Of a stretch of 53,740 bases of DNA, positions 1-53,740 are shown piece by piece. The notes under the pieces were generated by a model. It saw nothing but the letters and a program-made list of their open reading frames with translations. It had not been told where the DNA came from and made no database searches. The position numbers and the translations under genes were made by a program. Source of the stretch: an uncultured Rubrobacteraceae bacterium. Lineage in GTDB: Bacteria > Actinomycetota > Rubrobacteria > Rubrobacterales > Rubrobacteraceae. The stretch covers positions 1-53,740 of the forward strand of contig CADCVE010000006.1 of assembly GCA_902806065.1 (NCBI GenBank), written 5' to 3'. Position 1 is the first letter of the stretch, and each line of letters starts with the position of its first letter.

Positions 1-392
1 GCCCGGTCCATCCGCAACAGCTCCCCCTCGACCCACCGCGCAACGTCCGACGAGCCCGTGACGATCGTCTTGCCGCTACCGTCCCGCGCCTCGGCCGTCG
101 TCGTGCTGCCCTTGAGTTGGCGACGGACGGTATAGTAGCGCCCGGCTATCGCCAGCGTCACCTCGACTACGGAGGGGTCCTTGGAGGAGCCTCCGCTCCA
201 GGGGATCAACTCGTTCGCAAAGCGCGGGCCGCCTCCACGCGAGCCGAAAAAGGCCCACAGGATACTCTCGAAGAGCGTCGACTTGCCCGCCCCGTTTCGG
301 CCGGCCACCCCGATAGCGCCCTCCGGCGGCAACAGTTCGGTCGGCTCCCGGAACTGCTTGTAGTTCTCCATGTACAGCCGCTCCAGGATCAC
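1..392 (-). CDS. sbcC: SbcC/Rad50-like SMC-type ATPase, N-terminal part (runs off window)
   Basis: ATPase partner of the SbcD/Mre11 nuclease in DNA double-strand-end processing. The first 130 codons are visible: a GTG start at 392 (V-I-L-E-R-L), then a Walker A P-loop reading GRNGAGKST near residue 37, followed by the N-terminal ABC-type half of the nucleotide-binding domain. The coiled coil and second half lie beyond base 1. The GTG overlaps the sbcD stop codon (GTGA), so the two are translationally coupled, as is usual for sbcDC. The reading frame has no break inside the window. Family assignment rests on the P-loop and the SbcD neighbour. Confidence 0.85.
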   Translation of the reverse strand, partial: MILERLYMENYKQFREPTELLPPEGAIGVAGRNGAGKSTLFESILWAFFGSRGGGPRFANELIPWSGGSSKDPSVVEVTLAIAGRYYTVRRQLKGSTTTAEARDGSGKTIVTGSSDVARWVEGELLRMDR

Positions 393-1546
393 GCGTCCAC
401 CTCCTCACCCACGGACCTCGCCAGATACTCGCGCCCCTTCGCCAGAAACTCCTCCGCGAAGCCCGCCTCCAACTCTCCGCGCTCCCGCCGTGCCGCGACG
501 AACGACGCGAACTCCTCCTCCAAAGCGCCGAACACCGCCGAGACCGGCCCATCCCCGTTCATATCCTCCGGACGCTCCTCCGGGTGCACCTCCAGGCTGA
601 AGTTCAGGCAGCGGCGCTGCAAGTCGCGCAGCAGCGCCCGGTCTATACCGCTCGCCACCCCGCGCCGCACGTCGTACGCGCGCAGGCGCACTATCGCGTC
701 GTCGAGGTCTACCCCTTCGATCCGCTCCCGGATAGCCTCCGTCAACTCCGGGGCGTCCATGTCTCTTGCCCTTATCTTTTCGAGGTCCAGCATCGGGCGC
801 GTGTCTATCGGGATGTGCTCCACGCTCGACAGATCCCCGCCCTCGAACTCCACGATGGCGAACCCCGGCACCGAGGCGACCTCTCCAAAGCCGAAGCGTT
901 CGGTGGCGCCGGCATAGAAGGCGTTTGGCTTGTGCTCGTGGAACTCGTGGTAGTGGCCGAGGGCGACGTAATCGAAGGCGCCGGAGATCATGCTGGACTG
1001 CAAGTCCGCCTCGCCCATCTCGTGTTGCTTCGCCTCCAGCCCCGGCACCATCCCGTGTGTCACCAGAATATTCACGTCCGCGTCACGAGCGGGGGTAACC
1101 GCTCCCGTCCCGAAGACCGCCCCGTGCGGCACCAGCGTAACGCCCACGCCTACGTCCCCGACCTCGATCAACTCGTAGTCAAGATCGAAGCCGTGCGCGG
1201 AGATCACGTTGACCAGGTTCCCATACTCCAGCGCCGCCGTAGTGGTACGCAGACGTGGCGTCTCGTGGTTGCCAGCGGCGACGAGGTAAGGGATACCGGC
1301 GCGCGCCGTGATGCGGGCTGTCTGCTTCAGGAAGCCGATGATCACGTGCGTCGCCGGGCGCACCGAGTCGAAGACGTCGCCGGAGTGGATCACCAGATCC
1401 ACGTCCCGCTCCAGGATGGCGTCAACCGCTCGTCCATACGCCTCCTGCACATCGACCTCGCGCTGGTTGCGGTTGGACGTTGGGTCGAGCTTGGCGTACC
1501 GGGTGTATCCCAAATGTGTATCCGAGATGTGCGCGATCCTGATTAT
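389..1546 (-). CDS. sbcD: SbcD/Mre11-like DNA repair exonuclease
   Basis: Mn-dependent metallophosphoesterase nuclease that trims DNA ends with SbcC. The phosphoesterase motifs appear in order: HISDTH, SGDVFD, AGNHE, a VTHG segment and GHYH. The C-terminal third is the capping and SbcC-interaction region. The first ordinary start codon, TTG at 1513, lies inside the first motif (the Leu after DTH) and would delete the metal-binding Asp and His. The frame continues upstream as I-I-R-I-A-H-I-S-D-T-H until an in-frame TGA at about 1561-1559. The only start-like codons there are ATA at 1546 or ATC at 1543, with an AAAGGGA Shine-Dalgarno-like run just ahead. I extend to 1546 for that reason. A sequence error or a degraded 5' end are alternatives. 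Confidence 0.85.
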   Translation of the reverse strand: MIRIAHISDTHLGYTRYAKLDPTSNRNQREVDVQEAYGRAVDAILERDVDLVIHSGDVFDSVRPATHVIIGFLKQTARITARAGIPYLVAAGNHETPRLRTTTAALEYGNLVNVISAHGFDLDYELIEVGDVGVGVTLVPHGAVFGTGAVTPARDADVNILVTHGMVPGLEAKQHEMGEADLQSSMISGAFDYVALGHYHEFHEHKPNAFYAGATERFGFGEVASVPGFAIVEFEGGDLSSVEHIPIDTRPMLDLEKIRARDMDAPELTEAIRERIEGVDLDDAIVRLRAYDVRRGVASGIDRALLRDLQRRCLNFSLEVHPEERPEDMNGDGPVSAVFGALEEEFASFVAARRERGELEAGFAEEFLAKGREYLARSVGEEVDA

Positions 1547-1709
1547 CTTATCCCTTTCTCAAATCAACAGTATTGTACGCATACCGCCGATCTTATGAGG
1601 GCCCTGGATGTGTATTTTCGGGACTCTCACAACTTCAATTCTCGTCGTGTCTCGTTTGGCTACATAATCGGACCAGTCTACGATTCACGGTAGTTGCCGG
1701 TCCATTGCC

Positions 1710-2300
1710 TTACTGCCTGTTCTCGAACTCCTGCTCAAACAGAGGGTTGGGCATATCTTCAAGTCGCCTAACAATTTCTTCGAGGAAGCGTCCTGTAGTT
1801 CTTAGTTCCTCTTCCGAAGGCGTCTCAACGCCATGCACTACTTGATTCCTAATTTGTCGGATGTAATTGATCTCCTCACTAAGGGGTTCCGGTACGTCGA
1901 GGCGCTGCAACAGACGCACGATAGAAGACCACCTTTGAGGTGCGCCAGTAGTAAGTTGCTCCTTTTCTGATTTTCGCCGTAGGGTAGATTCTAGAGTGGC
2001 CCAGCGGGACATAAAGAATCCAAGTGCCTCTTCATGTCCTCGTGACCTTACTGCTTCCTCCGCTGACGCGTAAGGATTGCGCGTACTTACTTGGCGACGT
2101 GCTTGCGCATACTTCTCGTATAATTTCTCATCCCCGGCGACTATACTGTCAACAATTTGGTCTACTAGTGGGCGTTCCTCCGTGTCATTGTCAAGGTTTT
2201 CGAGATACGGATCTAGCTCTCTAGGACTGTCCTTGGAAATGAGCTGTAGAAAACGCAACAGAACGTCTGCCCGTCCCATTACAAATTCTCTAGCCTTCAT
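1710..2300 (-). CDS. HEPN-type protein, partner of the RelA/SpoT-like gene
   Basis: A 196-residue, mostly helical, charged protein with no signal peptide or membrane segment. Near the C terminus it has the sequence IRQIRNQVVHG, giving R151-N-x3-H156. This is the R-N-x(3)-H signature of HEPN domains, many of which are RNases in toxin-antitoxin, abortive-infection and CRISPR-linked systems. The start overlaps the last 11 bases of the upstream RelA/SpoT-like gene, so the two are co-translated. Base composition is visibly AT-richer than the SbcD and HerA genes on either side, which suggests later acquisition. HEPN membership is inferred from this motif and the helical character. Catalytic activity and a toxin role are not shown. 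Confidence 0.6.
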   Translation of the reverse strand: MKAREFVMGRADVLLRFLQLISKDSPRELDPYLENLDNDTEERPLVDQIVDSIVAGDEKLYEKYAQARRQVSTRNPYASAEEAVRSRGHEEALGFFMSRWATLESTLRRKSEKEQLTTGAPQRWSSIVRLLQRLDVPEPLSEEINYIRQIRNQVVHGVETPSEEELRTTGRFLEEIVRRLEDMPNPLFEQEFENRQ

Positions 2301-3006
2301 TAGAAACCTTTCCGAATATGTAGCTAGCTAACTCGTAATGGTTCCTAAGCTTGCCTTCTTTAAGCCGAAGTCGTAGATCTCCAGCTTTCTGCAAACGTTC
2401 CAACGCTATCTCTCCTGCAAGCACAAGGCCATTGAGTTCATCTAAGATGGCGTACTCTTCGCTCGATAAATCCCCACTCATAGGTTTGTAGGCCAAATCG
2501 TGTTCAACTTCAGCCCAAGCGTGAACAAGTACAGAAGCTACTTGAACTTCAACTAAAGCACTCGCATAGCGAGTGTCCGTGCCTTCAAGATCAGCAGATT
2601 TTAGCCGAACATGGTAGTGGCGGGCCGCGTAGCCAGAGAACCGTTTCTCATAAGACGGCTCGTTGCTCTCATCAGGAAACATTTTAGTCTTGCTAACATC
2701 AAACGAACCGCGAATCAATCGCTCGACTTCATCAAGATCACCAGGAAAGTACAAAGCTATTCTGACGCCCGCCAGATCAACGATATCATCGTATATATTT
2801 TTTACCTTTCGGTACTTCTTCTCTTCATTCCTCTGATGTACTTTTGTCTTGAGACGATCTGGCCTCTTAGCTCTGTAAGACACGATTGCTCTGATTCCAC
2901 TCTGATCCAGTTCCGCAGAGCATCTCTGCTCACGTATCTGCGCGGCCTTCCGATAGTAATCGTACTCCCGAGAGTACTGTACGAGGAATGTGTCGATTAC
3001 AGTCAT
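2290..3006 (-). CDS. RelA/SpoT-type nucleotidyltransferase domain protein
   Basis: A 238-residue single-domain protein of the RelA/SpoT synthetase fold, which transfers pyrophosphate from ATP to a nucleotide acceptor ((p)ppGpp or a relative, or to tRNA in some toxic members). Visible family features are RAKRPDRL near residue 45, D77-x-AG-x-R82, GYAARHYHV at 125-133, and E153-x-Q155 followed by HAWAEVEHD at 162-170. There is no HD hydrolase, TGS or ACT domain, so it is a small stand-alone type. It overlaps the HEPN gene by 11 bases and shares that gene's AT-rich composition. The pair resembles an alarmone-linked toxin-antitoxin or defence module. Which nucleotide it makes cannot be read from the sequence. 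Confidence 0.75.
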   Translation of the reverse strand: MTVIDTFLVQYSREYDYYRKAAQIREQRCSAELDQSGIRAIVSYRAKRPDRLKTKVHQRNEEKKYRKVKNIYDDIVDLAGVRIALYFPGDLDEVERLIRGSFDVSKTKMFPDESNEPSYEKRFSGYAARHYHVRLKSADLEGTDTRYASALVEVQVASVLVHAWAEVEHDLAYKPMSGDLSSEEYAILDELNGLVLAGEIALERLQKAGDLRLRLKEGKLRNHYELASYIFGKVSNEG

Positions 3007-3027
3007 ATAGAGGACGAAGCTGCAGTC

Positions 3028-5085
3028 CTAGTCCCTCATCCGATCTAGCCCGGAGAGTATCTGCGAGGGCTCGCGCCTCCTGGCTACCGGCCGGTTGCCG
3101 CGAGTGAGGTTCCAGCGGAAGTTCTTGTAAGGGTCGGCGGCGCCGTGGCCCGTGCGGTGTGATGCCTGTACGGCGTCGAGGGCTTCGAAGACTTTCTCTG
3201 GTGGAACGCCCTCTATGTCACCGCGGATGGCGGTTATCTTCGGCGGCTTGCTGGTGAGGTTGCGCATCACAGAGAGGACGGAGGTAGCCGCGTCCTGGCG
3301 GTGCTCGCCGAAGATGTCCGTGCCCTGCTTGCCCATGAGGACCATCGGACGTGGGAAGGTTCCGAAGACTGGAACGGCGTAGTGCGCGTGGCGGCAGAGC
3401 AGACGCCCTTTCTCTAGCTGCAGTAGCTCCTCGCGGGTGGTCGAGGAGAACGAGCGGTAGCTGGAGTTGGTGAGTTCCTCGTCCCCGATGCGACCGTAGA
3501 GGCTCGTCGCCGCGTTGCCGACGACCTCGTCGTGTACTTTGCTCCGGAATTGCTGCGCCCCGAAGAGCGTCAGGTTCAGGTGGCGACCGCGCGCGGAGAT
3601 GTCCACCAGCGTGTCCTTGAGGGAGGAGGTCTTCGAGCCTGACGGCGCGTACTTGTTCAGCTCGTCGACGAAGATTATGAGCTTGTCCACCCCGAGTTGG
3701 CCGCTCTCGGCGAGCTCCCATATCTTGGAGATAACGCTCGTGACGATGAGGTCCTGCGGGATGCCGGTGAGTTGAGAGATGTCTACTACACGCACCTCGC
3801 GGTCGTCGAACGGGCCGTCCACGAGTGGCAGATCGCCGTGATCTACTTTCCCGTGCGCGAGCAGCCCGCCGCACTTGTTCGGGAGCACCTTGAAGCGGTT
3901 TCTGACCTTGGCGATGGTCATGTGGTTGTGGCCGTTCCACGACGAGATGTTCTTGCCGTCCTCGCGGGCAGCCTCGAAGTAGTCGTCGATCTCGTCCAGG
4001 AGGCCGTAGAAGTCCGCCTGTGTCCTGACACCCTTGTCTCGAAGCTCCTCGATAAAGCCCCGGAACTTGTCGTCCATGTCCGAGGGATCGAAGACGTAGC
4101 CCGCATACGGAAGTACGTCGCCGAGCTCCCACAGGATCGGGTAGACGCGCGAGTCCTCGCCGCGCGCGTTCCGTAACGTGTTTAGCTTACGCGCCGGGAT
4201 GCCCTCTGCATGCACGGTCCTCTCTCCAGACTCCATCCCGTACCGCAACGGGGCGAAGATGCGAAGGTTCTCGAAAGGCTGCACCTCCAGCCCTAACGAA
4301 GCGTACATCTCGCGGTCCTCACGCGGCAGGCCCTTCTGCCCCGCACGCTGGTAACGCTCTGCGAGCTCCGGGTCGTCGTCCGGGTCCACCTCCACCGGCT
4401 TGTCCAGGAACAGCAGGTCCGCACCCTTTACGTTGAACATCAGGGCCGCGACCTTCTTGTCCTCGACGGTCTGGAAGGTGCTGGAGATGGTGAACAGGGC
4501 GTGACTGGTCTTGGTCGAGAGGCCGCTCATGCCGGTGATGTTGAGGTGGCCGGCCTCGGGACCGAGGAGGTAGTCCCCGTCCACATAGAGGGGCGTGCGC
4601 TGTGGTGAGCCGTTCTCCTCATTGCCGTTCTCGTGCAGGAGGAGGGGGATGCGGTGGCCGGAGAAGTCCTCCGTGCCCAGGGCGTGCTCTATAGCGGGGC
4701 TGGTGGCGAAGTATACGGGGCCGGTGCGGACGGGGCGTTTGGACTTCTTCTTGTCGTCGCGGTGCTTCGTGGCGAGGACGCGGGCCTTGAAGACCAGGAT
4801 CTCGACGCGCTCCGAGAGGGCTTCGAGGGACGGGTCACCGTCATAAGCGTAGAAGTCATCGAGGAAGCTGGCTAGGTCGGAGTAACGGCGCGGGTCGTCG
4901 AGGACGGCGATGGCGGTCGCGTCCTCCGCCTCGGCGGCGACGATGTGCCCGATGTCCAGGTTCCGGGCTGCTCCGGTCTCGGCGGTCCAGAAGTAGAACT
5001 CGTGGGCCGTCGCGGGGTACTCCTCGCTGGTGACGACCCGGCCGATAGGGCCGGAGGTGAGATCCAGGTATTCCGGGTGCAGCAT
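3028..5085 (-). CDS. herA: HerA-like DNA translocase ATPase
   Basis: A 685-residue hexameric DNA-pumping ATPase of the HerA/FtsK class (DUF87-like), expected to feed DNA to the NurA nuclease. The N-terminal ~130 residues fit a HAS-barrel. The P-loop near residues 184-194 reads GMSGLSTKTS, a variant where Thr replaces the Gly before Lys. I recall this variant from other bacterial DUF87 proteins. Walker B is LIIFVDELNKYAP in the C-terminal third, followed by a sensor/arginine-finger region (SARGRHLNLTLFGAQQ). It starts one base from the end of the NurA-like gene, forming one operon with it. The RelA/SpoT-like start lies 21 bases after its stop. Confidence 0.85.
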   Translation of the reverse strand: MLHPEYLDLTSGPIGRVVTSEEYPATAHEFYFWTAETGAARNLDIGHIVAAEAEDATAIAVLDDPRRYSDLASFLDDFYAYDGDPSLEALSERVEILVFKARVLATKHRDDKKKSKRPVRTGPVYFATSPAIEHALGTEDFSGHRIPLLLHENGNEENGSPQRTPLYVDGDYLLGPEAGHLNITGMSGLSTKTSHALFTISSTFQTVEDKKVAALMFNVKGADLLFLDKPVEVDPDDDPELAERYQRAGQKGLPREDREMYASLGLEVQPFENLRIFAPLRYGMESGERTVHAEGIPARKLNTLRNARGEDSRVYPILWELGDVLPYAGYVFDPSDMDDKFRGFIEELRDKGVRTQADFYGLLDEIDDYFEAAREDGKNISSWNGHNHMTIAKVRNRFKVLPNKCGGLLAHGKVDHGDLPLVDGPFDDREVRVVDISQLTGIPQDLIVTSVISKIWELAESGQLGVDKLIIFVDELNKYAPSGSKTSSLKDTLVDISARGRHLNLTLFGAQQFRSKVHDEVVGNAATSLYGRIGDEELTNSSYRSFSSTTREELLQLEKGRLLCRHAHYAVPVFGTFPRPMVLMGKQGTDIFGEHRQDAATSVLSVMRNLTSKPPKITAIRGDIEGVPPEKVFEALDAVQASHRTGHGAADPYKNFRWNLTRGNRPVARRREPSQILSGLDRMRD

Positions 5086-6246
5086 CTAGTTCCTCCCGTT
5101 CGCGGAAGCATTCGCTGGTGAAGCCGTGGCGAGTTGGCGCTCCAGCCTCGAATATGCTCGTTCGGAGCCCTGGACGAGGGGTTTGAGGAGCTTCTCTACG
5201 TAATGGATGGGGTAGATCATGGCCGGCCAGCGCGAATCGGGCTTGGCGAGTGGCGCACGCTCGGCCATTACCCAGCGTGAGATCTCATCTATCATCTCCG
5301 GTCCCGTATCACGCGGAGCCTCTATCCTCATCAGCGAACCCAGAGCGTCCGCGCCGCGCTGCCGCGGCCACATCCTCAGGTACCAAGAAGTCCGCTGCTC
5401 GTTCAAGTTGCGCCTGAGTTGCCAGTCCGGGACGAAGCTGGTCGTCCGCATCCCCGGCTCCAGGTCCAGCAGCATCGCGACGTCCTTGCCCACGAACTCC
5501 GGGCGTGCCACGCTCTTTATAAGGCCGAGGGCGCGCCGGTTGCTCTCCGCGATGTCCTTTAGCTGGCCGTCCACGGCTATCCAATCGTCCGAGTCCAGCA
5601 CCCGGTCATCCCCCTCCCACCGCCGGAGCATCCCACCCTCCAGCCGCTCCCGCAGCGCCCGGACCCTCACGAGTGACCTCTCCCTCATTCCGACATAGTC
5701 CGAGGGGTCCGCCTCCGACATGTACTCAGCGGAGTCCAGGACCAGGTGCGGGGAGGAGGGGACGTCATCCGGGCCAAGCTGCGAGAAACCGGCCTCGATC
5801 AGGAGATCCCAGAACGCCTCGACCTTCGGGTCTCCGGCGCTGCGCGGCAGGATCACGGCCTGCACCACGACCGGTGGACTCTCCAGCGGCATGCGCGTAA
5901 ACCTGCGGTCGCAACGATTGACGATCGTTGCCGCCACGGTCGCCACGACGACCGGAGACATCTCTATACGCCCGATCTCCCGTGAACTCTGCACCCCGTC
6001 AAGGAAGTAACACAACCGTGAAGCCCCATCATGCACCCCAAAATCCCGGGGACCAGGCGGCGACTCCAGATGATGCGGCCGCCCCCCAGAAACGTCTTCC
6101 TCCTCCAACGGCTGGCGTCCGAACTGCTGGGCTTCGAGGTCGCAAGACCCCGCCCCGGCGGTAACGTAGATACCTCTACGCTCGGCCCCGCTCAGGGCCT
6201 CACTTATCTTCGCCACGAAATCCTTAGGCATACTCCCCGACATCAT
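5086..6246 (-). CDS. nurA: NurA-like nuclease
   Basis: A 386-residue protein matching the NurA pattern: an early acidic motif in FLDGVQSSREIGRI (Asp near residue 88), a second acidic motif in DDWIAVDGQL near residue 220, and a C-terminal IHYVEKLLKPLV segment. NurA enzymes are RNase H-like 5'-3' exonucleases and endonucleases that need HerA for processive resection. The gene abuts herA with no spacer, which supports the pairing. The start is one of two tandem ATGs at 6246/6243; a later ATG six codons in is possible. Sequence identity to archaeal NurA will be low, so the call depends partly on the neighbouring HerA. Confidence 0.75.
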   Translation of the reverse strand: MMSGSMPKDFVAKISEALSGAERRGIYVTAGAGSCDLEAQQFGRQPLEEEDVSGGRPHHLESPPGPRDFGVHDGASRLCYFLDGVQSSREIGRIEMSPVVVATVAATIVNRCDRRFTRMPLESPPVVVQAVILPRSAGDPKVEAFWDLLIEAGFSQLGPDDVPSSPHLVLDSAEYMSEADPSDYVGMRERSLVRVRALRERLEGGMLRRWEGDDRVLDSDDWIAVDGQLKDIAESNRRALGLIKSVARPEFVGKDVAMLLDLEPGMRTTSFVPDWQLRRNLNEQRTSWYLRMWPRQRGADALGSLMRIEAPRDTGPEMIDEISRWVMAERAPLAKPDSRWPAMIYPIHYVEKLLKPLVQGSERAYSRLERQLATASPANASANGRN

Positions 6247-6280
6247 AAAGACGCAGTATACGCAGGGTTTTCACGCAGGA

Positions 6281-6868
6281 CTACGCCTCGTCTTCAGGTT
6301 CAGGTACAGGCAATTCGAACTGCTTCTCGGCAATACCCACCGCCCAGCGGAAGCTGCGCCGGTCCTCATGCGTCCCGGAGTAGGCGTCGCGAGCCATCTT
6401 GAGGACCTTTTTAGCCTCGGCTCGCTGCTCGGGAGCGTTGGGGATCTCCTTGGAGAAAGCATAAGTGAGATCCTCTGCATCCAGATAATAAAAGTGCATA
6501 TACAAAGTCTTCTGACGGCCGAGACCCGAGAGTGCTGCATCACCGCTGACCTGGCTTATGTTCAAGAGAGTACCTACGCTCAGGGGCTCGCCGCTCTCCG
6601 GGTACACGCTTATGGCGAGGCGGACGACGGGGCCGTAGGGGGTCTTGTAGAGTTCGAGGCGGCGTAGGATCCTGGCCGGGCCGCGTACGGCATCTATTTC
6701 GTCCCTCGTCGCCGCAACGACGACGTGACCCTGCGGAGGCCGCATGGACTCACGGGCCTGGGTAGAGATTACCCGTGCCTGCACGCCCCGATCAGCGACC
6801 GCCGCCGCCAGGCTTCGCCGGACGCGCTCAGGAAGGTCGAGCCCTTTGCTGCGAGTCCCTTCCATCAC
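6281..6868 (-). CDS. Conserved hypothetical protein upstream of nurA-herA
   Basis: A 195-residue soluble protein that I do not recognise. The N-terminal half is basic (Arg-rich). The middle has alternating hydrophobic strands (GPVVRLAISVYP, KTLYMHFYYLD), and the C terminus is helical and very acidic (LPVPEPEDEA). There is no signal peptide, membrane helix or clear catalytic motif. The GTG start at 6868 (or ATG at 6865) overlaps the stop of the M20 peptidase gene, and nurA begins 34 bases after its stop, so it sits in the same transcription unit. Its position suggests a link to the nuclease operon, but that is inference only. Confidence 0.6.
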   Translation of the reverse strand: MMEGTRSKGLDLPERVRRSLAAAVADRGVQARVISTQARESMRPPQGHVVVAATRDEIDAVRGPARILRRLELYKTPYGPVVRLAISVYPESGEPLSVGTLLNISQVSGDAALSGLGRQKTLYMHFYYLDAEDLTYAFSKEIPNAPEQRAEAKKVLKMARDAYSGTHEDRRSFRWAVGIAEKQFELPVPEPEDEA

Positions 6869-8211
6869 CCGGCGAACCTCTCGAAGAAGCGAGCGAAGTA
6901 CGCTACGGACTCGAAGTAGTCGTCGAGCCGGACGGACTCATTCGGGGCGTGGATGCGGCTCCCAACGTTCGCCACGGCTCCGGTCATGATCGTGGGTATC
7001 CCGAGCTCCGTCGCCACCAGCGAGGTCGGCCCGCTTCCTCCAACGGTTGGATACACGACCGCCTCCCTACCGGCTTCTCTCCACGTTTCGATGGCCGTCC
7101 GCACCACCGGCGAGTCTACCGGCGTCTTCGCCGCCTCGACCCCGTGCATGTCCACGACTTCGATGTCCGTAAAGCCGCGCTTCCGAAGGTGCTCGCGCAG
7201 GAGGGCCAGCACCGGACCCGGGCTCTGGCCCGCGACGAGCCGGAAGTCCATCTTTACGAACGCCTCGGAGGGGACGATAGTCTTCGCACCGGGTCCCGTG
7301 TAGCCGGACTGGATGCCGGCGATGTTCGCGGTGGGGCGGAGGAGCATCTCTTTTAGGGCCGCCCTGCCGCTGAGGTTGCGGTCGAAGGAGTCCACGCCCC
7401 AGGAGGCTTTCAGGGCGTTTTCGTCCAGGGGGATACTCTCTATCGCTTCGAGGTCATTTTCGGAGGGAGGTTCGATCAGCTCGTCGAGGCCGTCCAGCGT
7501 GATCTCACCATTCTCGTCCTTGATCGTGCGTAGCGCCTGCACGAGACGCCAGGCCGGGTTCGGGGCCAGCCCCCCATACATACTGTGCAAGTCGTGCGAC
7601 GCGCCCCTCGCGCGCAACTCGACATACACCATGCCTTTAGTGCCGCAGAAGATCATGGGCCGCCCCGCGTCATCCTTCATCGACCCCTCCCACAGACACG
7701 CGTCGGCGGAGAGGAAGTCCCCGTTCGAGCGGACAAACGGAGCGAGGTTCGGGCTTCCGATCTCTTCCTCACCCTCGATGAGGAACTTCAACTTGAACGG
7801 CAACGGCCCATGCTCTTCCTGGTACATCCTCAGAGCCTGGATGCGGGCCATCACGTCGCCCTTATCGTCGGCGACCCCGCGCGCAAAGAGGACGCCGTCC
7901 CTGACCTCCGGCTCAAAGGGATCACTCTCCCACAGCTCCAGCGGTTCGGGTGGCTGCACATCGTAATGACCGTAGGAGAGAAGCGTCTTGTCCCCGTCAC
8001 CTGCCTCCGCATAGACGACCGGATGTCCGTCTGTCTCCCTCAACCGGGCCTCGGCGCCCGCTTCTTCGAGCTTCTCCCGGACCCACTCGGCGCATGCGCG
8101 GAAGCCTGCTCCGTCATCAGTTTGGGCGGAGACCGACGGCATCCTCAAGAACTCCACGAGCTCTTCCAGGAATTCGTTCTTCGAGCTGTCCATGCGCCTC
8201 TTTATATCCAC
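6865..8211 (-). CDS. M20 family dipeptidase/metallopeptidase
   Basis: A 448-residue cytosolic zinc peptidase of the M20 (CNDP/ArgE/DapE) clan, cleaving dipeptides or related amides. The metal and catalytic motifs are in order: YGHYDVQP (His ligand), GVADDKG (bridging Asp), EGEEEIGS (catalytic Glu and Glu ligand), and RIHAPNE (C-terminal His ligand). A dimerisation domain sits between about residues 200 and 310. The start is GTG at 8211. ATG at 8193 has a better AAAGAGG ribosome site and may be the true one. It is the first gene of the minus-strand unit. The substrate cannot be deduced. Confidence 0.88.
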   Translation of the reverse strand: MDIKRRMDSSKNEFLEELVEFLRMPSVSAQTDDGAGFRACAEWVREKLEEAGAEARLRETDGHPVVYAEAGDGDKTLLSYGHYDVQPPEPLELWESDPFEPEVRDGVLFARGVADDKGDVMARIQALRMYQEEHGPLPFKLKFLIEGEEEIGSPNLAPFVRSNGDFLSADACLWEGSMKDDAGRPMIFCGTKGMVYVELRARGASHDLHSMYGGLAPNPAWRLVQALRTIKDENGEITLDGLDELIEPPSENDLEAIESIPLDENALKASWGVDSFDRNLSGRAALKEMLLRPTANIAGIQSGYTGPGAKTIVPSEAFVKMDFRLVAGQSPGPVLALLREHLRKRGFTDIEVVDMHGVEAAKTPVDSPVVRTAIETWREAGREAVVYPTVGGSGPTSLVATELGIPTIMTGAVANVGSRIHAPNESVRLDDYFESVAYFARFFERFAG

Positions 8212-8341
8212 GTTGTGCGAGTCCTCCGTCTGGCTTTACGAGAGGTTAGCATCTCAGTTGCGTACCATTCACCTCAAGGCACAATATACGGTAGTTTGAC
8301 GGTGGTGTGGCCCGTAGGATGCTGTTATATTTGCGGCAGGG

Positions 8342-8884
8342 ATGGTGCCTGTGGAGAAGAGACCGAATCATAACCTGGATCATCGCCGCGAGCGCCCGCG
8401 ACCTGGGCGGCGCAACGGTTACGAGCCTGATACTTTCTTCGGCCTCGACGTGGAAGAGATGAGCCCGAAGGCGCAGGTTGTGGCGGGGCTGGCGGTATCG
8501 ATACCGGTGGCGCTGGCCGGGGCTGCGGTCCTCATCTTTGTTCCCTCTTTCTGGTGGCTGGTCTTCGTCTTCGGCTGGACGATATTCCCGGCCTTTGGAA
8601 TGTTGGTCAGAGGAATCGCCGGTCTCTCGGATAACCCGCAGGAATCGCCTCCGGCGAACGGCAAGGAGCGGGAGCTTTTGGAGGCGTTGCGCGAGCATGG
8701 AGAGTTGACGCCAGCACGGGCGGCGATGGAGACTTCGCTGACGGTGACGGAGGCTGACAAGATGCTCAAGGAGTTGGCCGAGGGCGGGCATCTCGAGGTG
8801 CGCGTGCGGGGCGGGGGGCTGTTCTACGGGCTCTGGGAGCCGGGCGGTGAGGGTAACGAACGGGAGTTGGAGGGGCGGGGGTAA
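8342..8884 (+). CDS. Membrane protein with C-terminal winged-helix-like domain
   Basis: A 180-residue protein. A basic N-terminal tail of ~40 residues is followed by two close hydrophobic helices (about 45-68 and 70-92), forming a hairpin in the membrane. The C-terminal ~70 residues look like a small winged helix: ELLEALREHGELTPARAAM, a second helix, then a strand-turn-strand ending LEVRVRGGGLFYGLW. Comparable short proteins are common in actinobacteria without assigned function. Expressed divergently from the M20 peptidase, with a 130-base gap between them. Function unknown; DNA binding by the tail is speculative. Confidence 0.6.
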   Translation: MVPVEKRPNHNLDHRRERPRPGRRNGYEPDTFFGLDVEEMSPKAQVVAGLAVSIPVALAGAAVLIFVPSFWWLVFVFGWTIFPAFGMLVRGIAGLSDNPQESPPANGKERELLEALREHGELTPARAAMETSLTVTEADKMLKELAEGGHLEVRVRGGGLFYGLWEPGGEGNERELEGRG

Positions 8885-8962
8885 GGGTGTGCGTGGTATC
8901 ATTTTTGTCCTGGTGGGTAACAGGCGGGTAGTCGGACGGGAGCGTAGGCAGGCCTAAAGAGT

Positions 8963-9724
8963 ATGGAAGATAAGAGCATCCCGAAGACACTAGAAGAGGC
9001 CTATCGGCTGCGCGATTCCGCCGGTACTATCCCGGAGCGGGACTTTTACCAGGATTACGTCTACCGCATGAGGCGCGAGGAGTACCGCGCGCGCGGTATT
9101 CGCACGGAGATCTCCTCCCGCCGCCGCGAGCGCCAGAGCGCCCTGGAGTTCTCCCGCGAGATGTTCTTCATGGAGGTCGCGGAGATTACACGCCGCCGCA
9201 ACGGTAGTCAGGTCTCCGGTCAGAACAATAGCCCCGAGCGCGCCTCCCGGGAAGAGGTGCGCCGCTACACCTCACGCCTCGACACGCATGCGTTCCTGAA
9301 GCAACTCGCTTCCCCGCACTCCGGGGCGGTCGAGTTGTACAGGCGTAACTACCTGGAACTGCTCAGGGCAGGCAAGCCTCCAAGAGAGGCCTATTACCTT
9401 TCTCGGGTCATTGGACTCGCGGGCGAGGCGGAGTTCCAGAGCATTCTGGAGAACGTGCGCGCGACGGGTTATCCCAAGGGACGTCTTCCTTACGTGGTGG
9501 AGAAAACGGCTATCCAGATCCGGGACCTCCCCGGCGGTATGATCCTGATCCTCCTGACCTTCTTCGCCTCGCTCTTCGCCTTCGTGTGGGCGACGAACGT
9601 GTGGGGCACGGAGGCGAACTCTAGTGTCGTGTTCTTCGCCGCTCTCGGGCTCGTCGGTGCTGGCGGTCTGATGCTCATCTCCGCAGTCTTCATAGTTACT
9701 TTTATAAGATCTATTAACAAATGA
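8963..9724 (+). CDS. Hypothetical membrane protein, two C-terminal helices
   Basis: A 253-residue protein that I do not recognise. The first ~190 residues are hydrophilic, helical and very rich in Arg and Glu (R-R-R-E-R and similar runs). Two strong transmembrane helices follow (about 193-213 and 222-246), ending in a short basic tail. This predicts a membrane-anchored cytoplasmic helical domain. It lies 78 bases after the preceding membrane-protein gene in the same direction, so the two may be co-transcribed. No enzyme motif is visible. Confidence 0.6.
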   Translation: MEDKSIPKTLEEAYRLRDSAGTIPERDFYQDYVYRMRREEYRARGIRTEISSRRRERQSALEFSREMFFMEVAEITRRRNGSQVSGQNNSPERASREEVRRYTSRLDTHAFLKQLASPHSGAVELYRRNYLELLRAGKPPREAYYLSRVIGLAGEAEFQSILENVRATGYPKGRLPYVVEKTAIQIRDLPGGMILILLTFFASLFAFVWATNVWGTEANSSVVFFAALGLVGAGGLMLISAVFIVTFIRSINK

Positions 9725-9814
9725 ATAGTTTTTCCTGCTTTTACTAAAGCTTTTCTCTCCTCGTGCCGATAGAATCAGGTAGAACGCAAAAACAAGGCGC
9801 TGAGGGGGGCCGAC

Positions 9815-10378
9815 ATGATCTCAAGGTACGTGATGATGGTTTTACTGGCGACGTTGCTTGCGGCAGTGACCGCCGTGAGCGCGGTGGCAGCCGAGACCGA
9901 AGAAACCGGCGGAGTGGAGCGCGAGACGGCGCGCGAGGCGGAGGTGGGCGCAGCGTCGGTGCAGAGTTGCACTGGTGGAGTCGTTAGCCTCTCCGCCGAC
10001 GAGAAACGCATGGTCGAACTGCACAACAAGGCTCGCGCGGATCGAGGGCTCTCGCGCCTGTGCGTACACCCGGCGCTGCAGAAGGCGGCCCGCGCCCATT
10101 CCCAGGAGATGATCTCCAAAGACTACTTCAAGCACGGTAACGTCGGCCAGCGACTCAGCAAGTTCGGCTACCGCTGGAGCACCTACGGCGAGAATATACT
10201 CTATGACCCAGGCTCCCGGGACTCCGTGGAGAGCCTCTTCAAGGTCTGGATGAATAGCTCCGGACACAAGTCCAATATCCTCGAAAAGAGCTTCCGCGAG
10301 GTCGGGATCGGCGCCAGCTCGGGCAGCTACAAGGGCGGTAGAGCGACCATGTGGACCGCCGACTTCGGAGACCGCTAA
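9815..10378 (+). CDS. Secreted CAP-domain (SCP/PR-1-like) protein
   Basis: A 187-residue exported protein. The N-terminal signal peptide (residues 1-26) ends in an A-V-A-A type cleavage site and is followed by an acidic linker. The CAP domain starts at LSADEKRMVELHNKARADRG, continues through AARAHSQEM and GENIL, and ends SSGHKSNILEKSFREVGIG with WTADFG. The cavity His and Glu residues of the CAP fold are present (HS, GEN, GHKSNI). Bacterial CAP proteins are extracellular and of mixed, mostly unknown, role. A strong hairpin terminator follows immediately. Confidence 0.88.
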   Translation: MISRYVMMVLLATLLAAVTAVSAVAAETEETGGVERETAREAEVGAASVQSCTGGVVSLSADEKRMVELHNKARADRGLSRLCVHPALQKAARAHSQEMISKDYFKHGNVGQRLSKFGYRWSTYGENILYDPGSRDSVESLFKVWMNSSGHKSNILEKSFREVGIGASSGSYKGGRATMWTADFGDR

Positions 10379-10401
10379 AAGCACCACCAGTAACCTCGCG
10401 C

Positions 10402-10431
10402 AAGGCCCTCTCCTAGCATAGAGAGGGCCTT
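10402..10431. terminator. Bidirectional hairpin terminator between CAP and SDR genes
   Basis: A perfect 11-bp inverted repeat (AAGGCCCTCTC / GAGAGGGCCTT) around an 8-base loop, followed by a T-rich tail on the plus strand. It lies between convergent genes and can serve both. Confidence 0.85.
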
Positions 10432-10461
10432 GTTGTTCTGGCACGCGCTCTCATTCGCTCG

Positions 10462-11175
10462 TCAGCGGGTTCTCTGAAACTCCTGCGCCTTGAAGCGCTC
10501 TCCGGTGACTTCCCTGGATTCGTCGGAGGCCAGGTAGAGAAATACGGCGGTGTTCTCTTCGGGGGTTATGCGGGTTTTCGGGTCTTCTTCGGGGTAGGCG
10601 GCGGCGCGCATCTCGGTGCGCATACCGCCGGGGTCCACGGAGTTGACGCGGATGCCGCGATCTTGTAGCTCGGCGGCCAGAATCTGGGTGAGCCCTTCGA
10701 GGCCGAACTTGCTGACGGAGTAAGCGCCCCACTCGGCCCGGCCTTCGACGCTCACGCCGCTGGTGACGTTGATGATGGAGCCGCCCTCGGGCATGTGTGG
10801 TATGACCGCTTTCGTGAGCAGGAACGGGGAGGTGAGGTTGGCGTCCAGGACCTGCCGCCACTCGCTTTCGGGGTACTCTTCTATCGGCACCCGGGGGCCT
10901 AGAGTACCAGCGTTGTTGATTAGCACGTCTACCCTACCAAAGCGGTCGATTGCCTGGTGCACGAGCTGATCCACGTCCGCCGTGACCGATACGTCCCCCG
11001 GGACGGCCAGGACCTCCGCGTGATCCTCGGCAAGTTCCCGCTCCACCGGATGCAGGGAATCAGGGGTCCTGGAGTTTATGACCAGGGAGGCGTTCTCCTT
11101 CGCGCAGGCGCCTGCGAGGGCCTTTCCAAGCCCCCGGCTGGCGCCGGTTATCATAACGACCCTGCCTCGTAACAT
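10462..11175 (-). CDS. SDR-family oxidoreductase
   Basis: A 237-residue NAD(P)-dependent short-chain dehydrogenase. The cofactor motif TGASRGLG (Gly-rich loop) is near the N terminus, followed by NNAG at about residue 85 and the catalytic set N, S (INVTSGVS), Y-x3-K (AYSVSK) in standard order. VDPGGMRTEM follows, as in classical SDRs. I place the start at ATG 11175, with AAGGAG eight bases ahead. An upstream in-frame start at 11235 would add 20 unlikely residues. Substrate unknown; the enzyme could reduce ketoacyl or sugar-type substrates. Confidence 0.9.
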   Translation of the reverse strand: MLRGRVVMITGASRGLGKALAGACAKENASLVINSRTPDSLHPVERELAEDHAEVLAVPGDVSVTADVDQLVHQAIDRFGRVDVLINNAGTLGPRVPIEEYPESEWRQVLDANLTSPFLLTKAVIPHMPEGGSIINVTSGVSVEGRAEWGAYSVSKFGLEGLTQILAAELQDRGIRVNSVDPGGMRTEMRAAAYPEEDPKTRITPEENTAVFLYLASDESREVTGERFKAQEFQRTR

Positions 11176-11373
11176 GAAAGCTCCTTCTCTAGCGGTCGGT
11201 GATTGACAGCCGGTACGAACCTCTCCGGTTGCCACTATATCGACAGTTTACAGCGATACCCGCCGGTGCTGCTTCCCTCCGGAGCCGGTATGCTACCGGC
11301 TTTGCTGCAAACTCTCGGCACTTCGCGTATAAAGGGAGCATGGTTTACCCGATATTGGAAGGGGCTACGAGCG

Positions 11374-12138
11374 GTGTACGGTGAGAACGCGCCGCCGTCG
11401 TGGGCACGGCTGCCGGGTGCCCGGTGCCGGGCTGTCGAGCACCTGACGAAACTGGAGGGGTTGCAGGAGTTCGAGATCCTCGCCGGGCTCGAAGAGGGCT
11501 TCTTCCAGGCCCTCGCCATCGCCTCGGAGGTTTTGGAGATCGGGGCGGGTACCGCCCTCTATAGAGAGGGTGAGCCCTCTGGAGCGGTCTATTTCATGCG
11601 CGAGGGACGGGCGAAGCTGTACCGCTCCTCCAGCGGACAGGGTCCCGGCAAGGCGCGAGACCAGATCCTCGGGGTCGTCGGCGACGGCTCCGTCCTCGGC
11701 CTCGCCTCTGCCCTGGAAGGCAAACCCCAGAGCCAGGGCGCCACGGCCCTCACCGACTGCGTGCTCTACGCCGTTTTCCGCGACGAGCTAGTGAACCTCA
11801 TGGCCTCCTATCCCGGAGCCTCCCTCAGCCTCGCCCGCGCGCTCGCCGCTCGGACCCGCGAGCTCGAGGACCTCGTCGGTGACCTCGTCTTCCACAGCGC
11901 CCCGCAAAGAGTGGCCCGGATGCTCCTCGACCTCGCCACCGAGGAGGGACGGGTTACCAAGAGAGGCGTCGTGTTCCAGCCCTCGCTCTCCCGCCAGGAG
12001 ATGGCCGAGGCGACGGGCATCTCTCGTGAAGCCCTCTCGCGCAGCCTCAGCAGGCTCGCCCAGGAAGAGATTCTGGACCTCACGGGCGGCAAGACCATAA
12101 CCATCCTCAAGCCAGCCGAACTGCGCGCCCGTACCTGA
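11374..12138 (+). CDS. Crp/Fnr-family transcription regulator
   Basis: A two-domain regulator. A cyclic-nucleotide-binding-like beta barrel covers about residues 20-140 (YREGEPSGAVYFMREGRAKLY), then a long dimer helix, then a winged helix-turn-helix. The recognition helix reads SREALSRSL and so carries E-x-x-S-R, the residues FNR uses to read TTGAT. Only two cysteines are present, so the FNR-type 4Fe-4S sensor is absent. The effector is unknown and might be haem/NO as in DNR/ArcR-type proteins. I start at GTG 11374, with GGAAGGGG nine bases ahead. A near-perfect FNR box lies 26 bases after its stop, ahead of a ferredoxin gene. Confidence 0.85.
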   Translation: MYGENAPPSWARLPGARCRAVEHLTKLEGLQEFEILAGLEEGFFQALAIASEVLEIGAGTALYREGEPSGAVYFMREGRAKLYRSSSGQGPGKARDQILGVVGDGSVLGLASALEGKPQSQGATALTDCVLYAVFRDELVNLMASYPGASLSLARALAARTRELEDLVGDLVFHSAPQRVARMLLDLATEEGRVTKRGVVFQPSLSRQEMAEATGISREALSRSLSRLAQEEILDLTGGKTITILKPAELRART

Positions 12139-12163
12139 GAACCGTTCGCGTCAAGGACGGTTT

Positions 12164-12177
12164 TTGATCTACATCAC
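12164..12177. promoter_or_regulatory. FNR/Crp-type operator, TTGAT-N4-ATCAC
   Basis: TTGATCTACATCAC is one base from the palindrome TTGAT-N4-ATCAA recognised by FNR/DNR-type regulators. It lies between the Crp/Fnr gene and the ferredoxin gene, about 120 bases ahead of the ferredoxin start. The adjacent regulator has the matching recognition-helix residues. Confidence 0.55.
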
Positions 12178-12299
12178 ATTGGAATATGACCGGGGTCATG
12201 TTCCACGATGATGGCAATCAATGGTAGGTGTTGGGGTCATCTCCGGGTTGATATAAAGCCTTCACAAGAGACGACGAGGTTTCGAGAGGAGGAACGGCA

Positions 12300-12533
12300 G
12301 TGACTTACGTTATAACCGAGCCGTGCATTGGCACGAAGGATCAGTCCTGTGTAGAGGTGTGCCCGGTGGATTGCATCTACGAGGTCGGGGACCAATTCAT
12401 GATCAACCCCGAGGAGTGCATCGACTGCGGCGCATGCGAGCCGGAGTGTCCGGTTGAGGCCATCTACCCGGAGGACGAAGTCCCGGACGACCAGGAGAGC
12501 TACATCTCCAAGGCCGCCAGCCACTTCGAGTAG
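12300..12533 (+). CDS. fdxA: 7Fe-type (3Fe-4S/4Fe-4S) ferredoxin
   Basis: A 77-residue acidic electron carrier. The first cluster half reads C-x7-C-x3-C-x3-C ([11 protein letters not shown] then VEVCPVDC). The second reads C-x2-C-x2-C-x3-CP ([18 protein letters not shown]). The spacing matches actinobacterial FdxA/FdxC 7Fe ferredoxins, which donate electrons to P450s and other oxidoreductases. GTG start with GAGGAGG nine bases ahead. The FNR-like box upstream suggests oxygen- or NO-linked control. A short hairpin terminator follows. Confidence 0.93.
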
Positions 12534-12561
12534 CACAGACAGCGAAGTAGCAAGCGAGAGG

Positions 12562-12590
12562 GAGAGGCTCTGGCCTCTCTCTGTCGTTTT
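12562..12590 (+). terminator. Hairpin terminator after ferredoxin gene
   Basis: GAGAGGC-TCTG-GCCTCTC perfect 7-bp hairpin with a tetraloop, followed by TCTGTCGTTTT, placed between the convergent ferredoxin and SRPBCC genes. Confidence 0.65.
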
Positions 12591-12608
12591 AGCCGAAGGC
12601 GCCGCTAC

Positions 12609-13115
12609 TCACCTAGCTTGTCCTGGTGGTCCGACTCTGACCCCATCACCGTTGCTCGCGACGAGTTGTCCGAGCCGGGCGAGGCAGCGTTTGAGGTGGA
12701 TGCGGGCGGCGTTCCGGGCGGGGAGCCTGCGTGCTAATCCCTGAAGGGCGGGCTCCGCCGGGCGCATCTCGGTTTTGAACTCGGCGAGCGAGCCGTGGCC
12801 GAGGTCCTGTATGGCGCACTCGCCGTAGCCCGAGACCGGTCCTTCGTAGGTCCAGCACAAGAACTTCGGGTCTTCGGCATGTACGAGAACGCTGGAGACC
12901 TTTCGCTGGAGCCCCAGGACGTGGATCTCCCACTCCGAGATCATGCCTGGTCCTACCGGGCCTTTCAAGACCTGCACGCGCCTTACTCCAGGCGCCCAAC
13001 TCGGGAAGTTGCGTACGTCGAGCACGACCTCGTAAAGATCGCGGGGTGGGACCGGTACGAAGAGGCTCGCCGCCACGACTTCACTGCTCGTCTCGTTGCG
13101 GCTTCTTATGCTCAC
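12609..13115 (-). CDS. SRPBCC/polyketide-cyclase-like ligand-binding protein
   Basis: A 168-residue START-like protein. The opening strand and helix (SLFVPVPPRDLYEVVLDVRNFPSWAPGV) and the following antiparallel strands fit the SRPBCC fold (Coq10/cyclase type), with the last long helix near 135-155. The family binds hydrophobic ligands and can aid lipid or polyketide chemistry, but no specific ligand can be named. The C-terminal ~12 residues are low-complexity and probably disordered. It is transcribed alone, divergently from the Nudix gene. Confidence 0.7.
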   Translation of the reverse strand: MSIRSRNETSSEVVAASLFVPVPPRDLYEVVLDVRNFPSWAPGVRRVQVLKGPVGPGMISEWEIHVLGLQRKVSSVLVHAEDPKFLCWTYEGPVSGYGECAIQDLGHGSLAEFKTEMRPAEPALQGLARRLPARNAARIHLKRCLARLGQLVASNGDGVRVGPPGQAR

Positions 13116-13153
13116 GCCGGGATTGTACCCGGAGCGCGGTGATTCCAGGCTTC

Positions 13154-13165
13154 TATAATCTCTTC
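13154..13165 (+). promoter_or_regulatory. -10 box of a probably leaderless transcript
   Basis: A perfect TATAAT at 13154-13159 lies six bases ahead of the ATG at 13166, with no Shine-Dalgarno between, so transcription would start at or beside the initiation codon. No convincing -35 hexamer is seen. Confidence 0.5.
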
Positions 13166-13753
13166 ATGACTTACTCTAGAGAAGAAGAAGACGGGCGGTG
13201 GCTGACGCTTGGGCGCGAGTACCTTTATGAGAGTCCGTGGTGCTCCTTCCGGGTAGACGGGGTGAGGCTGCCGGATGGGGCACGGATCGAGTACGGGGTG
13301 TTGGAGAGCGCGGGGTTCGCGGCGGTGGTGCCGGTTACGGAGAGCGGTAGCGTGGCGCTAGTCCGGCAGTGGCGCCAGCCAATCGAAGCATTCACCCTGG
13401 AACTGCCGGGCGGGGGTGTGGAGGGTGGAGAGAACCCGCGGGAGTCCGTTCGCAGGGAGCTTCTCGAAGAGACTGGATACCGGGCCGAGGATATCTCATG
13501 CCTCGCCACATTGCATACGAGCCCGGGGCGTGCAACGGAGGTATGCCACCTCTTCCAGTGTAGGGCGGTGCGAACCATTCCCGGGCCACAGCCGGAGCCG
13601 ACTGAGTTCATCTCCGTAGTCGAGGTGCCGCTTGACGAGGCGGTAGGGAGAGCCCTATCCGGTGAGATCACTGCCGCCACCACCGTGCTTGGGCTGTTGA
13701 TGGTGTCCGGTCTCGCCGATGGTGGCGCCGGTGGCGGCCGCGGTTGTGCGTGA
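13166..13753 (+). CDS. Nudix hydrolase, ADP-ribose pyrophosphatase type
   Basis: A 195-residue hydrolase of nucleoside-diphosphate derivatives. The full Nudix box G-x5-E-x7-R-E-x2-E-E-x-G is present (GGVEGGENPRESVRRELLEE followed by TGY) near residues 91-113. The N-terminal strand domain (REYLYESPWCSFRVDGVRL) is of the kind found in ADP-ribose pyrophosphatases, and HTSPGRATEV after the box supports that class. The ATG at 13166 follows a TATAAT, suggesting a leaderless mRNA. The C-terminal dozen residues are Gly-rich. The promoter for the thiamine riboswitch lies at its 3' end. Confidence 0.88.
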   Translation: MTYSREEEDGRWLTLGREYLYESPWCSFRVDGVRLPDGARIEYGVLESAGFAAVVPVTESGSVALVRQWRQPIEAFTLELPGGGVEGGENPRESVRRELLEETGYRAEDISCLATLHTSPGRATEVCHLFQCRAVRTIPGPQPEPTEFISVVEVPLDEAVGRALSGEITAATTVLGLLMVSGLADGGAGGGRGCA

Positions 13754-13772
13754 AATACTCTTGAGTTAGGCT
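13744..13772 (+). promoter_or_regulatory. Promoter for the tenI-thiSG riboswitch operon
   Basis: TTGTGC (13744-13749), a 17-base spacer and TAGGCT (13767-13772) give an acceptable actinobacterial promoter, predicting a start about 10 bases before the riboswitch. Confidence 0.5.
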
Positions 13773-13787
13773 AAGGACGAATAGCAA

Positions 13788-13874
13788 TCGGGGAGCCGAG
13801 AGGCTGAGAGGGCGCAGGGGCAAGACCCGGGCGCCGACCCGCTGACCTGATCCGGGTAATGCCGGCGGAGGGAG
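13788..13874 (+). promoter_or_regulatory. TPP riboswitch (THI element) 1
   Basis: Shows the conserved THI-box blocks: CTGAGAGGG, then GACCC, then CTGACCTGATCCGGGTAATG and CCGGCGGAGGGA. The closing strand GGAGGGA is also the ribosome-binding site of the next gene, whose ATG is two bases later. Thiamine pyrophosphate binding should therefore hide the site and block translation. Confidence 0.95.
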
Positions 13875-13875
13875 T

Positions 13876-14604
13876 ATGAGCATTCATAACGAGATTAGCG
13901 TTGCCACCGCGCCTCCAATTCCAAGGAGGCCCACTCTGGCAAACCGCTTCCAGATACACCTCGTCACCGATCGAGAGAGCGCCCGGGGTGACCTGCCTGG
14001 CGTGATCGAGGCTGCTCTGCGAGGTGGGGTGGACTGGGTGCAACTCCGCGAGAAGACTGGCTCTGCCCTGGGACTGTACGAGATGGCCCGGAAGTTCCTC
14101 CCCGAAGCCCGCAAGGCAGGCGCGGGTCTCCTGCTCAACGACCGCATAGACGTGGCGTTGGCCGCTGATGTAGACGGCGTGCATCTCGCGGCCGGGAGCC
14201 TGCCGCCCGGTGTGGCGAGTGAGTTGCTGGGGGAGCGCGTGATCGGGGTCTCCGTTCACGGTTTGGAGGAGGCACGCGAAGCCGCGAATGCGGGTGCGGG
14301 CTACGTAACCTTCGGCCACGTCTATCCCACCTCCTCGAAGCCTGGTCTGCCCCCGCGGGGTATTCATGGGCTCGCGGAGATCGTGGAGTCTGTTGACGTG
14401 CCAGTTATCGCCATCGGGGGGATCGACGCCTCCAACGTGCGCGAGGTACTTGGGACCGGCTGCGCCGGGGTGGCGGTCATCTCAGCCATTATGATGGCTG
14501 ATAGACCCGAGCGGGAGGCTCGCGCGCTTCGCCGGGCGGTGGACGACTCTCGGCATTATCCCAGGCATCCTTTGCCCGAACCGAAGCAGAAAGGAACACG
14601 ATGA
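13876..14604 (+). CDS. tenI: Thiazole tautomerase TenI (ThiE-like fold)
   Basis: A 242-residue TIM-barrel of the ThiE/TenI family. VQLREK and LLNDRIDVAL are common to both. The middle reads DGVHLAAGSLPP, then VIGVSVHGLEEA and FGHVYPTSSKPGLPPRG, which matches TenI (SVHSLEEA, FGHVF...GL..RG) better than ThiE. TenI aromatises the thiazole product of ThiG. The adjoining thiS-thiG gene, overlapping by four bases, and a second gene with true ThiE motifs at 22933 support this reading. The N-terminal ~22 residues are an extension. A bifunctional ThiE role cannot be ruled out. Confidence 0.8.
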   Translation: MSIHNEISVATAPPIPRRPTLANRFQIHLVTDRESARGDLPGVIEAALRGGVDWVQLREKTGSALGLYEMARKFLPEARKAGAGLLLNDRIDVALAADVDGVHLAAGSLPPGVASELLGERVIGVSVHGLEEAREAANAGAGYVTFGHVYPTSSKPGLPPRGIHGLAEIVESVDVPVIAIGGIDASNVREVLGTGCAGVAVISAIMMADRPEREARALRRAVDDSRHYPRHPLPEPKQKGTR

Positions 14605-15572
14605 ACATTACCCTGAACAGGGAGCAGGCCGAGGTAGAGGGACCTACCATCCAGGACTTGCTCTCCGAGAAGGGGCTTCCTCAGGAGGCCATAGTAGTCG
14701 CGGTCAATGGGGAGGTGGTCCGGCGGGACGAGTGGGACGGTAGCAGGCTCCGGGAGGGGGACGAGGTGGAGATCGTACACGCCGTGGCTGGAGGCGGCGG
14801 GGAGGATGATCTGGCCATAGCCGGGGAAATCTTCTCCTCGCGGCTCTTCCTGGGTACCGGCAAGTATCCGGATTCGGAGACCATGAACGCCGCGCTGAAG
14901 CTCTCGGGGACGGAGATGGTCACGGTGGCCATCCGCTACATGGACCTCTCCGGGGAACGTTCGATCCTCGGGCAACTCGACCTCTCTCGGTACCGGCTGC
15001 TCCCGAACACCGCAGGCGCCACCACCGCAAAGCAGGCGATCAAGATGGCTCACCTGGCCCGGGAGGCGACCGGCACCAACTGGCTGAAGCTGGAGGTGAT
15101 CGGGGACGCGGAGACCCTCTGGCCGGATACGGCGGCCACGGTCGAGGCCACGAAGGTCCTGGTCGAGGAGGGGTTCGTCGTCCTGCCTTATACCAGCCCG
15201 GACCTCGTCGCCGCGCTCCGGCTTGAGGAGGCCGGGGCCGCCACCGTTATGCCGCTCGCCTCTCCCATAGGCTCCGGCCAGGGCATGGTCGACTGGGCGA
15301 GCATCCACCGCGTTGTCGAGCGCATCTCCGTCCCCGTGGTAGTCGACGCCGGGATAGGCGTCCCCTCCGACGCTGCGCTGGCCCTGGAACTGGGAGCCGA
15401 CGCGGTCCTTGTCAACACGGCTATAGCCCGCGCCGAAGACCCGCCGCGTATGGCCGAGGCGATGAAGCTCGGCGTCAGGGCCGGCAGGATGGCCCACCTC
15501 GCCGGAAGGATGCCCGCGAGCCCGGCCGCCCACGCCTCCAGCCCCACCAAGGGCGTGCCGGTCGGCATCTGA
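14601..15572 (+). CDS. thiG: ThiS-ThiG fusion: sulfur carrier joined to thiazole synthase
   Basis: A single 323-residue frame. Residues 1-66 are ThiS, a ubiquitin-like sulfur carrier (MNITLNREQ... VVAVNGEVV... GDEVEIVHAVAGG). From about residue 75 on it is ThiG, the thiazole phosphate synthase TIM barrel, with LFLGTGKY, MVTVAIRYMD, the Schiff-base Lys region NWLKLEVIGD, and the phosphate-binding VVVDAGIG and GADAVLVNTAIA segments. Normal ThiS ends in a free Gly-Gly that is adenylated and thiocarboxylated. Here that end is internal, in AGGGGEDD, so it must be cleaved or used differently. ATGA overlap with tenI. A JAMM protease gene follows. Confidence 0.93.
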   Translation: MNITLNREQAEVEGPTIQDLLSEKGLPQEAIVVAVNGEVVRRDEWDGSRLREGDEVEIVHAVAGGGGEDDLAIAGEIFSSRLFLGTGKYPDSETMNAALKLSGTEMVTVAIRYMDLSGERSILGQLDLSRYRLLPNTAGATTAKQAIKMAHLAREATGTNWLKLEVIGDAETLWPDTAATVEATKVLVEEGFVVLPYTSPDLVAALRLEEAGAATVMPLASPIGSGQGMVDWASIHRVVERISVPVVVDAGIGVPSDAALALELGADAVLVNTAIARAEDPPRMAEAMKLGVRAGRMAHLAGRMPASPAAHASSPTKGVPVGI

Positions 15573-15665
15573 CAGGCTCCGAATAGACTTGACCGCTGAT
15601 AGCCGGAGTCGTCGGGTTTCGAGAGGGCAAGAGGAGGAAGTGCGGCATCGAGACTTCATAAGTGG

Positions 15666-16094
15666 ATGGCCCATCGCCCTCTCCGCAAGGGTTTGTCAGG
15701 GTTCGAGGCTGTGCTCGTAATCCCGGAGTCCCTGCTTGATGGGATCCTCGCCTCTGCCCGAAGCGGGGCGCCGAGGGAAGTCTGCGGCTGGCTCGCCGGG
15801 GAGGGAGGCAGGGTCGAGCGGATCTACGCGGTGCCCAACGTCGCGGAGAGCGGGTTCAGGATGCATCCCGAGGCCCAGCTCTCCACCATGCGAGAGATAA
15901 GGGAGGCGAGCCTGGACCTCGTAGGCACCTACCACTCCCATCCCCGCACTCCGGCGAGGCCTTCGGTCCGGGATCTCCAACTCGGGTCCTATCCCGATTG
16001 TCTGCACCTCATAGTCTCCCTGGTCGAACCCGCGGTTCGAGCTTTTCGTATCTCGGGCGGGACCGTACGCGACGTGGAAGTAGTCGTAGAGTAA
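15666..16094 (+). CDS. JAMM/MPN (Mov34) metalloprotease
   Basis: A 142-residue single-domain JAB1/MPN protein, with catalytic Glu 38 (APREVCGWLAG) and the zinc motif H90-S-H92-x7-S100-x2-D103, complete. This family cleaves isopeptide or peptide bonds after the C-terminal Gly-Gly of ubiquitin-like proteins, or CysO-cysteine in mycobacteria (Mec). It is the third gene of the tenI-thiSG riboswitch operon, 93 bases after thiSG. Its neighbour carries an internal ThiS Gly-Gly, so it may process that fusion; this is inference. ATG 15666 lacks a good ribosome site. GTG at about 15711 (V-L-V-I-P) would give a more typical N terminus. Confidence 0.88.
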   Translation: MAHRPLRKGLSGFEAVLVIPESLLDGILASARSGAPREVCGWLAGEGGRVERIYAVPNVAESGFRMHPEAQLSTMREIREASLDLVGTYHSHPRTPARPSVRDLQLGSYPDCLHLIVSLVEPAVRAFRISGGTVRDVEVVVE

Positions 16095-16170
16095 ACCTCT
16101 ATCAACGAACCGGCGATCCATATGGACTGTGAGGAGGCAGAGCCTGGTGTAGACTGATTTCGTACGATGC

Positions 16171-16258
16171 AACCGGGGAGTTCCTAGCAGGGAGCTGAGA
16201 GGGCGCTAAAGCCGCGCCGACCCGTCGAACCTGATCCGGGCAATACCGGCGGAGGGAG
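16171..16258 (+). promoter_or_regulatory. TPP riboswitch 2
   Basis: THI-box blocks GAGCTGAGAGGG, GACCC, AACCTGATCCGGGCAATACC and GGCGGAGGGAG are all present. GGAGGGA precedes an ATG at 16260 that opens a 66-codon leader ORF, not tenA itself, so the controlled ribosome site belongs to the leader ORF. Confidence 0.94.
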
Positions 16259-16259
16259 A

Positions 16260-16460
16260 ATGTACAGTCTAACCGCGGCAAACCGGGCGTTCGGGCAGGC
16301 ACCCCCGAAGCGCCCCTCACCTTCCCTTCTCCGGCTCCGGGTTTCGACCGAAAGGAACCGAGAGATGCGACATTGTTTACCTGCCCCTCTCCAGGGACTG
16401 GGTCAGTTCTGGTCCACGCCGCATGAGTTCTCTCCTCATCCCGGGAACGGCGCAACATGA
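16260..16460 (+). CDS. 66-residue leader ORF between TPP riboswitch and tenA
   Basis: The ATG sits two bases after the GGAGGGA of riboswitch 2. The frame runs without break to a TGA that overlaps the ATG of the first tenA-like gene (ATGA). The peptide is rich in Arg, Pro and Ser with no recognisable domain or membrane segment. Its value may be regulatory: ribosomes released from the riboswitch would translate it and re-initiate at tenA. A remnant of an older gene, or chance, remains possible. Confidence 0.4.
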   Translation: MYSLTAANRAFGQAPPKRPSPSLLRLRVSTERNREMRHCLPAPLQGLGQFWSTPHEFSPHPGNGAT

Positions 16461-17098
16461 GGGCGCCGGATCTACTCGACCGTAACCCGGGGGCGTGGCG
16501 GGAGGCTACCCGACATCCCTTTCTGGACGCGGTCCGCGCGGGCACCATGCCGGCCGGCTCATTCCAGGCCTGGATGGCGCAGGACTATCTGTTTGCGGCC
16601 GACCTCTTGGTCTTCCAGTCCCTGCTGCTAGCCCGAGCCCCCCGCCCGGACCAGGCGGCACTGGCAGGCGGTCTGGTGGCGGTCGAAGCTGAGTTGGGGT
16701 GGTTCGAAGGGCTAGCCGCGAAGCGTGGGCTGGGGCTAGGAGAAGCGCGTCACCCGACGACCGTGGCCTACCGTGATTTCTTGATCGGCCTCGACCGCGA
16801 GTCCTATACCGCGGGAATAATAGCTCTGTGGGCTCTGGAGAGAGCCTACCTCGAAGCCTGGAGGAGCGCCGCGCCCGGTCACCCCGACTACCGGGAGTTT
16901 GTAGAGCACTGGACGACGCCGGAGTTCGCGGACTACGTGACCGGGCTCGAAGAGAGTGCAAGTTCCGCTCTAGAGGAAGGCGACGAAAGGGAGCAAGAAC
17001 AGGCCGAGACCGTCTTTTTGGAGGTGACTCGCCTCGAAAAGGATTTCTGGGAGATGGCCTGGACGGTGGCCCCGCAAGAGCCAGGAAGCATCGTATGA
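16457..17098 (+). CDS. TenA-family protein lacking the catalytic Cys (TenA_E-like)
   Basis: A 213-residue all-helical protein of the TenA/thiaminase II fold: HPFLDAVRAGTMPAGSFQAWMAQDYLF at the N terminus, TVAYRDFLI in the middle, and IIALWALERAYLEAW with the closing helix (EKDFWEMAW). TenA enzymes recycle degraded thiamine by releasing the hydroxymethylpyrimidine part from aminopyrimidines. The protein contains no cysteine at all, so the usual Cys nucleophile is missing. This fits the TenA_E class, which uses Glu and works on formylated or partly processed substrates. ATGA overlap at both ends of the gene. Confidence 0.85.
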   Translation: MRAPDLLDRNPGAWREATRHPFLDAVRAGTMPAGSFQAWMAQDYLFAADLLVFQSLLLARAPRPDQAALAGGLVAVEAELGWFEGLAAKRGLGLGEARHPTTVAYRDFLIGLDRESYTAGIIALWALERAYLEAWRSAAPGHPDYREFVEHWTTPEFADYVTGLEESASSALEEGDEREQEQAETVFLEVTRLEKDFWEMAWTVAPQEPGSIV

Positions 17099-17721
17099 GC
17101 CTGGCGAGGGTGCTGTGGGAGGAGAACGTGGACCTGGCACGGGCGGCGCTCGGCCACCGCTTCGCGCGCGGTCTTGCAGACGGTACGTTGCCTATCGAGA
17201 GCTTCCGGGAGTACGTGGGTCAGGACGCGTTCTTTCTGGAGGCTTTCGCCCGGGCCTATGCGCTCGCTCTCGCTCGCGGTCCCGACCGTGAGAGCCTGCA
17301 CGAGTTTGCCGGCTTGATCTCCGGGGTGCTGGAGGAGCTCGGGTTGCACGGGCAATACGCGGCGGAATGGAGAGTGCGTCTCGAAGACGTCTCCCCGGGC
17401 GAGGCGACGCTGGCCTACACTGACTTCCTGCTCTCGACGGCGACCTTGAAGAGCGTGGGAGAGACCTGCGCGGCTATGACCCCCTGCATGCGGCTCTACG
17501 CCTTTCTCGGGAGATCCCTGGCGGAGGAAGGAAACCGCGAGGACAACCCTTACTCCGCCTGGGTCTCGACCTACGCTGACCCTGGATTCGAGGACCTTGC
17601 CGTGAAGCTCGAAGGCTTGCTCGACCGCTACGCCACCGATACTCCCGCCATCAGGTACGCCTACCGCCGGGCGATGGCCCTGGAGGTAGCGTTCTTCGAG
17701 GCAAATGCGAGGCCGTTCTGA
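17095..17721 (+). CDS. tenA: TenA-family aminopyrimidine aminohydrolase
   Basis: A 208-residue TenA/thiaminase II-type protein, with HRFARGLADGTLPIESFREYVGQDAFFLEAFARAYALAL at the start, TLAYTDFLLSTA in the middle and the final FFEA helix. MTPCMRLYAFLG supplies a Cys at the position of the TenA nucleophile, so this is the TenA_C class. It should hydrolyse 4-amino-5-aminomethyl-pyrimidine to HMP. ATG overlaps the stop of the first tenA-like gene. The pair feeds pyrimidine to thiD, and the transporter genes follow in the same unit. Confidence 0.88.
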   Translation: MSLARVLWEENVDLARAALGHRFARGLADGTLPIESFREYVGQDAFFLEAFARAYALALARGPDRESLHEFAGLISGVLEELGLHGQYAAEWRVRLEDVSPGEATLAYTDFLLSTATLKSVGETCAAMTPCMRLYAFLGRSLAEEGNREDNPYSAWVSTYADPGFEDLAVKLEGLLDRYATDTPAIRYAYRRAMALEVAFFEANARPF

Positions 17722-17813
17722 CAAACAGCCGCCATACCGGGGAGCCACGCACCCAAGCCGGGGAAACCTCCCACACCGGTGTAAAGCCGAAGCTCGCCGC
17801 TCGTGGAGTTTGC

Positions 17814-18530
17814 GTGACGAAGGGCAATATCCGTATCCTAGATGGGGTGGACCTCGTGGTCGAGCCGGGGACTTTTTTGGCGCTTATCGGGCCTTCGGGG
17901 GCGGGAAAGTCCACGCTACTGGGGCTACTCGCGGGGCTGGAGGCTCCGGATGAAGGTGTCGTAGAGAAGGACGGCGTCCCCGTAACTCGCCCCGGTCACG
18001 CCGCGTACATGCCCCAGACTGACTTCCTGCTCCCCTGGCGGAGCGTGGTTGCGAACGTCTCTTTGGGTCTCGAAGCCACTGGGACCTCTAGGCGATCCGC
18101 TCGCAAGCAGGCGCTGGCGGCGCTCGAACGTTTCGGGCTCGAAGAGTTCGCGCTCGTCCCTCCGGCGGCGCTCTCGGGCGGGATGCGCTCACGCGTCGCG
18201 CTCCTGAGGACTGCTCTGCTCGGACGCGACACGCTCCTGCTCGACGAGCCCTTCGGCGCTCTCGATGCTCTCACCCGCCGCCACCTGCAGGGCTGGCTCC
18301 TCGGCGTCGCCGGAGATCTCGACGCCACCATCGTCCTCGTTACCCACGACGTCGACGAGGCGCTCCTGCTCGCCGACCGCGTCGTCGTACTCACCCGCAG
18401 GCCCGCCCGCGTCGCCCTGGACCTGCCCGTGGACCTCCCGCGCCCGCGCGCAATGGAGATGGAGACGACGCGAGAGTTCGCCCGCCTCAAAGAGCGCTTG
18501 CTCGAAGCCCTGGGAGTCTCCGCGCCGTGA
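17814..18530 (+). CDS. thiZ: ABC transporter ATP-binding protein for thiamine pyrimidine precursor
   Basis: A 238-residue NitT/TauT/ThiZ-type ATPase: Walker A GPSGAGKST, Q-loop MPQTDFLLPW, signature ALSGGMRSRVALLRTAL (LSGG), Walker B LLLDEPFGALD and switch His VTHD. The GTG at 17814 with GGAG five bases ahead gives a protein missing the usual first strand. In the same frame upstream, K-P-K-L-A-A-R-G-V-C looks like that strand. The open frame reaches back to a CTG overlapping the tenA stop (CTGA, 17718), with no ATG, GTG or TTG between. The true start may therefore be non-standard. Partners are the permease overlapping its stop and the binding protein thiY. Confidence 0.88.
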   Translation: MTKGNIRILDGVDLVVEPGTFLALIGPSGAGKSTLLGLLAGLEAPDEGVVEKDGVPVTRPGHAAYMPQTDFLLPWRSVVANVSLGLEATGTSRRSARKQALAALERFGLEEFALVPPAALSGGMRSRVALLRTALLGRDTLLLDEPFGALDALTRRHLQGWLLGVAGDLDATIVLVTHDVDEALLLADRVVVLTRRPARVALDLPVDLPRPRAMEMETTREFARLKERLLEALGVSAP

Positions 18531-19297
18531 AACGAACGCTCCCGAGCCGGGTGTTCCCGGCGGCTCTGCTCGCTGTGCTTGTCCTCGCGGCATGGGAGCT
18601 GCTGGTGTGGATCTTCGGCGTACCAGTTTTCTTATTACCCGGGCCTTCGGCAATCGCCGGGGCGTTCTGGGAGTCGCGCGAGTTGCTCCTACGTCATGCC
18701 GGGCCGACGGCTGGTGAGGCGGTCCTGGGGTTCCTCGTGGCGGTGGTCATGGGCGCGCTTTCTGGGATTCTCATAAACCGTTCGACGCTCGCCGAGCGCT
18801 CGCTCTATCCCTGGCTCGTCGTGTCTCAGACCTTGCCCACCGTGGCCATAGCCCCGATCCTCGTTACCTGGCTCGGTTATGGGCCGCTCCCCAAGGTCCT
18901 CGTCGTTACGCTGTTCTGCTTCTTCCCGATCACCGTTGCGACCGTGGATGGGTTGCGGGCCACTGATCCGGACCTCGTACGGCTCATGCGCTCGTTCGGG
19001 GCTTCGAGGTGGCGCATCTTCTCGATGGTCGAGGCTCCGGGGGCGCTGCCGTTCCTGTTTGGAGGGGTGCGGCTGGCGGTGACGTACTGTGTTATCGGGG
19101 CCGTTGTTGGTGAGTGGGTGGGGTCCAGCGAGGGCTTGGGGTTCCTCATGATCCAGGACAAAGCCCAGTTCGAGATACCGCGCCTCTTCGCCGAGATCTC
19201 CCTGCTCTCCATAATGGGCGTCTCGCTCTTCCTCCTCGTCGCCCTCCTCCAGCGCATCATCGCTCCCTGGACCCTGAAACGAAACCCCTCCCTGTGA
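18527..19297 (+). CDS. thiX: ABC transporter permease for thiamine pyrimidine precursor
   Basis: A 256-residue inner-membrane permease of the NitT/TauT/SsuC class with about six transmembrane helices. The cytoplasmic coupling (EAA) loop is seen as LMRSFGASRWRIFSMVEAPGALPFLFGGVRLA. The GTG start overlaps the thiZ stop (GTGA). With thiZ and thiY it forms the ThiXYZ importer for hydroxymethyl- or formylaminopyrimidine; the substrate is inferred from the thiamine context. Confidence 0.88.
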   Translation: MKRTLPSRVFPAALLAVLVLAAWELLVWIFGVPVFLLPGPSAIAGAFWESRELLLRHAGPTAGEAVLGFLVAVVMGALSGILINRSTLAERSLYPWLVVSQTLPTVAIAPILVTWLGYGPLPKVLVVTLFCFFPITVATVDGLRATDPDLVRLMRSFGASRWRIFSMVEAPGALPFLFGGVRLAVTYCVIGAVVGEWVGSSEGLGFLMIQDKAQFEIPRLFAEISLLSIMGVSLFLLVALLQRIIAPWTLKRNPSL

Positions 19298-19329
19298 TAA
19301 CCTGGACTCTCGATACAAACACGGCGGAG

Positions 19330-19417
19330 CTTCCCCCGGGTCCCCCGCGGAGAGGCTGAGAGTCGGCCAAGGCCGAGACGCTTTGAACCTGACGTGGGTA
19401 ATCCCACCGGAAGGGAG
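19330..19417 (+). promoter_or_regulatory. TPP riboswitch 3
   Basis: GAGAGGCTGAGAGTCGG, GAGACGCTTTGAACCTGA, GTGGGTAATCCCACC and GGAAGGGA give a complete THI element. Its final AAGGGA is the ribosome-binding site for the ATG at 19423. It separates the permease gene from thiY. Confidence 0.94.
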
Positions 19418-19422
19418 TGCTA

Positions 19423-20466
19423 ATGCCTATACCCGTACCTCCGAATACTCGCTCACGACGAAGTAACTCTCTGCGGCTCTTCCTCACTCTATCCCTGCTC
19501 GCTGCTTTGCTCTTCGCGCTCGCGGGTTGCGGGGGGACTTCCGGGAGCGCGAGTTCCGCGGATGGTCTGGACCGCATTACCTTCACGCTTGACTGGTACC
19601 CGAATGCCGATCACGCGGGGATCTACGCGGCGCAAGCCGAGGGTTTCTTCGAGGAGGCGGGGCTGGAGGTGGAGCTTCAGCAGCCCTCCGACCCGGCCGC
19701 CGTGCTGCAACTCGTGGCCGCCGGGCAGAGCGAGTTCGGCGTCTCTTACGAGAACGAGGTTACCAACGCCGCCGCGCGTGACGTGCCTGTCCAATCAGTC
19801 ATGGCGATTATGCAGGAGCCTTTAAATTCGATCATGAGCTTGAGGGAGTCGGGGATCACTTCGCCGGAGGACCTGGCCGGGAAGAGGGTTGGTTATGCTG
19901 GGCAGTCCTTCGGGACGGCTGTGTTGGATACGGTGTTGCGTGAAGCCGGGGAAGACCCGTCTTCGGTGGAGAAGATCAACGTCGGCCTGGACCTGCGCCC
20001 GGCCCTGGCCTCCGGGAGTGTGGACGCCGTGGTCGACGTGTACTGGAATATAGAGGCGGTCGAGCTCGCCCAGGAGGGGTTGGAGACGGACGTGATCCGC
20101 TTGAACGAAGTCGGCGTCCCGACCTACAACGAGCTGCTGATCGCCACCAGCGACTCCTACGCAGAGGAGAACCCGGAGATCGTCCGTCGTTTCGTCGGAG
20201 CACTCGTCGAAGGCCACCGCTACGCCCTCGAAAACCCCGAGGCCGCCCGCGACGCCCTGCTCGCCGCGAACGAGGAACTCGACCCCGAGGTCGCCGAAGA
20301 GACGGTGGCCCTGACAGTATCCCTCTTCGGGAACGCCGAACGCATCGGTTACCAGGACCCGGAGGAGTGGCGCGCCTACGTGGACTGGGCCGCCGAGAAC
20401 GACGTCCTCCCCGGGCCGGTCGAGGTGGATGCGGCGATGACCAACGAGTTCCTGCCGGAGAGTTAG
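19423..20466 (+). CDS. thiY: Thiamine pyrimidine precursor-binding lipoprotein (NMT1/THI5-like)
   Basis: A 347-residue secreted substrate-binding protein. The signal peptide has a basic start and ends in the lipobox LAGC, predicting a lipid-anchored Cys near residue 35. A Ser/Gly linker precedes the NMT1/THI5-like periplasmic-binding domain, which opens ITFTLDWYPNADHAGIYAAQ, with GKRVGYAGQSFGTAVLD and VYWNIEAVELAQEG following. These Trp/Tyr-rich motifs are typical of pyrimidine-binding ThiY. I start at ATG 19423, six bases after AAGGGA; GTG 19417 is in frame. It is under TPP riboswitch 3, with thiD next. Confidence 0.92.
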   Translation: MPIPVPPNTRSRRSNSLRLFLTLSLLAALLFALAGCGGTSGSASSADGLDRITFTLDWYPNADHAGIYAAQAEGFFEEAGLEVELQQPSDPAAVLQLVAAGQSEFGVSYENEVTNAAARDVPVQSVMAIMQEPLNSIMSLRESGITSPEDLAGKRVGYAGQSFGTAVLDTVLREAGEDPSSVEKINVGLDLRPALASGSVDAVVDVYWNIEAVELAQEGLETDVIRLNEVGVPTYNELLIATSDSYAEENPEIVRRFVGALVEGHRYALENPEAARDALLAANEELDPEVAEETVALTVSLFGNAERIGYQDPEEWRAYVDWAAENDVLPGPVEVDAAMTNEFLPES

Positions 20467-20475
20467 GAGGCGACC

Positions 20476-21270
20476 TTGAAAAGAGCCATGAGCATAGCCA
20501 CCAGTGACTCAGGAGCGGGGGCCGGCATACAGGCCGACCTCAAGGCGTTCTTGCGCTGCGGCGTCTACGGAACTACCGCCATCGTCGCTACGACTGCCCA
20601 GAATACCGTTGGTGTTACGGACATTTACGCCTTTCCGCCGCGGGTTGCCGTCCAGCAGATAGAGGCCATCGTCTCGGACATTGGAGCCGACGCCGTAAAG
20701 ACCGGGATGCTTTTTAATGCCGGGATCATCTCCGCCGTCGCCGAAACTATTGGACGCTTGCGGCTCCCGAACCTCGTCGTGGACCCGGTTATGGTAGCCG
20801 AGAGCGGGGCGGTGCTCTTGGAGCCCGAGGCCGTGGACACGTACAAAAACGAACTCTTCCCGCTGGCGGCGGCGATCACGCCGAACGTCAACGAAGCGTT
20901 CGCCCTGGTCGGTGAAGAGGTGGACGAGGACCGCATCGAAGACTGCGCCGTGACGCTTCACGCGCTGGGTCCCGGGGCCGTTATCATCACCGGCGGTCAC
21001 ACCGGCTCCGGGGATGACCTGCTCTACGACGGAGAGGAGTTTACGAGGATTACCGGTCCCGTCCACTCTTCCGAGAACACCCACGGGGCGGGCTGCACTC
21101 ACTCCTCGTCTCTGGCCAGCTTCCTGGCTCTAGGCTACTCGCTCCCGGAGGCCGCCGGTAACGCCCGCGCCGTTGCCTCCGAGGCCGTCGAGTACGGGCT
21201 CGCGGAGATAGGGGAGGGCGCGGGTCCGGTCCACGCCCTCGGCAAAGTCTTGAAAGGAGTACAGACATGA
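20476..21270 (+). CDS. thiD: Hydroxymethylpyrimidine/phosphomethylpyrimidine kinase
   Basis: A 264-residue ribokinase-like enzyme that phosphorylates HMP twice to HMP-PP. It starts SIATSDSGAGAGIQADLKAF. VAESGAVLL, ITPNVNEAFAL and VIITGGH follow, and the catalytic anion-hole segment is ENTHGAGCTHSSSLAS. TTG start with TAGGAGG five bases ahead, ten bases after thiY. It receives HMP from the TenA and transport pathway and supplies ThiE. Confidence 0.94.
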   Translation: MKRAMSIATSDSGAGAGIQADLKAFLRCGVYGTTAIVATTAQNTVGVTDIYAFPPRVAVQQIEAIVSDIGADAVKTGMLFNAGIISAVAETIGRLRLPNLVVDPVMVAESGAVLLEPEAVDTYKNELFPLAAAITPNVNEAFALVGEEVDEDRIEDCAVTLHALGPGAVIITGGHTGSGDDLLYDGEEFTRITGPVHSSENTHGAGCTHSSSLASFLALGYSLPEAAGNARAVASEAVEYGLAEIGEGAGPVHALGKVLKGVQT

Positions 21271-22064
21271 GAGCTGAAGAGGCGCTACGTAAGATCTCCG
21301 ACGAGAGGCCGCTCGTTCACCACCTCACCAACTACGTAACGGTCAACCTCGTTGCCAACACGACCCTATGCGTGGGCGCGTTGCCGGTAATGGCCCATGC
21401 CCACGAGGAGGTCGAGGAGATGGTTGGTCTTGCCTCCGCTCTCGTCATAAACATCGGCACCCTCGACCCTATCTTCGTTGAGGCCGTGCTGCTCGCCGGT
21501 GGTAGGGCAAACGAGCGTGGCATCCCCGTGATCCTCGACCCCGTGGGCGCGGGCGCTACCTCACTACGCACGGAGACCGCCGGGCGTCTCCTCTCGGAGC
21601 TAAACATCGCCGCCGTCTGCGGCAACGCCGGCGAGATCGCCACCCTCGCGGGCCTCACCGCGGAGGTACGCGGCGTCGAGAGCCTCACGGGTGACGCGAA
21701 AGAGGCGGCTCGTAAGGCCGCCGGTGCTCTGGGTGTTACCGTCGCCGCAACCGGTCCCACCGACTACGTGAGCGACGGCGAGCGCACCCTGGCTGTCTCC
21801 AACGGTCACCCTATCATGGGCCGCATAGTCGGGAGCGGCTGCGCCTCGACCGCCGCGGTCGGGTGCTTTGCCGCCGCCGGAGGCGCGGATGCGGAGACCG
21901 TCGCGCATGTCCTAGCCTACTTCGGCCGGGCGGGAGAGGTTGCCGCTGAAGGAGCGGGTGGTCCCGGTACCTTCGAGCCTCGCTTCCTCGATGCCCTGGC
22001 GATGCTCGCCGCGAACCAGGATGGGCTCGGTAGCGCGCTGCGGGTCGAGGAGGTGTCCGGTTAG
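21267..22064 (+). CDS. thiM: Hydroxyethylthiazole kinase
   Basis: A 265-residue kinase that salvages 4-methyl-5-hydroxyethylthiazole to its phosphate. Motifs: PLVHHLTNYVTVNLVANTTL, GALPVMAHA, VINIGTLDP, ILDPVGAGAT, GNAGEI and VGSGCASTAAVG (catalytic Cys). ATGA overlap with thiD. With thiD and thiE it completes the salvage of both thiamine halves. Confidence 0.95.
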   Translation: MRAEEALRKISDERPLVHHLTNYVTVNLVANTTLCVGALPVMAHAHEEVEEMVGLASALVINIGTLDPIFVEAVLLAGGRANERGIPVILDPVGAGATSLRTETAGRLLSELNIAAVCGNAGEIATLAGLTAEVRGVESLTGDAKEAARKAAGALGVTVAATGPTDYVSDGERTLAVSNGHPIMGRIVGSGCASTAAVGCFAAAGGADAETVAHVLAYFGRAGEVAAEGAGGPGTFEPRFLDALAMLAANQDGLGSALRVEEVSG

Positions 22065-22162
22065 GCGTCTGTTCGGCCGGTGATTGGGTCTGCTCTGAAG
22101 GCGGCTGTGTGCCGAAGCTGTTACTGGATCGTAGTACGCAAATGATAGTATGAGGCGAGATC

Positions 22163-22936
22163 ATGGTATCCTCCGAACTCCAAAAGGTCCTGGCTGACAC
22201 GGAGCATCGTCCCTACCCGCTCCCCGGAGGGCCGTGGGTCCTCCATATGCAGTGGCACGACCTGCTCTTCATGCACTGGCCTGTCCCGGAGGGATGGCTC
22301 CGTCCACTCATCCCACCCGCGCTGCATCTCGATACCTTCGACGGCTCCGCCTGGCTAGGCGTGGTCCCGTTCCGCATGGAGGACGTACGTCCCCGCCTCC
22401 TACCGGCCGTGCCGGGGCTCTCGAACTTCCCGGAGCTAAACCTCCGCACCTACGTTACGCACAGGGGAAAGCCCGGCGTTTGGTTCTTTAGCCTCGACGC
22501 CCACAATCCCGTAGCCGTCCGCCTCGCGCGCTCCACCTTCGGACTACCATACTTCGACGCCGATATGTCCTGCGAAGTAGCAAGCGGCGGAGAAGTGCAC
22601 TATAAAAGCGTACGCACCCACAAGGCCGCCCCACCCGCCATGTTCGTGGCGCGTTATCGTCCAACGGGCGAGCGTTTCGACTCCCGGCCCGGGACGCTGG
22701 AGAACTTCCTCACCGAACGCTACTGTCTCTATAGCGCGGGTGTCGGCGGAAACAGGCGCGTCCGGCGCGGGGATATACACCACCAGATGTGGCCTCTGCA
22801 AACGGCCGAGGTCGAGGTCGAAGAGCTGCAGATGACAGCCCGGATCGGGGCGTTCCTGCCCGACACGGAGCCCGTCCTGCACTATGCCAGCCGCCTCGAC
22901 ATCGTCGCATGGCCGCCGCGAGGTATCGACTCGTGA
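22163..22936 (+). CDS. DUF2071 (YqjF-like) protein
   Basis: A 257-residue protein of the DUF2071 family. Recognisable parts are WHDLLFMHWPVPEGWLRPLIPP, DGSAWLGVVPFRMEDVRP, NLRTYVTHRGKPGVWFFSLDA and FGLPYFDADMS. The family has an acetoacetate-decarboxylase-like double-barrel fold and no firm function. The next gene, thiE, starts inside its stop codon (GTGA), so it is part of the thiamine unit here. A 98-base gap separates it from thiM. Whether it acts on a thiamine-related compound is unknown. Confidence 0.85.
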   Translation: MVSSELQKVLADTEHRPYPLPGGPWVLHMQWHDLLFMHWPVPEGWLRPLIPPALHLDTFDGSAWLGVVPFRMEDVRPRLLPAVPGLSNFPELNLRTYVTHRGKPGVWFFSLDAHNPVAVRLARSTFGLPYFDADMSCEVASGGEVHYKSVRTHKAAPPAMFVARYRPTGERFDSRPGTLENFLTERYCLYSAGVGGNRRVRRGDIHHQMWPLQTAEVEVEELQMTARIGAFLPDTEPVLHYASRLDIVAWPPRGIDS

Positions 22937-23577
22937 ACTCTACTGACCCTAGTGAACGCCTCCAAAACGCCCGACTTCTGCTCGTAACCGACCCCCGTCC
23001 CGACCTGGTCGAGAGGGTTGCCGCTGCCGTTCGTGGGGGTGTGGACATAGTGCAGCTCAGGGACAAACGCGCCTCTACTCAGGAGTTGCTTTCGCTGGCG
23101 AAGAAGCTCAACGAGGTCTGTGAAGATGCGAGCGCCCTCTTCACCGTGAACGATGATGTGGAGTTGGCGCGGCTCTGCGGTGCGTCTGGTGTGCACCTCG
23201 GACAAGAAGATGGACCTGTTGAATTCGCTAGAAGGTCTCTGGGCGCTCACGCCTTGGTCGGTCGGTCGGCCGGCAGCGTGGATGAAGCACTGGAGGCCCT
23301 TCAGGAGGGCGCTGATTATCTCGGTATCGGCACCATATACGCTACGCCTACCAAGCCCGAGGGGGAGGTGGCGGGGCCTGCTTTGCTAAGGGAGGTTGCT
23401 CGGGCAGGTTTGCCGGTACCCTGGTTCGCTATCGGCGGCATCACCTTCGAGACTGCCCGGGAAGCCGCCGGTGCGGGCGCCTGGGGCTTCGCGGTCGTGC
23501 GGGCCGTACTCGATGCTGAAGACCCGGAGGCGGCGGCCCGCGAACTTAGATCATTCCTCGACCACTCCACGAGTTGA
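22933..23577 (+). CDS. thiE: Thiamine phosphate synthase
   Basis: A 214-residue TIM barrel that joins HMP-PP and thiazole phosphate to give thiamine phosphate. Motifs: LLLVTDPR, DIVQLRDK, FTVNDDVELA, GVHLGQEDGPV and the pyrophosphate/phosphate site IGTIYATPTKPEG with FAIGGIT. These fit true ThiE, in contrast to the TenI-like gene at 13876. The GTG start overlaps the DUF2071 stop, and the next gene starts in its stop (TTGA). Confidence 0.93.
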   Translation: MNSTDPSERLQNARLLLVTDPRPDLVERVAAAVRGGVDIVQLRDKRASTQELLSLAKKLNEVCEDASALFTVNDDVELARLCGASGVHLGQEDGPVEFARRSLGAHALVGRSAGSVDEALEALQEGADYLGIGTIYATPTKPEGEVAGPALLREVARAGLPVPWFAIGGITFETAREAAGAGAWGFAVVRAVLDAEDPEAAARELRSFLDHSTS

Positions 23578-24458
23578 CGATCAAAGCCGACCTCGTCTCC
23601 GGTATCTTGCCGGTACGCTCGGACGGCCGGATGCTCCTGCTCCTGCGCCACTCCGGTACCTGGGACCCGCCAGCTGGTCGGCTCGCCCCCGGCGAGAGCT
23701 TCGAGAGAGGGGCCATCCGCGAGGTTCACGAAGAGACCGGCCTCCTCGTCGCCCCGCAACGCCTCCTCACCACCTGGGTCGGGAACCGTCCAGGCGGCGG
23801 CCTCCTCGCGAGCGCCACCTACGTTAGCAAGGTCTCCAATGACGAGAGCATCCATCTCTCAGACGAGCACCGCGAGTACAGGTGGGTCACCCTCGAGGAG
23901 TGGATCGAGTTGCCGAGTTGGTGGAGTCGCGAAAATATCCTGAACGTCGCGGACGCCGTCAGCACACTCCCTAAAGAACCTCTCCCAAAACCTCCGCCGC
24001 CCCTCGCTCCTCCCGGTCCCGGAGTCGTCAACGCCAATCTCGGCGCGGGAACGGTAGTCGTGGACGTACGAAACAATGAGCCCCGGGCGCTCCTGATGCG
24101 GCGGCGCAAGCCACCGGTCGGGCTCTGGGAGAACCCCGGCGGCATGTTAGAGTCCGGCGAAGACTTCGTGGCTTGTGCCCGGCGTGAGACTTTCGAAGAG
24201 ACTGGCCTCAATGCCGAGCCCGAGACTTTGTGGTTCTCTCGGGTGGAGCCGTGGCGCTCTCCCGCCGACCCGGAGCTCTACGCGGGCGTCGGCTTCCTCG
24301 CCCGGCATCCCGGGGGCGAGGTTCGGCTCGAAGACTCCGCCCACGACTCTTATGTTTGGGCGACCGAGGAGGAGTGGCGAGGTATGAACACCTGGTACAC
24401 CGGGGATGATTCTGACGCTCTGTGGAAGGCGGTGTGGAGAATGAGGTCTGTGGGTTGA
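23574..24458 (+). CDS. Tandem double-Nudix hydrolase
   Basis: A 294-residue protein with two complete Nudix domains. Box 1 reads PAGRLAPGESFERGAIREVH then EETGL near residues 33-57. Box 2 reads NPGGMLESGEDFVACARRET then FEETGL near residues 188-213. They are joined by a Pro-rich linker (PLPKPPPPLAPPGPG, about 137-151). Both keep the R-E-x2-E-E core, so both may be active. TTG start overlaps thiE, and the following membrane-protein gene overlaps its stop. In the thiamine operon it may remove damaged or unwanted pyrophosphates (for example HMP-PP, oxidised thiamine-PP), as some Nudix enzymes do; this is inference. Confidence 0.88.
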   Translation: MTIKADLVSGILPVRSDGRMLLLLRHSGTWDPPAGRLAPGESFERGAIREVHEETGLLVAPQRLLTTWVGNRPGGGLLASATYVSKVSNDESIHLSDEHREYRWVTLEEWIELPSWWSRENILNVADAVSTLPKEPLPKPPPPLAPPGPGVVNANLGAGTVVVDVRNNEPRALLMRRRKPPVGLWENPGGMLESGEDFVACARRETFEETGLNAEPETLWFSRVEPWRSPADPELYAGVGFLARHPGGEVRLEDSAHDSYVWATEEEWRGMNTWYTGDDSDALWKAVWRMRSVG

Positions 24459-24817
24459 GTCAGGAGAATTCCCACGAAGACGGTACGAACGGCGATCCGA
24501 ACAAAAGGCCGGACGGTGAGGCGCCTGATGCAACCGGGTCGAGCTTATCGCCCGCGCCAAGTACAGGCTGGAGGTCCTGGCGGGCGTGGGTATTAGTGCT
24601 CGGGGTCTTTGTGGTGCCGATCATGTTCTACGCGATGCTTCTGGTAGTTCCCTTTTTGCCTCTCACGACCGGGCAGAAGGTCTGGGTGTCCACCGGGCTC
24701 GTGGTCGCGGCCGAGGGGACGTTCTTGATCTCGGCTCTCATCCTTGGCAGGCAGGCCGTCCGCCGCTACCGCCGCTTCCTGAACCCTCGCAACTGGTTCG
24801 GAAAGCCCCCCGATTGA
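24455..24817 (+). CDS. Small membrane protein in thiamine operon
   Basis: A 120-residue protein that I do not recognise. A polar, low-complexity N-terminal half (Asn, Asp, Pro, Ser) is followed by two transmembrane helices (about 42-65 and 75-97) and a basic C terminus (RRYRRFLNPRNWFG). It starts at a TTG overlapping the double-Nudix stop, and thiL begins at a TTG overlapping its own stop, so it is tightly embedded in the operon. An upstream GTG at 24422 is also in frame. Confidence 0.6.
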   Translation: MSQENSHEDGTNGDPNKRPDGEAPDATGSSLSPAPSTGWRSWRAWVLVLGVFVVPIMFYAMLLVVPFLPLTTGQKVWVSTGLVVAAEGTFLISALILGRQAVRRYRRFLNPRNWFGKPPD

Positions 24818-25755
24818 ACGAGTTCGACGTCATCCGCCTCCTCTCCGAACGCCTCCCCACCTCACCCCCGGAGGTGGTGGTCCCCGTTGGCGATGACTGC
24901 GCCGTGTTGCGCCTCGGGGACGGCCTCTGGGTCGCCGCCGCCGACATGCTCGTCTTCGGGCGGCACTTCAAGGAGTGGGCTGCTCCAGAGGACGTCGGCT
25001 ACAAGGCCGTCGCTGTCAACGTCTCGGATGTCGCGGCAATGGGCGGCGTGCCGCGCTTCGTGCTCTCTTCCGGGGGGGCCACTGACCCTGAGACCACCCT
25101 GCGCTGCATGAACGGCGTCTTGCAGGCGTGTGAGGAGTTCGCGGTGTACCCGCTGGGCGGCGACACCACCCGCGCCCCGGCGCTCACGGTGGACGTCTCG
25201 ATCCTCGGGCAGCTCTCTCACGCGCCCGTGCTCCGTTCCGGGGCCCGTCCCGGCGACCTTCTGGCCGTGACCGGCGAGCTTGGGGCGTCGGTGGCCGGGC
25301 TCCTGGCGCTAGAGAACGGTGATGCTAGACTCGAGCGGCTTGTGAAGAAGCACCTGCGTCCCGAGCCCCGGGTAGAATTCGGGGGGGCGGCGGCACGGCT
25401 TGGGGCACATGCCATGATCGACCTCTCCGATGGCCTCGCCTCCGACGTCCGATACGTCTGTGAGAGTAGTGGTGTTGGCTGCCGCATAAGCTTGGATCTC
25501 CTCCCTATAGCCGGAGATACCCGCGAGTACCTCCGTTCCGTGAGCCGGGACCCCGAGATCCTGGCGGCGACGGGTGGCGAGGACTACGAGCTTCTCATCG
25601 CCGCGTCGGAGGAGGTCGTGGAGGCTCTGGTGGCCGAGTCTGGGATTCCGATCACCGTGATCGGAGAGGTGACAGAGCAGAAGGAAGTAGTTTTTCTGCG
25701 TGGCGGCGAGCCTGTGGAGAATCTCTCTGGCTGGGATCACTTCAGTGGTGCATAA
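24814..25755 (+). CDS. thiL: Thiamine-monophosphate kinase
   Basis: A 313-residue PurM-like ATPase that phosphorylates thiamine phosphate to TPP, the last step. Motifs: VVPVGDDCAVL, AAADMLVFGRHF, YKAVAVNVSDVAAMGG (metal and ATP-binding Asp), VYPLGGDTTRAP, HAMIDLSDGLASD and ATGGEDYELL. TTG start overlaps the previous gene. Its product TPP is the ligand of the three riboswitches upstream, closing the feedback loop. Confidence 0.94.
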   Translation: MNEFDVIRLLSERLPTSPPEVVVPVGDDCAVLRLGDGLWVAAADMLVFGRHFKEWAAPEDVGYKAVAVNVSDVAAMGGVPRFVLSSGGATDPETTLRCMNGVLQACEEFAVYPLGGDTTRAPALTVDVSILGQLSHAPVLRSGARPGDLLAVTGELGASVAGLLALENGDARLERLVKKHLRPEPRVEFGGAAARLGAHAMIDLSDGLASDVRYVCESSGVGCRISLDLLPIAGDTREYLRSVSRDPEILAATGGEDYELLIAASEEVVEALVAESGIPITVIGEVTEQKEVVFLRGGEPVENLSGWDHFSGA

Positions 25756-25819
25756 ACGGGTCTTCGGAGGCTCCTTGGGGTAAGGAGGACCTTCGAGCAA
25801 CCCGAGAGGAGGGCGAATC

Positions 25820-26023
25820 GTGCCATACGAGGAACTAGACGATCTGCCGGAGAGCGTAAAGAGCAACCTGCCAAAGCACGCTCGCGAGATCTACCGGGCG
25901 GCGTACAACTCCGCCGAGGAGCAGTACGAGGAGGAGAGCCGCGCCCACCGCGTCGCCTGGAGCGCGGTCGAGAACAAGTACGAGAAGAACGAGAACGGGG
26001 AGTGGGTCGAGAAAGAAAGCTAG
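25820..26023 (+). CDS. chaB: ChaB-family small protein
   Basis: A 67-residue acidic, helical protein with the ChaB pattern: LPESVKSNLPKHAREIYRAAYNSA, then an Arg/His-rich helix (RAHRVAWSAVENKY). GGAGGGCG lies ahead of the ATG at 25820. ChaB was named as a regulator of the ChaA cation antiporter in E. coli, but the role of the actinobacterial copies is not known. It follows thiL in the same direction and converges with the third tenA gene. Confidence 0.85.
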   Translation: MPYEELDDLPESVKSNLPKHAREIYRAAYNSAEEQYEEESRAHRVAWSAVENKYEKNENGEWVEKES

Positions 26024-26045
26024 ACAGCCGATCAGCTAGGAAGCT

Positions 26046-26735
26046 CTAAACCGGCCATTCTTCCTGCCTCCAGGCCGCGTCCCAGAACATCCACTCGTAG
26101 CGGCTGGTGGTGACAAATGCTTTCCTGACGCGTGCTGCCTGGGAGGAGTTGAGACCTTCGCAGACTCTGTCGGTAAGATCTAGAACGGCCTCGACGAGTG
26201 CGCCGAACTCTTCGCCGCCGTAGGTTTCGATCCACTTCTGGTAGCGGGGGTTTGGGGAGCCGTGTTCGAGGAGGGCTTTACCGACTCTTTCGTAGATCCA
26301 GTAACACGGCAGCACCGCCCCAAGTACCTCCGGGTAATCTCCCAGGGCAGCCGTTCTCATGAGGAAGCTGGTGTAGGCGAGGGTGGTGGGGGACGCTTCG
26401 GTCGCTTCGGCTTCTTCTTGCGTGATGCCAAGGTCTTTGAGGAAACCTTCGTGCAGGCTCCGCTCCACGGAGATGGCGCCGGCGGAGTGCTCGTTGAACA
26501 TTACGAGCGCGTTTTCGTCCGGGGAGCGGACCCCGGCGAGGCTCAGGGCGCGAGCGTACTCACGTAAGTAAATTGCATCCTGCAAGACGTAGAAGCGGAA
26601 GCTTTCCCCGGGCAGTGTACCGTCGGTGAGACCTCGCAAGAACGAGTGAGACAGTATTTCTGTATAGAGGTCTTCTATGGAGCGCCAGAGCTCACCCGTA
26701 AAACCCTTGCGTTCGATACCAACATCTTCAGTCAT
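26046..26735 (-). CDS. tenA: TenA/thiaminase II aminopyrimidine aminohydrolase
   Basis: A 229-residue classical TenA: HSFLRGLTDGTLPGESFRFYVLQDAIYL, TLAYTSFLMRTA, the nucleophile segment VLPCYWIYERVGKALL (Cys near 142), YGGEEFGALV and the final FWDAAW. It should release HMP from aminomethylpyrimidine and may hydrolyse thiamine. It is the best TenA_C match of the three paralogs in the window. It lies on the opposite strand to the thiamine operon, with no TPP riboswitch in its short 5' region, so it appears to be outside TPP control. Confidence 0.93.
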   Translation of the reverse strand: MTEDVGIERKGFTGELWRSIEDLYTEILSHSFLRGLTDGTLPGESFRFYVLQDAIYLREYARALSLAGVRSPDENALVMFNEHSAGAISVERSLHEGFLKDLGITQEEAEATEASPTTLAYTSFLMRTAALGDYPEVLGAVLPCYWIYERVGKALLEHGSPNPRYQKWIETYGGEEFGALVEAVLDLTDRVCEGLNSSQAARVRKAFVTTSRYEWMFWDAAWRQEEWPV

Positions 26736-26811
26736 GTGCTCTTCTCCTTCGCTCTATCGCTCCTAACCTGTTACTAAAGCTCACTGTGCTGTTGCTGAGA
26801 GCTGGTTGCTC

Positions 26812-27015
26812 TCAATGCTCGATCCAATCCACGTAAGTGTAGCGGTCGGAGCTAAACTCTTCGCCGTTCAACCATGTTGGGAACCAGGTGTTGACGTATA
26901 GCCTCATGCGCTCTTTTGGAAGGCCACCCTCGTACTCCTGCATCGGCTCGCCGTCCACGTAGAAGATTATGGAGTCCTCGTCATAGGAGAAAGCGTAGTA
27001 TCTCATCCACGGTTC
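26812..27015 (-). pseudogene. 3' remnant of a GH16-like glycoside hydrolase
   Basis: An open frame encodes P-W-M-R-Y-Y-A-F, then DEDSIIFYVDGEPMQEYEGG, PKERMRLYVNTWFPTWL and TYVDWIEH. This is the C-terminal strand set of family 16 glycoside hydrolases (concanavalin-like fold). The catalytic E-x-D-x-x-E part is missing. At its 5' side the sequence switches within a few bases to the CHASE3 remnant in another frame, so two gene fragments have been joined. No ribosome site is seen for it. Confidence 0.6.
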
Positions 27016-27358
27016 CGGGGTCTACAATGTCCTCGTCCCCCCGCGCGTTGATCCGCCGAGCCTCCTCCAGGTCCTCTTCGAAGTCCTGCTGGCCTAGCTC
27101 GAAAGGTTCGAGGAACTCTTCCTCGCCGTCCAACAAGTAACCGCGTTTGCCGGTTTCCATGTTGAGCAGGTCTATCTCCACCTGGTCGGCGTACTGGACG
27201 AGGTCGCCGGCCTGCCGTTGGCGCTCCTGATAGACCGAGGAGATCACATAAGACTCGTACGTAATGACACCAGCCAGCAGGAGGATCATCGCCAGCAGCA
27301 GCGCGAATCCCAGGGTCAGCCGGGCCTGAAGTGTGCCTAACTTCCGCTTGAGATTCAT
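27000..27358 (-). pseudogene. 5' remnant of a CHASE3-domain sensor protein
   Basis: Starts at ATG 27358 with a basic stretch, one transmembrane helix (GFALLLAMILLLAGVITYES) and the opening of a CHASE3 sensory domain (LLNMETGKRGYLLDGEEEF, then LEPFELGQQ). CHASE3 is found in histidine kinases and chemoreceptors. After about 115 residues the frame runs into unrelated sequence and stops at 26981. The rest of the sensor and any kinase module are absent, so this is a truncated gene fused to the GH16 remnant. Confidence 0.65.
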
Positions 27359-27656
27359 TGTTTCTCCAGCACCCGGGACTCGCCCACCCACTTATCCACA
27401 GTACATCTTAGTGTCTGCGCTCTCCACTTCGCGTATGCTGGTAGATAAAGTGGCGCACAACCCGATTTTTTGCCTCGCATACGATACGCCTTTTCTAGGC
27501 TCGAAATTGCAGAACATGTCCTACATCCACGGCTTGTACGCTATTTATAATGCTGCTAGCTCATTCTCCTGTCTTCGCCTTTCTCCACTCTCGCCCGACG
27601 GTGAGCTTCTTGCATCTATTATCGGCCTTTTAGGCATCTGGCTTTAACCCGGGAAG
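27359..27656. other. Intergenic stretch without a recognisable gene
   Basis: About 300 bases, AT-richer than its surroundings, between the CHASE3 remnant and the histidine kinase stop. It holds one perfect DnaA-box sequence (TTATCCACA at 27392-27400) but no cluster of boxes. I see no coding signal or terminator of note. Confidence 0.5.
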
Positions 27657-27658
27657 AT

Positions 27659-28450
27659 TTACCCTCGCGGCAGGCAGACGGTGAAGGTCGAGCCTTCGCC
27701 GGGGATGCTCTCGACAGCTACGCGGCCGCCGTGGTTCTCAGCGATGTGCCGCACGATGCTCAGGCCCAGGCCGGTCCCGCCGGTCTCCTTGGAACGGGCC
27801 TTGTCCACCCGGTAAAAGCGCTCGAAGATACGGCCGAGGTACTTCTTGGGGATGCCTATACCCGTGTCCGAGACTCGCACGATGACCTCACTCTCGTCCG
27901 ACTCGCCGGTGACATCCACGCGCCCGCCGGCCGGCGTATACTTCACGGCGTTCTCTACCAGGTTGGTGAACATAGATGTGAGCTGCGTCTCGTCGCCCCG
28001 GACGGCGTACAGTGCGGCCTTCCCGGAGCGCTTCCAGGAGAGGGAGATGTTCTTGTGGCGGGCCGCCGGCCGGAGGCGGGCGAGAACGACCATCAAAATG
28101 CTCCTGATATCTACTGGCTGGGGGTTCTGGATGCCCTCCGAGCTCTCCAGACGCGTCAGGTCCAGGAGGTCCGTGATCAGCTTCGCCAGCCGCTCGGTCT
28201 CGTTTCTGAGCTCCTCGGCGAAGAAGCGGGCCTGATTTTGGTCCTCATCCAAAATGTCCACGAGGCTCTCGGCAAGTAGCTTGAGGCTCGTCGCGGGCGT
28301 CTTCAACTCGTGGGAGACGTTCGCGACGAAGTCCCGGCGTATCTTATTGACCCGCTGTAGCTCGCCTACACTGACGGAACCCGTCTCTACCGGGTTGGTC
28401 CCCGCCGGATCAGGCTCTACGGGTTCGATCTCTCCGTTCTGCTCGAGCAT
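27659..28450 (-). CDS. PhoR-like sensor histidine kinase without membrane sensor
   Basis: A 263-residue kinase core. The H-box is VANVSHELKTPATSLKLL, then N-box NLVENAVKYTP, G1 DTGIGIP, F-box IFERFYRVDKARS and G2 GGTGLGLSIVRH. No transmembrane helix, PAS or HAMP domain precedes it, only ~30 polar residues, so it is far shorter than PhoR. I start at ATG 28450, four bases after the response-regulator stop. It phosphorylates the upstream regulator's Asp. The signal is unknown; it may be a soluble kinase or have lost its sensor. Confidence 0.88.
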   Translation of the reverse strand: MLEQNGEIEPVEPDPAGTNPVETGSVSVGELQRVNKIRRDFVANVSHELKTPATSLKLLAESLVDILDEDQNQARFFAEELRNETERLAKLITDLLDLTRLESSEGIQNPQPVDIRSILMVVLARLRPAARHKNISLSWKRSGKAALYAVRGDETQLTSMFTNLVENAVKYTPAGGRVDVTGESDESEVIVRVSDTGIGIPKKYLGRIFERFYRVDKARSKETGGTGLGLSIVRHIAENHGGRVAVESIPGEGSTFTVCLPRG

Positions 28451-28454
28451 CCCA

Positions 28455-29216
28455 CTAATCGTGCGCCTCCACCGTCGCACGCTCGTCGACGACGCTGTTT
28501 TCGACGTTGCTACCATCCTTGGGGCGCGCCTCGAAGCGGTAGCCCAGGCCGCGGGCGGTGTGGACGTACTCGTAGTCGCTCTTCCCTAGCGAGGCCCGGA
28601 TGCGCCGAATATGTACGTCTATGGTACGTGAGGAGCCCACCCCCGCGTGACCCCAGACCTCCTTGGCAAGCTCCTCCCGGCTCTTGAGCTCACCGGGCTG
28701 GGAGGCGAGCGCCACCAGGAGCTCGAACTCCTTGAGCCTGAGGTTCATCGGCTCGTCCTTGACCCGGGCGGTGAAGTTCTTCGTATCCAACCACAGGTCG
28801 CCAGCCTCTAGAATTCTGCCGCGTGCCCCCGGGGAGGCCGTGCTCCTCTTGAGGTTGGCGTTGATCCTCGCGACTAGCTCCTTTATGCCAAAGGGCTTGG
28901 TCACGTAGTCATCGGCTCCGGCCTCGAAGCCTTGGACCTTGTCCTCCTCGGCGTCCTTGGCCGTAACCATCACTATTACGACTTCCTGGTCTTCTTCGCG
29001 GATCTTCTCGCAGACCCGTATCCCGGACTCCCCGGGTAGCATCACGTCCAACAAGATCAAATCCGGCCTGAGCTGGCGAGCCATTTTCAAAGCCTCTGCT
29101 CCACTCATGGCCTTCTGCACCCCAAAGCCCTGACGTGCCAGGTTGTAAGCCAGGGTGTTGAGAATTACCGCGTCGTCCTCGACGACCAGTACTTCCGCCG
29201 TCTTTATCGCACTCAC
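28455..29216 (-). CDS. PhoB/OmpR-family response regulator
   Basis: A two-domain regulator. The receiver runs from VLVVEDD through the phosphorylated Asp in LILLDVMLPGESG, T (MVTAKD) and K (YVTKPFG). The C-terminal winged helix reads LRLKEFELLVALASQPGELK, then VWGHAGVGSSRTIDVHIRRI and YEYVHTARGLGYRF, which is OmpR/PhoB type. Start assigned to GTG 29216; a TTG two codons earlier is possible. Operon with the kinase. The targets are unknown, and the PhoB-like sequence alone does not prove phosphate control. Confidence 0.9.
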   Translation of the reverse strand: MSAIKTAEVLVVEDDAVILNTLAYNLARQGFGVQKAMSGAEALKMARQLRPDLILLDVMLPGESGIRVCEKIREEDQEVVIVMVTAKDAEEDKVQGFEAGADDYVTKPFGIKELVARINANLKRSTASPGARGRILEAGDLWLDTKNFTARVKDEPMNLRLKEFELLVALASQPGELKSREELAKEVWGHAGVGSSRTIDVHIRRIRASLGKSDYEYVHTARGLGYRFEARPKDGSNVENSVVDERATVEAHD

Positions 29217-29380
29217 AGTCAAAGCACACCAACCCAGGATTCGACGACCGCCGCCACCGGCAGTATAAACCCTGTATCTTCCGCTTACATCACCTGTCCG
29301 CCCCAACAACGAGTGTCTTTGCACCGCCCTCGATCCCGCCAGTAAAATATATCCTGAGCTTGAGACATAGGAGAAACGGC

Positions 29381-30376
29381 GTGCAGATCAAAATACACAT
29401 GCTGACGGTGCGTACTAAACGTACCTTCGCCATCGCCCGTGGCTCTTCGGATACCTTCGACCGCGTAATTCTTACGCTCGAAGAAGACGCCATTACCGGC
29501 CGCGGCGAGGCCGCTCCCACCGACTACTACGGCCAAAACGCACAGAGCGTTGCGGAAGCCCTGAGTCTCATCCAAATAAGCGACCCCTGGGATATCGAGG
29601 GTACCCTCGCTGATAATGACTCTCTACCTCCATCTGCTCTTGCCGCCCTGGATTCAGCCCTCCACGATCTCGCCGCCAAGAGGCTCGGCATCCCCGTCTA
29701 CCGGCTCCTCGGCCTCGCCTGCCCCGTGCCCGTGAGCGCTTATACTTTAGGTATAGCGGACCCGGAGACGACGGTCGAGGAAGCGAAGAAGCTCTCGAAC
29801 TTCCCCATTCTCAAGATGAAGGTGGGGGACAGAAGGGACATCGAGACGGTCGCGGCGGTCGCGGAGGTGTCGAACGCTGCTCTCTGGGTGGATGCGAACG
29901 AGGCTTTCTCTCCGGACGAGGCCCTGGAGGTTGCGTGGGAGCTTAAAGAGATTGGGGTCGGCATGATCGAGCAACCCGTACCGGCCTTCGCCGGACCAGA
30001 TGCCCTGCGCGGGGTGACGGAGGCCGCGAAACCCCTGCCGGTCATAGCCGACGAGGGCGCTATCTCCGCCCGCGACGTTCCGAAGCTGGCGGGTTGCGCG
30101 AGCGGGGTAAACGTGAAGCTCGCCAAGTGCGGAGGCATCCGGCGGGCGCTGGCGATGGTCCATGCAGCCCGTGCTCAGGGTATGCTCGTTATGCTCGGCT
30201 GCATGGTCGAGACCTCGCTGGGGATAGCGGCGGCGGCTCAGATCTCCGGCCTCGTCGACTTCGTGGACCTCGACGGCGCCATGCTCCTCGCCGACGACCC
30301 CTTTACGGGTCCCGGCTACGAGAACGGTCACATACTCCTCCCCGAAGTCCCGGGTCTCGGTGTGGAGCCTCTGTGA
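29381..30376 (+). CDS. dgcA: Enolase-superfamily epimerase, DgcA/dipeptide-epimerase type
   Basis: A 331-residue muconate-lactonising-enzyme-type protein. Catalytic and metal residues: LKMKVGD (K-x-K), LWVDANEAF (Asp), MIEQPV (Glu), VIADEGA (Asp/Glu), VNVKLAKCGG (Lys) and MVETSLG. Such proteins are often named L-Ala-D/L-Glu epimerase. Beside a DUF1611 gene (overlap TGATG) the pair matches DgcA-DgcN, in which DgcA racemises N-acetyl-D-glutamate. I start at GTG 29381 with AGGAGA six bases ahead. Which substrate applies here is inferred from the pairing only. Confidence 0.82.
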   Translation: MQIKIHMLTVRTKRTFAIARGSSDTFDRVILTLEEDAITGRGEAAPTDYYGQNAQSVAEALSLIQISDPWDIEGTLADNDSLPPSALAALDSALHDLAAKRLGIPVYRLLGLACPVPVSAYTLGIADPETTVEEAKKLSNFPILKMKVGDRRDIETVAAVAEVSNAALWVDANEAFSPDEALEVAWELKEIGVGMIEQPVPAFAGPDALRGVTEAAKPLPVIADEGAISARDVPKLAGCASGVNVKLAKCGGIRRALAMVHAARAQGMLVMLGCMVETSLGIAAAAQISGLVDFVDLDGAMLLADDPFTGPGYENGHILLPEVPGLGVEPL

Positions 30377-31425
30377 TGCCAGGCCCAACCGAACGCCGCT
30401 ACGTGATCCTGGCCGAAGGATGGTTCGCGGATCGCCACGCCAAAACGTCTCACGGCCTCCTTGCCTACGGCCGCGACGAAGTCGTAGCCGTCATAGATTC
30501 GACGCTCGCCGAACGAACCGCCCTCGAAGTAATGTCGGGTCTGCGGCGCGACGCGCCCATCGTCGGCACGCTACGGGAGGCGCTCCGGTACTCCCCGACC
30601 TCCATCCTCGTCGGTCTCGCGCCCGCGGGAGGGCGGCTACCAGAGGAGTGGATGGAGACCTTGAGAGAGGCCGCTGGTGCCGGATTGGAGATTGTCAGCG
30701 GCCTGCACCAGAGGCTAGGCTCCGAACTCCCCGAAGCCAACGTCTGGGACGTGCGCGAGCCACCCGAGGGTCTGCCGCTCTTCTCCGGAGAGGGCTTCGC
30801 TGTGGAGCCGAAGGTCGCGCTCACCGTTGGGACCAACAGCGCCATAGGCAAGATGACCGCGGCCCTGGAGGTAGAGCTGGCCGCGCGTGAGAGGGGCGTC
30901 GCCGCGGAGTTCGTCGCCACGGGCCAGACCGGCATCGTCATCGCGGGTTGGGGGACCTCCATAGATGCCGTAGTCTCCGACTTCGCCGCCGGCGCCGCCG
31001 AGAAGCTCGTGCTGCAAGCCGCCAGGGCGAAGCCCTCGCCCGCCCTGATCCTGGTCGAAGGCCAGGGCTCGCTCGCCCACCCGGCCTACTCCGGAGTAAC
31101 CACCGCCCTGCTCCACGGCTCCTGCCCGGACTGCCTGATCCTCTGCGCCGACGCCTCGGACGAAGAAGTCTTCACGGGCGTTCCCCGCCCGGACGTGGCC
31201 CACATCGCTCGCCTCTACGAAGAGGTCGCCGCCCTCGTCAAGCCCGCGCCCGTGGTCGCTGTTAGCGTCAATACCAAGGGGCTCGATGAAAGCGCTGCGA
31301 AGAAGCTCCTCGAAAGCATAACCACCGAGACCGGCCTCCCGGCGGCGGATCCGGTGCGTTATCCAGCCACCCCGATCCTCGACGCTATCATACGGTCACC
31401 AAAGACCCGGGCGACCGGGCACTAG
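30376..31425 (+). CDS. dgcN: DUF1611 protein, DgcN-type D-glutamate N-acetyltransferase
   Basis: A 349-residue DUF1611 protein. The N-terminal domain (YVILAEGWFADRHAKTSHGL) is followed by a P-loop-like domain with GTNSAIGKMTAALEVELAA at about 155-173, FVATGQTGIVIAG and ILVEGQGSLAHPAYSGVT. DgcN members transfer an acetyl group to D-glutamate. The product is racemised by DgcA to N-acetyl-L-glutamate, linking D-Glu recovery (for example from peptidoglycan) to arginine and glutamate metabolism. The ATG shares a base with the dgcA stop. The enzymatic claim follows known family pairs. Confidence 0.8.
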   Translation: MPGPTERRYVILAEGWFADRHAKTSHGLLAYGRDEVVAVIDSTLAERTALEVMSGLRRDAPIVGTLREALRYSPTSILVGLAPAGGRLPEEWMETLREAAGAGLEIVSGLHQRLGSELPEANVWDVREPPEGLPLFSGEGFAVEPKVALTVGTNSAIGKMTAALEVELAARERGVAAEFVATGQTGIVIAGWGTSIDAVVSDFAAGAAEKLVLQAARAKPSPALILVEGQGSLAHPAYSGVTTALLHGSCPDCLILCADASDEEVFTGVPRPDVAHIARLYEEVAALVKPAPVVAVSVNTKGLDESAAKKLLESITTETGLPAADPVRYPATPILDAIIRSPKTRATGH

Positions 31426-31472
31426 CTCGGTAAGATTCTGCATACGTTAAAGGCTTGTTAAAAATTCTATGT

Positions 31473-31500
31473 TTGCGTAAGCATCCGGTTATGTTAGTAT
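31473..31500 (+). promoter_or_regulatory. Promoter for HNH gene, probably leaderless
   Basis: TTGCGT (31473-31478), a 16-base spacer and TAGTAT (31495-31500) lie six bases ahead of the GTG at 31507, with no ribosome-binding site between. Confidence 0.45.
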
Positions 31501-31506
31501 TTGGTC

Positions 31507-32052
31507 GTGGCAAGGTGTTTGACCCTGAACGCCAGTTATGAGCCCGTAGCACTTGTGCCTACAAAGCGGGCTATAGTGCTCGTTGTCTCGGAAAAAGCGG
31601 AGATCGTAGAGGCGAATCTGGATCGCCGGTTCCGTTCAGAGAAGGCCGAGTACCCTTATCCGCTCGTGATTCGGCTGGTCAAGTTCGTGGAGATACCCCG
31701 GCGTTTGAGGAAGCACGTGACCAACACGATCCTCTTCGCTCGCGACAACTACCGGTGTCAGTACTGCGCCAAGCACCGTGACGACCTGAACCGCAAAGAG
31801 TGCCTCACGCGCGACCACGTCAAGCCCTTGAGCCGCGGAGGCTTGAACACCTGGGACAACGTCGTCACCGCCTGCGCCAAGTGCAACGCGCGCAAGAGTA
31901 ACCGTCTACCGATGGAGTGTGGGATGTACCCCAAGACTACCCCCAAGGAGCCGCGCTACGTGGTGATGGTGTGGTACTCGCGGGGCCTCAACCCTGTCCA
32001 GCGCCGCTACGTCGAGCAGTTTTATGGTTCCCTGGGTGAGCCGGCTCTCTAG
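31507..32052 (+). CDS. HNH endonuclease family protein
   Basis: A 181-residue protein. The N-terminal ~70 residues are a domain usual in actinobacterial HNH proteins (LTLNASYEPVALVPTKRAIVLVV). The HNH zinc-finger nuclease follows: R-Y-x-C-QYC, then LTRDHVKPLSRGGLNTWDN and VVTACAKCNARK. The two C-x2-C pairs and the catalytic D-H are complete. Related genes are widespread as single genes with no known role. It is not next to a restriction or mobile-element gene here. The GTG start fits a leaderless mRNA; TTG 31501 is in frame. Confidence 0.88.
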   Translation: MARCLTLNASYEPVALVPTKRAIVLVVSEKAEIVEANLDRRFRSEKAEYPYPLVIRLVKFVEIPRRLRKHVTNTILFARDNYRCQYCAKHRDDLNRKECLTRDHVKPLSRGGLNTWDNVVTACAKCNARKSNRLPMECGMYPKTTPKEPRYVVMVWYSRGLNPVQRRYVEQFYGSLGEPAL

Positions 32053-32061
32053 CTATCGCCT

Positions 32062-32574
32062 TTGTCCGATTCTCTAGTAAACAACTTTCAGAGGTTAGCG
32101 AAGTACAACACCCTCGCCAACCGCCGTCTCTTTGAGACTTGCGCGCGCCTCGGCGACGCCGGGCGCAGGAAAGCTCGACCGGCTTTCTTCGGTAGCATCC
32201 ACGGCACCCTCAACCACATCATGGTCGGAGACCGCATCTGGCTCGCCCGGTTCGCCGGCGAGGAAGTACCGTCCATCAACCTCGACGCTATCCTCTACGA
32301 AGATTTCGACGAGCTACGCGGGGCCAGGGCTTTCGAAGACGAGCGCATAGAGACCTTCGCCTCCGGTCTGGACAAAGAGTTCCTGGGCGGGAAGATCCGG
32401 TACGTCAACAACGAGGGGAAGATCTACGTCGATCCCGTAGATCTCCTGGTGGCGCACCTTTTCAACCACCAGACGCACCACCGGGGGCAGGTCCACGATA
32501 TGCTCACGCAGACGAATGTGCCGCCGCCGGTCTTGGACCTGCACCGCGTCATAAAGTCTACTCTCGATCGTTGA
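32062..32574 (+). CDS. DinB-family (YfiT-like) metal-binding protein
   Basis: A 170-residue four-helix-bundle protein. Metal-binding His residues are in GTLNHIMVGDRIWLARF and FNHQTHHRGQVHDML, the arrangement of DinB/YfiT proteins, with nearby RLAKYNTLANRRLFE at the N terminus. Members act as thiol-dependent transferases or hydrolases (bacillithiol or mycothiol linked), or are stress-induced with no known role. TTG start, nine bases after the HNH stop. Confidence 0.88.
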   Translation: MSDSLVNNFQRLAKYNTLANRRLFETCARLGDAGRRKARPAFFGSIHGTLNHIMVGDRIWLARFAGEEVPSINLDAILYEDFDELRGARAFEDERIETFASGLDKEFLGGKIRYVNNEGKIYVDPVDLLVAHLFNHQTHHRGQVHDMLTQTNVPPPVLDLHRVIKSTLDR

Positions 32575-32699
32575 TCGTCACTCCGTACCGGCAATCCCCG
32601 AGAACTCGCTTCTCTGGCAAGAGCCGGGCTGACCAGCCTGGATCGCTTGTTATACTCTCGTTTCGTTGTTGGAGAGCTTATATGTAGCAGGCGGAGTCT

Positions 32700-33653
32700 T
32701 TGGATTACTACGATTTTGCGGAAGCTGTAGATCGTATCGTCAATAACGTCGAGCGCGCCGTCTCCGGTAAGCGTGAGGGTGTGTTTCTGGCCGTCGTCTC
32801 CCTGCTCGCCGGGGGGCATGTCCTTATAGAAGACGTACCCGGGGTAGGGAAGACGCTCCTGGCGAAGTCCCTGGCGCGTTCGATAGCGGGCGAATTCCGG
32901 CGCATCCAGTTCACCCCCGACCTCTTACCCGCCGACGTCACGGGCACCAACGTCTACAACCAGGGTGACGGGGCCTTCGAGTTCTGGGCGGGGCCGGTCT
33001 TCGCCAACGTAGTGCTTGCGGATGAGATCAACCGCGCCAGCCCCAAGACTCAGAGCGCCCTCCTGGAGGCGATGGAAGAGAGCTCCGTAACGGTAGACGG
33101 CGTGACCAGGCGGCTCCCCGAGCCCTTCGGTGTGATCGGCACCCAAAACCCCGTCGAGCACGACGGCACTTACCCGCTGCCCCACGCCGAGCTGGATCGC
33201 TTCATGATCAAGATGTCTCTAGGCTACCCGGACGAGGAGGCGGAGATAGACCTCTTGAGGCTCGCCGCCGATCCGGTCCGGGATCTGCGCCCCGTGGCCG
33301 GCATCGCCGAGTTCGCGGAGATGCGCCGGCTTACCGAGGAGGTCTACGCGAGCGAGGCTGTCTTGCGCTACGTCGTCTCGGTGACAGGCGCCACGCGCAA
33401 GCACCAGGCGGTCTACCTTGGGGCGTCCCCGCGGGCTAGCCGAATGCTCCTCGCGGTCGCGAAGGCTCACGCGGCGGCCCACGGCCGCTCCTACTGCATC
33501 CCCGATGACGTCAAGATCCTCGCCCCACACGTCCTCTCGCACAGGATAATCGCCTCCCCAGGTAGCTCCCGAAACGGCCTCGATGCCGCCGGGAGAGCCG
33601 CGGGCGTGGTGCGCGACGTCCTCTCCTCAGTCCCCGTGAACGAGGCGGTCTAG
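32700..33653 (+). CDS. MoxR-family AAA+ ATPase
   Basis: A 317-residue AAA+ chaperone-like ATPase. Walker A is EDVPGVGKTLLAKSLA, then FTPDLLPADVTG, Walker B VLADEINRASPKTQSALLEAM, sensor 1 VIGTQNPVEHDGTYPLPHAELDRF, and the C-terminal lid with sensor 2 GASPRASRMLL. MoxR proteins help mature or activate partner proteins, usually with DUF58 (VWA-like) and transglutaminase proteins encoded beside them, as here. TTG start, preceded by a 125-base gap. Confidence 0.93.
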   Translation: MDYYDFAEAVDRIVNNVERAVSGKREGVFLAVVSLLAGGHVLIEDVPGVGKTLLAKSLARSIAGEFRRIQFTPDLLPADVTGTNVYNQGDGAFEFWAGPVFANVVLADEINRASPKTQSALLEAMEESSVTVDGVTRRLPEPFGVIGTQNPVEHDGTYPLPHAELDRFMIKMSLGYPDEEAEIDLLRLAADPVRDLRPVAGIAEFAEMRRLTEEVYASEAVLRYVVSVTGATRKHQAVYLGASPRASRMLLAVAKAHAAAHGRSYCIPDDVKILAPHVLSHRIIASPGSSRNGLDAAGRAAGVVRDVLSSVPVNEAV

Positions 33654-33658
33654 GCGCG

Positions 33659-34972
33659 TTGCTCTGGAGGGTGCGGCGTCTCTGGTTCAGGCGGCGGGTC
33701 TTTGTAAGGCCGACGGCCAGGGGGTGGCAGGCGATCTTTTTCGCGGTCCTCTCTCTGACCGTGGCCCTGCTTATCGGGACGACCCAGATCTATCAACTCG
33801 CCTACGCGCTGATCGGCCTCCTCCTCGCCTCGTTCGCGCTCGGCCTCTTTCTCTCCCGGGGCATGAGGTACGAACGCCGCGTTATCGAAGGGGAGCGGCT
33901 CGTGGCCGGGCGTCCCACTCAGGTCGAGCTCGTAGTCTCCAATGTAGCCCGGACCCGGAGCCCGGGAGCGGAGGTGGTGGATCTCTTGCCCAAGGAGTGC
34001 CGTTTCCTGGTGACGCCCGTTGGAAGGATGGAGAAGCGCAGGATACAGCAACCGATGCTCTTCTCTAAGAGAGGCCGCCACGAGTTGGGTCCGGCGGAGA
34101 TCCAGACGGCCGACCCGTTCGGGCTCTTGCGCTTTGTCCACAGGTTTGACGAGCGCACTGAGGTGATGGTCTACCCGGAGGTCTTCGAGCTTGCGAGCTT
34201 CCCGCTGCCGGGCTCGAGCAGAGAAATGGGGGTCCGGGGCTCCTTTGCCGGGCAGGGGGACGAGTTCTCGGGCCTCAGAGAGTATCGGCGGGGCGATGAC
34301 CGGCGGCACATCAATTGGAAGAGCGTCGCGCGTACGGGACAACTGGTTGTTCGCGAGTTCGCCCAGGAGGCGCCGCGGCGCCACGCGGTCGTTCTAGACC
34401 TCTACCGCTCTGAGACCAGCTCTCCGGAGGCCGAGATCGAAGACGCCGTCTCGGCTGCGGCCTCCGTCCTCTCGCACTTCGTCCGCGAGGGCCTACCAGC
34501 CCGCCTCCTATGCTCCGACAAGGCGCACGGCGCGACCGCGTTCGGCACCGACGAGTCATACTACTGGCGAGCAATGGACCTCCTCGCCGTCGCGCGAGCC
34601 GATGGTGATGCGAGGCCGGGAGACTTCCTGAACGAGAAGCTCGGCGAGAAACACGAGGATCTGGGGGACGGCGTTGTCTTGATCTCCCGTTCCCTGGACG
34701 AGAGCCTCGCGCGGAGCGTCGAGAGGCTGCGCGCAGCTGGCCTCCCGGTGGTCGTGGTGGCCCTGGCCGCTCACACTTACCGTTCCGGAGGCGCTGCCGG
34801 AGGTGGGGCCGGAGGCGCATCGTCCGGGCGCGAGGCTGCCTTCTCCAGGGACGTTAGTGTGCTGGAGTTCGCCGGGGCGGATGTGCGTATCGTGCGCCGT
34901 CCGGGTGGACTGGCCGCCTTCGCCGGAGGACAGAGGCCCGCGAACGCGCGGGGAAACCGGGGGGTGGCATAG
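33659..34972 (+). CDS. DUF58 membrane-anchored protein
   Basis: A 437-residue protein. Two transmembrane helices lie at about 24-43 and 46-66, then a beta domain. The DUF58 core follows: FAGQGDEFSGLREYRRGDDRRHINWKSVARTGQLVVREFAQE is the family hallmark, followed by a VWA-like region (HAVVLDLYRSE). A Gly-rich stretch lies near 380-395. It works with MoxR and the transglutaminase in a conserved trio of poorly known envelope function. TTG start six bases after moxR. Confidence 0.9.
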   Translation: MLWRVRRLWFRRRVFVRPTARGWQAIFFAVLSLTVALLIGTTQIYQLAYALIGLLLASFALGLFLSRGMRYERRVIEGERLVAGRPTQVELVVSNVARTRSPGAEVVDLLPKECRFLVTPVGRMEKRRIQQPMLFSKRGRHELGPAEIQTADPFGLLRFVHRFDERTEVMVYPEVFELASFPLPGSSREMGVRGSFAGQGDEFSGLREYRRGDDRRHINWKSVARTGQLVVREFAQEAPRRHAVVLDLYRSETSSPEAEIEDAVSAAASVLSHFVREGLPARLLCSDKAHGATAFGTDESYYWRAMDLLAVARADGDARPGDFLNEKLGEKHEDLGDGVVLISRSLDESLARSVERLRAAGLPVVVVALAAHTYRSGGAAGGGAGGASSGREAAFSRDVSVLEFAGADVRIVRRPGGLAAFAGGQRPANARGNRGVA

Positions 34973-34974
34973 AG

Positions 34975-37218
34975 GTGGGTGATTGGAAGGTCAGGCTGCC
35001 ACTCTACGCCGCGGGGCTCGTGACCGGCGGGGCATTCAGTGCCTTATTCACCGGTGGGGCTCTACCCTATGTACTCGGGGCGGCATTGGTCGCCCTGCTT
35101 GTTGGCTCCTCGGGTGCGTACAGGTTCGTCCTGCTCTTCCCCGCGGCGGGCCTCTACACGCTCTTTGCCACGTATGGATCGCCGCCCTTTAGTCTGAGAG
35201 GCTGGCGGCTGCTCTTCGACCGGTTGGGGCAGGATATATACGAGGCGGCGGGCATTACCTATGCCAACCCCGTGCCGCACGACGTACATGAGGGTCTGCT
35301 AGTCGTTTTACTTCCGCTGATCGTGATCGTGGTGGCCTTTGCGACCTCGGCCACTATATATGAGGAGAGCCCGGTGATCTCGGTCGCCGTGCTCGGCCTG
35401 ACTATCGGCGTCTTGAGCACCGTCTCTTTCGAAACCGGTGTGGGCATTTTCTTCGCCTTGTTCCTGGTCTGTGGCGTAGTTCTTTTGCTCCTTACGGGAG
35501 ACCGGATGGGCGTCCGGGTGCCAGGGAAACAGGGTCTGCCGGTCGCGGCTCTCGCCGGGGCGCTGGTGGTCGGGTTGGTGCTCGTGCTGCCCGGCGCGTC
35601 CTTTGCCAGGGAGATGTTTCAGCCGGCCCAGATAGACTGGACCAGGATCGGGGCGGGCGGTACCTCACGTCTGGCCGTCGAGGCCGATGTTGGGGACTAC
35701 CTGACCGAGGGTCGCGACGCGGAGCTCATGCGGGTAAGGAGCGAGACACCGCTGCTGTGGCGCGGGGGGACCCTGGACCACTTCGACGGCTTCAGGTGGT
35801 CATCGACGGTGGAAGCCGGCGAGGACGACGGCGAGGAGATATCCCCCGAAATCCCGACCAGCGAGGTAGTGCAGAGGGTGGAAGTCTTACAAGCTGAGAC
35901 GAGCCTGCTCTTTGGCGGTTACAACATCCAAAAAGTCTCCATGCCCGACGCGACCGAGCGCTCCGATGGCTCCTGGACTACTCCCCGTCCCCTGGCCGAG
36001 GGCTCCTCTTACCGGGTGCTCTCCCAGATACCCCAGCCCTCAAGCGCCCAGCTCGAAACCGCCGGCGCCGAATACCCGGAGGCCGTGCGCGAGAAGTTCC
36101 TCCAACTCCCGGAAGACCGGCCAGAAATATTGCCCGAGACCGCCCAACAGATACAGGCAGATTACCAGCCCCAGACGCCCTACGAGGCCGCCAGAGCTAT
36201 AGAGCGGTACCTGGTCTACGACGGCGGCTTTACCTACAACCTCAAGGCTGACTACACTCGGGCCGACAGAGCTATAGAGGAGTTCCTCGGCGACGAAAGG
36301 GAGGGTTTCTGCACCCAGTTCGCGACCTCGATGGCGCTGCTCTCGCGCGAACTCGGCGTCCCCGCACGGGTCGTCTACGGCGCCACCTCGGGCAAGGAAG
36401 AAGAGCCGGGGGAATATGTAGTTACCGGCTACAACATCCACACCTGGGTCGAGGTCTACTTCCCCGGCGTCGGCTGGTACCCCTTCGACCCGACCCCCGG
36501 CTTCTCCGTACCTTCGGCGATGGAGGCAAACGCCCCCCGCCCTGACCTCCCCAACGACCTGTCGCACGTCTCCTCGGAGGCCCCGGCCCTCAAGAGCCAG
36601 CAACCCTCCGAACCTGCGCCTCAGCCGGAAGAAACCCCAACCAATAGCCCGGCAGGCTCCACCGCGAACCCCGCGTGGGTCCGGTTGGCATACGCTTTCT
36701 CGGCCATACTCCTGCTCTCCCTCCTCGTAGGAGCCGTGCCGCTGACGAAACGTACACTCGCCGCGCGCGGGCGGCCGGAGGACCTCTACAAGGACCTTAC
36801 GGGTCGGTTGCGAGATGTGCTGCCTCTTATAAGCGGAACCGGGGCGACGGCCGGGGCTGCCATCGCCGACTCGCCCTCCCTCACCCCGACCGAGCGGTTG
36901 CTCCTCCTCGCCGGGGCCGTTGGGGTCGAGGAGGCCCCGTTTCGTGAGTCCGCCCGGGTCTACTCGGAGAGCCTCTACGCGCCGCGGCCGGGGGGAAGTA
37001 GCGGTGAAGCTGGATGCGTACGAGCCTATCGCGGCGTTTACCAGAGCGCCCTGCGCGAGTACGAGAAGCTCCCCAGGTGGAAGCGCGTCCTGGCCGCCGT
37101 CAATCCGGCCTCGCTACTCTTGCGGGCGCGGCGGCGTCTCGTGGTGCATAGGTCCCGGCTCGGTAAGGCTCTGCGCGCGAAGGTCGAGAGGCTGAAGAAG
37201 TATCGCGGAGAGCGGTAG
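34975..37218 (+). CDS. TgpA-like transmembrane transglutaminase/protease-like protein
   Basis: A 747-residue membrane protein. The N-terminal third has about six transmembrane helices. An extracytoplasmic region with a transglutaminase-like domain follows: Cys in EREGFCTQFATSMALLSREL, His in NIHTWVEVYF and Asp in WYPFDPTPG, the full triad. A Pro/Ser linker, one more transmembrane helix near 565-585 and a cytoplasmic DUF4129-like tail complete it. The layout matches TgpA of Pseudomonas. It is the last gene of the MoxR-DUF58 trio and starts three bases after it with GTG. Confidence 0.9.
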   Translation: MGDWKVRLPLYAAGLVTGGAFSALFTGGALPYVLGAALVALLVGSSGAYRFVLLFPAAGLYTLFATYGSPPFSLRGWRLLFDRLGQDIYEAAGITYANPVPHDVHEGLLVVLLPLIVIVVAFATSATIYEESPVISVAVLGLTIGVLSTVSFETGVGIFFALFLVCGVVLLLLTGDRMGVRVPGKQGLPVAALAGALVVGLVLVLPGASFAREMFQPAQIDWTRIGAGGTSRLAVEADVGDYLTEGRDAELMRVRSETPLLWRGGTLDHFDGFRWSSTVEAGEDDGEEISPEIPTSEVVQRVEVLQAETSLLFGGYNIQKVSMPDATERSDGSWTTPRPLAEGSSYRVLSQIPQPSSAQLETAGAEYPEAVREKFLQLPEDRPEILPETAQQIQADYQPQTPYEAARAIERYLVYDGGFTYNLKADYTRADRAIEEFLGDEREGFCTQFATSMALLSRELGVPARVVYGATSGKEEEPGEYVVTGYNIHTWVEVYFPGVGWYPFDPTPGFSVPSAMEANAPRPDLPNDLSHVSSEAPALKSQQPSEPAPQPEETPTNSPAGSTANPAWVRLAYAFSAILLLSLLVGAVPLTKRTLAARGRPEDLYKDLTGRLRDVLPLISGTGATAGAAIADSPSLTPTERLLLLAGAVGVEEAPFRESARVYSESLYAPRPGGSSGEAGCVRAYRGVYQSALREYEKLPRWKRVLAAVNPASLLLRARRRLVVHRSRLGKALRAKVERLKKYRGER

Positions 37219-37238
37219 AGAGGCTTTCGCGGCGCGCG

Positions 37239-37267
37239 TTGAATTGCGTGGGTAGCGGTGTAATAAT
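37239..37267 (+). promoter_or_regulatory. Promoter of the Fe-S carrier gene
   Basis: TTGAAT (37239-37244), a 17-base spacer and AATAAT (37262-37267, five of six matching TATAAT), 46 bases ahead of the ATG at 37314. Confidence 0.55.
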
Positions 37268-37313
37268 TCCTTTAATTCGACTTATACGCTACAGCATTCC
37301 GCAGGAGGTGCTG

Positions 37314-37658
37314 ATGGATCAGAAGACAACGACGATCCTCTCGATCACAGACAACGCCGCCGAGAAGGTCAAGGGGCTAATGGAGCAGGAAGGCGAGGAA
37401 GACCTCGCGCTGCGCATCGGTGTACGGCCGGGCGGCTGCTCCGGCTTCCAGTACTCGATCTACTTCGACGACGAGATCAACGACGACGACGAGGTTATCG
37501 AGACCAAGGGCATCAAGGTGGCAATCGACGCCATGAGCATCCCGTACATCATGGGCAGCGAGTTCGACTACGTGGACGGCCTCATGGGCGCCGGCTTTGC
37601 TGTCAACAACCCTAACGTCCAGGGCGGCTGCGGCTGCGGCAGCTCCTTTACCTGCTAA
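37314..37658 (+). CDS. erpA: A-type iron-sulfur cluster carrier (IscA/ErpA/SufA)
   Basis: A 114-residue HesB-like protein that delivers Fe-S clusters to target enzymes. The three cluster Cys are present: one in RPGGCSGFQYSIYFDD and two in GGCGCGSSF near the C terminus. I start at ATG 37314 with GCAGGAGG six bases ahead. An upstream in-frame ATG at 37239 is inside the promoter. It stands alone and ends at a strong terminator. The exact subtype (ErpA or SufA) cannot be fixed from this sequence. Confidence 0.92.
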   Translation: MDQKTTTILSITDNAAEKVKGLMEQEGEEDLALRIGVRPGGCSGFQYSIYFDDEINDDDEVIETKGIKVAIDAMSIPYIMGSEFDYVDGLMGAGFAVNNPNVQGGCGCGSSFTC

Positions 37659-37683
37659 ACCAGGGATAAAAGCAACAACCGAA

Positions 37684-37720
37684 GCCCGGAGCCTCTCTTA
37701 CAGAGGCTTCGGGCTTTTTT
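37684..37720 (+). terminator. Strong rho-independent terminator
   Basis: A 13-bp stem (GCCCGGAGCCTCT with AGAGGCTTCGGGC, one G-U pair), a 5-base loop and six T. It ends the Fe-S carrier transcript and also faces the convergent ccdA gene. Confidence 0.93.
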
Positions 37721-37730
37721 CTTTCACCGT

Positions 37731-38627
37731 CTAACGTTTAGCTTTCTTCGGCCACTCCCTCTTGGTGGCAACTTCTCTGTCATCATGCGCGCCACTTGGC
37801 TTGCGTTGCCGGCGTCTGTAGGCCAAGAACATCAGTACGGCGGCGATGAGCACTACCGCGAGCACGAGGGCGTCCGGGACGCTGTTGGCGAAGGATCTAG
37901 CCCACTGCTCGGCGGTGAAGGCTACCTTGATGGCCCCGTTCTCCTCGTAGAGGCCGGAGAGGGCGGAGGTCCCTTCATAAGCTACGAATACCGTGCCGAG
38001 CAGGATGAACATGAGACCGGAGAAGAGGTTGGTTGTATGGACCTTCAGGCGGCCAATGGAGAGCTCGCGGCCGCGCAGCCAGGGGCGGCGTCCAAGGTCG
38101 AAGCGGTCCCACAGGGCGGCCAGGAGGAAGAGTGGGGCTGTCATGCCGAGGGCGTAGATCGCTAACAGCGTAGCTCCCTGCAATACGCGCCCGAAGGAAG
38201 CGGCGACGGTGAGGACAGCGCCGAGGATGGGACCGGAGCAGAAGCCCGCGAACCCGTAGACGGCCCCCAGAGCGAAGGTCGCACCCGCTGATTCCCCCCG
38301 GACCTTGCCCGCCAGGCGCGAGAGGGGGCCGAGTTCGAAGCCGCGCCCAAGGAGCTGTAGCACGCCGAGCAGGACGATAACGAGGCCGGAGACCAGGATC
38401 AGGGTGCTCCGCTGGCCGTAGACGAGCCTGCCAACGGCTGAAATCCCCATCCCCAGAGGTACGAGCGTCGCGGCGAGCCCGAGGTAGAACACGGCGGTCT
38501 TTGCGACCAGAGCCTTGCGCGATTGGAAGGCGTAGGCAAAGAAGGCTGGCAGGAGCAGGGCGCTGCACGGGCTCAGGAGCGAGAGCACCCCTCCGAAGAA
38601 CGCCGCGAGGTAAGAGACCTCAAGCAC
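37731..38627 (-). CDS. ccdA: CcdA/DsbD-like thiol-disulfide transmembrane transporter
   Basis: A 298-residue protein with about seven or more transmembrane helices. The CcdA/DsbD-type redox Cys motifs are GGVLSLLSPCSALLLPAF at the N terminus and YGFAGFCSGPILGAV in the middle. It moves reducing equivalents from cytoplasmic thioredoxin to the outside of the membrane. The GTG start overlaps the last 8 bases of the DsbA-like selenoprotein gene, so the two probably form a redox relay. The C terminus is a long basic tail. Confidence 0.9.
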   Translation of the reverse strand: MLEVSYLAAFFGGVLSLLSPCSALLLPAFFAYAFQSRKALVAKTAVFYLGLAATLVPLGMGISAVGRLVYGQRSTLILVSGLVIVLLGVLQLLGRGFELGPLSRLAGKVRGESAGATFALGAVYGFAGFCSGPILGAVLTVAASFGRVLQGATLLAIYALGMTAPLFLLAALWDRFDLGRRPWLRGRELSIGRLKVHTTNLFSGLMFILLGTVFVAYEGTSALSGLYEENGAIKVAFTAEQWARSFANSVPDALVLAVVLIAAVLMFLAYRRRQRKPSGAHDDREVATKREWPKKAKR

Positions 38628-39351
38628 CTTGGGCCTGGCTTTCGGCTTTCTGGGCTTCTTCCTCTATTATTCGCTCGAAGTCCTCCAGGGGCCACGGTCC
38701 CACCAGTCTTTGTTCGTTGATAATGAAGCTTGGGGTACCCTGTATAGCCGCGTCCTGAGCCTCTAGCAGATCCCTGCGCACGACCTCCTCGAACCGGCCC
38801 GAAGTCAGGCTGGCTTTGAAGGTCTCGGTGTCCAGGCCGAGCTCTTCAGCCAGCTGGATCAGCTTCTCTTCCGAGAAGGTTCCGCCGTTGATCGAGCGCT
38901 GGTTCTGATACAGGGCGTCATGATATTCCCAGAACATGCCCTGTTCCTGGGCCGCCCTGGCGGCCTGTGCTGCGTTTACAGACTCCTGCCCGAGGTAGGC
39001 GAAGTCTCGCCACTCTATCCTCAGCGTCCCTTCTTCGACGTATTTTTGCACCAGTTCCGGTTCCACCTCACGGGTGAATTGGCCGCAGAATCCTCACTGA
39101 TAGTCAGCGTACTCGGTCAGGACGACTGGGGCGTTCTCGTCACCCCTGCTCGGGTGCTCCAGGTCCACTGCGGCCTGTTCTCCACTCGACCCGGCGGCCT
39201 GAGACTCTCCCCCGGAGGGCTCCTCTGCCCGCTGCTTCCCGGCTGCGCCGCCGCAGGAGACAGTAGCGAGGACGAGCAGCGCGAGGCCCGCGAGTAGCGG
39301 ATAGACTCGCCTCTCTCCAACAGACTTCTTCTCTTTCAACAGATGCCTCAC
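38620..39351 (-). CDS. DsbA-like thioredoxin-fold lipoprotein with in-frame UGA (predicted selenoprotein, U-G-F-C)
   Basis: The GTG start at 39351 (GAGGAGA ahead) opens a signal peptide ending in lipobox ATVSC, then an acidic linker and a DsbA-type domain. At codon 86 the frame reads T-E-Y-A-D-Y-Q-[TGA]-G-F-C-G-Q-F-T-R-E. The TGA stands exactly where DsbA proteins have the first Cys of CxxC. Past it the same frame is open for 157 codons with an intact DsbA helical insert and cis-Pro loop (QGTPSFIINEQRLVGPWP). A SECIS-like hairpin starts a few bases after the TGA. The gene overlaps ccdA. A point mutation from TGC or TGT to TGA is the main alternative. The start codon of any shorter product (GTG 39066) would lack CxxC. 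Confidence 0.8.
39055..39090 (-). promoter_or_regulatory. SECIS-like hairpin downstream of UGA codon
   Basis: On the minus strand, 3 bases after the TGA (39096-39094), UUC and CGG pair with CCG and GAA to make a lower stem. The upper stem UUCACC pairs with GGUG(G)AA around the 5-base loop CGUGA, with one bulged G. The upper hairpin begins 16 bases after UGA, in the range of bacterial SECIS elements. The fold was worked out by eye. Confidence 0.5.
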
Positions 39352-39683
39352 AATCTCCTCGCCGGGAATCAGTTCAGCGCGCTACGCGAAGCTTCGAGTG
39401 CCCGGGAAACGCGCTTCCAACCACTATATACGTTCCCGCCACCCGTCCAGATGCCTGTTGTACCCGTAAGCGTTTCTTCTCGGCTTATCTTGCACCTCCC
39501 CAGACTCTTCTTCGAGAGCGAGATCGCTATAGGAGCGATCCAGCAGCGGCGACAACTCCCAGGGTGCCCGTCAGGACGACCAAGCGTCTGAGCCCACCAA
39601 ACGGCGTTGAAAGCGGTTCACGTGCAGAGCCCCTGAAATGAATCTCTGCTAATACTCTTCGTGTCACACGGGGGCAATGTCTA
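39352..39683. other. Intergenic stretch without a recognisable gene
   Basis: Upstream region of the DsbA-like gene. Apart from its ribosome site (39354-39360) I find no gene, RNA element or clear repeat. A small plus-strand frame here has no coding character. Confidence 0.4.
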
Positions 39684-39986
39684 CTAACCGGCCGCCATGA
39701 AACCTGGCCCAGATCGGTGCTCTCTACCGAGGGGGATATGGAGATCGGGCGCTACGGTAAGCACCTCACCGAGGAGCAGTACCTCGCGAGAGAACCCGAG
39801 TTCCTCCTCTATGGTGGGTAAGACTCCACCAACGACCGAGAAGTCCAGTACCATCACGAACTGCGCTACACGCAACAGGGCAAGCGCGATGTAAGATGTA
39901 ACGGTGAAGCCTCGCTGTGGGCTTCTTGCTCGCTTTATCTCACTCTGTCGCGTCTTCGCGCCGCCTTTCAACCGATTTCTCAACAA
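39684..39986 (-). pseudogene. N-terminal remnant of an MFS (DHA2-type) transporter
   Basis: Encodes a basic start, then ALALLRVAQFVMVLDFSVVG followed by GVLPTIEEELGFSREVLLL. This is the first transmembrane helix and loop of EmrB/QacA-type drug exporters (compare AQFMVVLDVTIVNVALP). After this one helix the frame becomes unrelated and ends, so at least 13 helices are missing. It is a decayed gene start. Confidence 0.6.
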
Positions 39987-40004
39987 AATGTGGACGATTG
40001 AACC

Positions 40005-40034
40005 TTGACAAGCGGCTACGAAGTATCATAGGCT
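40005..40034 (+). promoter_or_regulatory. Promoter of the ilv operon
   Basis: A perfect TTGACA (40005-40010), an 18-base spacer and TAGGCT (40029-40034) predict a start near 40041, giving a leader of about 280 bases before ilvB. Confidence 0.65.
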
Positions 40035-40040
40035 ATGGTT

Positions 40041-40302
40041 ATCGTAGGCGAGTGAGCTAGGACTACTCTTGAGCAGAGTTTCTAAAGGCGGGCAAATACA
40101 GATATCGGGCCTCAAGCTCGACGCCTGCCACCTGCTCACTCCTCCCATTCACCCGCGAGTACCCAAGGATTCCGTCTCCCTACCCCCACGGCGACTAATT
40201 AGCCGGGCGGGCCGGGGCGGGATCGTCCGGTTCGCCTAGAGCCGTAAGCGCGGAACAAACTCCGCTCTCCGGTTAGGGACTTTTTTCAACTCGCAGTTTT
40301 AA
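40041..40302 (+). promoter_or_regulatory. Long structured 5' leader of ilvB (possible attenuator)
   Basis: GAGTGAGC (40050-40057) is an exact reverse complement of GCTCACTC (about 40134-40141), and CTTGAG/CTCAAG can pair inside it. A 56-codon frame from TTG 40069 to TAG 40239 (ending near L-I-S-R...G-I-V-R-F-A) could be a leader peptide. Its stop lies in CCTAGAGC, which can pair with GCTC and TAGG just before TTTTTT (40281-40286). This gives a weak terminator-like fold. By eye only. Confidence 0.4.
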
Positions 40303-40318
40303 ATGAATGGGAGAAATC

Positions 40319-42055
40319 GTGGAAAATACCGCTTTCAATATCGAGTACAAGCCGCGCACCGGAAGTGAGGCGATGTGCGAAGCCCTTCTGGACGAAGGGG
40401 CCGAGTTCCTCTTCGGGTATCCAGGCGGCGCCATAATGCCGTTCTACGACGCCCTCCCCGATTACCCTCTAAAGCACGTCCTGGTGCGCCACGAGCAGGC
40501 CGCCGCCCACGCCGCCGACGGTTATGCCAGGGCTACGGGCCGGGTCGGGGTTTGCATAGCGACGAGCGGGCCGGGGGCTACAAACATCGTCACTGGGCTC
40601 GCCACCGCTCAAATGGATTCGGTGCCGCTGGTGGCGATCACCGGCCAGGTCGGACGTCCGGCTTTGGGCAAGGACTCCTTCCAGGAGACCAACGTCATGG
40701 GCATGACGCTCCCGTTCACCAAGCACTCTTTCCTCGTCGAGGACCCGGACGAGCTGTACCCGACGCTGCGGCGGGCTTTCGAGATAGCACGCTCCGGCAG
40801 GCCGGGGCCGGTACTCGTGGACGTGCCGAAGGACGTACAGTTCGCGGCGTGCAACGACAACGGTTATCGCCGGTTGAGGGAGTTTCCGCAGCCGCCGGCC
40901 GGGCCTTCTCTGGAGGCTGCGGCGGCGCTCTTGCGGAAGGCGAAGAGGCCGCTCATTCTGGCGGGACACGGGGTTACGCTCTCGGGAGCGGAGATGGAGT
41001 TGAGGCTGCTCGCGGAGCGGACGGGGACGCCGGTTGTGGCGACGCTGCTCGGGATCAGCTCGTTCCCGGAGGACCATCCGTTGTACATTGGGTGGCCTGG
41101 GATGCACGGGGCGGCGAGCGTCAACCGGGCGATAGACAAGTCCGACCTGCTGTTCGCGGTCGGGATGCGCTTCGACGACAGGATCACCGGCGCGGTCGAC
41201 AAGTTCGCTCAGAACGCCAAGGTCGTGCATATAGACGTCGATCCCTCGGAACTTGGCAAGGTCATCAGGCCAACGGTCGGGATCGCGGCGGACGCGAAGC
41301 ACGCCCTGCGTGGCGTCCTCGGGCACTTCGAGGAGACCGGGGACCAGGACGACTGCGCGGACCAGCGCTCGCAGTGGCGCGAGGAGATCGCCGAGAGCCA
41401 GAAGCCGGAGAAGAGGCGCGAGGACGAGGCGCGCGGGAAATACGGTCCGATCCGGATCATGGACGCTATCAAGGCTATCGCGGGCGACGAGGTCCGGCTC
41501 GTCACCGATGTCGGACAGCATCAGATGTGGGCCGCGCAGTTCTTCGAGTTCACCAAGCAGAACAGCCACATCACCAGCGGCGGCCTTGGCACGATGGGCT
41601 TCGCGTTGCCGGCGGCGATGGGTGTCGCGTTCGCCTACCCGGACGAGCCGGTGTGGGTAGTGGCCGGTGACGGTGGCTTCCAGATGAACATCCAGGAGCT
41701 GGCCACGATCCGGGACTTCGGCCTGAACATAAAGGTCGCGATTCTCAACAACGGCTACCTGGGTATGGTGCGCCAGTGGCAGCAGTTCTTCCACAACCGC
41801 CGCTACTCTTCGACCCCGATAACCGGCCCGGACTACGAGCAGTTCGCCGCCTCTTACGGGCTCGCGGGCAAGACCGTACACGAGGGTGACAGTATCGAGG
41901 CGGCGATTCAGTGGGCCGAGGCGCAGGAAGGTTGCACGATCCTAGACTTCCACATCGACCCGGAGGCGAACGTCTTCCCGATGATCCCGAGCGGTATGAG
42001 CGTCAAGGAGATGATCGAGGAGAGCGAAAGCAGCGCCGCGTATGGCGGGGCATAA
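40319..42055 (+). CDS. ilvB: Acetolactate synthase large subunit
   Basis: A 578-residue thiamine-diphosphate enzyme making acetolactate and acetohydroxybutyrate, the first common step to Val, Leu and Ile. It has FGYPGGAIMPFYDAL with the catalytic Glu in VRHEQAAAHAADGYARATG, GPGATNIVTGLATA, the FAD-linked middle domain, and the TPP motif VAGDGGFQMNIQELATI...NNGYLGMVRQWQ. I start at GTG 40319 with GGGAG five bases ahead; ATG 40307 is in frame. It overlaps ilvN by 14 bases. It depends on TPP made by the thiamine locus in this window. Confidence 0.95.
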   Translation: MENTAFNIEYKPRTGSEAMCEALLDEGAEFLFGYPGGAIMPFYDALPDYPLKHVLVRHEQAAAHAADGYARATGRVGVCIATSGPGATNIVTGLATAQMDSVPLVAITGQVGRPALGKDSFQETNVMGMTLPFTKHSFLVEDPDELYPTLRRAFEIARSGRPGPVLVDVPKDVQFAACNDNGYRRLREFPQPPAGPSLEAAAALLRKAKRPLILAGHGVTLSGAEMELRLLAERTGTPVVATLLGISSFPEDHPLYIGWPGMHGAASVNRAIDKSDLLFAVGMRFDDRITGAVDKFAQNAKVVHIDVDPSELGKVIRPTVGIAADAKHALRGVLGHFEETGDQDDCADQRSQWREEIAESQKPEKRREDEARGKYGPIRIMDAIKAIAGDEVRLVTDVGQHQMWAAQFFEFTKQNSHITSGGLGTMGFALPAAMGVAFAYPDEPVWVVAGDGGFQMNIQELATIRDFGLNIKVAILNNGYLGMVRQWQQFFHNRRYSSTPITGPDYEQFAASYGLAGKTVHEGDSIEAAIQWAEAQEGCTILDFHIDPEANVFPMIPSGMSVKEMIEESESSAAYGGA

Positions 42056-42548
42056 CACCCCCCGGCATGCGATCGGGCTCAACCCGGACACAATCCTCAA
42101 CCCCGTAGAGGTTCGCATCTCCGGCGGAATGCTCGCCCTCAACCGCTTTCTGATGACGCTGCAGAACAAGCGGATGCCGGTGGCCTCTTTTACGGTGGGT
42201 AGAGATGGCAACGGCGAGGCCATGCGGGCGACGATCCTACTCGACTGCCCGCCCGAGTCCGCCCGCCGGTACACGACACTCCTCTCGGCCCTCGAAGACG
42301 TGGAAGAGGCCGAGGCGGCCGAAGAGACGGCGGAAGTCGCGCTGCTAAAGGTAGGGGGCGACACCTGGAGAGAGTCCGCGGCGCGGCTGGGGGTCGGGGC
42401 GCATGAAGAGGGCGGGACGGTTGTGGCGTCCGGGGAGACGGAGAAGATGGAGGCGTGGCTCGCTGAGATAAACAGCGAGTTGCTGGAAGACGTAGTTCGG
42501 CTAGGGCCGGTGGCCCGGCCGTCAGGCACAGCCTGGGGAGGAGTTTAG
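42042..42548 (+). CDS. ilvN: Acetolactate synthase small (regulatory) subunit, IlvM/IlvN type
   Basis: A 168-residue ACT-domain protein. NPVEVRISGGMLALNRFLMTLQNKRMPVASFTV is the ACT beta-alpha-beta unit, with ILLDCPPESARRYTTLLSALEDVEE following. The sequence is diverged: the Gly-rich NKPGVL loop of typical IlvN that binds valine is not recognisable, closer to IlvM. Feedback by valine may therefore be altered. It overlaps ilvB and directly abuts ilvC. Confidence 0.8.
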   Translation: MAGHNTPRHAIGLNPDTILNPVEVRISGGMLALNRFLMTLQNKRMPVASFTVGRDGNGEAMRATILLDCPPESARRYTTLLSALEDVEEAEAAEETAEVALLKVGGDTWRESAARLGVGAHEEGGTVVASGETEKMEAWLAEINSELLEDVVRLGPVARPSGTAWGGV

Positions 42549-43592
42549 ATGGCCCGCGTATACCGCGAAGGTGACATTGGAAACGAGATCACGCAACGTA
42601 AGGTCGCTATCCTGGGCTACGGCAGCCAGGGTCACGCCCACGCCCTTAACCTCAAGGACTCCGGCTGCGACGTAGCGGTCGGTCTCTACGAGGGCAGCCC
42701 GAGCAAGCAGAAGGCCGAAGGCGAGGGCCTGCAGGTGATGAACATCGCCGACGCCGTACGGTGGGCGGACGTGGTGATGATGCTCCTGCCGGACGAGAGG
42801 CAGCCGGCGGTGTTCAAGAACGAAGTCGAGCCGAACCTCTCCGAAGGCATGTTGATGCTCTTCGCGCACGGGTTCAACATCCACTTCAACCAGATAGTCG
42901 TGCCGCCGGAGGTGGACCTCGGGCTCGTGGCACCGAAGGGCCCGGGGCACGTGCTGCGGCGTCTGTACGTCGAGGGCAAGGGCATGCCATCGCTCTTCGC
43001 CGTGCACAATGATGCTTCGGGGGAGGCGCGGGACGTAATCCTCTCTTACGCCCGTGGTATCGGGAGCGGCCGAGCCGGCATTATCCAGACTACCTTCGCC
43101 GAGGAGACCGAGACGGATCTCTTCGGGGAGCAGGCGGTGCTGTGCGGCGGACTAACGGAGTTACTCAAGGCCGGTTTCGACACGCTTGTGGAGGCAGGAT
43201 ACCAACCGGAGCTTGCGTATTACGAGTGCGTCAACGAGCTAAAGCTCATAGTGGACCTTATTTACGAGGGTGGCCTCGCGGGGATGCGGTACTCGATCTC
43301 CAACACCGCCGAGTACGGAGACTATACCGCCGGCCCGAAGATCATAGACGAAGCCGCGAGGCAGCGGATGCGTGAGATCCTGGCAGATATCCAGACTGGC
43401 AAGTTCGCCCGCGACTGGGTTCTGGAGAACCAGGCCGGTGGGGCGAGCTTTCTGGCGATGCGTCGCCGGGAGGCCGAGCTTCAAGTCGAAAAGGTCGGGG
43501 CGGAGTTGAGGGCCCTAGCCGCCGAAGGTGTAGAGGCGTCGGCGAGCTCCGCTAGCCCAACCGCTAGCCCGACGGGAGGAGATAAACGATGA
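42549..43592 (+). CDS. ilvC: Ketol-acid reductoisomerase
   Basis: A 347-residue class I enzyme converting acetolactate to dihydroxyisovalerate. Nucleotide motif [17 protein letters not shown]. Metal and catalytic residues are in [54 protein letters not shown] and SNTAEYGD. The cofactor loop reads [14 protein letters not shown], where the usual Arg after GL is Tyr and is followed by Glu; acidic residues here are linked to NADH use. An Ala/Ser/Pro-rich C-terminal tail is extra. It overlaps ilvE by four bases. Confidence 0.95.
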
Positions 43593-44545
43593 GTCGCAAA
43601 GCATTCGCCGCTTCGGACACGGAGTGGGCCCACCACGGCGGGGAGTTCGTGCGGCTGGGCGACGTGAGGCTCTCACCCGCGACGCACGCGCTGAACTACG
43701 GCACCGGTGTCTTCGAGGGGATAAGGGCGTACTGGAACGAGTCCAGGGGCACGTTGCAGGTCCTCAAGCTCCGGGAGCACTACGAGCGGTTCGAGAAGTC
43801 GTGCCGCATCTTGCAGATCGAACTGCCGCATACGATAGACGAGTTGTGCGAGATAACGCTGGAGATACTACGGCGCAACGCGCCGCGCGAGGACACATAC
43901 ATCCGGCCCCTGGCCTACAAGTCCATCGAGTCGGTCGGGGTAAACCTCAGAGGCGGTTCCGAGCTTTCGATCTTTACGGTCCCGATGGGCAACTATGTGG
44001 AGCTAACGGGTTTGCGGTGCGCCATCTCCTCATGGCGACGGACGGCGGACAATGCTATCCCGGCGCGCATGAAGGCCACGGGCTCGTATATAAACACGGC
44101 GCTCGCGGTGGACGCAGCGCACCGGGCGGGATACGATGATGCGATCTTTCTGACCCAGCAAGGCTTCGTCTCCGAAGCGAGCGCGGCCAACATCTTCCTC
44201 TTCCGTAAGGGCGGGCTTATCACGCCGCCCGCGACGGCCGACATCCTCGAAGGCATAACCCGCGACGCGGTAATGGAACTGGCCGAGAAGGAGCTCGGGA
44301 TGCCGACCGACAAGCGCGACGTGGGCCGTACCGAGCTTTACGCTGCCGACGAAGTCTTCCTCACCGGCACCGGCTTCCAGATAGCGCCCGTGACGGAGAT
44401 AGACGACCGCAAGATCGGCACGGGAGAGATGGGTCCGGTAGCGGGACGTCTGCAAGAACTCTACTTCGCCGCCGCTCGCGGGGAGCACCCGGACTACACC
44501 GACTGGACCGTACCCGTCGAGGTTGTGGAGAAGGCGCGGCGGTAA
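43589..44545 (+). CDS. ilvE: Branched-chain amino-acid aminotransferase
   Basis: A 318-residue fold-type IV PLP enzyme. [17 protein letters not shown] is the N-terminal signature. The PLP Lys is in [41 protein letters not shown] and [19 protein letters not shown] follow. It performs the last step of Val, Leu and Ile synthesis. ATGA overlap with ilvC. It ends the ilv operon, with a strong terminator after it. Confidence 0.94.
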
Positions 44546-44615
44546 GGCTCACCGGTTCCGGCAAAGTCCAAACACAAGCGCGCTGAAAGTCACGCCTCAA
44601 AACAAAGCGCCCGGC

Positions 44616-44657
44616 AAAAAGCGGATGATCACTCGCGGGGCTTATCGTCCGCTTTTT
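44616..44657 (+). terminator. Strong bidirectional terminator after ilvE
   Basis: A 14-bp stem (AAAAAGCGGATGAT with ATCGTCCGCTTTTT, one G-U pair) around a 14-base loop, with A-tract and T-tract built into the arms, 70 bases after the ilvE stop. Confidence 0.9.
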
Positions 44658-44792
44658 CGGTTCGCGGAGTCTACGTGTCCTTCTACTGATTCTCGTGGTT
44701 GGAAACAAGAGACAACCCTGTAGACTTGCGGCATTGTTGTCTTGCGGAGCCGAGACCGCGATTGCGATGCAGAGGCGGAGACCAGCCCAAGC

Positions 44793-45183
44793 GTGATAAG
44801 TAGGTTGGAGATCGAGACCTGGGACGAGGAACCGTGCGACGAGCAGGAGCGTGCGAAGCTGACCCGCCCGCGCCTGACCGAGACCTTTCACGGTAACGTA
44901 GAGGGCCGGAGCGCCGTCAAGTTGCTCATGGCATATGTGTCCGCAGATGGCTTGGCCCCCTACGTAGCTTCGAGCGTGTCGTCGGCCGCGTCCACGGGCG
45001 GTCGGACAGTTTCGTCCTACACCACAGCGCTAGTTCCGCCGGATTGAGCGGTACGGGTTCGGCTATGTTGTCCGTGCCGTGGTACCGAACTCCGGGACCG
45101 GCGAGCTGAGCGACCTGAGGAACGGCGAGGCGAGAATTCCCGTCGATATGCACTCCTTTACCCTAGAACACGACCTCGGGTGA
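44793..45183 (+). pseudogene. Frameshifted DUF3224-family gene
   Basis: The sequence reads as DUF3224 in three successive frames: V-I-S-R-L-E-I-E-T-W-D-E-E-P to about 44957, then SFERVVGRVHGRSDSFVLHH and SASSAGLSG to about 45065, then YVVRAVVPNSGTGELSDLRN through MHSFTLEHDLG and TGA at 45183. The pieces appear in family order, so two small indels broke an intact gene of about 130 codons. The family is small and barrel-like with no known role. The stretch 44658-44792 ahead of it holds no gene I can support. Confidence 0.75.
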
Positions 45184-45211
45184 GCTCCGGGCGACGTACG
45201 AGCGAGGGACT

Positions 45212-46321
45212 TTGACGGGCCACGTTCTGACGCTCCGGGAGTTGAATCGGGCGACGCTCGCCCGGCAGATGCTCCTGGCTCGAGAGACGCTCCCTGTCCC
45301 TGAAGCCGTTGGGCGTCTGGCTGGCCTCCAGGCTCAGGTACCGGGTCCACCCTACGTCGGCCTGTGGACCCGGCTCAGGAACTTCCGCCGCGAGGACCTT
45401 ACGGGCTGTTTGGAGCGGCGGCAGGTCGTCCGGGCGGCGCTGATGCGCTCGACCCTACACCTGATGACAGCGGAGGATTACCTGCTGCTGTGGTCCTCTC
45501 TCCAGCCCGCGCTAGTCCGCGCCTTGAACGCCTTTTTCGGTAAGCGGGCGGCTGGTCTGAGCGTCGATAGACTCGTCGCGGTGGCGCGAGCGGCTTTAGA
45601 TGAGGCGCCACGCGCTCAGGGCGAGTTGCGCGCCGTGCTGGCGGAGCGCGAGCCGGATCGGGACCCGGCGGCTCTGGCCTACGCCGTCCGCTCATACCTG
45701 CCGATGGTGCAACTCCCCTCCGGGGGCCGTTGGGCCTACTCCAACAGACCACCATACACGACCGCCGAGTCATGGCTCGGCCGGCCGGTTTCGGACCAGG
45801 AACACCCGCGCGAGCTCATCTTGCGCTACCTGGCGGCTTTCGGTCCCGCGACGATAAGGGACGTCCAGGCCTGGTCGGGGCTGGTGCGACTCAAGGAACC
45901 CGTCGAAGCGTTAAAGCCGGAGCTACGTGTCTTTCGGGATGAGCGGGGAAACGAGCTGCTCGATCTGCCGGACGCGCCTCTACCACCGGCTGATACTTCG
46001 GCGCCCGCGCGGTTCGTGCCGGAGTACGACAACCTCATCCTCTCCCACGCCGACCGGTCGCGGGTGATCTCCGACGAGTATCGCTCGAAAGTGTTTTTGT
46101 CCGCTGGCCGGGTCCGGGCGACGTTCCTCGTGGAAGGCTTCGTGCGCGGCACGTGGAGGATCGAGAAGAGCCGGAGCGTGTCTACGCTCGTGATCGAACC
46201 GTTCGAACCGTTGTCCAAGGAGGTCCGCGACGCCCTGGCCGAGGAGGGAGAGCGGCTCGTCCGCTGCGTCGAAGACGGTGCGAAGGTCCATAATGTCTGG
46301 TTTGAGGAAGGGAAACCGTAA
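45212..46321 (+). CDS. Winged-helix protein of the AlkZ/HTH_42 DNA-glycosylase-like family
   Basis: A 369-residue protein with repeated winged-helix domains. It opens LTLRELNRATLARQMLLAR, then LAGLQAQVPGPPYVGLWTRL, where Q-A-Q matches the catalytic QxQ motif of AlkZ interstrand-crosslink glycosylases. RSTLHLMTAEDYLLLW and RFVPEYDNLILSHADRSR are further hallmarks. AlkZ in Streptomyces unhooks azinomycin crosslinks. A DNA-repair role is plausible, but many family members are untested. TTG start after AGGGAC, 29 bases after the DUF3224 remnant. Confidence 0.8.
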   Translation: MTGHVLTLRELNRATLARQMLLARETLPVPEAVGRLAGLQAQVPGPPYVGLWTRLRNFRREDLTGCLERRQVVRAALMRSTLHLMTAEDYLLLWSSLQPALVRALNAFFGKRAAGLSVDRLVAVARAALDEAPRAQGELRAVLAEREPDRDPAALAYAVRSYLPMVQLPSGGRWAYSNRPPYTTAESWLGRPVSDQEHPRELILRYLAAFGPATIRDVQAWSGLVRLKEPVEALKPELRVFRDERGNELLDLPDAPLPPADTSAPARFVPEYDNLILSHADRSRVISDEYRSKVFLSAGRVRATFLVEGFVRGTWRIEKSRSVSTLVIEPFEPLSKEVRDALAEEGERLVRCVEDGAKVHNVWFEEGKP

Positions 46322-46345
46322 CGTAGCCTGTCCCTCTGACCAGGG

Positions 46346-46374
46346 TTGCAGGGCGGTAAAGAGAATGCGATACT
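46346..46374 (+). promoter_or_regulatory. Promoter of leuA leader
   Basis: TTGCAG (46346-46351), a 17-base spacer and GATACT (46369-46374) place the start about 46381-46385, at or next to the leader-peptide ATG. Confidence 0.55.
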
Positions 46375-46384
46375 AGCTCCTCAC

Positions 46385-46477
46385 ATGAAAGAAAGTCTCA
46401 ACACCTTGCGCGTTTCCCTCTCCATCCTACGACTAACCAGGGTGGTCACCGGGCGAATTACCCGCCCCGGCTTCTAG
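46385..46477 (+). CDS. leuL: leuA leader peptide (30 codons, Leu/Val/Ile-rich)
   Basis: ATG at 46385 encodes M-K-E-S-L-N-T-L-R-V-S-L-S-I-L, then R-L-T-R-V-V-T-G-R-I-T-R-P-G-F and TAG. It has five Leu, three Val and two Ile codons in 30. No ribosome site precedes it, and the promoter -10 ends 10 bases upstream, so the mRNA is near-leaderless. The stop lies in the loop of the terminator, and a competing stem sits just before it. Stalling at Leu or Val codons would control leuA by transcription attenuation. Confidence 0.7.
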   Translation: MKESLNTLRVSLSILRLTRVVTGRITRPGF

Positions 46478-46491
46478 CGCCGGGCCTTTTT
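46451..46491 (+). terminator. leuA attenuator: competing stem and terminator
   Basis: Terminator: CCCGGC (46466-46471) pairs with GCCGGG (46479-46484) around TTCTAGC, followed by CC and TTTTT (46487-46491). Competing stem: GGGCG (46451-46455) with CGCCC (46463-46467), which uses bases of the terminator arm, so the two exclude each other. Confidence 0.65.
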
Positions 46492-46565
46492 CAAGCTCAG
46501 CGGCCACCGTACACCAGCCGTAATTTCTCAAAGCCGTACTAGCAATCGTAGAAAGAAGAGGGAAT

Positions 46566-48107
46566 ATGCGTCGCATACAGATCTTTGACACCACGCTTCG
46601 GGATGGTGAGCAGTCGCCGGGGATCTCGCTCTCCGTAGAAGAGAAGGTAGAGATAGCTCACCAGCTCGCCCGCCTGAAGGTAGACGTGATCGAAGCGGGG
46701 TTCCCGATCACGTCCGAGGGAGACTTCGAGTCGGTGAGCCGTATCGCCGCCGAAGTGAAAGGCCCGATCATCGCCGGCCTCGCCCGCATCCACCACGCGG
46801 ACCTCGAGCGCGCCTGGGAGGCCGTGAAGTGGTCGAGCAACCCGCGCATCCACACCTTCGTCGGGACATCGGACCTGCACATCGAGCATCAGATGCGCTC
46901 GAACCAGAAGGATGTCCTCGCGGGGGCCGAGGAGGCGGTGAAGCTCGCCAAGAGCCTGTGTCCCAACGTCGAGTTCTCTCCGATGGACGCCACGAGGACG
47001 GAGATCGGGTACCTCGCCGAAGTGGTGGCCGCGGCCGTCGAAGCCGGGGCGGACGTCATAAACATCGCGGATACGGTTGGTTACACGACCCCGGTTGAAT
47101 TCTCGGCTTTCTTGCTGGAGCTTCAGGAGCGGGTGCCGGGCTTGCAAGACAGGGTGCTCTCGGTCCACTGTCACGACGACCTCGGGCTTGCGGTAGCGAA
47201 CTCACTCGCGGGGGTGCAGGTCGGGGCCGGGCAGATCGAGGTCGCTGTCAATGGTATTGGAGAACGCGCCGGGAATGCCTCTCTGGAGGAGATCGTGATG
47301 GCGCTCGTGACGCGCGGAGACCACTATGGTGTCGAGGTCGGGGTGGACTCTCGCCAGCTCGCCAACACTTCGCGCCTCGTCTCGAACATCACCGGCTATG
47401 AGGTACCGCCGAACAAAGCAGTCGTAGGCAGGAATGCCTTTTTGCACGAGTCGGGGATACACCAGGACGGTGTCTTGAAGGACCGGCGGACGTTCGAGAT
47501 CATGACTCCAAAGGATATCGGGCTCGAAGGAACAAATATCTTTCTCGGTAAGCACTCGGGTCGCCACGCCCTTAAAGACGCCCTTGAAGAGCTTGGCTAC
47601 ACTCTCGAAGGCGAGGTTTTGAAGAGGGCGTTCGTGCGTTTCAAGGAGATAGCGGACCACAAAAAGACGGTAACGGCGGCGGACCTCGAAGCTATCGCGG
47701 CTGATGAGGTCGGGGCTTTCGAGGGCAAGTTCGTGCTGGATTCGTTCCGGGTGGTGGCGGCGACGGGCCGGCAGAGCCGGGCGGCGGTAACGATCTCGCA
47801 CGCCGAGCAGGGCACGTTCGAGGCCGAAATCGAGGGTGAAGGCCCCGTGGACGCGGTCTTCCGCGCCATAGACGCAGCTACTAATATCAAGGGCCGTCTT
47901 ACGGACTTCCGCATAGACGCCGTTACGGGCGGCAAGGATGCTCTGGGCGAGGTTCGGGTCTCGGTGGAGTTCGAGGGCCAGGAGTATGGCGGTCGCGGCC
48001 TCAGCCAGGACGTCGTGGAGGCGGCGGCGCGGGCCTACGTGCGGGCAGTCAACGTGTACACGGCTGGCAAGCTCGGAGCCACGCGTGTTTCCACGGCCGC
48101 GCCCTAG
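46566..48107 (+). CDS. leuA: 2-isopropylmalate synthase
   Basis: A 513-residue enzyme condensing acetyl-CoA with 2-ketoisovalerate. The N-terminal TIM barrel has FDTTLRDGEQSPGISLSVEEK, VIEAGFP, VSVHCHDD (as LSVHCHDDLGLAVANSLAG), NGIGERAGNASLEE, and HESGIHQDG in the linker. The C-terminal domain (from about 390) is the LeuA allosteric region for leucine. SD GAGGG ahead of ATG 46566. It is controlled by the leader peptide and attenuator just upstream. leuC and leuD are not in the window. Confidence 0.95.
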   Translation: MRRIQIFDTTLRDGEQSPGISLSVEEKVEIAHQLARLKVDVIEAGFPITSEGDFESVSRIAAEVKGPIIAGLARIHHADLERAWEAVKWSSNPRIHTFVGTSDLHIEHQMRSNQKDVLAGAEEAVKLAKSLCPNVEFSPMDATRTEIGYLAEVVAAAVEAGADVINIADTVGYTTPVEFSAFLLELQERVPGLQDRVLSVHCHDDLGLAVANSLAGVQVGAGQIEVAVNGIGERAGNASLEEIVMALVTRGDHYGVEVGVDSRQLANTSRLVSNITGYEVPPNKAVVGRNAFLHESGIHQDGVLKDRRTFEIMTPKDIGLEGTNIFLGKHSGRHALKDALEELGYTLEGEVLKRAFVRFKEIADHKKTVTAADLEAIAADEVGAFEGKFVLDSFRVVAATGRQSRAAVTISHAEQGTFEAEIEGEGPVDAVFRAIDAATNIKGRLTDFRIDAVTGGKDALGEVRVSVEFEGQEYGGRGLSQDVVEAAARAYVRAVNVYTAGKLGATRVSTAAP

Positions 48108-48135
48108 AGACGAGCGCGGTTTGGAGACGTTGCCA

Positions 48136-48873
48136 ATGCAGAGACCCGTCACCCTCCCGGGTTACACGCGCCTCGATGGCGTGGTCCCGATCCTCTACAA
48201 GCGGGGAGCGGAGGAGCATGCGGCGGAGGTGCTGCGATTGGTGAAGACGGGTACCGAAACGTTATCCGCATTGTTCGATGTGGAGCCACCGGAACTAACG
48301 GCGATGTTGGTAGCGGCTGAAGACTGGGACGCGGCTCCCCGTGAGGGAGAGCGGGCCTATCCTCCGGGGCTACCGTACTTCACGAGATCCGTCCGCCCAC
48401 CGGCCCTGGTGCTCCCGACAACACTCTCCCACGTCTTCCGGCCTCATACACAGGCGACGTACCCGCTGACCGTGTGGCACGAGTTGGCTCACGCCTTTCT
48501 GCTACGGAAGGAGGTCGTCCGCACCCCGGCGTGGCTGCAGGAGTTCATACCCCAGGTGGCGTCGGTGGCGGTCGCGCGCAGGGCGAACTTGCCGCTCGAC
48601 GGGCACCTGAGCAGGATAGACCACGAGCCCGGGTTTACGATCCGGGGACTCAAAGGTCACGTAGGCGCGGACGGGCAGATGGCGTTCCAGAACCTTCTGC
48701 TGGTACTCGGCGCGGCGACGGTGGAGGAACTCGGGGACGCGTTCCTGTATCCACTCGTTCGAGCGTTGTGGAGGGAGACGGAGGTCGTGGACGAGGAGCG
48801 GGCGGAAGGGTTGCTGGCGAAGGCTCTCGGCCCCGGTGGGCGGGAGTGGCTGGAGTCGAGGTTGGAGTTTTAG
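48136..48873 (+). CDS. Predicted zinc metallopeptidase-like protein between leuA and leuB
   Basis: A 245-residue protein. TVWHELAHAFLLRKE has the H-E-x-x-H zinc motif near residue 117, and TPAWLQEFIPQVAS follows with a possible third ligand Glu, the layout of gluzincins (peptidase MA clan). There is no signal peptide or membrane helix, so it would act in the cytoplasm. GGAG lies nine bases ahead of ATG 48136. It sits inside the leuA-leuB operon, and its stop overlaps the leuB ribosome site. I know of no role for such a protein in leucine synthesis. Confidence 0.7.
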   Translation: MQRPVTLPGYTRLDGVVPILYKRGAEEHAAEVLRLVKTGTETLSALFDVEPPELTAMLVAAEDWDAAPREGERAYPPGLPYFTRSVRPPALVLPTTLSHVFRPHTQATYPLTVWHELAHAFLLRKEVVRTPAWLQEFIPQVASVAVARRANLPLDGHLSRIDHEPGFTIRGLKGHVGADGQMAFQNLLLVLGAATVEELGDAFLYPLVRALWRETEVVDEERAEGLLAKALGPGGREWLESRLEF

Positions 48874-48881
48874 GAGGAAAG

Positions 48882-49949
48882 ATGCGTAGTTCGTTCCATA
48901 TACTGCTGCTCCCGGGCGATGGCATTGGCCCGGAGGTCGTCGGAGCCACCCGGACGGTCATGGACGTCGCGGCGGAGCACTTCGGGGTTGAGCTCACATA
49001 CGAGGAGCGGAAGATAGGCGGGACCGCTCTCCGCGAAGAGGGCGAGCCGGTCTCTGACGAGACGCTGGAGAAGGCAAAGGCCTCGGATGCTGTACTGCTG
49101 GGGGCCGTTGGCCATCCTGACTTCGACCGGGGGCCGGTTCGTCCGGAGGCCGGGCTGTTGAAGTTGAGGAAGACTCTGGGAGCGTTCGCCAACCTGCGAC
49201 CGGTGACGGCGATACCGGCGTTGCTCGCGTCTTCGACGATAAAGCCTGAGGTTCTGGAAGGCGTGGATATTCTTATTATCCGGGAGCTTACGGGCGGGGC
49301 ATATTTCGGGGAGAAGGTGGAGGGGGAAGATCTGGCGAGCGACCTCTCGGTTTATACTCGCGAGGAGATAGAGCGGGTGGCGAGGGTTGCGTTCGAGGCG
49401 GCGGAGGGACGCCACGGGCGCGTGACTTCGGTGGACAAGGCGAACGTGATGGCGACGGGGCGGTTGTGGCGTTCGGTCGTTGCGGAGGTGGCGGGGGAGT
49501 ATCCGGGGGTCAGGTTGGATCACGTGCTCGTGGACGCGGCGGCTATGTTTCTGATCCGGGATCCGAAGCGTTTTGACGTGATCCTCACTGAGAACCTCTT
49601 CGGCGATATCCTCTCCGACGAGGCAGCGATGCTGCCGGGATCGATGGGCATGCTACCGAGCGCATCCCTGGGCGTACCGGGCACGCCCGGCATCTTCGAA
49701 CCCGTCCACGGCAGCGCCCCGGATATAGCGGGGCAAGGGACGGCCAATCCCTACGCGACGATCTTATCCGCGGCAATGATGTTCCGACATTCCCTGGGAC
49801 GCCCGGACATCGCGGGCGGCATCGAGCGGGGTGTCTCGGTCGCCCTGGAGGCAGGCTTCAGGACACCGGACATCGGCGGGAAGAACGGCACGGAAGAAGT
49901 CACGCAGGCCGTGGTCAGGTGGGCGGCGGCCGGAGAAGGAGTCACATGA
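48882..49949 (+). CDS. leuB: 3-isopropylmalate dehydrogenase
   Basis: A 355-residue NAD-dependent decarboxylating dehydrogenase. LLPGDGIGPEVV at the start, LLKLRKTLGAFANLRPV (substrate loop), IIRELTGGAYFGEK, SVDKANVM (catalytic Lys), ENLFGDILSDEAAM (metal Asp) and EPVHGSAPDIAGQGTANP. These fit LeuB better than isocitrate or tartrate dehydrogenase. TAGGAGG five bases before ATG 48882. The last bases overlap cimA (ATGA). Confidence 0.95.
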   Translation: MRSSFHILLLPGDGIGPEVVGATRTVMDVAAEHFGVELTYEERKIGGTALREEGEPVSDETLEKAKASDAVLLGAVGHPDFDRGPVRPEAGLLKLRKTLGAFANLRPVTAIPALLASSTIKPEVLEGVDILIIRELTGGAYFGEKVEGEDLASDLSVYTREEIERVARVAFEAAEGRHGRVTSVDKANVMATGRLWRSVVAEVAGEYPGVRLDHVLVDAAAMFLIRDPKRFDVILTENLFGDILSDEAAMLPGSMGMLPSASLGVPGTPGIFEPVHGSAPDIAGQGTANPYATILSAAMMFRHSLGRPDIAGGIERGVSVALEAGFRTPDIGGKNGTEEVTQAVVRWAAAGEGVT

Positions 49950-51505
49950 GCATCAAACTTTTCGATACTACTTTACGGGACGGGACCCAGCGAGAGGGCG
50001 TAAGCCTGACGACGGAAGATAAGATTCGGATAGCCCGAGAGCTAGACTCTTTGGGCCTTCACTACATAGAAGCCGGCTTCCCGGCCTCTAACCCGAAGGA
50101 CCTCGACTTCTTCGAGAGCTTCGACGCCTCAGAGCTAGAGAATGCCCGTCTTGTAGCCTTTACCCGCGCCCGGCGGCCTGGCGGCAGCGCAGCGAACGAC
50201 CCGGCCACGACCCTCCTCCTCCAACTCTCGGCCCCGGTAGTCTGCATCGTAGGCAAGAGCTGGAAGATGCACGTCGAGAAAGTCCTGCGCACCACGCCCG
50301 AGGAGAACCTGGAGTCCATCCGGGATACGGTCTCGTACCTTGCTAGCGCCGGCAAAGAGGTACTCTTCGACGCCGAGCACTACTTCGACGGCTTCCGCGA
50401 CGACCCGGACCATGCCCTCTCGGTCCTCCGGGCGGCGGCGGAGGCAGGCGCCACGACGCTGGTCCTCTGCGACACGAACGGTGGCACGCTCCCGACGGAA
50501 CTGAAAGCCGTAGTCGGACGGACGGTGCGTGAGTTCCCGGACGTCGAGATCGGTATCCATACTCACAACGATGCCGGGTGTGGCGTGGCTAACGCGCTCG
50601 CGGCCGTCGAGGCTGGGGCGACGCACGTACAGGGGACCGTAAACGGCGTTGGGGAGCGGTGCGGCAACTGCGATCTCGTGACGACCATCGCCAACCTGCA
50701 GCTCAAGATGGGCCTGAAGGTAATGGACGACGAGCGCTTGAAGCGGCTCACCGAGGTCTCGAACTACGTCTCGGAGCTAATGAACCTGACCCCTGACACG
50801 CACCGGCCCTATGTCGGTCGCAGCGCCTTCTCGCACAAGGGTGGGCTGCACGTGGATGGTATCTCCAGGGACCCTGCGACCTACGAGCACGTACCGCCCG
50901 AGGCGGTGGGTAACGTCAGGCGCATGCCGGTCGGGGAACTCTCGGGGAAGAACTCGATCCGCCAGAAGGCCGAGGAGATGGGGCTGGAGACCGGGGACGT
51001 GACGGCCGTGCTCTCGGCTATAAAGCAGCGGGAGTATGAGGGCTACCACTACGAGGCCGCTGATGCCTCACTCGCGCTGCTCATCGGACGCACCACGGGT
51101 GAGGCACGACCTCTCTTCGAGTTGGAGACCTTCAGAATCATCTCTGAGAAAAGGTCCGGCGGCGAGACGACGACCGAGGCGACGATAAAGCTGCTGGTAA
51201 AGGGCGAGCGTGCCATCTCCACCGCCGAAGGCAATGGTCCCGTGAACGCTCTGGACAAGGCACTCCGCCAGGCCATAGGCCCGCACTACCCGGAGCTAAA
51301 GGAGATACACCTCTCCAACTACAAGGTGCGCATACTCGACGAACACCGCGCCACCGCCGCCACCACCCGCGTCCTTATAGACTCTACCGACGGCAAGCGC
51401 GTCTGGGGGGCCGTAGGCGTTGGAGAGAACATCATCGAAGCATCGTGGCAGGCTCTCGTGGACGGCCTGGAGTACGGCGCCACGGCGCCTAAAATTCTGA
51501 GGTAG
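49946..51505 (+). CDS. cimA: (R)-citramalate synthase
   Basis: A 519-residue LeuA-like enzyme condensing pyruvate and acetyl-CoA, which starts isoleucine synthesis without threonine. The barrel has LFDTTLRDGTQREGVSLTTEDK, YIEAGFPASNPKDLDFF, IGIHTHNDAGCGVANAL, NGVGERCGNCDL and FSHKGGLHVDGI. The C-terminal regulatory domain begins near 390. The GERCGNCDL and SHKGGLHVDGI forms, and the long regulatory end, separate CimA from true LeuA, which is also present here. ATGA overlap with leuB; LeuB can serve in this route. Its 3' end overlaps the rlpA-like gene on the other strand. Confidence 0.92.
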   Translation: MSIKLFDTTLRDGTQREGVSLTTEDKIRIARELDSLGLHYIEAGFPASNPKDLDFFESFDASELENARLVAFTRARRPGGSAANDPATTLLLQLSAPVVCIVGKSWKMHVEKVLRTTPEENLESIRDTVSYLASAGKEVLFDAEHYFDGFRDDPDHALSVLRAAAEAGATTLVLCDTNGGTLPTELKAVVGRTVREFPDVEIGIHTHNDAGCGVANALAAVEAGATHVQGTVNGVGERCGNCDLVTTIANLQLKMGLKVMDDERLKRLTEVSNYVSELMNLTPDTHRPYVGRSAFSHKGGLHVDGISRDPATYEHVPPEAVGNVRRMPVGELSGKNSIRQKAEEMGLETGDVTAVLSAIKQREYEGYHYEAADASLALLIGRTTGEARPLFELETFRIISEKRSGGETTTEATIKLLVKGERAISTAEGNGPVNALDKALRQAIGPHYPELKEIHLSNYKVRILDEHRATAATTRVLIDSTDGKRVWGAVGVGENIIEASWQALVDGLEYGATAPKILR

Positions 51506-52047
51506 GGGCGCTCCCGCAGGTATGAGGCTATACCGGTGCGATCCTCGCGAGGAGCAGACTCACCGCGAGGATCGTGCTCCCGAGGAGAATACTTCTGCTG
51601 GGAGACATGCTCCTGCGTAGTAGAGTACTCCTTAGGGGGAACGTACCCTTCCGAAGGAACGGACCTGTTACGAACACCAGGATCGTCGAGGAGCCGTACG
51701 TCAACCGCGTCGGCGCCAGCTGTGGTCAACCCTATATCCTGGGCCGCCGCACGCGACAGATCCAGGCCCCGGCCCTTTACGTACGGTCCCCGATCCGTTA
51801 CACGTACCACCGTCTCCTGCCCCCCGTAAGTAACGAGAAGCTTTGTACCGAACGGCAGGCTCGGATGCGCCGCCGTGTACTCGTTCGGCCTGTAAGGCTC
51901 ACCACTCGCCGTCGGTGACCCTTCAAGCTCGGAACCGTACCAACTACTCACTACCGGCTCGGCTTCAGCCTCTTCGCCAAAAAGCCCCAAAGCCATAAAA
52001 ACTACCGTGGCACTGGCTGCAAGCGCCGCCTTCGTCACGGACTTCAT
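51319..52047 (-). CDS. RlpA-like secreted double-psi beta-barrel protein
   Basis: A 242-residue exported protein. Signal peptide residues 1-29 end at A-E-A-E. The RlpA/3D-type DPBB domain runs 32-118: SSWYGSELEGSPTASGEPY, TAAHPSLPFGTKL, VRVTDRGPYVKGRGLDLSRA (the D of D-R-G-P). RlpA-like proteins act on or bind cell-wall glycans. The remaining ~120 residues are low-complexity and charged. The last ~62 are antisense to cimA and look non-native, so the tail may have grown by loss of an earlier stop. AAGGAG precedes the ATG. Confidence 0.82.
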   Translation of the reverse strand: MKSVTKAALAASATVVFMALGLFGEEAEAEPVVSSWYGSELEGSPTASGEPYRPNEYTAAHPSLPFGTKLLVTYGGQETVVRVTDRGPYVKGRGLDLSRAAAQDIGLTTAGADAVDVRLLDDPGVRNRSVPSEGYVPPKEYSTTQEHVSQQKYSPREHDPRGESAPREDRTGIASYLRERPYLRILGAVAPYSRPSTRACHDASMMFSPTPTAPQTRLPSVESIRTRVVAAVARCSSSMRTL

Positions 52048-52083
52048 ATACTCTCCTTTAGATAATTTTACGTCAAGCGGCAG

Positions 52084-52111
52084 AGGGTAACATGATATTA
52101 GAGTGTGTCAA
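52084..52111 (-). promoter_or_regulatory. Promoter of the rlpA-like gene
   Basis: On the minus strand: a perfect TTGACA (52111-52106), a 16-base spacer and TACCCT (52089-52084). It gives a short leader of about 30 bases before the ATG at 52047. Confidence 0.6.
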
Positions 52112-52168
52112 GCAATAACAAAGTGTTACTAGAAGGGCTGTAGGGGCGTAAAGGCTAGACGAGAATTC

Positions 52169-52891
52169 TTATGAGTGTTCGTCTACAGGCTCTCCGCCAT
52201 GCATCAAGACTTCGAGACGGTCGACTTGCTCGCGGGTGCCAAGGACGATGAGGGTATCACCTGGATGAAGGGTATCCTGGGCTGAGGGGGTGGTGTCGAA
52301 TCTACCTTCGGGGGTGCGGATGGCAAGGACCATTGCGCCGGTCTTCTCCCTGATCTGGATCTCCGCGATAGTATGGTTCGCTAAAGGAGACTCCTTTGGC
52401 ACGCCGAACTCCTCTAGTCTGAATTCGATGCCGTGCTCGCCGCGGGTTACTATATCCAGGAAGTCCACGACCAGAGGTTGGGTCGCCAGGGATGCGAGCC
52501 TGCGGCCGCCGACCGCGTAGGGCGAGAGGGTGCGGTCCGCGCCTGCTATTTCGAGCTTCGCCGCCGACTCGTCAGAGCTGGCCCTGGCGACAATGTGGAG
52601 GCTCGGGTTGATCTTGCGTGCCGAGAGTACCACGAAGACGTTGGCGGCGTCGGAGTTCACGGCGGCGACCAGACCCCTGGCCTTTTGTACCCCGGCCTCT
52701 TCGAGGTTAGCATCATCGGAGGCCTCACCGAGCATAGCGAGATAGCCCTCTGACAAGCACTCCTCGACCTTTTGGGGATCGTTGTCAACGATCACGAAGG
52801 GTACATTGTCACGGGTGAACTCGCGGGCGACCTGGCGTCCGACCCGGCCGAATCCGCAGAGCACATAATGCCCGCTTAGAGCGGTTTTCAT
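52169..52891 (-). pseudogene. RCK-domain part of a potassium channel, 5' end lost to an IS630 element
   Basis: A 240-residue cytoplasmic unit with RCK_N: GHYVLCGFGRVGRQVAREF is the NAD-binding Gly motif, then IVDNDPQKVE and GEASDDANLEEAG. RCK_C follows, ending near DTLIVLGTREQVDRLEVL. These domains gate K+ channels or transporters. The pore helices that normally precede SGHYVLCGFGR are absent. The frame begins at an ATG formed at the border of the transposase gene, whose stop it overlaps. Insertion therefore most likely split the gene. Beyond the IS lies outside the window. A free-standing RCK protein is the alternative. Confidence 0.75.
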
Positions 52892-53511
52892 AGCGAGTGA
52901 TGGACAACGTCGTAGCCGCAGTGTCCGAACCAGCCCACGGCATCCTGCCGACTCACGGCATCGAGCGCCTGGCCGGTCGCTTCCATCAGGCCTTCGCGGG
53001 TGCGAGCCCCGACCCGGCGCAGGATGCCCTTCACCTTGGAGAAAGCCTCTTCGATGGGCGAGAAGTCAGGCGAGTAGGGTGGCAAGAACAAAACCTCCGC
53101 TCCCGTAGCCTCTATGAGCTCCTTGACCCTCGCGCTCTTGTGGACCTGGAGGTTGTCCATCACCACCACCTGTCCGTCCTTGAGGGTAGGGGCCAGGAAG
53201 TGCTTCACGTAGGTCTCGAAGGCGGCTCCATCTGTGGCGCCCTCCACGCTCATCGCCGCTCTGACACCTTCCGTGCTTAGAGAGGCGATGAGTGTGACGT
53301 TCTTGCCCCAGTTCCTGGGCGCCTTGCCAAAAGCACGTTCCCCTCTGGGAGCTCTGGCGTAGAGCCTCGTGAGGGCGATGTTGGTGGAGCATTCGTCCAC
53401 GAACACCAGAGTCTCCCCGGATCGAGTAGCCTCACATGCTCTCGCCAAGCACCTCGCCTCTGTTCGTCTCGCTCGGAGGCTCCCAGCGACTTTTTTTGAA
53501 GGTCCAGCCAA
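52888..53511 (-). CDS. IS630 transposase, C-terminal DDE part (frame 2)
   Basis: Catalytic domain: ETLVFVDECSTNI (first D), GQVVVMDNLQVHKSARVKEL (second D) and LFLPPYSPDFSPIEEAFSKVKGILR (final E), which is the IS630 DDE pattern. It is read as one protein with the N-terminal frame only after a +1 shift (or -2) at an A7 run near 53496-53490. The stop TGA overlaps the ATG of the RCK remnant. Confidence 0.88.
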   Translation of the reverse strand: MAGPSKKVAGSLRARRTEARCLARACEATRSGETLVFVDECSTNIALTRLYARAPRGERAFGKAPRNWGKNVTLIASLSTEGVRAAMSVEGATDGAAFETYVKHFLAPTLKDGQVVVMDNLQVHKSARVKELIEATGAEVLFLPPYSPDFSPIEEAFSKVKGILRRVGARTREGLMEATGQALDAVSRQDAVGWFGHCGYDVVHHSL

Positions 53512-53740
53512 GCTTTCGCACGGCCCTGCTCATGGTGGAGACCGAAACCCTGACCTTCCGCTTCTTCTCCCACAGCTCGCAGTGGCGTTCCAAGGTTGCC
53601 TCGTCGTTCTCTTCGAGCTGCTTGCAGAGCATCCGCCGTTCCTCGACGCTGGAGCAAATGGACGGCGTTCGGCCGGGGGATCTTCCCGGGGCTAACCCCG
53701 CACCCTCCCTCCTTCGCTTCAGATACCTCTCCAAGGTGGG
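53432..53740 (-). CDS. IS630 transposase, N-terminal part (frame 1, start beyond window)
   Basis: DNA-binding half: L-E-R-Y-L-K-R-R-R-E-G, then ENDEATLERHCELWEKKRKV and RVSVSTMSRAVRKLGWTFKK, matching the second helix-turn-helix of IS630 transposases. It ends at 53432 in its own frame, and the DDE half continues in the next frame from the A7 tract. The frame is open to the window edge, so the true start lies outside. Confidence 0.8.
   Translation of the reverse strand, partial: PTLERYLKRRREGAGLAPGRSPGRTPSICSSVEERRMLCKQLEENDEATLERHCELWEKKRKVRVSVSTMSRAVRKLGWTFKKSRWEPPSETNRGEVLGESM

Follow-up and report, generated by a model that had tools for sequence, protein, structure and literature searches.

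A RelA/SpoT-type synthetase encoded with a HEPN-fold partner: the split form of a usually fused protein and a candidate toxSAS-like module

The stretch of DNA analyzed here (the window) comprises 53,740 nucleotides from an uncultured actinomycete of the family Rubrobacteraceae and encodes a RelA/SpoT-type synthetase together with a partner that combines a helical linker with a predicted HEPN domain. Judged by sequence comparison, this pair corresponds, in split form, to a single fused chain made elsewhere. We tentatively propose, with a probability of about 0.48, that it constitutes a toxin-antitoxin (TA) or anti-phage module of the toxSAS kind, similar to CapRel, in which the synthetase would be the toxin and the partner both its neutralizer and its sensor. 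The features on which the analysis draws are collected in Table 1.

Table 1. Features of the window (positions in the window) and genes at the equivalent herA-mre11 junction of related loci
Feature	Location	Strand	Basis or context
RelA/SpoT-type synthetase (toxSYNTH-like) gene	2290-3006	minus	238 aa; PF04607 match
Partner gene (helical linker + HEPN)	1710-2300	minus	196 aa; predicted model, profile, motif
Stop/start overlap of synthetase and HEPN genes	2290-2300	minus	11 nt; sequence
HerA-like ATPase gene, site border	3028-5085	minus	weak PADLOC mad8 match, no Pfam match
Mre11/SbcD-type nuclease gene, other site border	389-1513	minus	PF00149 and NCBIfam Mre11 models
Approximate cargo interval, herA end to conserved DNA before mre11	1556-3027	.	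blastn against relatives
AbiV	L107		herA-mre11 junction
Type II methyltransferase + nuclease	L111		herA-mre11 junction
PIN	L110, L113		herA-mre11 junction
DUF433 or DUF433-DUF5615	L109, L110, L114, L126		herA-mre11 junction
ParE-like	L115, L125		herA-mre11 junction
ASCH	L117, L119, L124		herA-mre11 junction
Lipoate-ligase	L122 (scanned), L123 (by similarity)		herA-mre11 junction

Compared with the synthetase gene, the HEPN gene is read in the +1 frame, and a ribosome-binding-like GGAAAGG is found 6 nt 5' of the ATG of the HEPN gene. The two overlapping ORFs of the original prediction were recovered with all of their motifs, namely, D77-AG-R82, E153-x-Q155, and HAWAEVEHD in the synthetase and R151-N-x3-H156 in the HEPN protein. 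Its remark that the pair is AT rich also holds: the GC content is 47.6%, compared with 62.8% for the window, and is the lowest (rank 1) of 525 segments of the same length, while the GC3 of the pair is ~0.46, compared with 0.78 to 0.86 in four flanking genes. A chance origin of the pair is excluded because a scan of genome contigs recovered relatives of the window synthetase with 43 to 60% identity in several phyla.

That scan, performed with the window synthetase, yielded 109 relatives, 80 of which were kept. We define the family as 60 loci (L005 to L064; E ≤ 8e-53); 20 distant loci (L065 to L084; E of 7e-18 or worse) were excluded from it, four of them being used as a tree outgroup. L026 was left out of all counts because its record ends inside the gene, and the 60 rows counted are 59 relatives plus the window. 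Since the search patterns were derived from the window synthetase, members far from it are undersampled. A single ORF encodes the synthetase and HEPN parts in all genome relatives with a complete HEPN-like C terminus (45 of 45) and in all HEPN-bearing relatives from IMG/VR (6 of 6); thus, the pairing is conserved in other genomes, as one protein, and the window is the sole split case among these relatives. Between the flanking conserved positions, the fused relatives have 18 to 23 residues; the corresponding interval in the window measures 55 nt, one base more than 18 codons, and the split and fused forms are therefore a single-base change apart. Because it is unique to the window, the split could be a lesion, which also weighs against the toxSAS interpretation, and there is a sizeable chance, somewhat short of even, that the window copy is a fused gene interrupted by a single frameshift, of natural origin or introduced during assembly, rather than an evolved two-gene module. 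The unsplit state of every one of these relatives, a spacing within their range, and an assembly in 112 contigs favor such a break. However, no conserved residue is missing from either half, the break falls in a short variable interdomain linker and outside any long homopolymer, and the downstream half begins with an ATG preceded by the GGAAAGG noted above. One product of the split is the synthetase alone, and the other contains the YxxY motif with the HEPN domain, from which we infer that the split point would correspond to the boundary between toxin and antitoxin in toxSAS systems with two genes.

The window synthetase matches the Pfam RelA_SpoT model (PF04607) with 51.2 bits (cutoff, 27). 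Eleven residues (R45, K47, K55, R59, D77, R82, Y126, H130, E153, Q155, and H169) are invariant in 60/60 rows, and the domain thus has the intact ATP and Mg sites by which toxSAS enzymes are recognized. In the model of the fused relative L006 (40 sequences; pLDDT, 85.0), the N-terminal part matches RelP, RelQ, and CapRel structures. By profile, the nearest solved sequences are those of the housekeeping enzymes RelP/RelQ (E of 5.5e-11), with CapRel reaching only an E of 0.15, a ranking that speaks against the toxSAS interpretation. Among the 19 His-positive fused rows, the mean pairwise identity is 53% for the synthetase, 31% for the linker, and 26% for the HEPN domain. This gradient resembles that of CapRel: in the accessible text of PMC9712102, the C-terminal region of CapRel is the least conserved one and acts as both antitoxin and phage sensor.

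The partner comprises a helical linker (residues ~1 to 75, including Y61-E-K-Y64) and a HEPN domain (residues ~80 to 190). Its Pfam matches are subthreshold (HEPN_RiboL-PSP, E of 0.001; DUF4145 and Csm6-HEPN, 0.018). The predicted model (pLDDT, 84.4) is all helical, and HEPN/HepT structures align best with it, over residues ~80 to 190. In VIA-align, HEPN, HepT, or AbiA entries occupy 11 of the top 13 rows, with Z of 6.9 to 8.8, values that helical bundles can reach by arrangement alone, without kinship; a Foldseek search with the same model gave no match at E ≤ 0.001. The best PDB profile match of the partner is the HEPN toxin 7ae9 (E of 0.026), and R151/H156 in the window conform to the R-x4-6-H pattern. 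Because fold rank, R-x4-H motif, and the 7ae9 match agree, we assign residues ~80 to 190 to the HEPN fold on the basis of the predicted structure, as had originally been proposed. Two alignments were used. In A1, which covers 40 of the 45 complete HEPN-bearing relatives and served for structure and identity counts, the catalytic Arg is kept in 40/40 rows. A2 holds His-positive rows only, and its invariant His is therefore so by construction.

In this family, a fixed core is combined with a variable C terminus. The C terminus is a HEPN domain with R-x4-H in 20 of the 60 rows, the window included; a HEPN-like domain without the His in 26 (24 with Tyr or Phe, 1 with Asn, and 1 with Arg); TPR repeats in 8 (by Pfam for L013 only, the other 7 being grouped by length and similarity); and nothing beyond the linker in 6. 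Hence, the catalytic His is retained in 20/46 HEPN-bearing genome rows. A synthetase-domain tree, built by a quick method and with many weak branches, implies at least 7 changes among C-terminal states, with His-positive rows dispersed over several phyla. The persistence of an invariant synthetase through these exchanges argues for the toxSAS interpretation. It also bears on a second reading, modeled on HEPN/MNT systems, in which the HEPN domain is an RNase toxin and the RelA/SpoT protein counteracts it as antitoxin, by modification or binding. The HEPN fold, the intact R-x4-H in the window and in 6/6 HEPN-bearing IMG/VR copies, the retention of the His in scattered, mobile-looking copies, and the inclusion of both RelA/SpoT and MNT in the Pol-β superfamily, according to the accessible part of the literature, are all consistent with it. 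However, because the synthetase residues are invariant even where the His has been lost (26/60) or the HEPN domain is absent (14/60), the synthetase has a function independent of HEPN activity. Moreover, the HepT motif that carries the modified Tyr is RX4HXY, and HepT mutants Y109F and Y104A are named in the titles of VIA-align entries; the Tyr at H+2, the HepT residue modified by MntA, occurs in 0/24 rows of the present family. The place of a minimal nucleotidyltransferase is taken by a RelA_SpoT domain, which showed no MNT-family match in Pfam, PADLOC, or NCBIfam. We therefore abandoned HEPN/MNT-type modification as the leading idea and regard this reading as unlikely. Of the original interpretation, the association of the two proteins, the HEPN fold, and the defense or TA setting stand, whereas the suggestion that the synthetase neutralizes the HEPN protein by nucleotide modification is not supported. 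By analogy with CapRel, it is more likely that the toxin and antitoxin roles are the reverse of those first suggested.

The loss of the His follows the genomic setting. Neighboring genes common to other family loci are found at 25/26 His-lost loci, compared with 6/19 His-positive ones, and a malic enzyme is among the neighbors shared by His-lost loci (Pfam match, L058). This difference in neighbor sharing suggests that loss of the His has occurred mainly in lineages with apparent vertical inheritance of the gene, and its retention in those where the gene seems to be mobile. In the mostly His-lost clade L035 to L061, the His is replaced by Tyr or Phe, the Arg is kept, and the chromosomal neighbors are conserved; the His-lost chromosomal copies are possibly domesticated forms. 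Such loci, together with the proximity to RelP/RelQ, would accord with an alarmone synthetase that serves a housekeeping function and uses its C-terminal domain for regulation only, a description that may fit the Bacillota copies. As an account of the window pair this is improbable, since the window copy has the HEPN His, a very low GC content, and a variable site, its subfamily is absent from 38 other genomes of the same bacterial family, and its genome already encodes a long Rel of its own.

Further evidence for the toxSAS interpretation comes from the linker. A YxxY motif precedes the HEPN domain in the linker (Y61-E-K-Y64 in the window) and is found in 44/60 rows, with YxxF/W in 5 more; it is present in 7/8 TPR forms and 0/6 short forms. 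YxxY is the neutralizing motif of both CapRel and ATfaRel2: the accessible texts describe it as blocking the adenine site in CapRel (PMC9712102) and as the neutralizing motif of ATfaRel2 (PMC11782079, PMC11559606). Against this, neither YxxY nor YxxF/W occurs in 11/60 rows, which include the 6 short ones and the Bacteroidota L016 and L062, and among the HEPN-bearing IMG/VR copies, a clear YxxY is limited to L127 and L128, L129 having YMVF. L174 (genome G862), a fused His-positive form from a 1.2-Mb genome in the phylum of Asanoa, is apparently very close to the Bacteroidota L016, reflecting either a recent transfer or contamination.

Upstream of the pair are genes for a HerA-like ATPase and a NurA-like protein, neither with a Pfam match and both named from their neighborhood, and downstream is the Mre11-type nuclease gene. 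The herA stop codon is the edge of the site, with DNA similarity to relatives resuming at 3028 (blastn); most blastn matches on the other side end ~20 to 50 nt from mre11. Of 20 stretches upstream of mre11 from the same bacterial family (L107 to L126), 17 hold both herA and mre11; the junction is empty (100 to 132 nt) in 3 of these and occupied in 14. Nine occupied junctions contain AbiV, type II restriction-modification (RM), PIN, DUF433/DUF5615 (which we take to be TA genes), or ParE-like genes, and the remaining five contain ASCH or lipoate-ligase genes. On this comparative evidence, this bacterial family has a variable insertion site in the herA-mre11 spacer (1513 to 3028 in the window), and the AbiV, RM, and TA-type genes of this site, along with the prophage copies described below, bear out the defense or TA setting first proposed and favor the toxSAS interpretation. 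A direct-repeat search for target-site scars between 1400 and 3200 gave nothing convincing. In L109, the cargo includes a partial second 3' end of herA (3499 to 3548 versus 4090 to 4258; 50 nt, 90% identical to that of the window), a pattern suggestive of cargo acquisition through recombination at this end of herA.

The window is the sole carrier of the subfamily among 39 genomes of its bacterial family, with one further genome (G173) showing a distant RelA/SpoT match of 34% identity. In two phylum samples, each counted without the genome on which it was centered, full-length relatives were found in 0/397 (centered on G396) and 1/394 (centered on G402) further genomes. In IMG/VR, 19 of 21 loci are close relatives. 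Six are HEPN bearing, two of them identical in sequence, and all six have the His. Neighbors were resolved for L127 and L129 to L132, not L128: L130 and L131 are flanked by genes for tail-fibre assembly and for a tail sheath, L132 adjoins a tail sheath gene, L127 precedes a tape-measure gene, and L129 follows a tail protein gene. This location in prophage tail modules, with the His uniformly retained, is consistent with a toxSAS system; nevertheless, R-x4-H in mobile forms suggests an effector function of the HEPN domain itself, for which a role solely as antitoxin would not account. Seven other copies (L133 to L138 and L144) have a different C terminus of ~200 aa with no Pfam match and share integrase-type and repressor-type neighbors (families identified in L144 and L138, one each). 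The accessible part of a published survey describes a prophage defense hotspot between cI and the integrase of a P2-related phage. Six more (L139 to L143 and L145) lie in large contigs with the synthetase after other domains (InPase in L139), a domain order reminiscent of phage polyvalent proteins. Among INPHARED phages, neither the HEPN protein nor the L144 protein had a match, and the L006 fusion gave one weak partial match. Among plasmids, both parts were found only in Azospirillum argentinense NZ_CP007794.1, where the partner match stops 9 nt short of the synthetase match.

Under the toxSAS interpretation, the RelA/SpoT-type protein would be the effector, a pyrophosphate transferase whose most likely substrates would be the 3' ends of tRNA or adenine nucleotides. 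The partner, with its YxxY helical linker and HEPN domain, would bind the synthetase, hold its activity off, and sense a phage or stress trigger, like the C-terminal half of CapRel; in mobile forms, the HEPN domain with R-x4-H probably adds RNase activity. The relatives would then be single autoinhibited chains and the window version two cotranslated proteins from a site that collects defense and TA genes. Alternatively, though we consider it rather unlikely, the family might be a self-contained two-enzyme immune protein in which a triggered synthetase produces a 3'-pyrophosphorylated nucleotide or tRNA while also controlling the HEPN RNase in cis, with a fixed core and exchangeable HEPN, TPR, or other readers; in domesticated versions, the change of His to Tyr or Phe would leave only alarmone synthesis.

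Partners known for toxSAS enzymes include pseudo-zinc-finger and Panacea-type domains. The original prediction knew of no described system that pairs a synthetase with a HEPN protein, and we found none in the open-access literature searched; CapRel was the fused case found. No account of a RelA/SpoT-HEPN fusion was found there, including in the accessible text of PMC10440598, PMC3153485, PMC9122126, PMC9712102, PMC11559606, PMC11782079, PMC3710099, PMC8832971, PMC5512222, and PMC13092281, and in PMC3710099, a survey of HEPN proteins, the terms SpoT, ppGpp, and alarmone occur 0 times in the main text.

HepT-MntA systems resemble the pair in placing a relative of the Pol-β-type transferases beside a HEPN domain with R-x4-H; they differ in that the transferase here is of the RelA/SpoT type, the H+2 Tyr is lacking, and the transferase outlives the HEPN active site. 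RelP and RelQ share the catalytic domain of the window synthetase and are its closest solved sequences but are single-domain proteins, as small synthetases generally are in the accessible part of an early RSH survey, without a HEPN or TPR C terminus. FaRel2/ATfaRel2 and PhRel2, as far as described in the accessible parts of PMC11782079 and PMC11559606, are bicistronic like the window and share the R-x-K ... K ... D ATP site; ATfaRel2 also resembles the window partner in its YxxY. They differ in the fold and size of the partner. CapRel (e.g., CapRel-SJ46), according to the accessible text of PMC9712102, shares with the family an N-terminal RelA/SpoT synthetase, a least conserved C-terminal half, a usual one-chain form with some two-gene versions, carriage by prophages, and YxxY, which most members here possess. 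It is a fusion in most cases, but in Actinobacteria the unfused form predominates, in line with a split pair in an actinomycete. It differs in that its C terminus is a pseudo-zinc-finger, in place of a helical linker with HEPN, TPR, other, or no domains, and the profile match between CapRel and the present family is just E 0.15. If the proposed reading is true, the joining of a synthetase core to HEPN, TPR, or other C termini, in a family found in prophages and at a herA-mre11 variable site, would widen the modes of control of alarmone-synthetase toxins and would unite in one protein two activities directed against translation, the pyrophosphorylation of tRNA and the cleavage of RNA; the recurrent change of His to Tyr or Phe in chromosomal copies would then provide a natural comparison between a mobile weapon and its apparently domesticated forms.

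Follow-up and report, generated by a model that had tools for sequence, protein, structure and literature searches.

The locus

The window, that is, the whole stretch of 53,740 nucleotides analysed here, is an entire contig (C6) of the draft genome of an uncultured Rubrobacteraceae bacterium (3.75 Mb in 112 contigs). On its minus strand lies a gene for a DsbA-like protein, hereafter the Sec gene (Sec, selenocysteine), followed by a ccdA-like gene whose GTG start at 38627 overlaps the end of the former by 8 nt (Table 1). The Sec gene forms one frame, from 39351 to 38620, with a TGA (39096-39094) as its sole internal stop. It starts with GTG, with a candidate ribosome-binding site (GAGGAG) directly upstream at a short spacing, reads ...TEYADYQ-U-GFCGQFTREVEPEL..., and continues for 157 codons after the TGA, up to a terminal TGA (38622-38620). 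When the internal TGA is translated as Sec, the product has 243 residues and a hydrophobic N-terminus. Translation table 11 breaks it into two open reading frames, the first with 85 aa (39351-39094) and the second with 148 aa (39066-38620), and the gene is probably missed or truncated by annotation.

Table 1. Features of the locus (positions are those of the window).
Feature	Position	Strand	Remark
Sec gene, exported DsbA-fold (Thioredoxin_4) protein	38620..39351	minus	Probably a lipoprotein; Sec at residue 86 (UGFC)
In-frame TGA, predicted Sec codon	39094..39096	minus	First (nucleophilic) Cys position of CxxC
Lipobox-like Cys codon	39253..39255	minus	Residue 33 (LATVSC-GG), after the hydrophobic N-terminal segment; read from the sequence
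Predicted bacterial SECIS core	39058..39085	minus	Lower stem CGG/CCG; upper 6-bp stem UUCACC/GGUGGA; loop CGUGA
SECIS upper stem-loop	39062..39078	minus	Loop 39072-39068; G second in the loop, 21 nt from the TGA
ccdA-like membrane thiol reductase (DsbD_TM)	37731..38627	minus	Cys21 (SPC), Cys130 (FCSGP)
Strong hairpin, terminator-like	37681..37717		Lies where the hesB-like gene and ccdA converge; pattern only

Read through, the protein matches Thioredoxin_4 (PF13462) with 118.8 bits for a cut-off of 23.2 (3.6e-34) and DSBA at 5.4e-21, and both matches bridge the TGA. The AlphaFold model has a mean pLDDT of 84, exceeding 90 over most of the domain, and in it we confidently recognize a predicted DsbA fold with a helical insert, a CxxC-type site and a Thr-Pro loop; T206-P207 is invariant in the homologues, the threonine preceding a putative cis-proline. 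The original prediction had described a single minus-strand frame with TGA at the first Cys of CxxC, a DsbA domain intact over the 157 codons beyond it and an overlapping ccdA, and each of these descriptions holds; it also expected automatic annotation to split or shorten the gene. Its lipobox was a more delicate matter: LATVSC is plausible by eye but non-canonical, and the cysteine is absent from some TGA-containing homologues (L023, L030 and L032).

TGA-bridged pairs of open reading frames are common in the window (94), and Cys, Ser or Thr stands in a loosely redox-like spacing in 26 of them. The Sec gene is the one pair with a CxxC-type site in a recognized domain, the homology test having been run on that pair only. 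As a side observation, a gene for a HesB-like iron-sulfur biosynthesis protein (37239-37658) converges on ccdA. HesB-like proteins are another family with known selenoprotein members; this one has no in-frame TGA.

TGA or a cysteine codon at the same position

Homologues were sampled in 39 genomes of the family to which the window genome belongs. TGA occupies the identical codon in 19 genes from 18 genomes: the Sec gene, a second copy in the same genome and 17 others. That second copy (L053/L065, G000:C47:7685-8398) is 57% identical, carries UPFC with its own TGA and has the same predicted SECIS, with a ccdA-like start directly 3' of it. Cysteine (TGT or TGC) stands at the Sec codon in family genomes G010, G030, G011, G012, G017 and G027 and in the second gene of G013, as well as in four Streptomyces, two genomes of other actinobacterial families and one Chloroflexota metagenome-assembled genome. 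A scan of genome contigs returned as relatives only Streptomyces and one Chloroflexota. Among the aligned homologues no residue other than Sec or Cys was seen at this active-site codon.

A TGA is one base away from TGC or TGT, and a cysteine codon mutated, in a decaying gene, or simply misread would look much like what we see; the G013 homologue L047, where a TAG immediately precedes the CPFC, might be taken as a precedent. Yet TGA recurs at the same codon in 19 genes, and because the remaining homologues have Cys there, and nothing else, a sequencing error is excluded. Downstream of the TGA, dN/dS is between 0.21 and 0.29 when the Sec gene is compared with four TGA-containing relatives, and it is similar upstream, so that purifying selection on the protein continues beyond the TGA; no further disruption was seen in the frame, as had been predicted. 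With a conserved synonymous signal (see below) and a complete Sec machinery also standing against it, the idea of a pseudogene or an error is vanishingly improbable. From comparison of sequences, we are almost certain that the seemingly broken DsbA-like gene is intact and that selenocysteine is inserted at its in-frame UGA.

The tree of Sec and Cys homologues displays five changes of label as drawn, of which the well-supported branches force only one; repeated exchange between Sec and Cys is the likely history. Two homologues deserve a comment in their own right. L029 (G017:C161:22299-23045) is a TGC form nested among the Sec forms that keeps a SECIS-like CACCCGTGAGGTGAAACCGG, which suggests a SECIS relic left by a recent change from Sec to Cys. 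In L047/L055 (G013:C44:6936-7634), a Cys form, TAG replaces the Gln codon directly before CPFC; a genuine lesion, an error or something else could account for it.

Selenocysteine machinery

All the genes that decoding would require are found in the window genome. On contig C94, selA (TIGR00474, 500 bits for a cut-off of 267.9) overlaps selB (TIGR00475, 355 bits for a cut-off of 242), and a tRNA-Sec with anticodon TCA lies about 30 nt 3' of selB, in one cluster with the two genes. Contig C48 carries selD (L059, G000:C48:5196-6113; 359 bits), with an in-frame TGA of its own in KAGUASK, at what we take to be the usual Sec/Cys site of SelD. SelD itself is a predicted selenoprotein, and a strong hairpin, GCUCCAGGGGACCUGGAGC, lies 3' of its UGA.

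A full-length protein would also result if UGA were read by a near-cognate tRNA (for Trp, Arg or Cys), or were reassigned throughout the genome, with no selenium involved. TGA is however still in use as a terminator, since it ends the Sec gene itself and the open reading frame at 42549-43592, and genome-wide reassignment was rejected on that account. It is invariably the catalytic cysteine that is replaced, and the genome has dedicated Sec genes together with a SECIS-like element. Decoding of this kind is very unlikely.

The machinery was not recovered everywhere: tRNA-Sec was not found in 5 of the 18 TGA-bearing draft genomes (G005, G006, G013, G061 and G062), and no selB over the cut-off was found in three of these five when checked (G005, G006 and G013). 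All five drafts are fragmented, and three of them keep a TGA-containing selD. Assembly gaps are the likely cause, yet G013 is rated 98% complete.

The predicted SECIS hairpin

Over the 19 TGA-containing rows, RNAalifold draws an upper stem of 6 bp with a U-G wobble (39078-39073 with 39067-39062) closed by the loop CGUGA, and a lower stem CGG/CCG at +9 to +11 (39085-39083 with 39060-39058). The hairpin of the original prediction, with its CGUGA loop, was found again, at 39078-39062 and starting 16 nt past the TGA; in place of its bulged G the wobble is preferred, and the lower stem that it placed from +4 was not recovered there. We claim the consensus hairpin only, because single-sequence minimum free energy folds of 54 nt differ in the lower stem between homologues.

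The coding sequence at the top of this hairpin is unusually constrained. TTC-RCC-CGT-GAG is invariant, R excepted, in all 19 TGA genes. Among the 65 columns of four- or six-fold degenerate codons of the gene, excess identity at synonymous positions ranks codon +8 first (CGT in 19 of 19) and codon +7 second (GCC, 14/14), and these are the codons that sit at the top of the predicted SECIS. For comparison, an equally invariant arginine at +46 uses five codons, and CGT accounts for 3 of the 124 Arg codons beyond codon 30. Two GGT-GGT columns near the end of the gene are also over-conserved; they coincide with the overlapping start region of ccdA, which serves as an internal control.

The bSECIS model asks for a loop of 3-9 nt, a stem of 4-16 bp, a G among the first two bases of the loop, a spacing of 16-37 nt and a minimum free energy of at most -7.5 kcal/mol (PMC13188914). 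The predicted element is within the structural limits, with a loop of 5 nt, a stem of 6 bp, the G in second place and a spacing of 21 nt. On energy the outcome varies with the length folded: the value is -10.4 kcal/mol over 48 nt and -6.9, just short of -7.5, over the 28-nt core. Covariation in the stem, over the 19 TGA rows, scored the same as in shuffles, with no double-sided changes, and was dropped as proof of a SECIS because it is uninformative; a single pair varies in type, between A-U, G-U and G-C. Sliding the partners strongly lowers the pairing, in a control biased toward the structure derived. Covariation giving no support, the predicted hairpin rests on synonymous constraint and on position.

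With the machinery in place, TGA in 19 genes and a SECIS-like hairpin under synonymous constraint, the selenocysteine insertion put forward in the original prediction is borne out as far as sequence can show, the refutations it listed having failed when checked, and we regard decoding of the UGA at codon 86 as selenocysteine as very probable. SelB and Sec-tRNA(UCA) would read it, directed by the hairpin (loop CGUGA) 21 nt downstream within the coding sequence.

CcdA and the probable direction of electron flow

The product of the neighbouring gene scores 54.8 bits against PF02683 (cut-off 27.1) and has its two membrane cysteines. In the homologues examined, Sec and Cys forms alike, Streptomyces included, a ccdA-like start overlaps or adjoins the gene. 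Such a conserved neighbour implies that the protein would take electrons from the cytosol. The product of the Sec gene is best read as an exported, probably lipid-anchored oxidoreductase of DsbA/BdbD fold with a Sec-Gly-Phe-Cys active site; CcdA, proposed as the electron supplier in the original prediction, would most likely pass electrons from cytosolic thioredoxin, via Cys21 and Cys130, to the Sec protein, so that Sec86-Cys89 would be held reduced. It could act as a fast thiol or selenol reductase, or as an isomerase, outside the membrane, on oxidized proteins or other oxidized substrates.

With the same decoding, the protein could alternatively be an oxidant. The genome also codes for a DsbB-like protein (L091:1441-2049, on contig C91) with a CPLC motif and 46.5 bits to PF02600, which makes an oxidizing role possible: DsbB would keep the Sec-Cys pair oxidized for the introduction of disulfides, and the overlap with ccdA would be incidental or serve another partner. 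Oxidizing DsbA, BdbD and TsdA proteins are among the closest folds. The conserved neighbour of Sec and Cys homologues is however ccdA, not dsbB; the DsbB-like gene is on a contig other than that of the Sec gene, and no DsbA-like gene lies beside it in the 3.3 kb read. A VKOR oxidase was sought in the genome and not found. Overall, we hold the oxidant role to be unlikely.

Given that Sec is decoded, the reductive, CcdA-fed role is rather probable, as drawn from gene order and from the known role of the CcdA family. The complete scheme goes further and is offered tentatively, a little short of what we would call probable: in one actinobacterial family, a CcdA-fed extracytoplasmic selenothiol relay in which an anchored (lipid or membrane) Sec-containing DsbA-like protein, present in two copies in the genome, would reduce oxidized extracellular targets, and which would belong to a distinct (seleno)DsbA subfamily where Sec and Cys were interchanged several times. 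A mixed set of Sec and Cys forms within one bacterial family, both beside ccdA, provides a natural system in which to study the contribution of Sec to an exported thiol oxidoreductase. The present analysis extends the extracytoplasmic UxxC selenoproteins by a clade in which the CcdA partner is conserved.

Comparison with known systems

What is new is the lineage, which falls under the cut-off of current selenoprotein models; the mechanism and the kind of protein are already known. ScsC is a DsbA-fold protein that is held reduced by a DsbD-like partner. It is found among the fold matches (4gxz, 6nen, 7rgv) and offers an analogy in its working principle, a DsbA fold with a membrane partner of the DsbD family; it differs by its low identity (~21-28%), by having Cys, not Sec, and by its partner, ScsB, in place of the short CcdA found here. 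The nearest solved structures by sequence and fold (Foldseek) are TsdA/DsbA of Corynebacterium diphtheriae (7unn, 4pwp) and BdbD of Bacillus subtilis (3eu3), 24-34% identical, where the Sec site belongs to a CxxC, with Cys in place of Sec.

Among protein families, the best NCBIfam match is NF041057 (DsbG-like / Rcas_1661 thioredoxin-like (seleno)lipoprotein), which 25 of 25 aligned members match. They have in common an exported domain of the Thioredoxin_4 type with Sec or Cys first in CxxC. The score is however 139.7 bits for a cut-off of 190, and the match spans the domain only (84-246 of the 247 profile positions), so that filing the Sec gene under NF041057 was rejected. When 396 genomes from across the phylum were sampled with this model, not one reached the cut-off, and the matches outside the family of the window genome had no internal TGA. 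The current family model misses genes of this clade, which are therefore likely annotated as truncated or broken.

Among the papers searched, DsbA, CcdA and selenocysteine occur together in two, neither of which, judged by its title, deals with such a pair. Proteins of the NF041057 kind, with UxxC, appear as DsbG-like in PMC13188914. As stated in the original prediction, UxxC is known in this kind of protein: DsbA-like and DsbG-like selenoproteins with that motif were reported in 2005-2006 (PMC1088965, PMC1794560), and the latter lists Rubrobacter xylanophilus with five selenoproteins. The relevant sections of the surveys of the Sargasso Sea, of GOS and of bacterial genomes (PMC1088965, PMC1794560, PMC2398784) describe DsbA-like selenoproteins (PF01323, UxxC) that resemble the present one, by description and not by sequence, in having UxxC in a DsbA fold and a bacterial SECIS directly after the UGA; those sections make no mention of the present actinobacterial clade or of the pairing with ccdA. 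With NF041057 as its best match, yet under the cut-off, the Sec gene joins the known UxxC kind as part of a clade that lies outside the reach of the current model.
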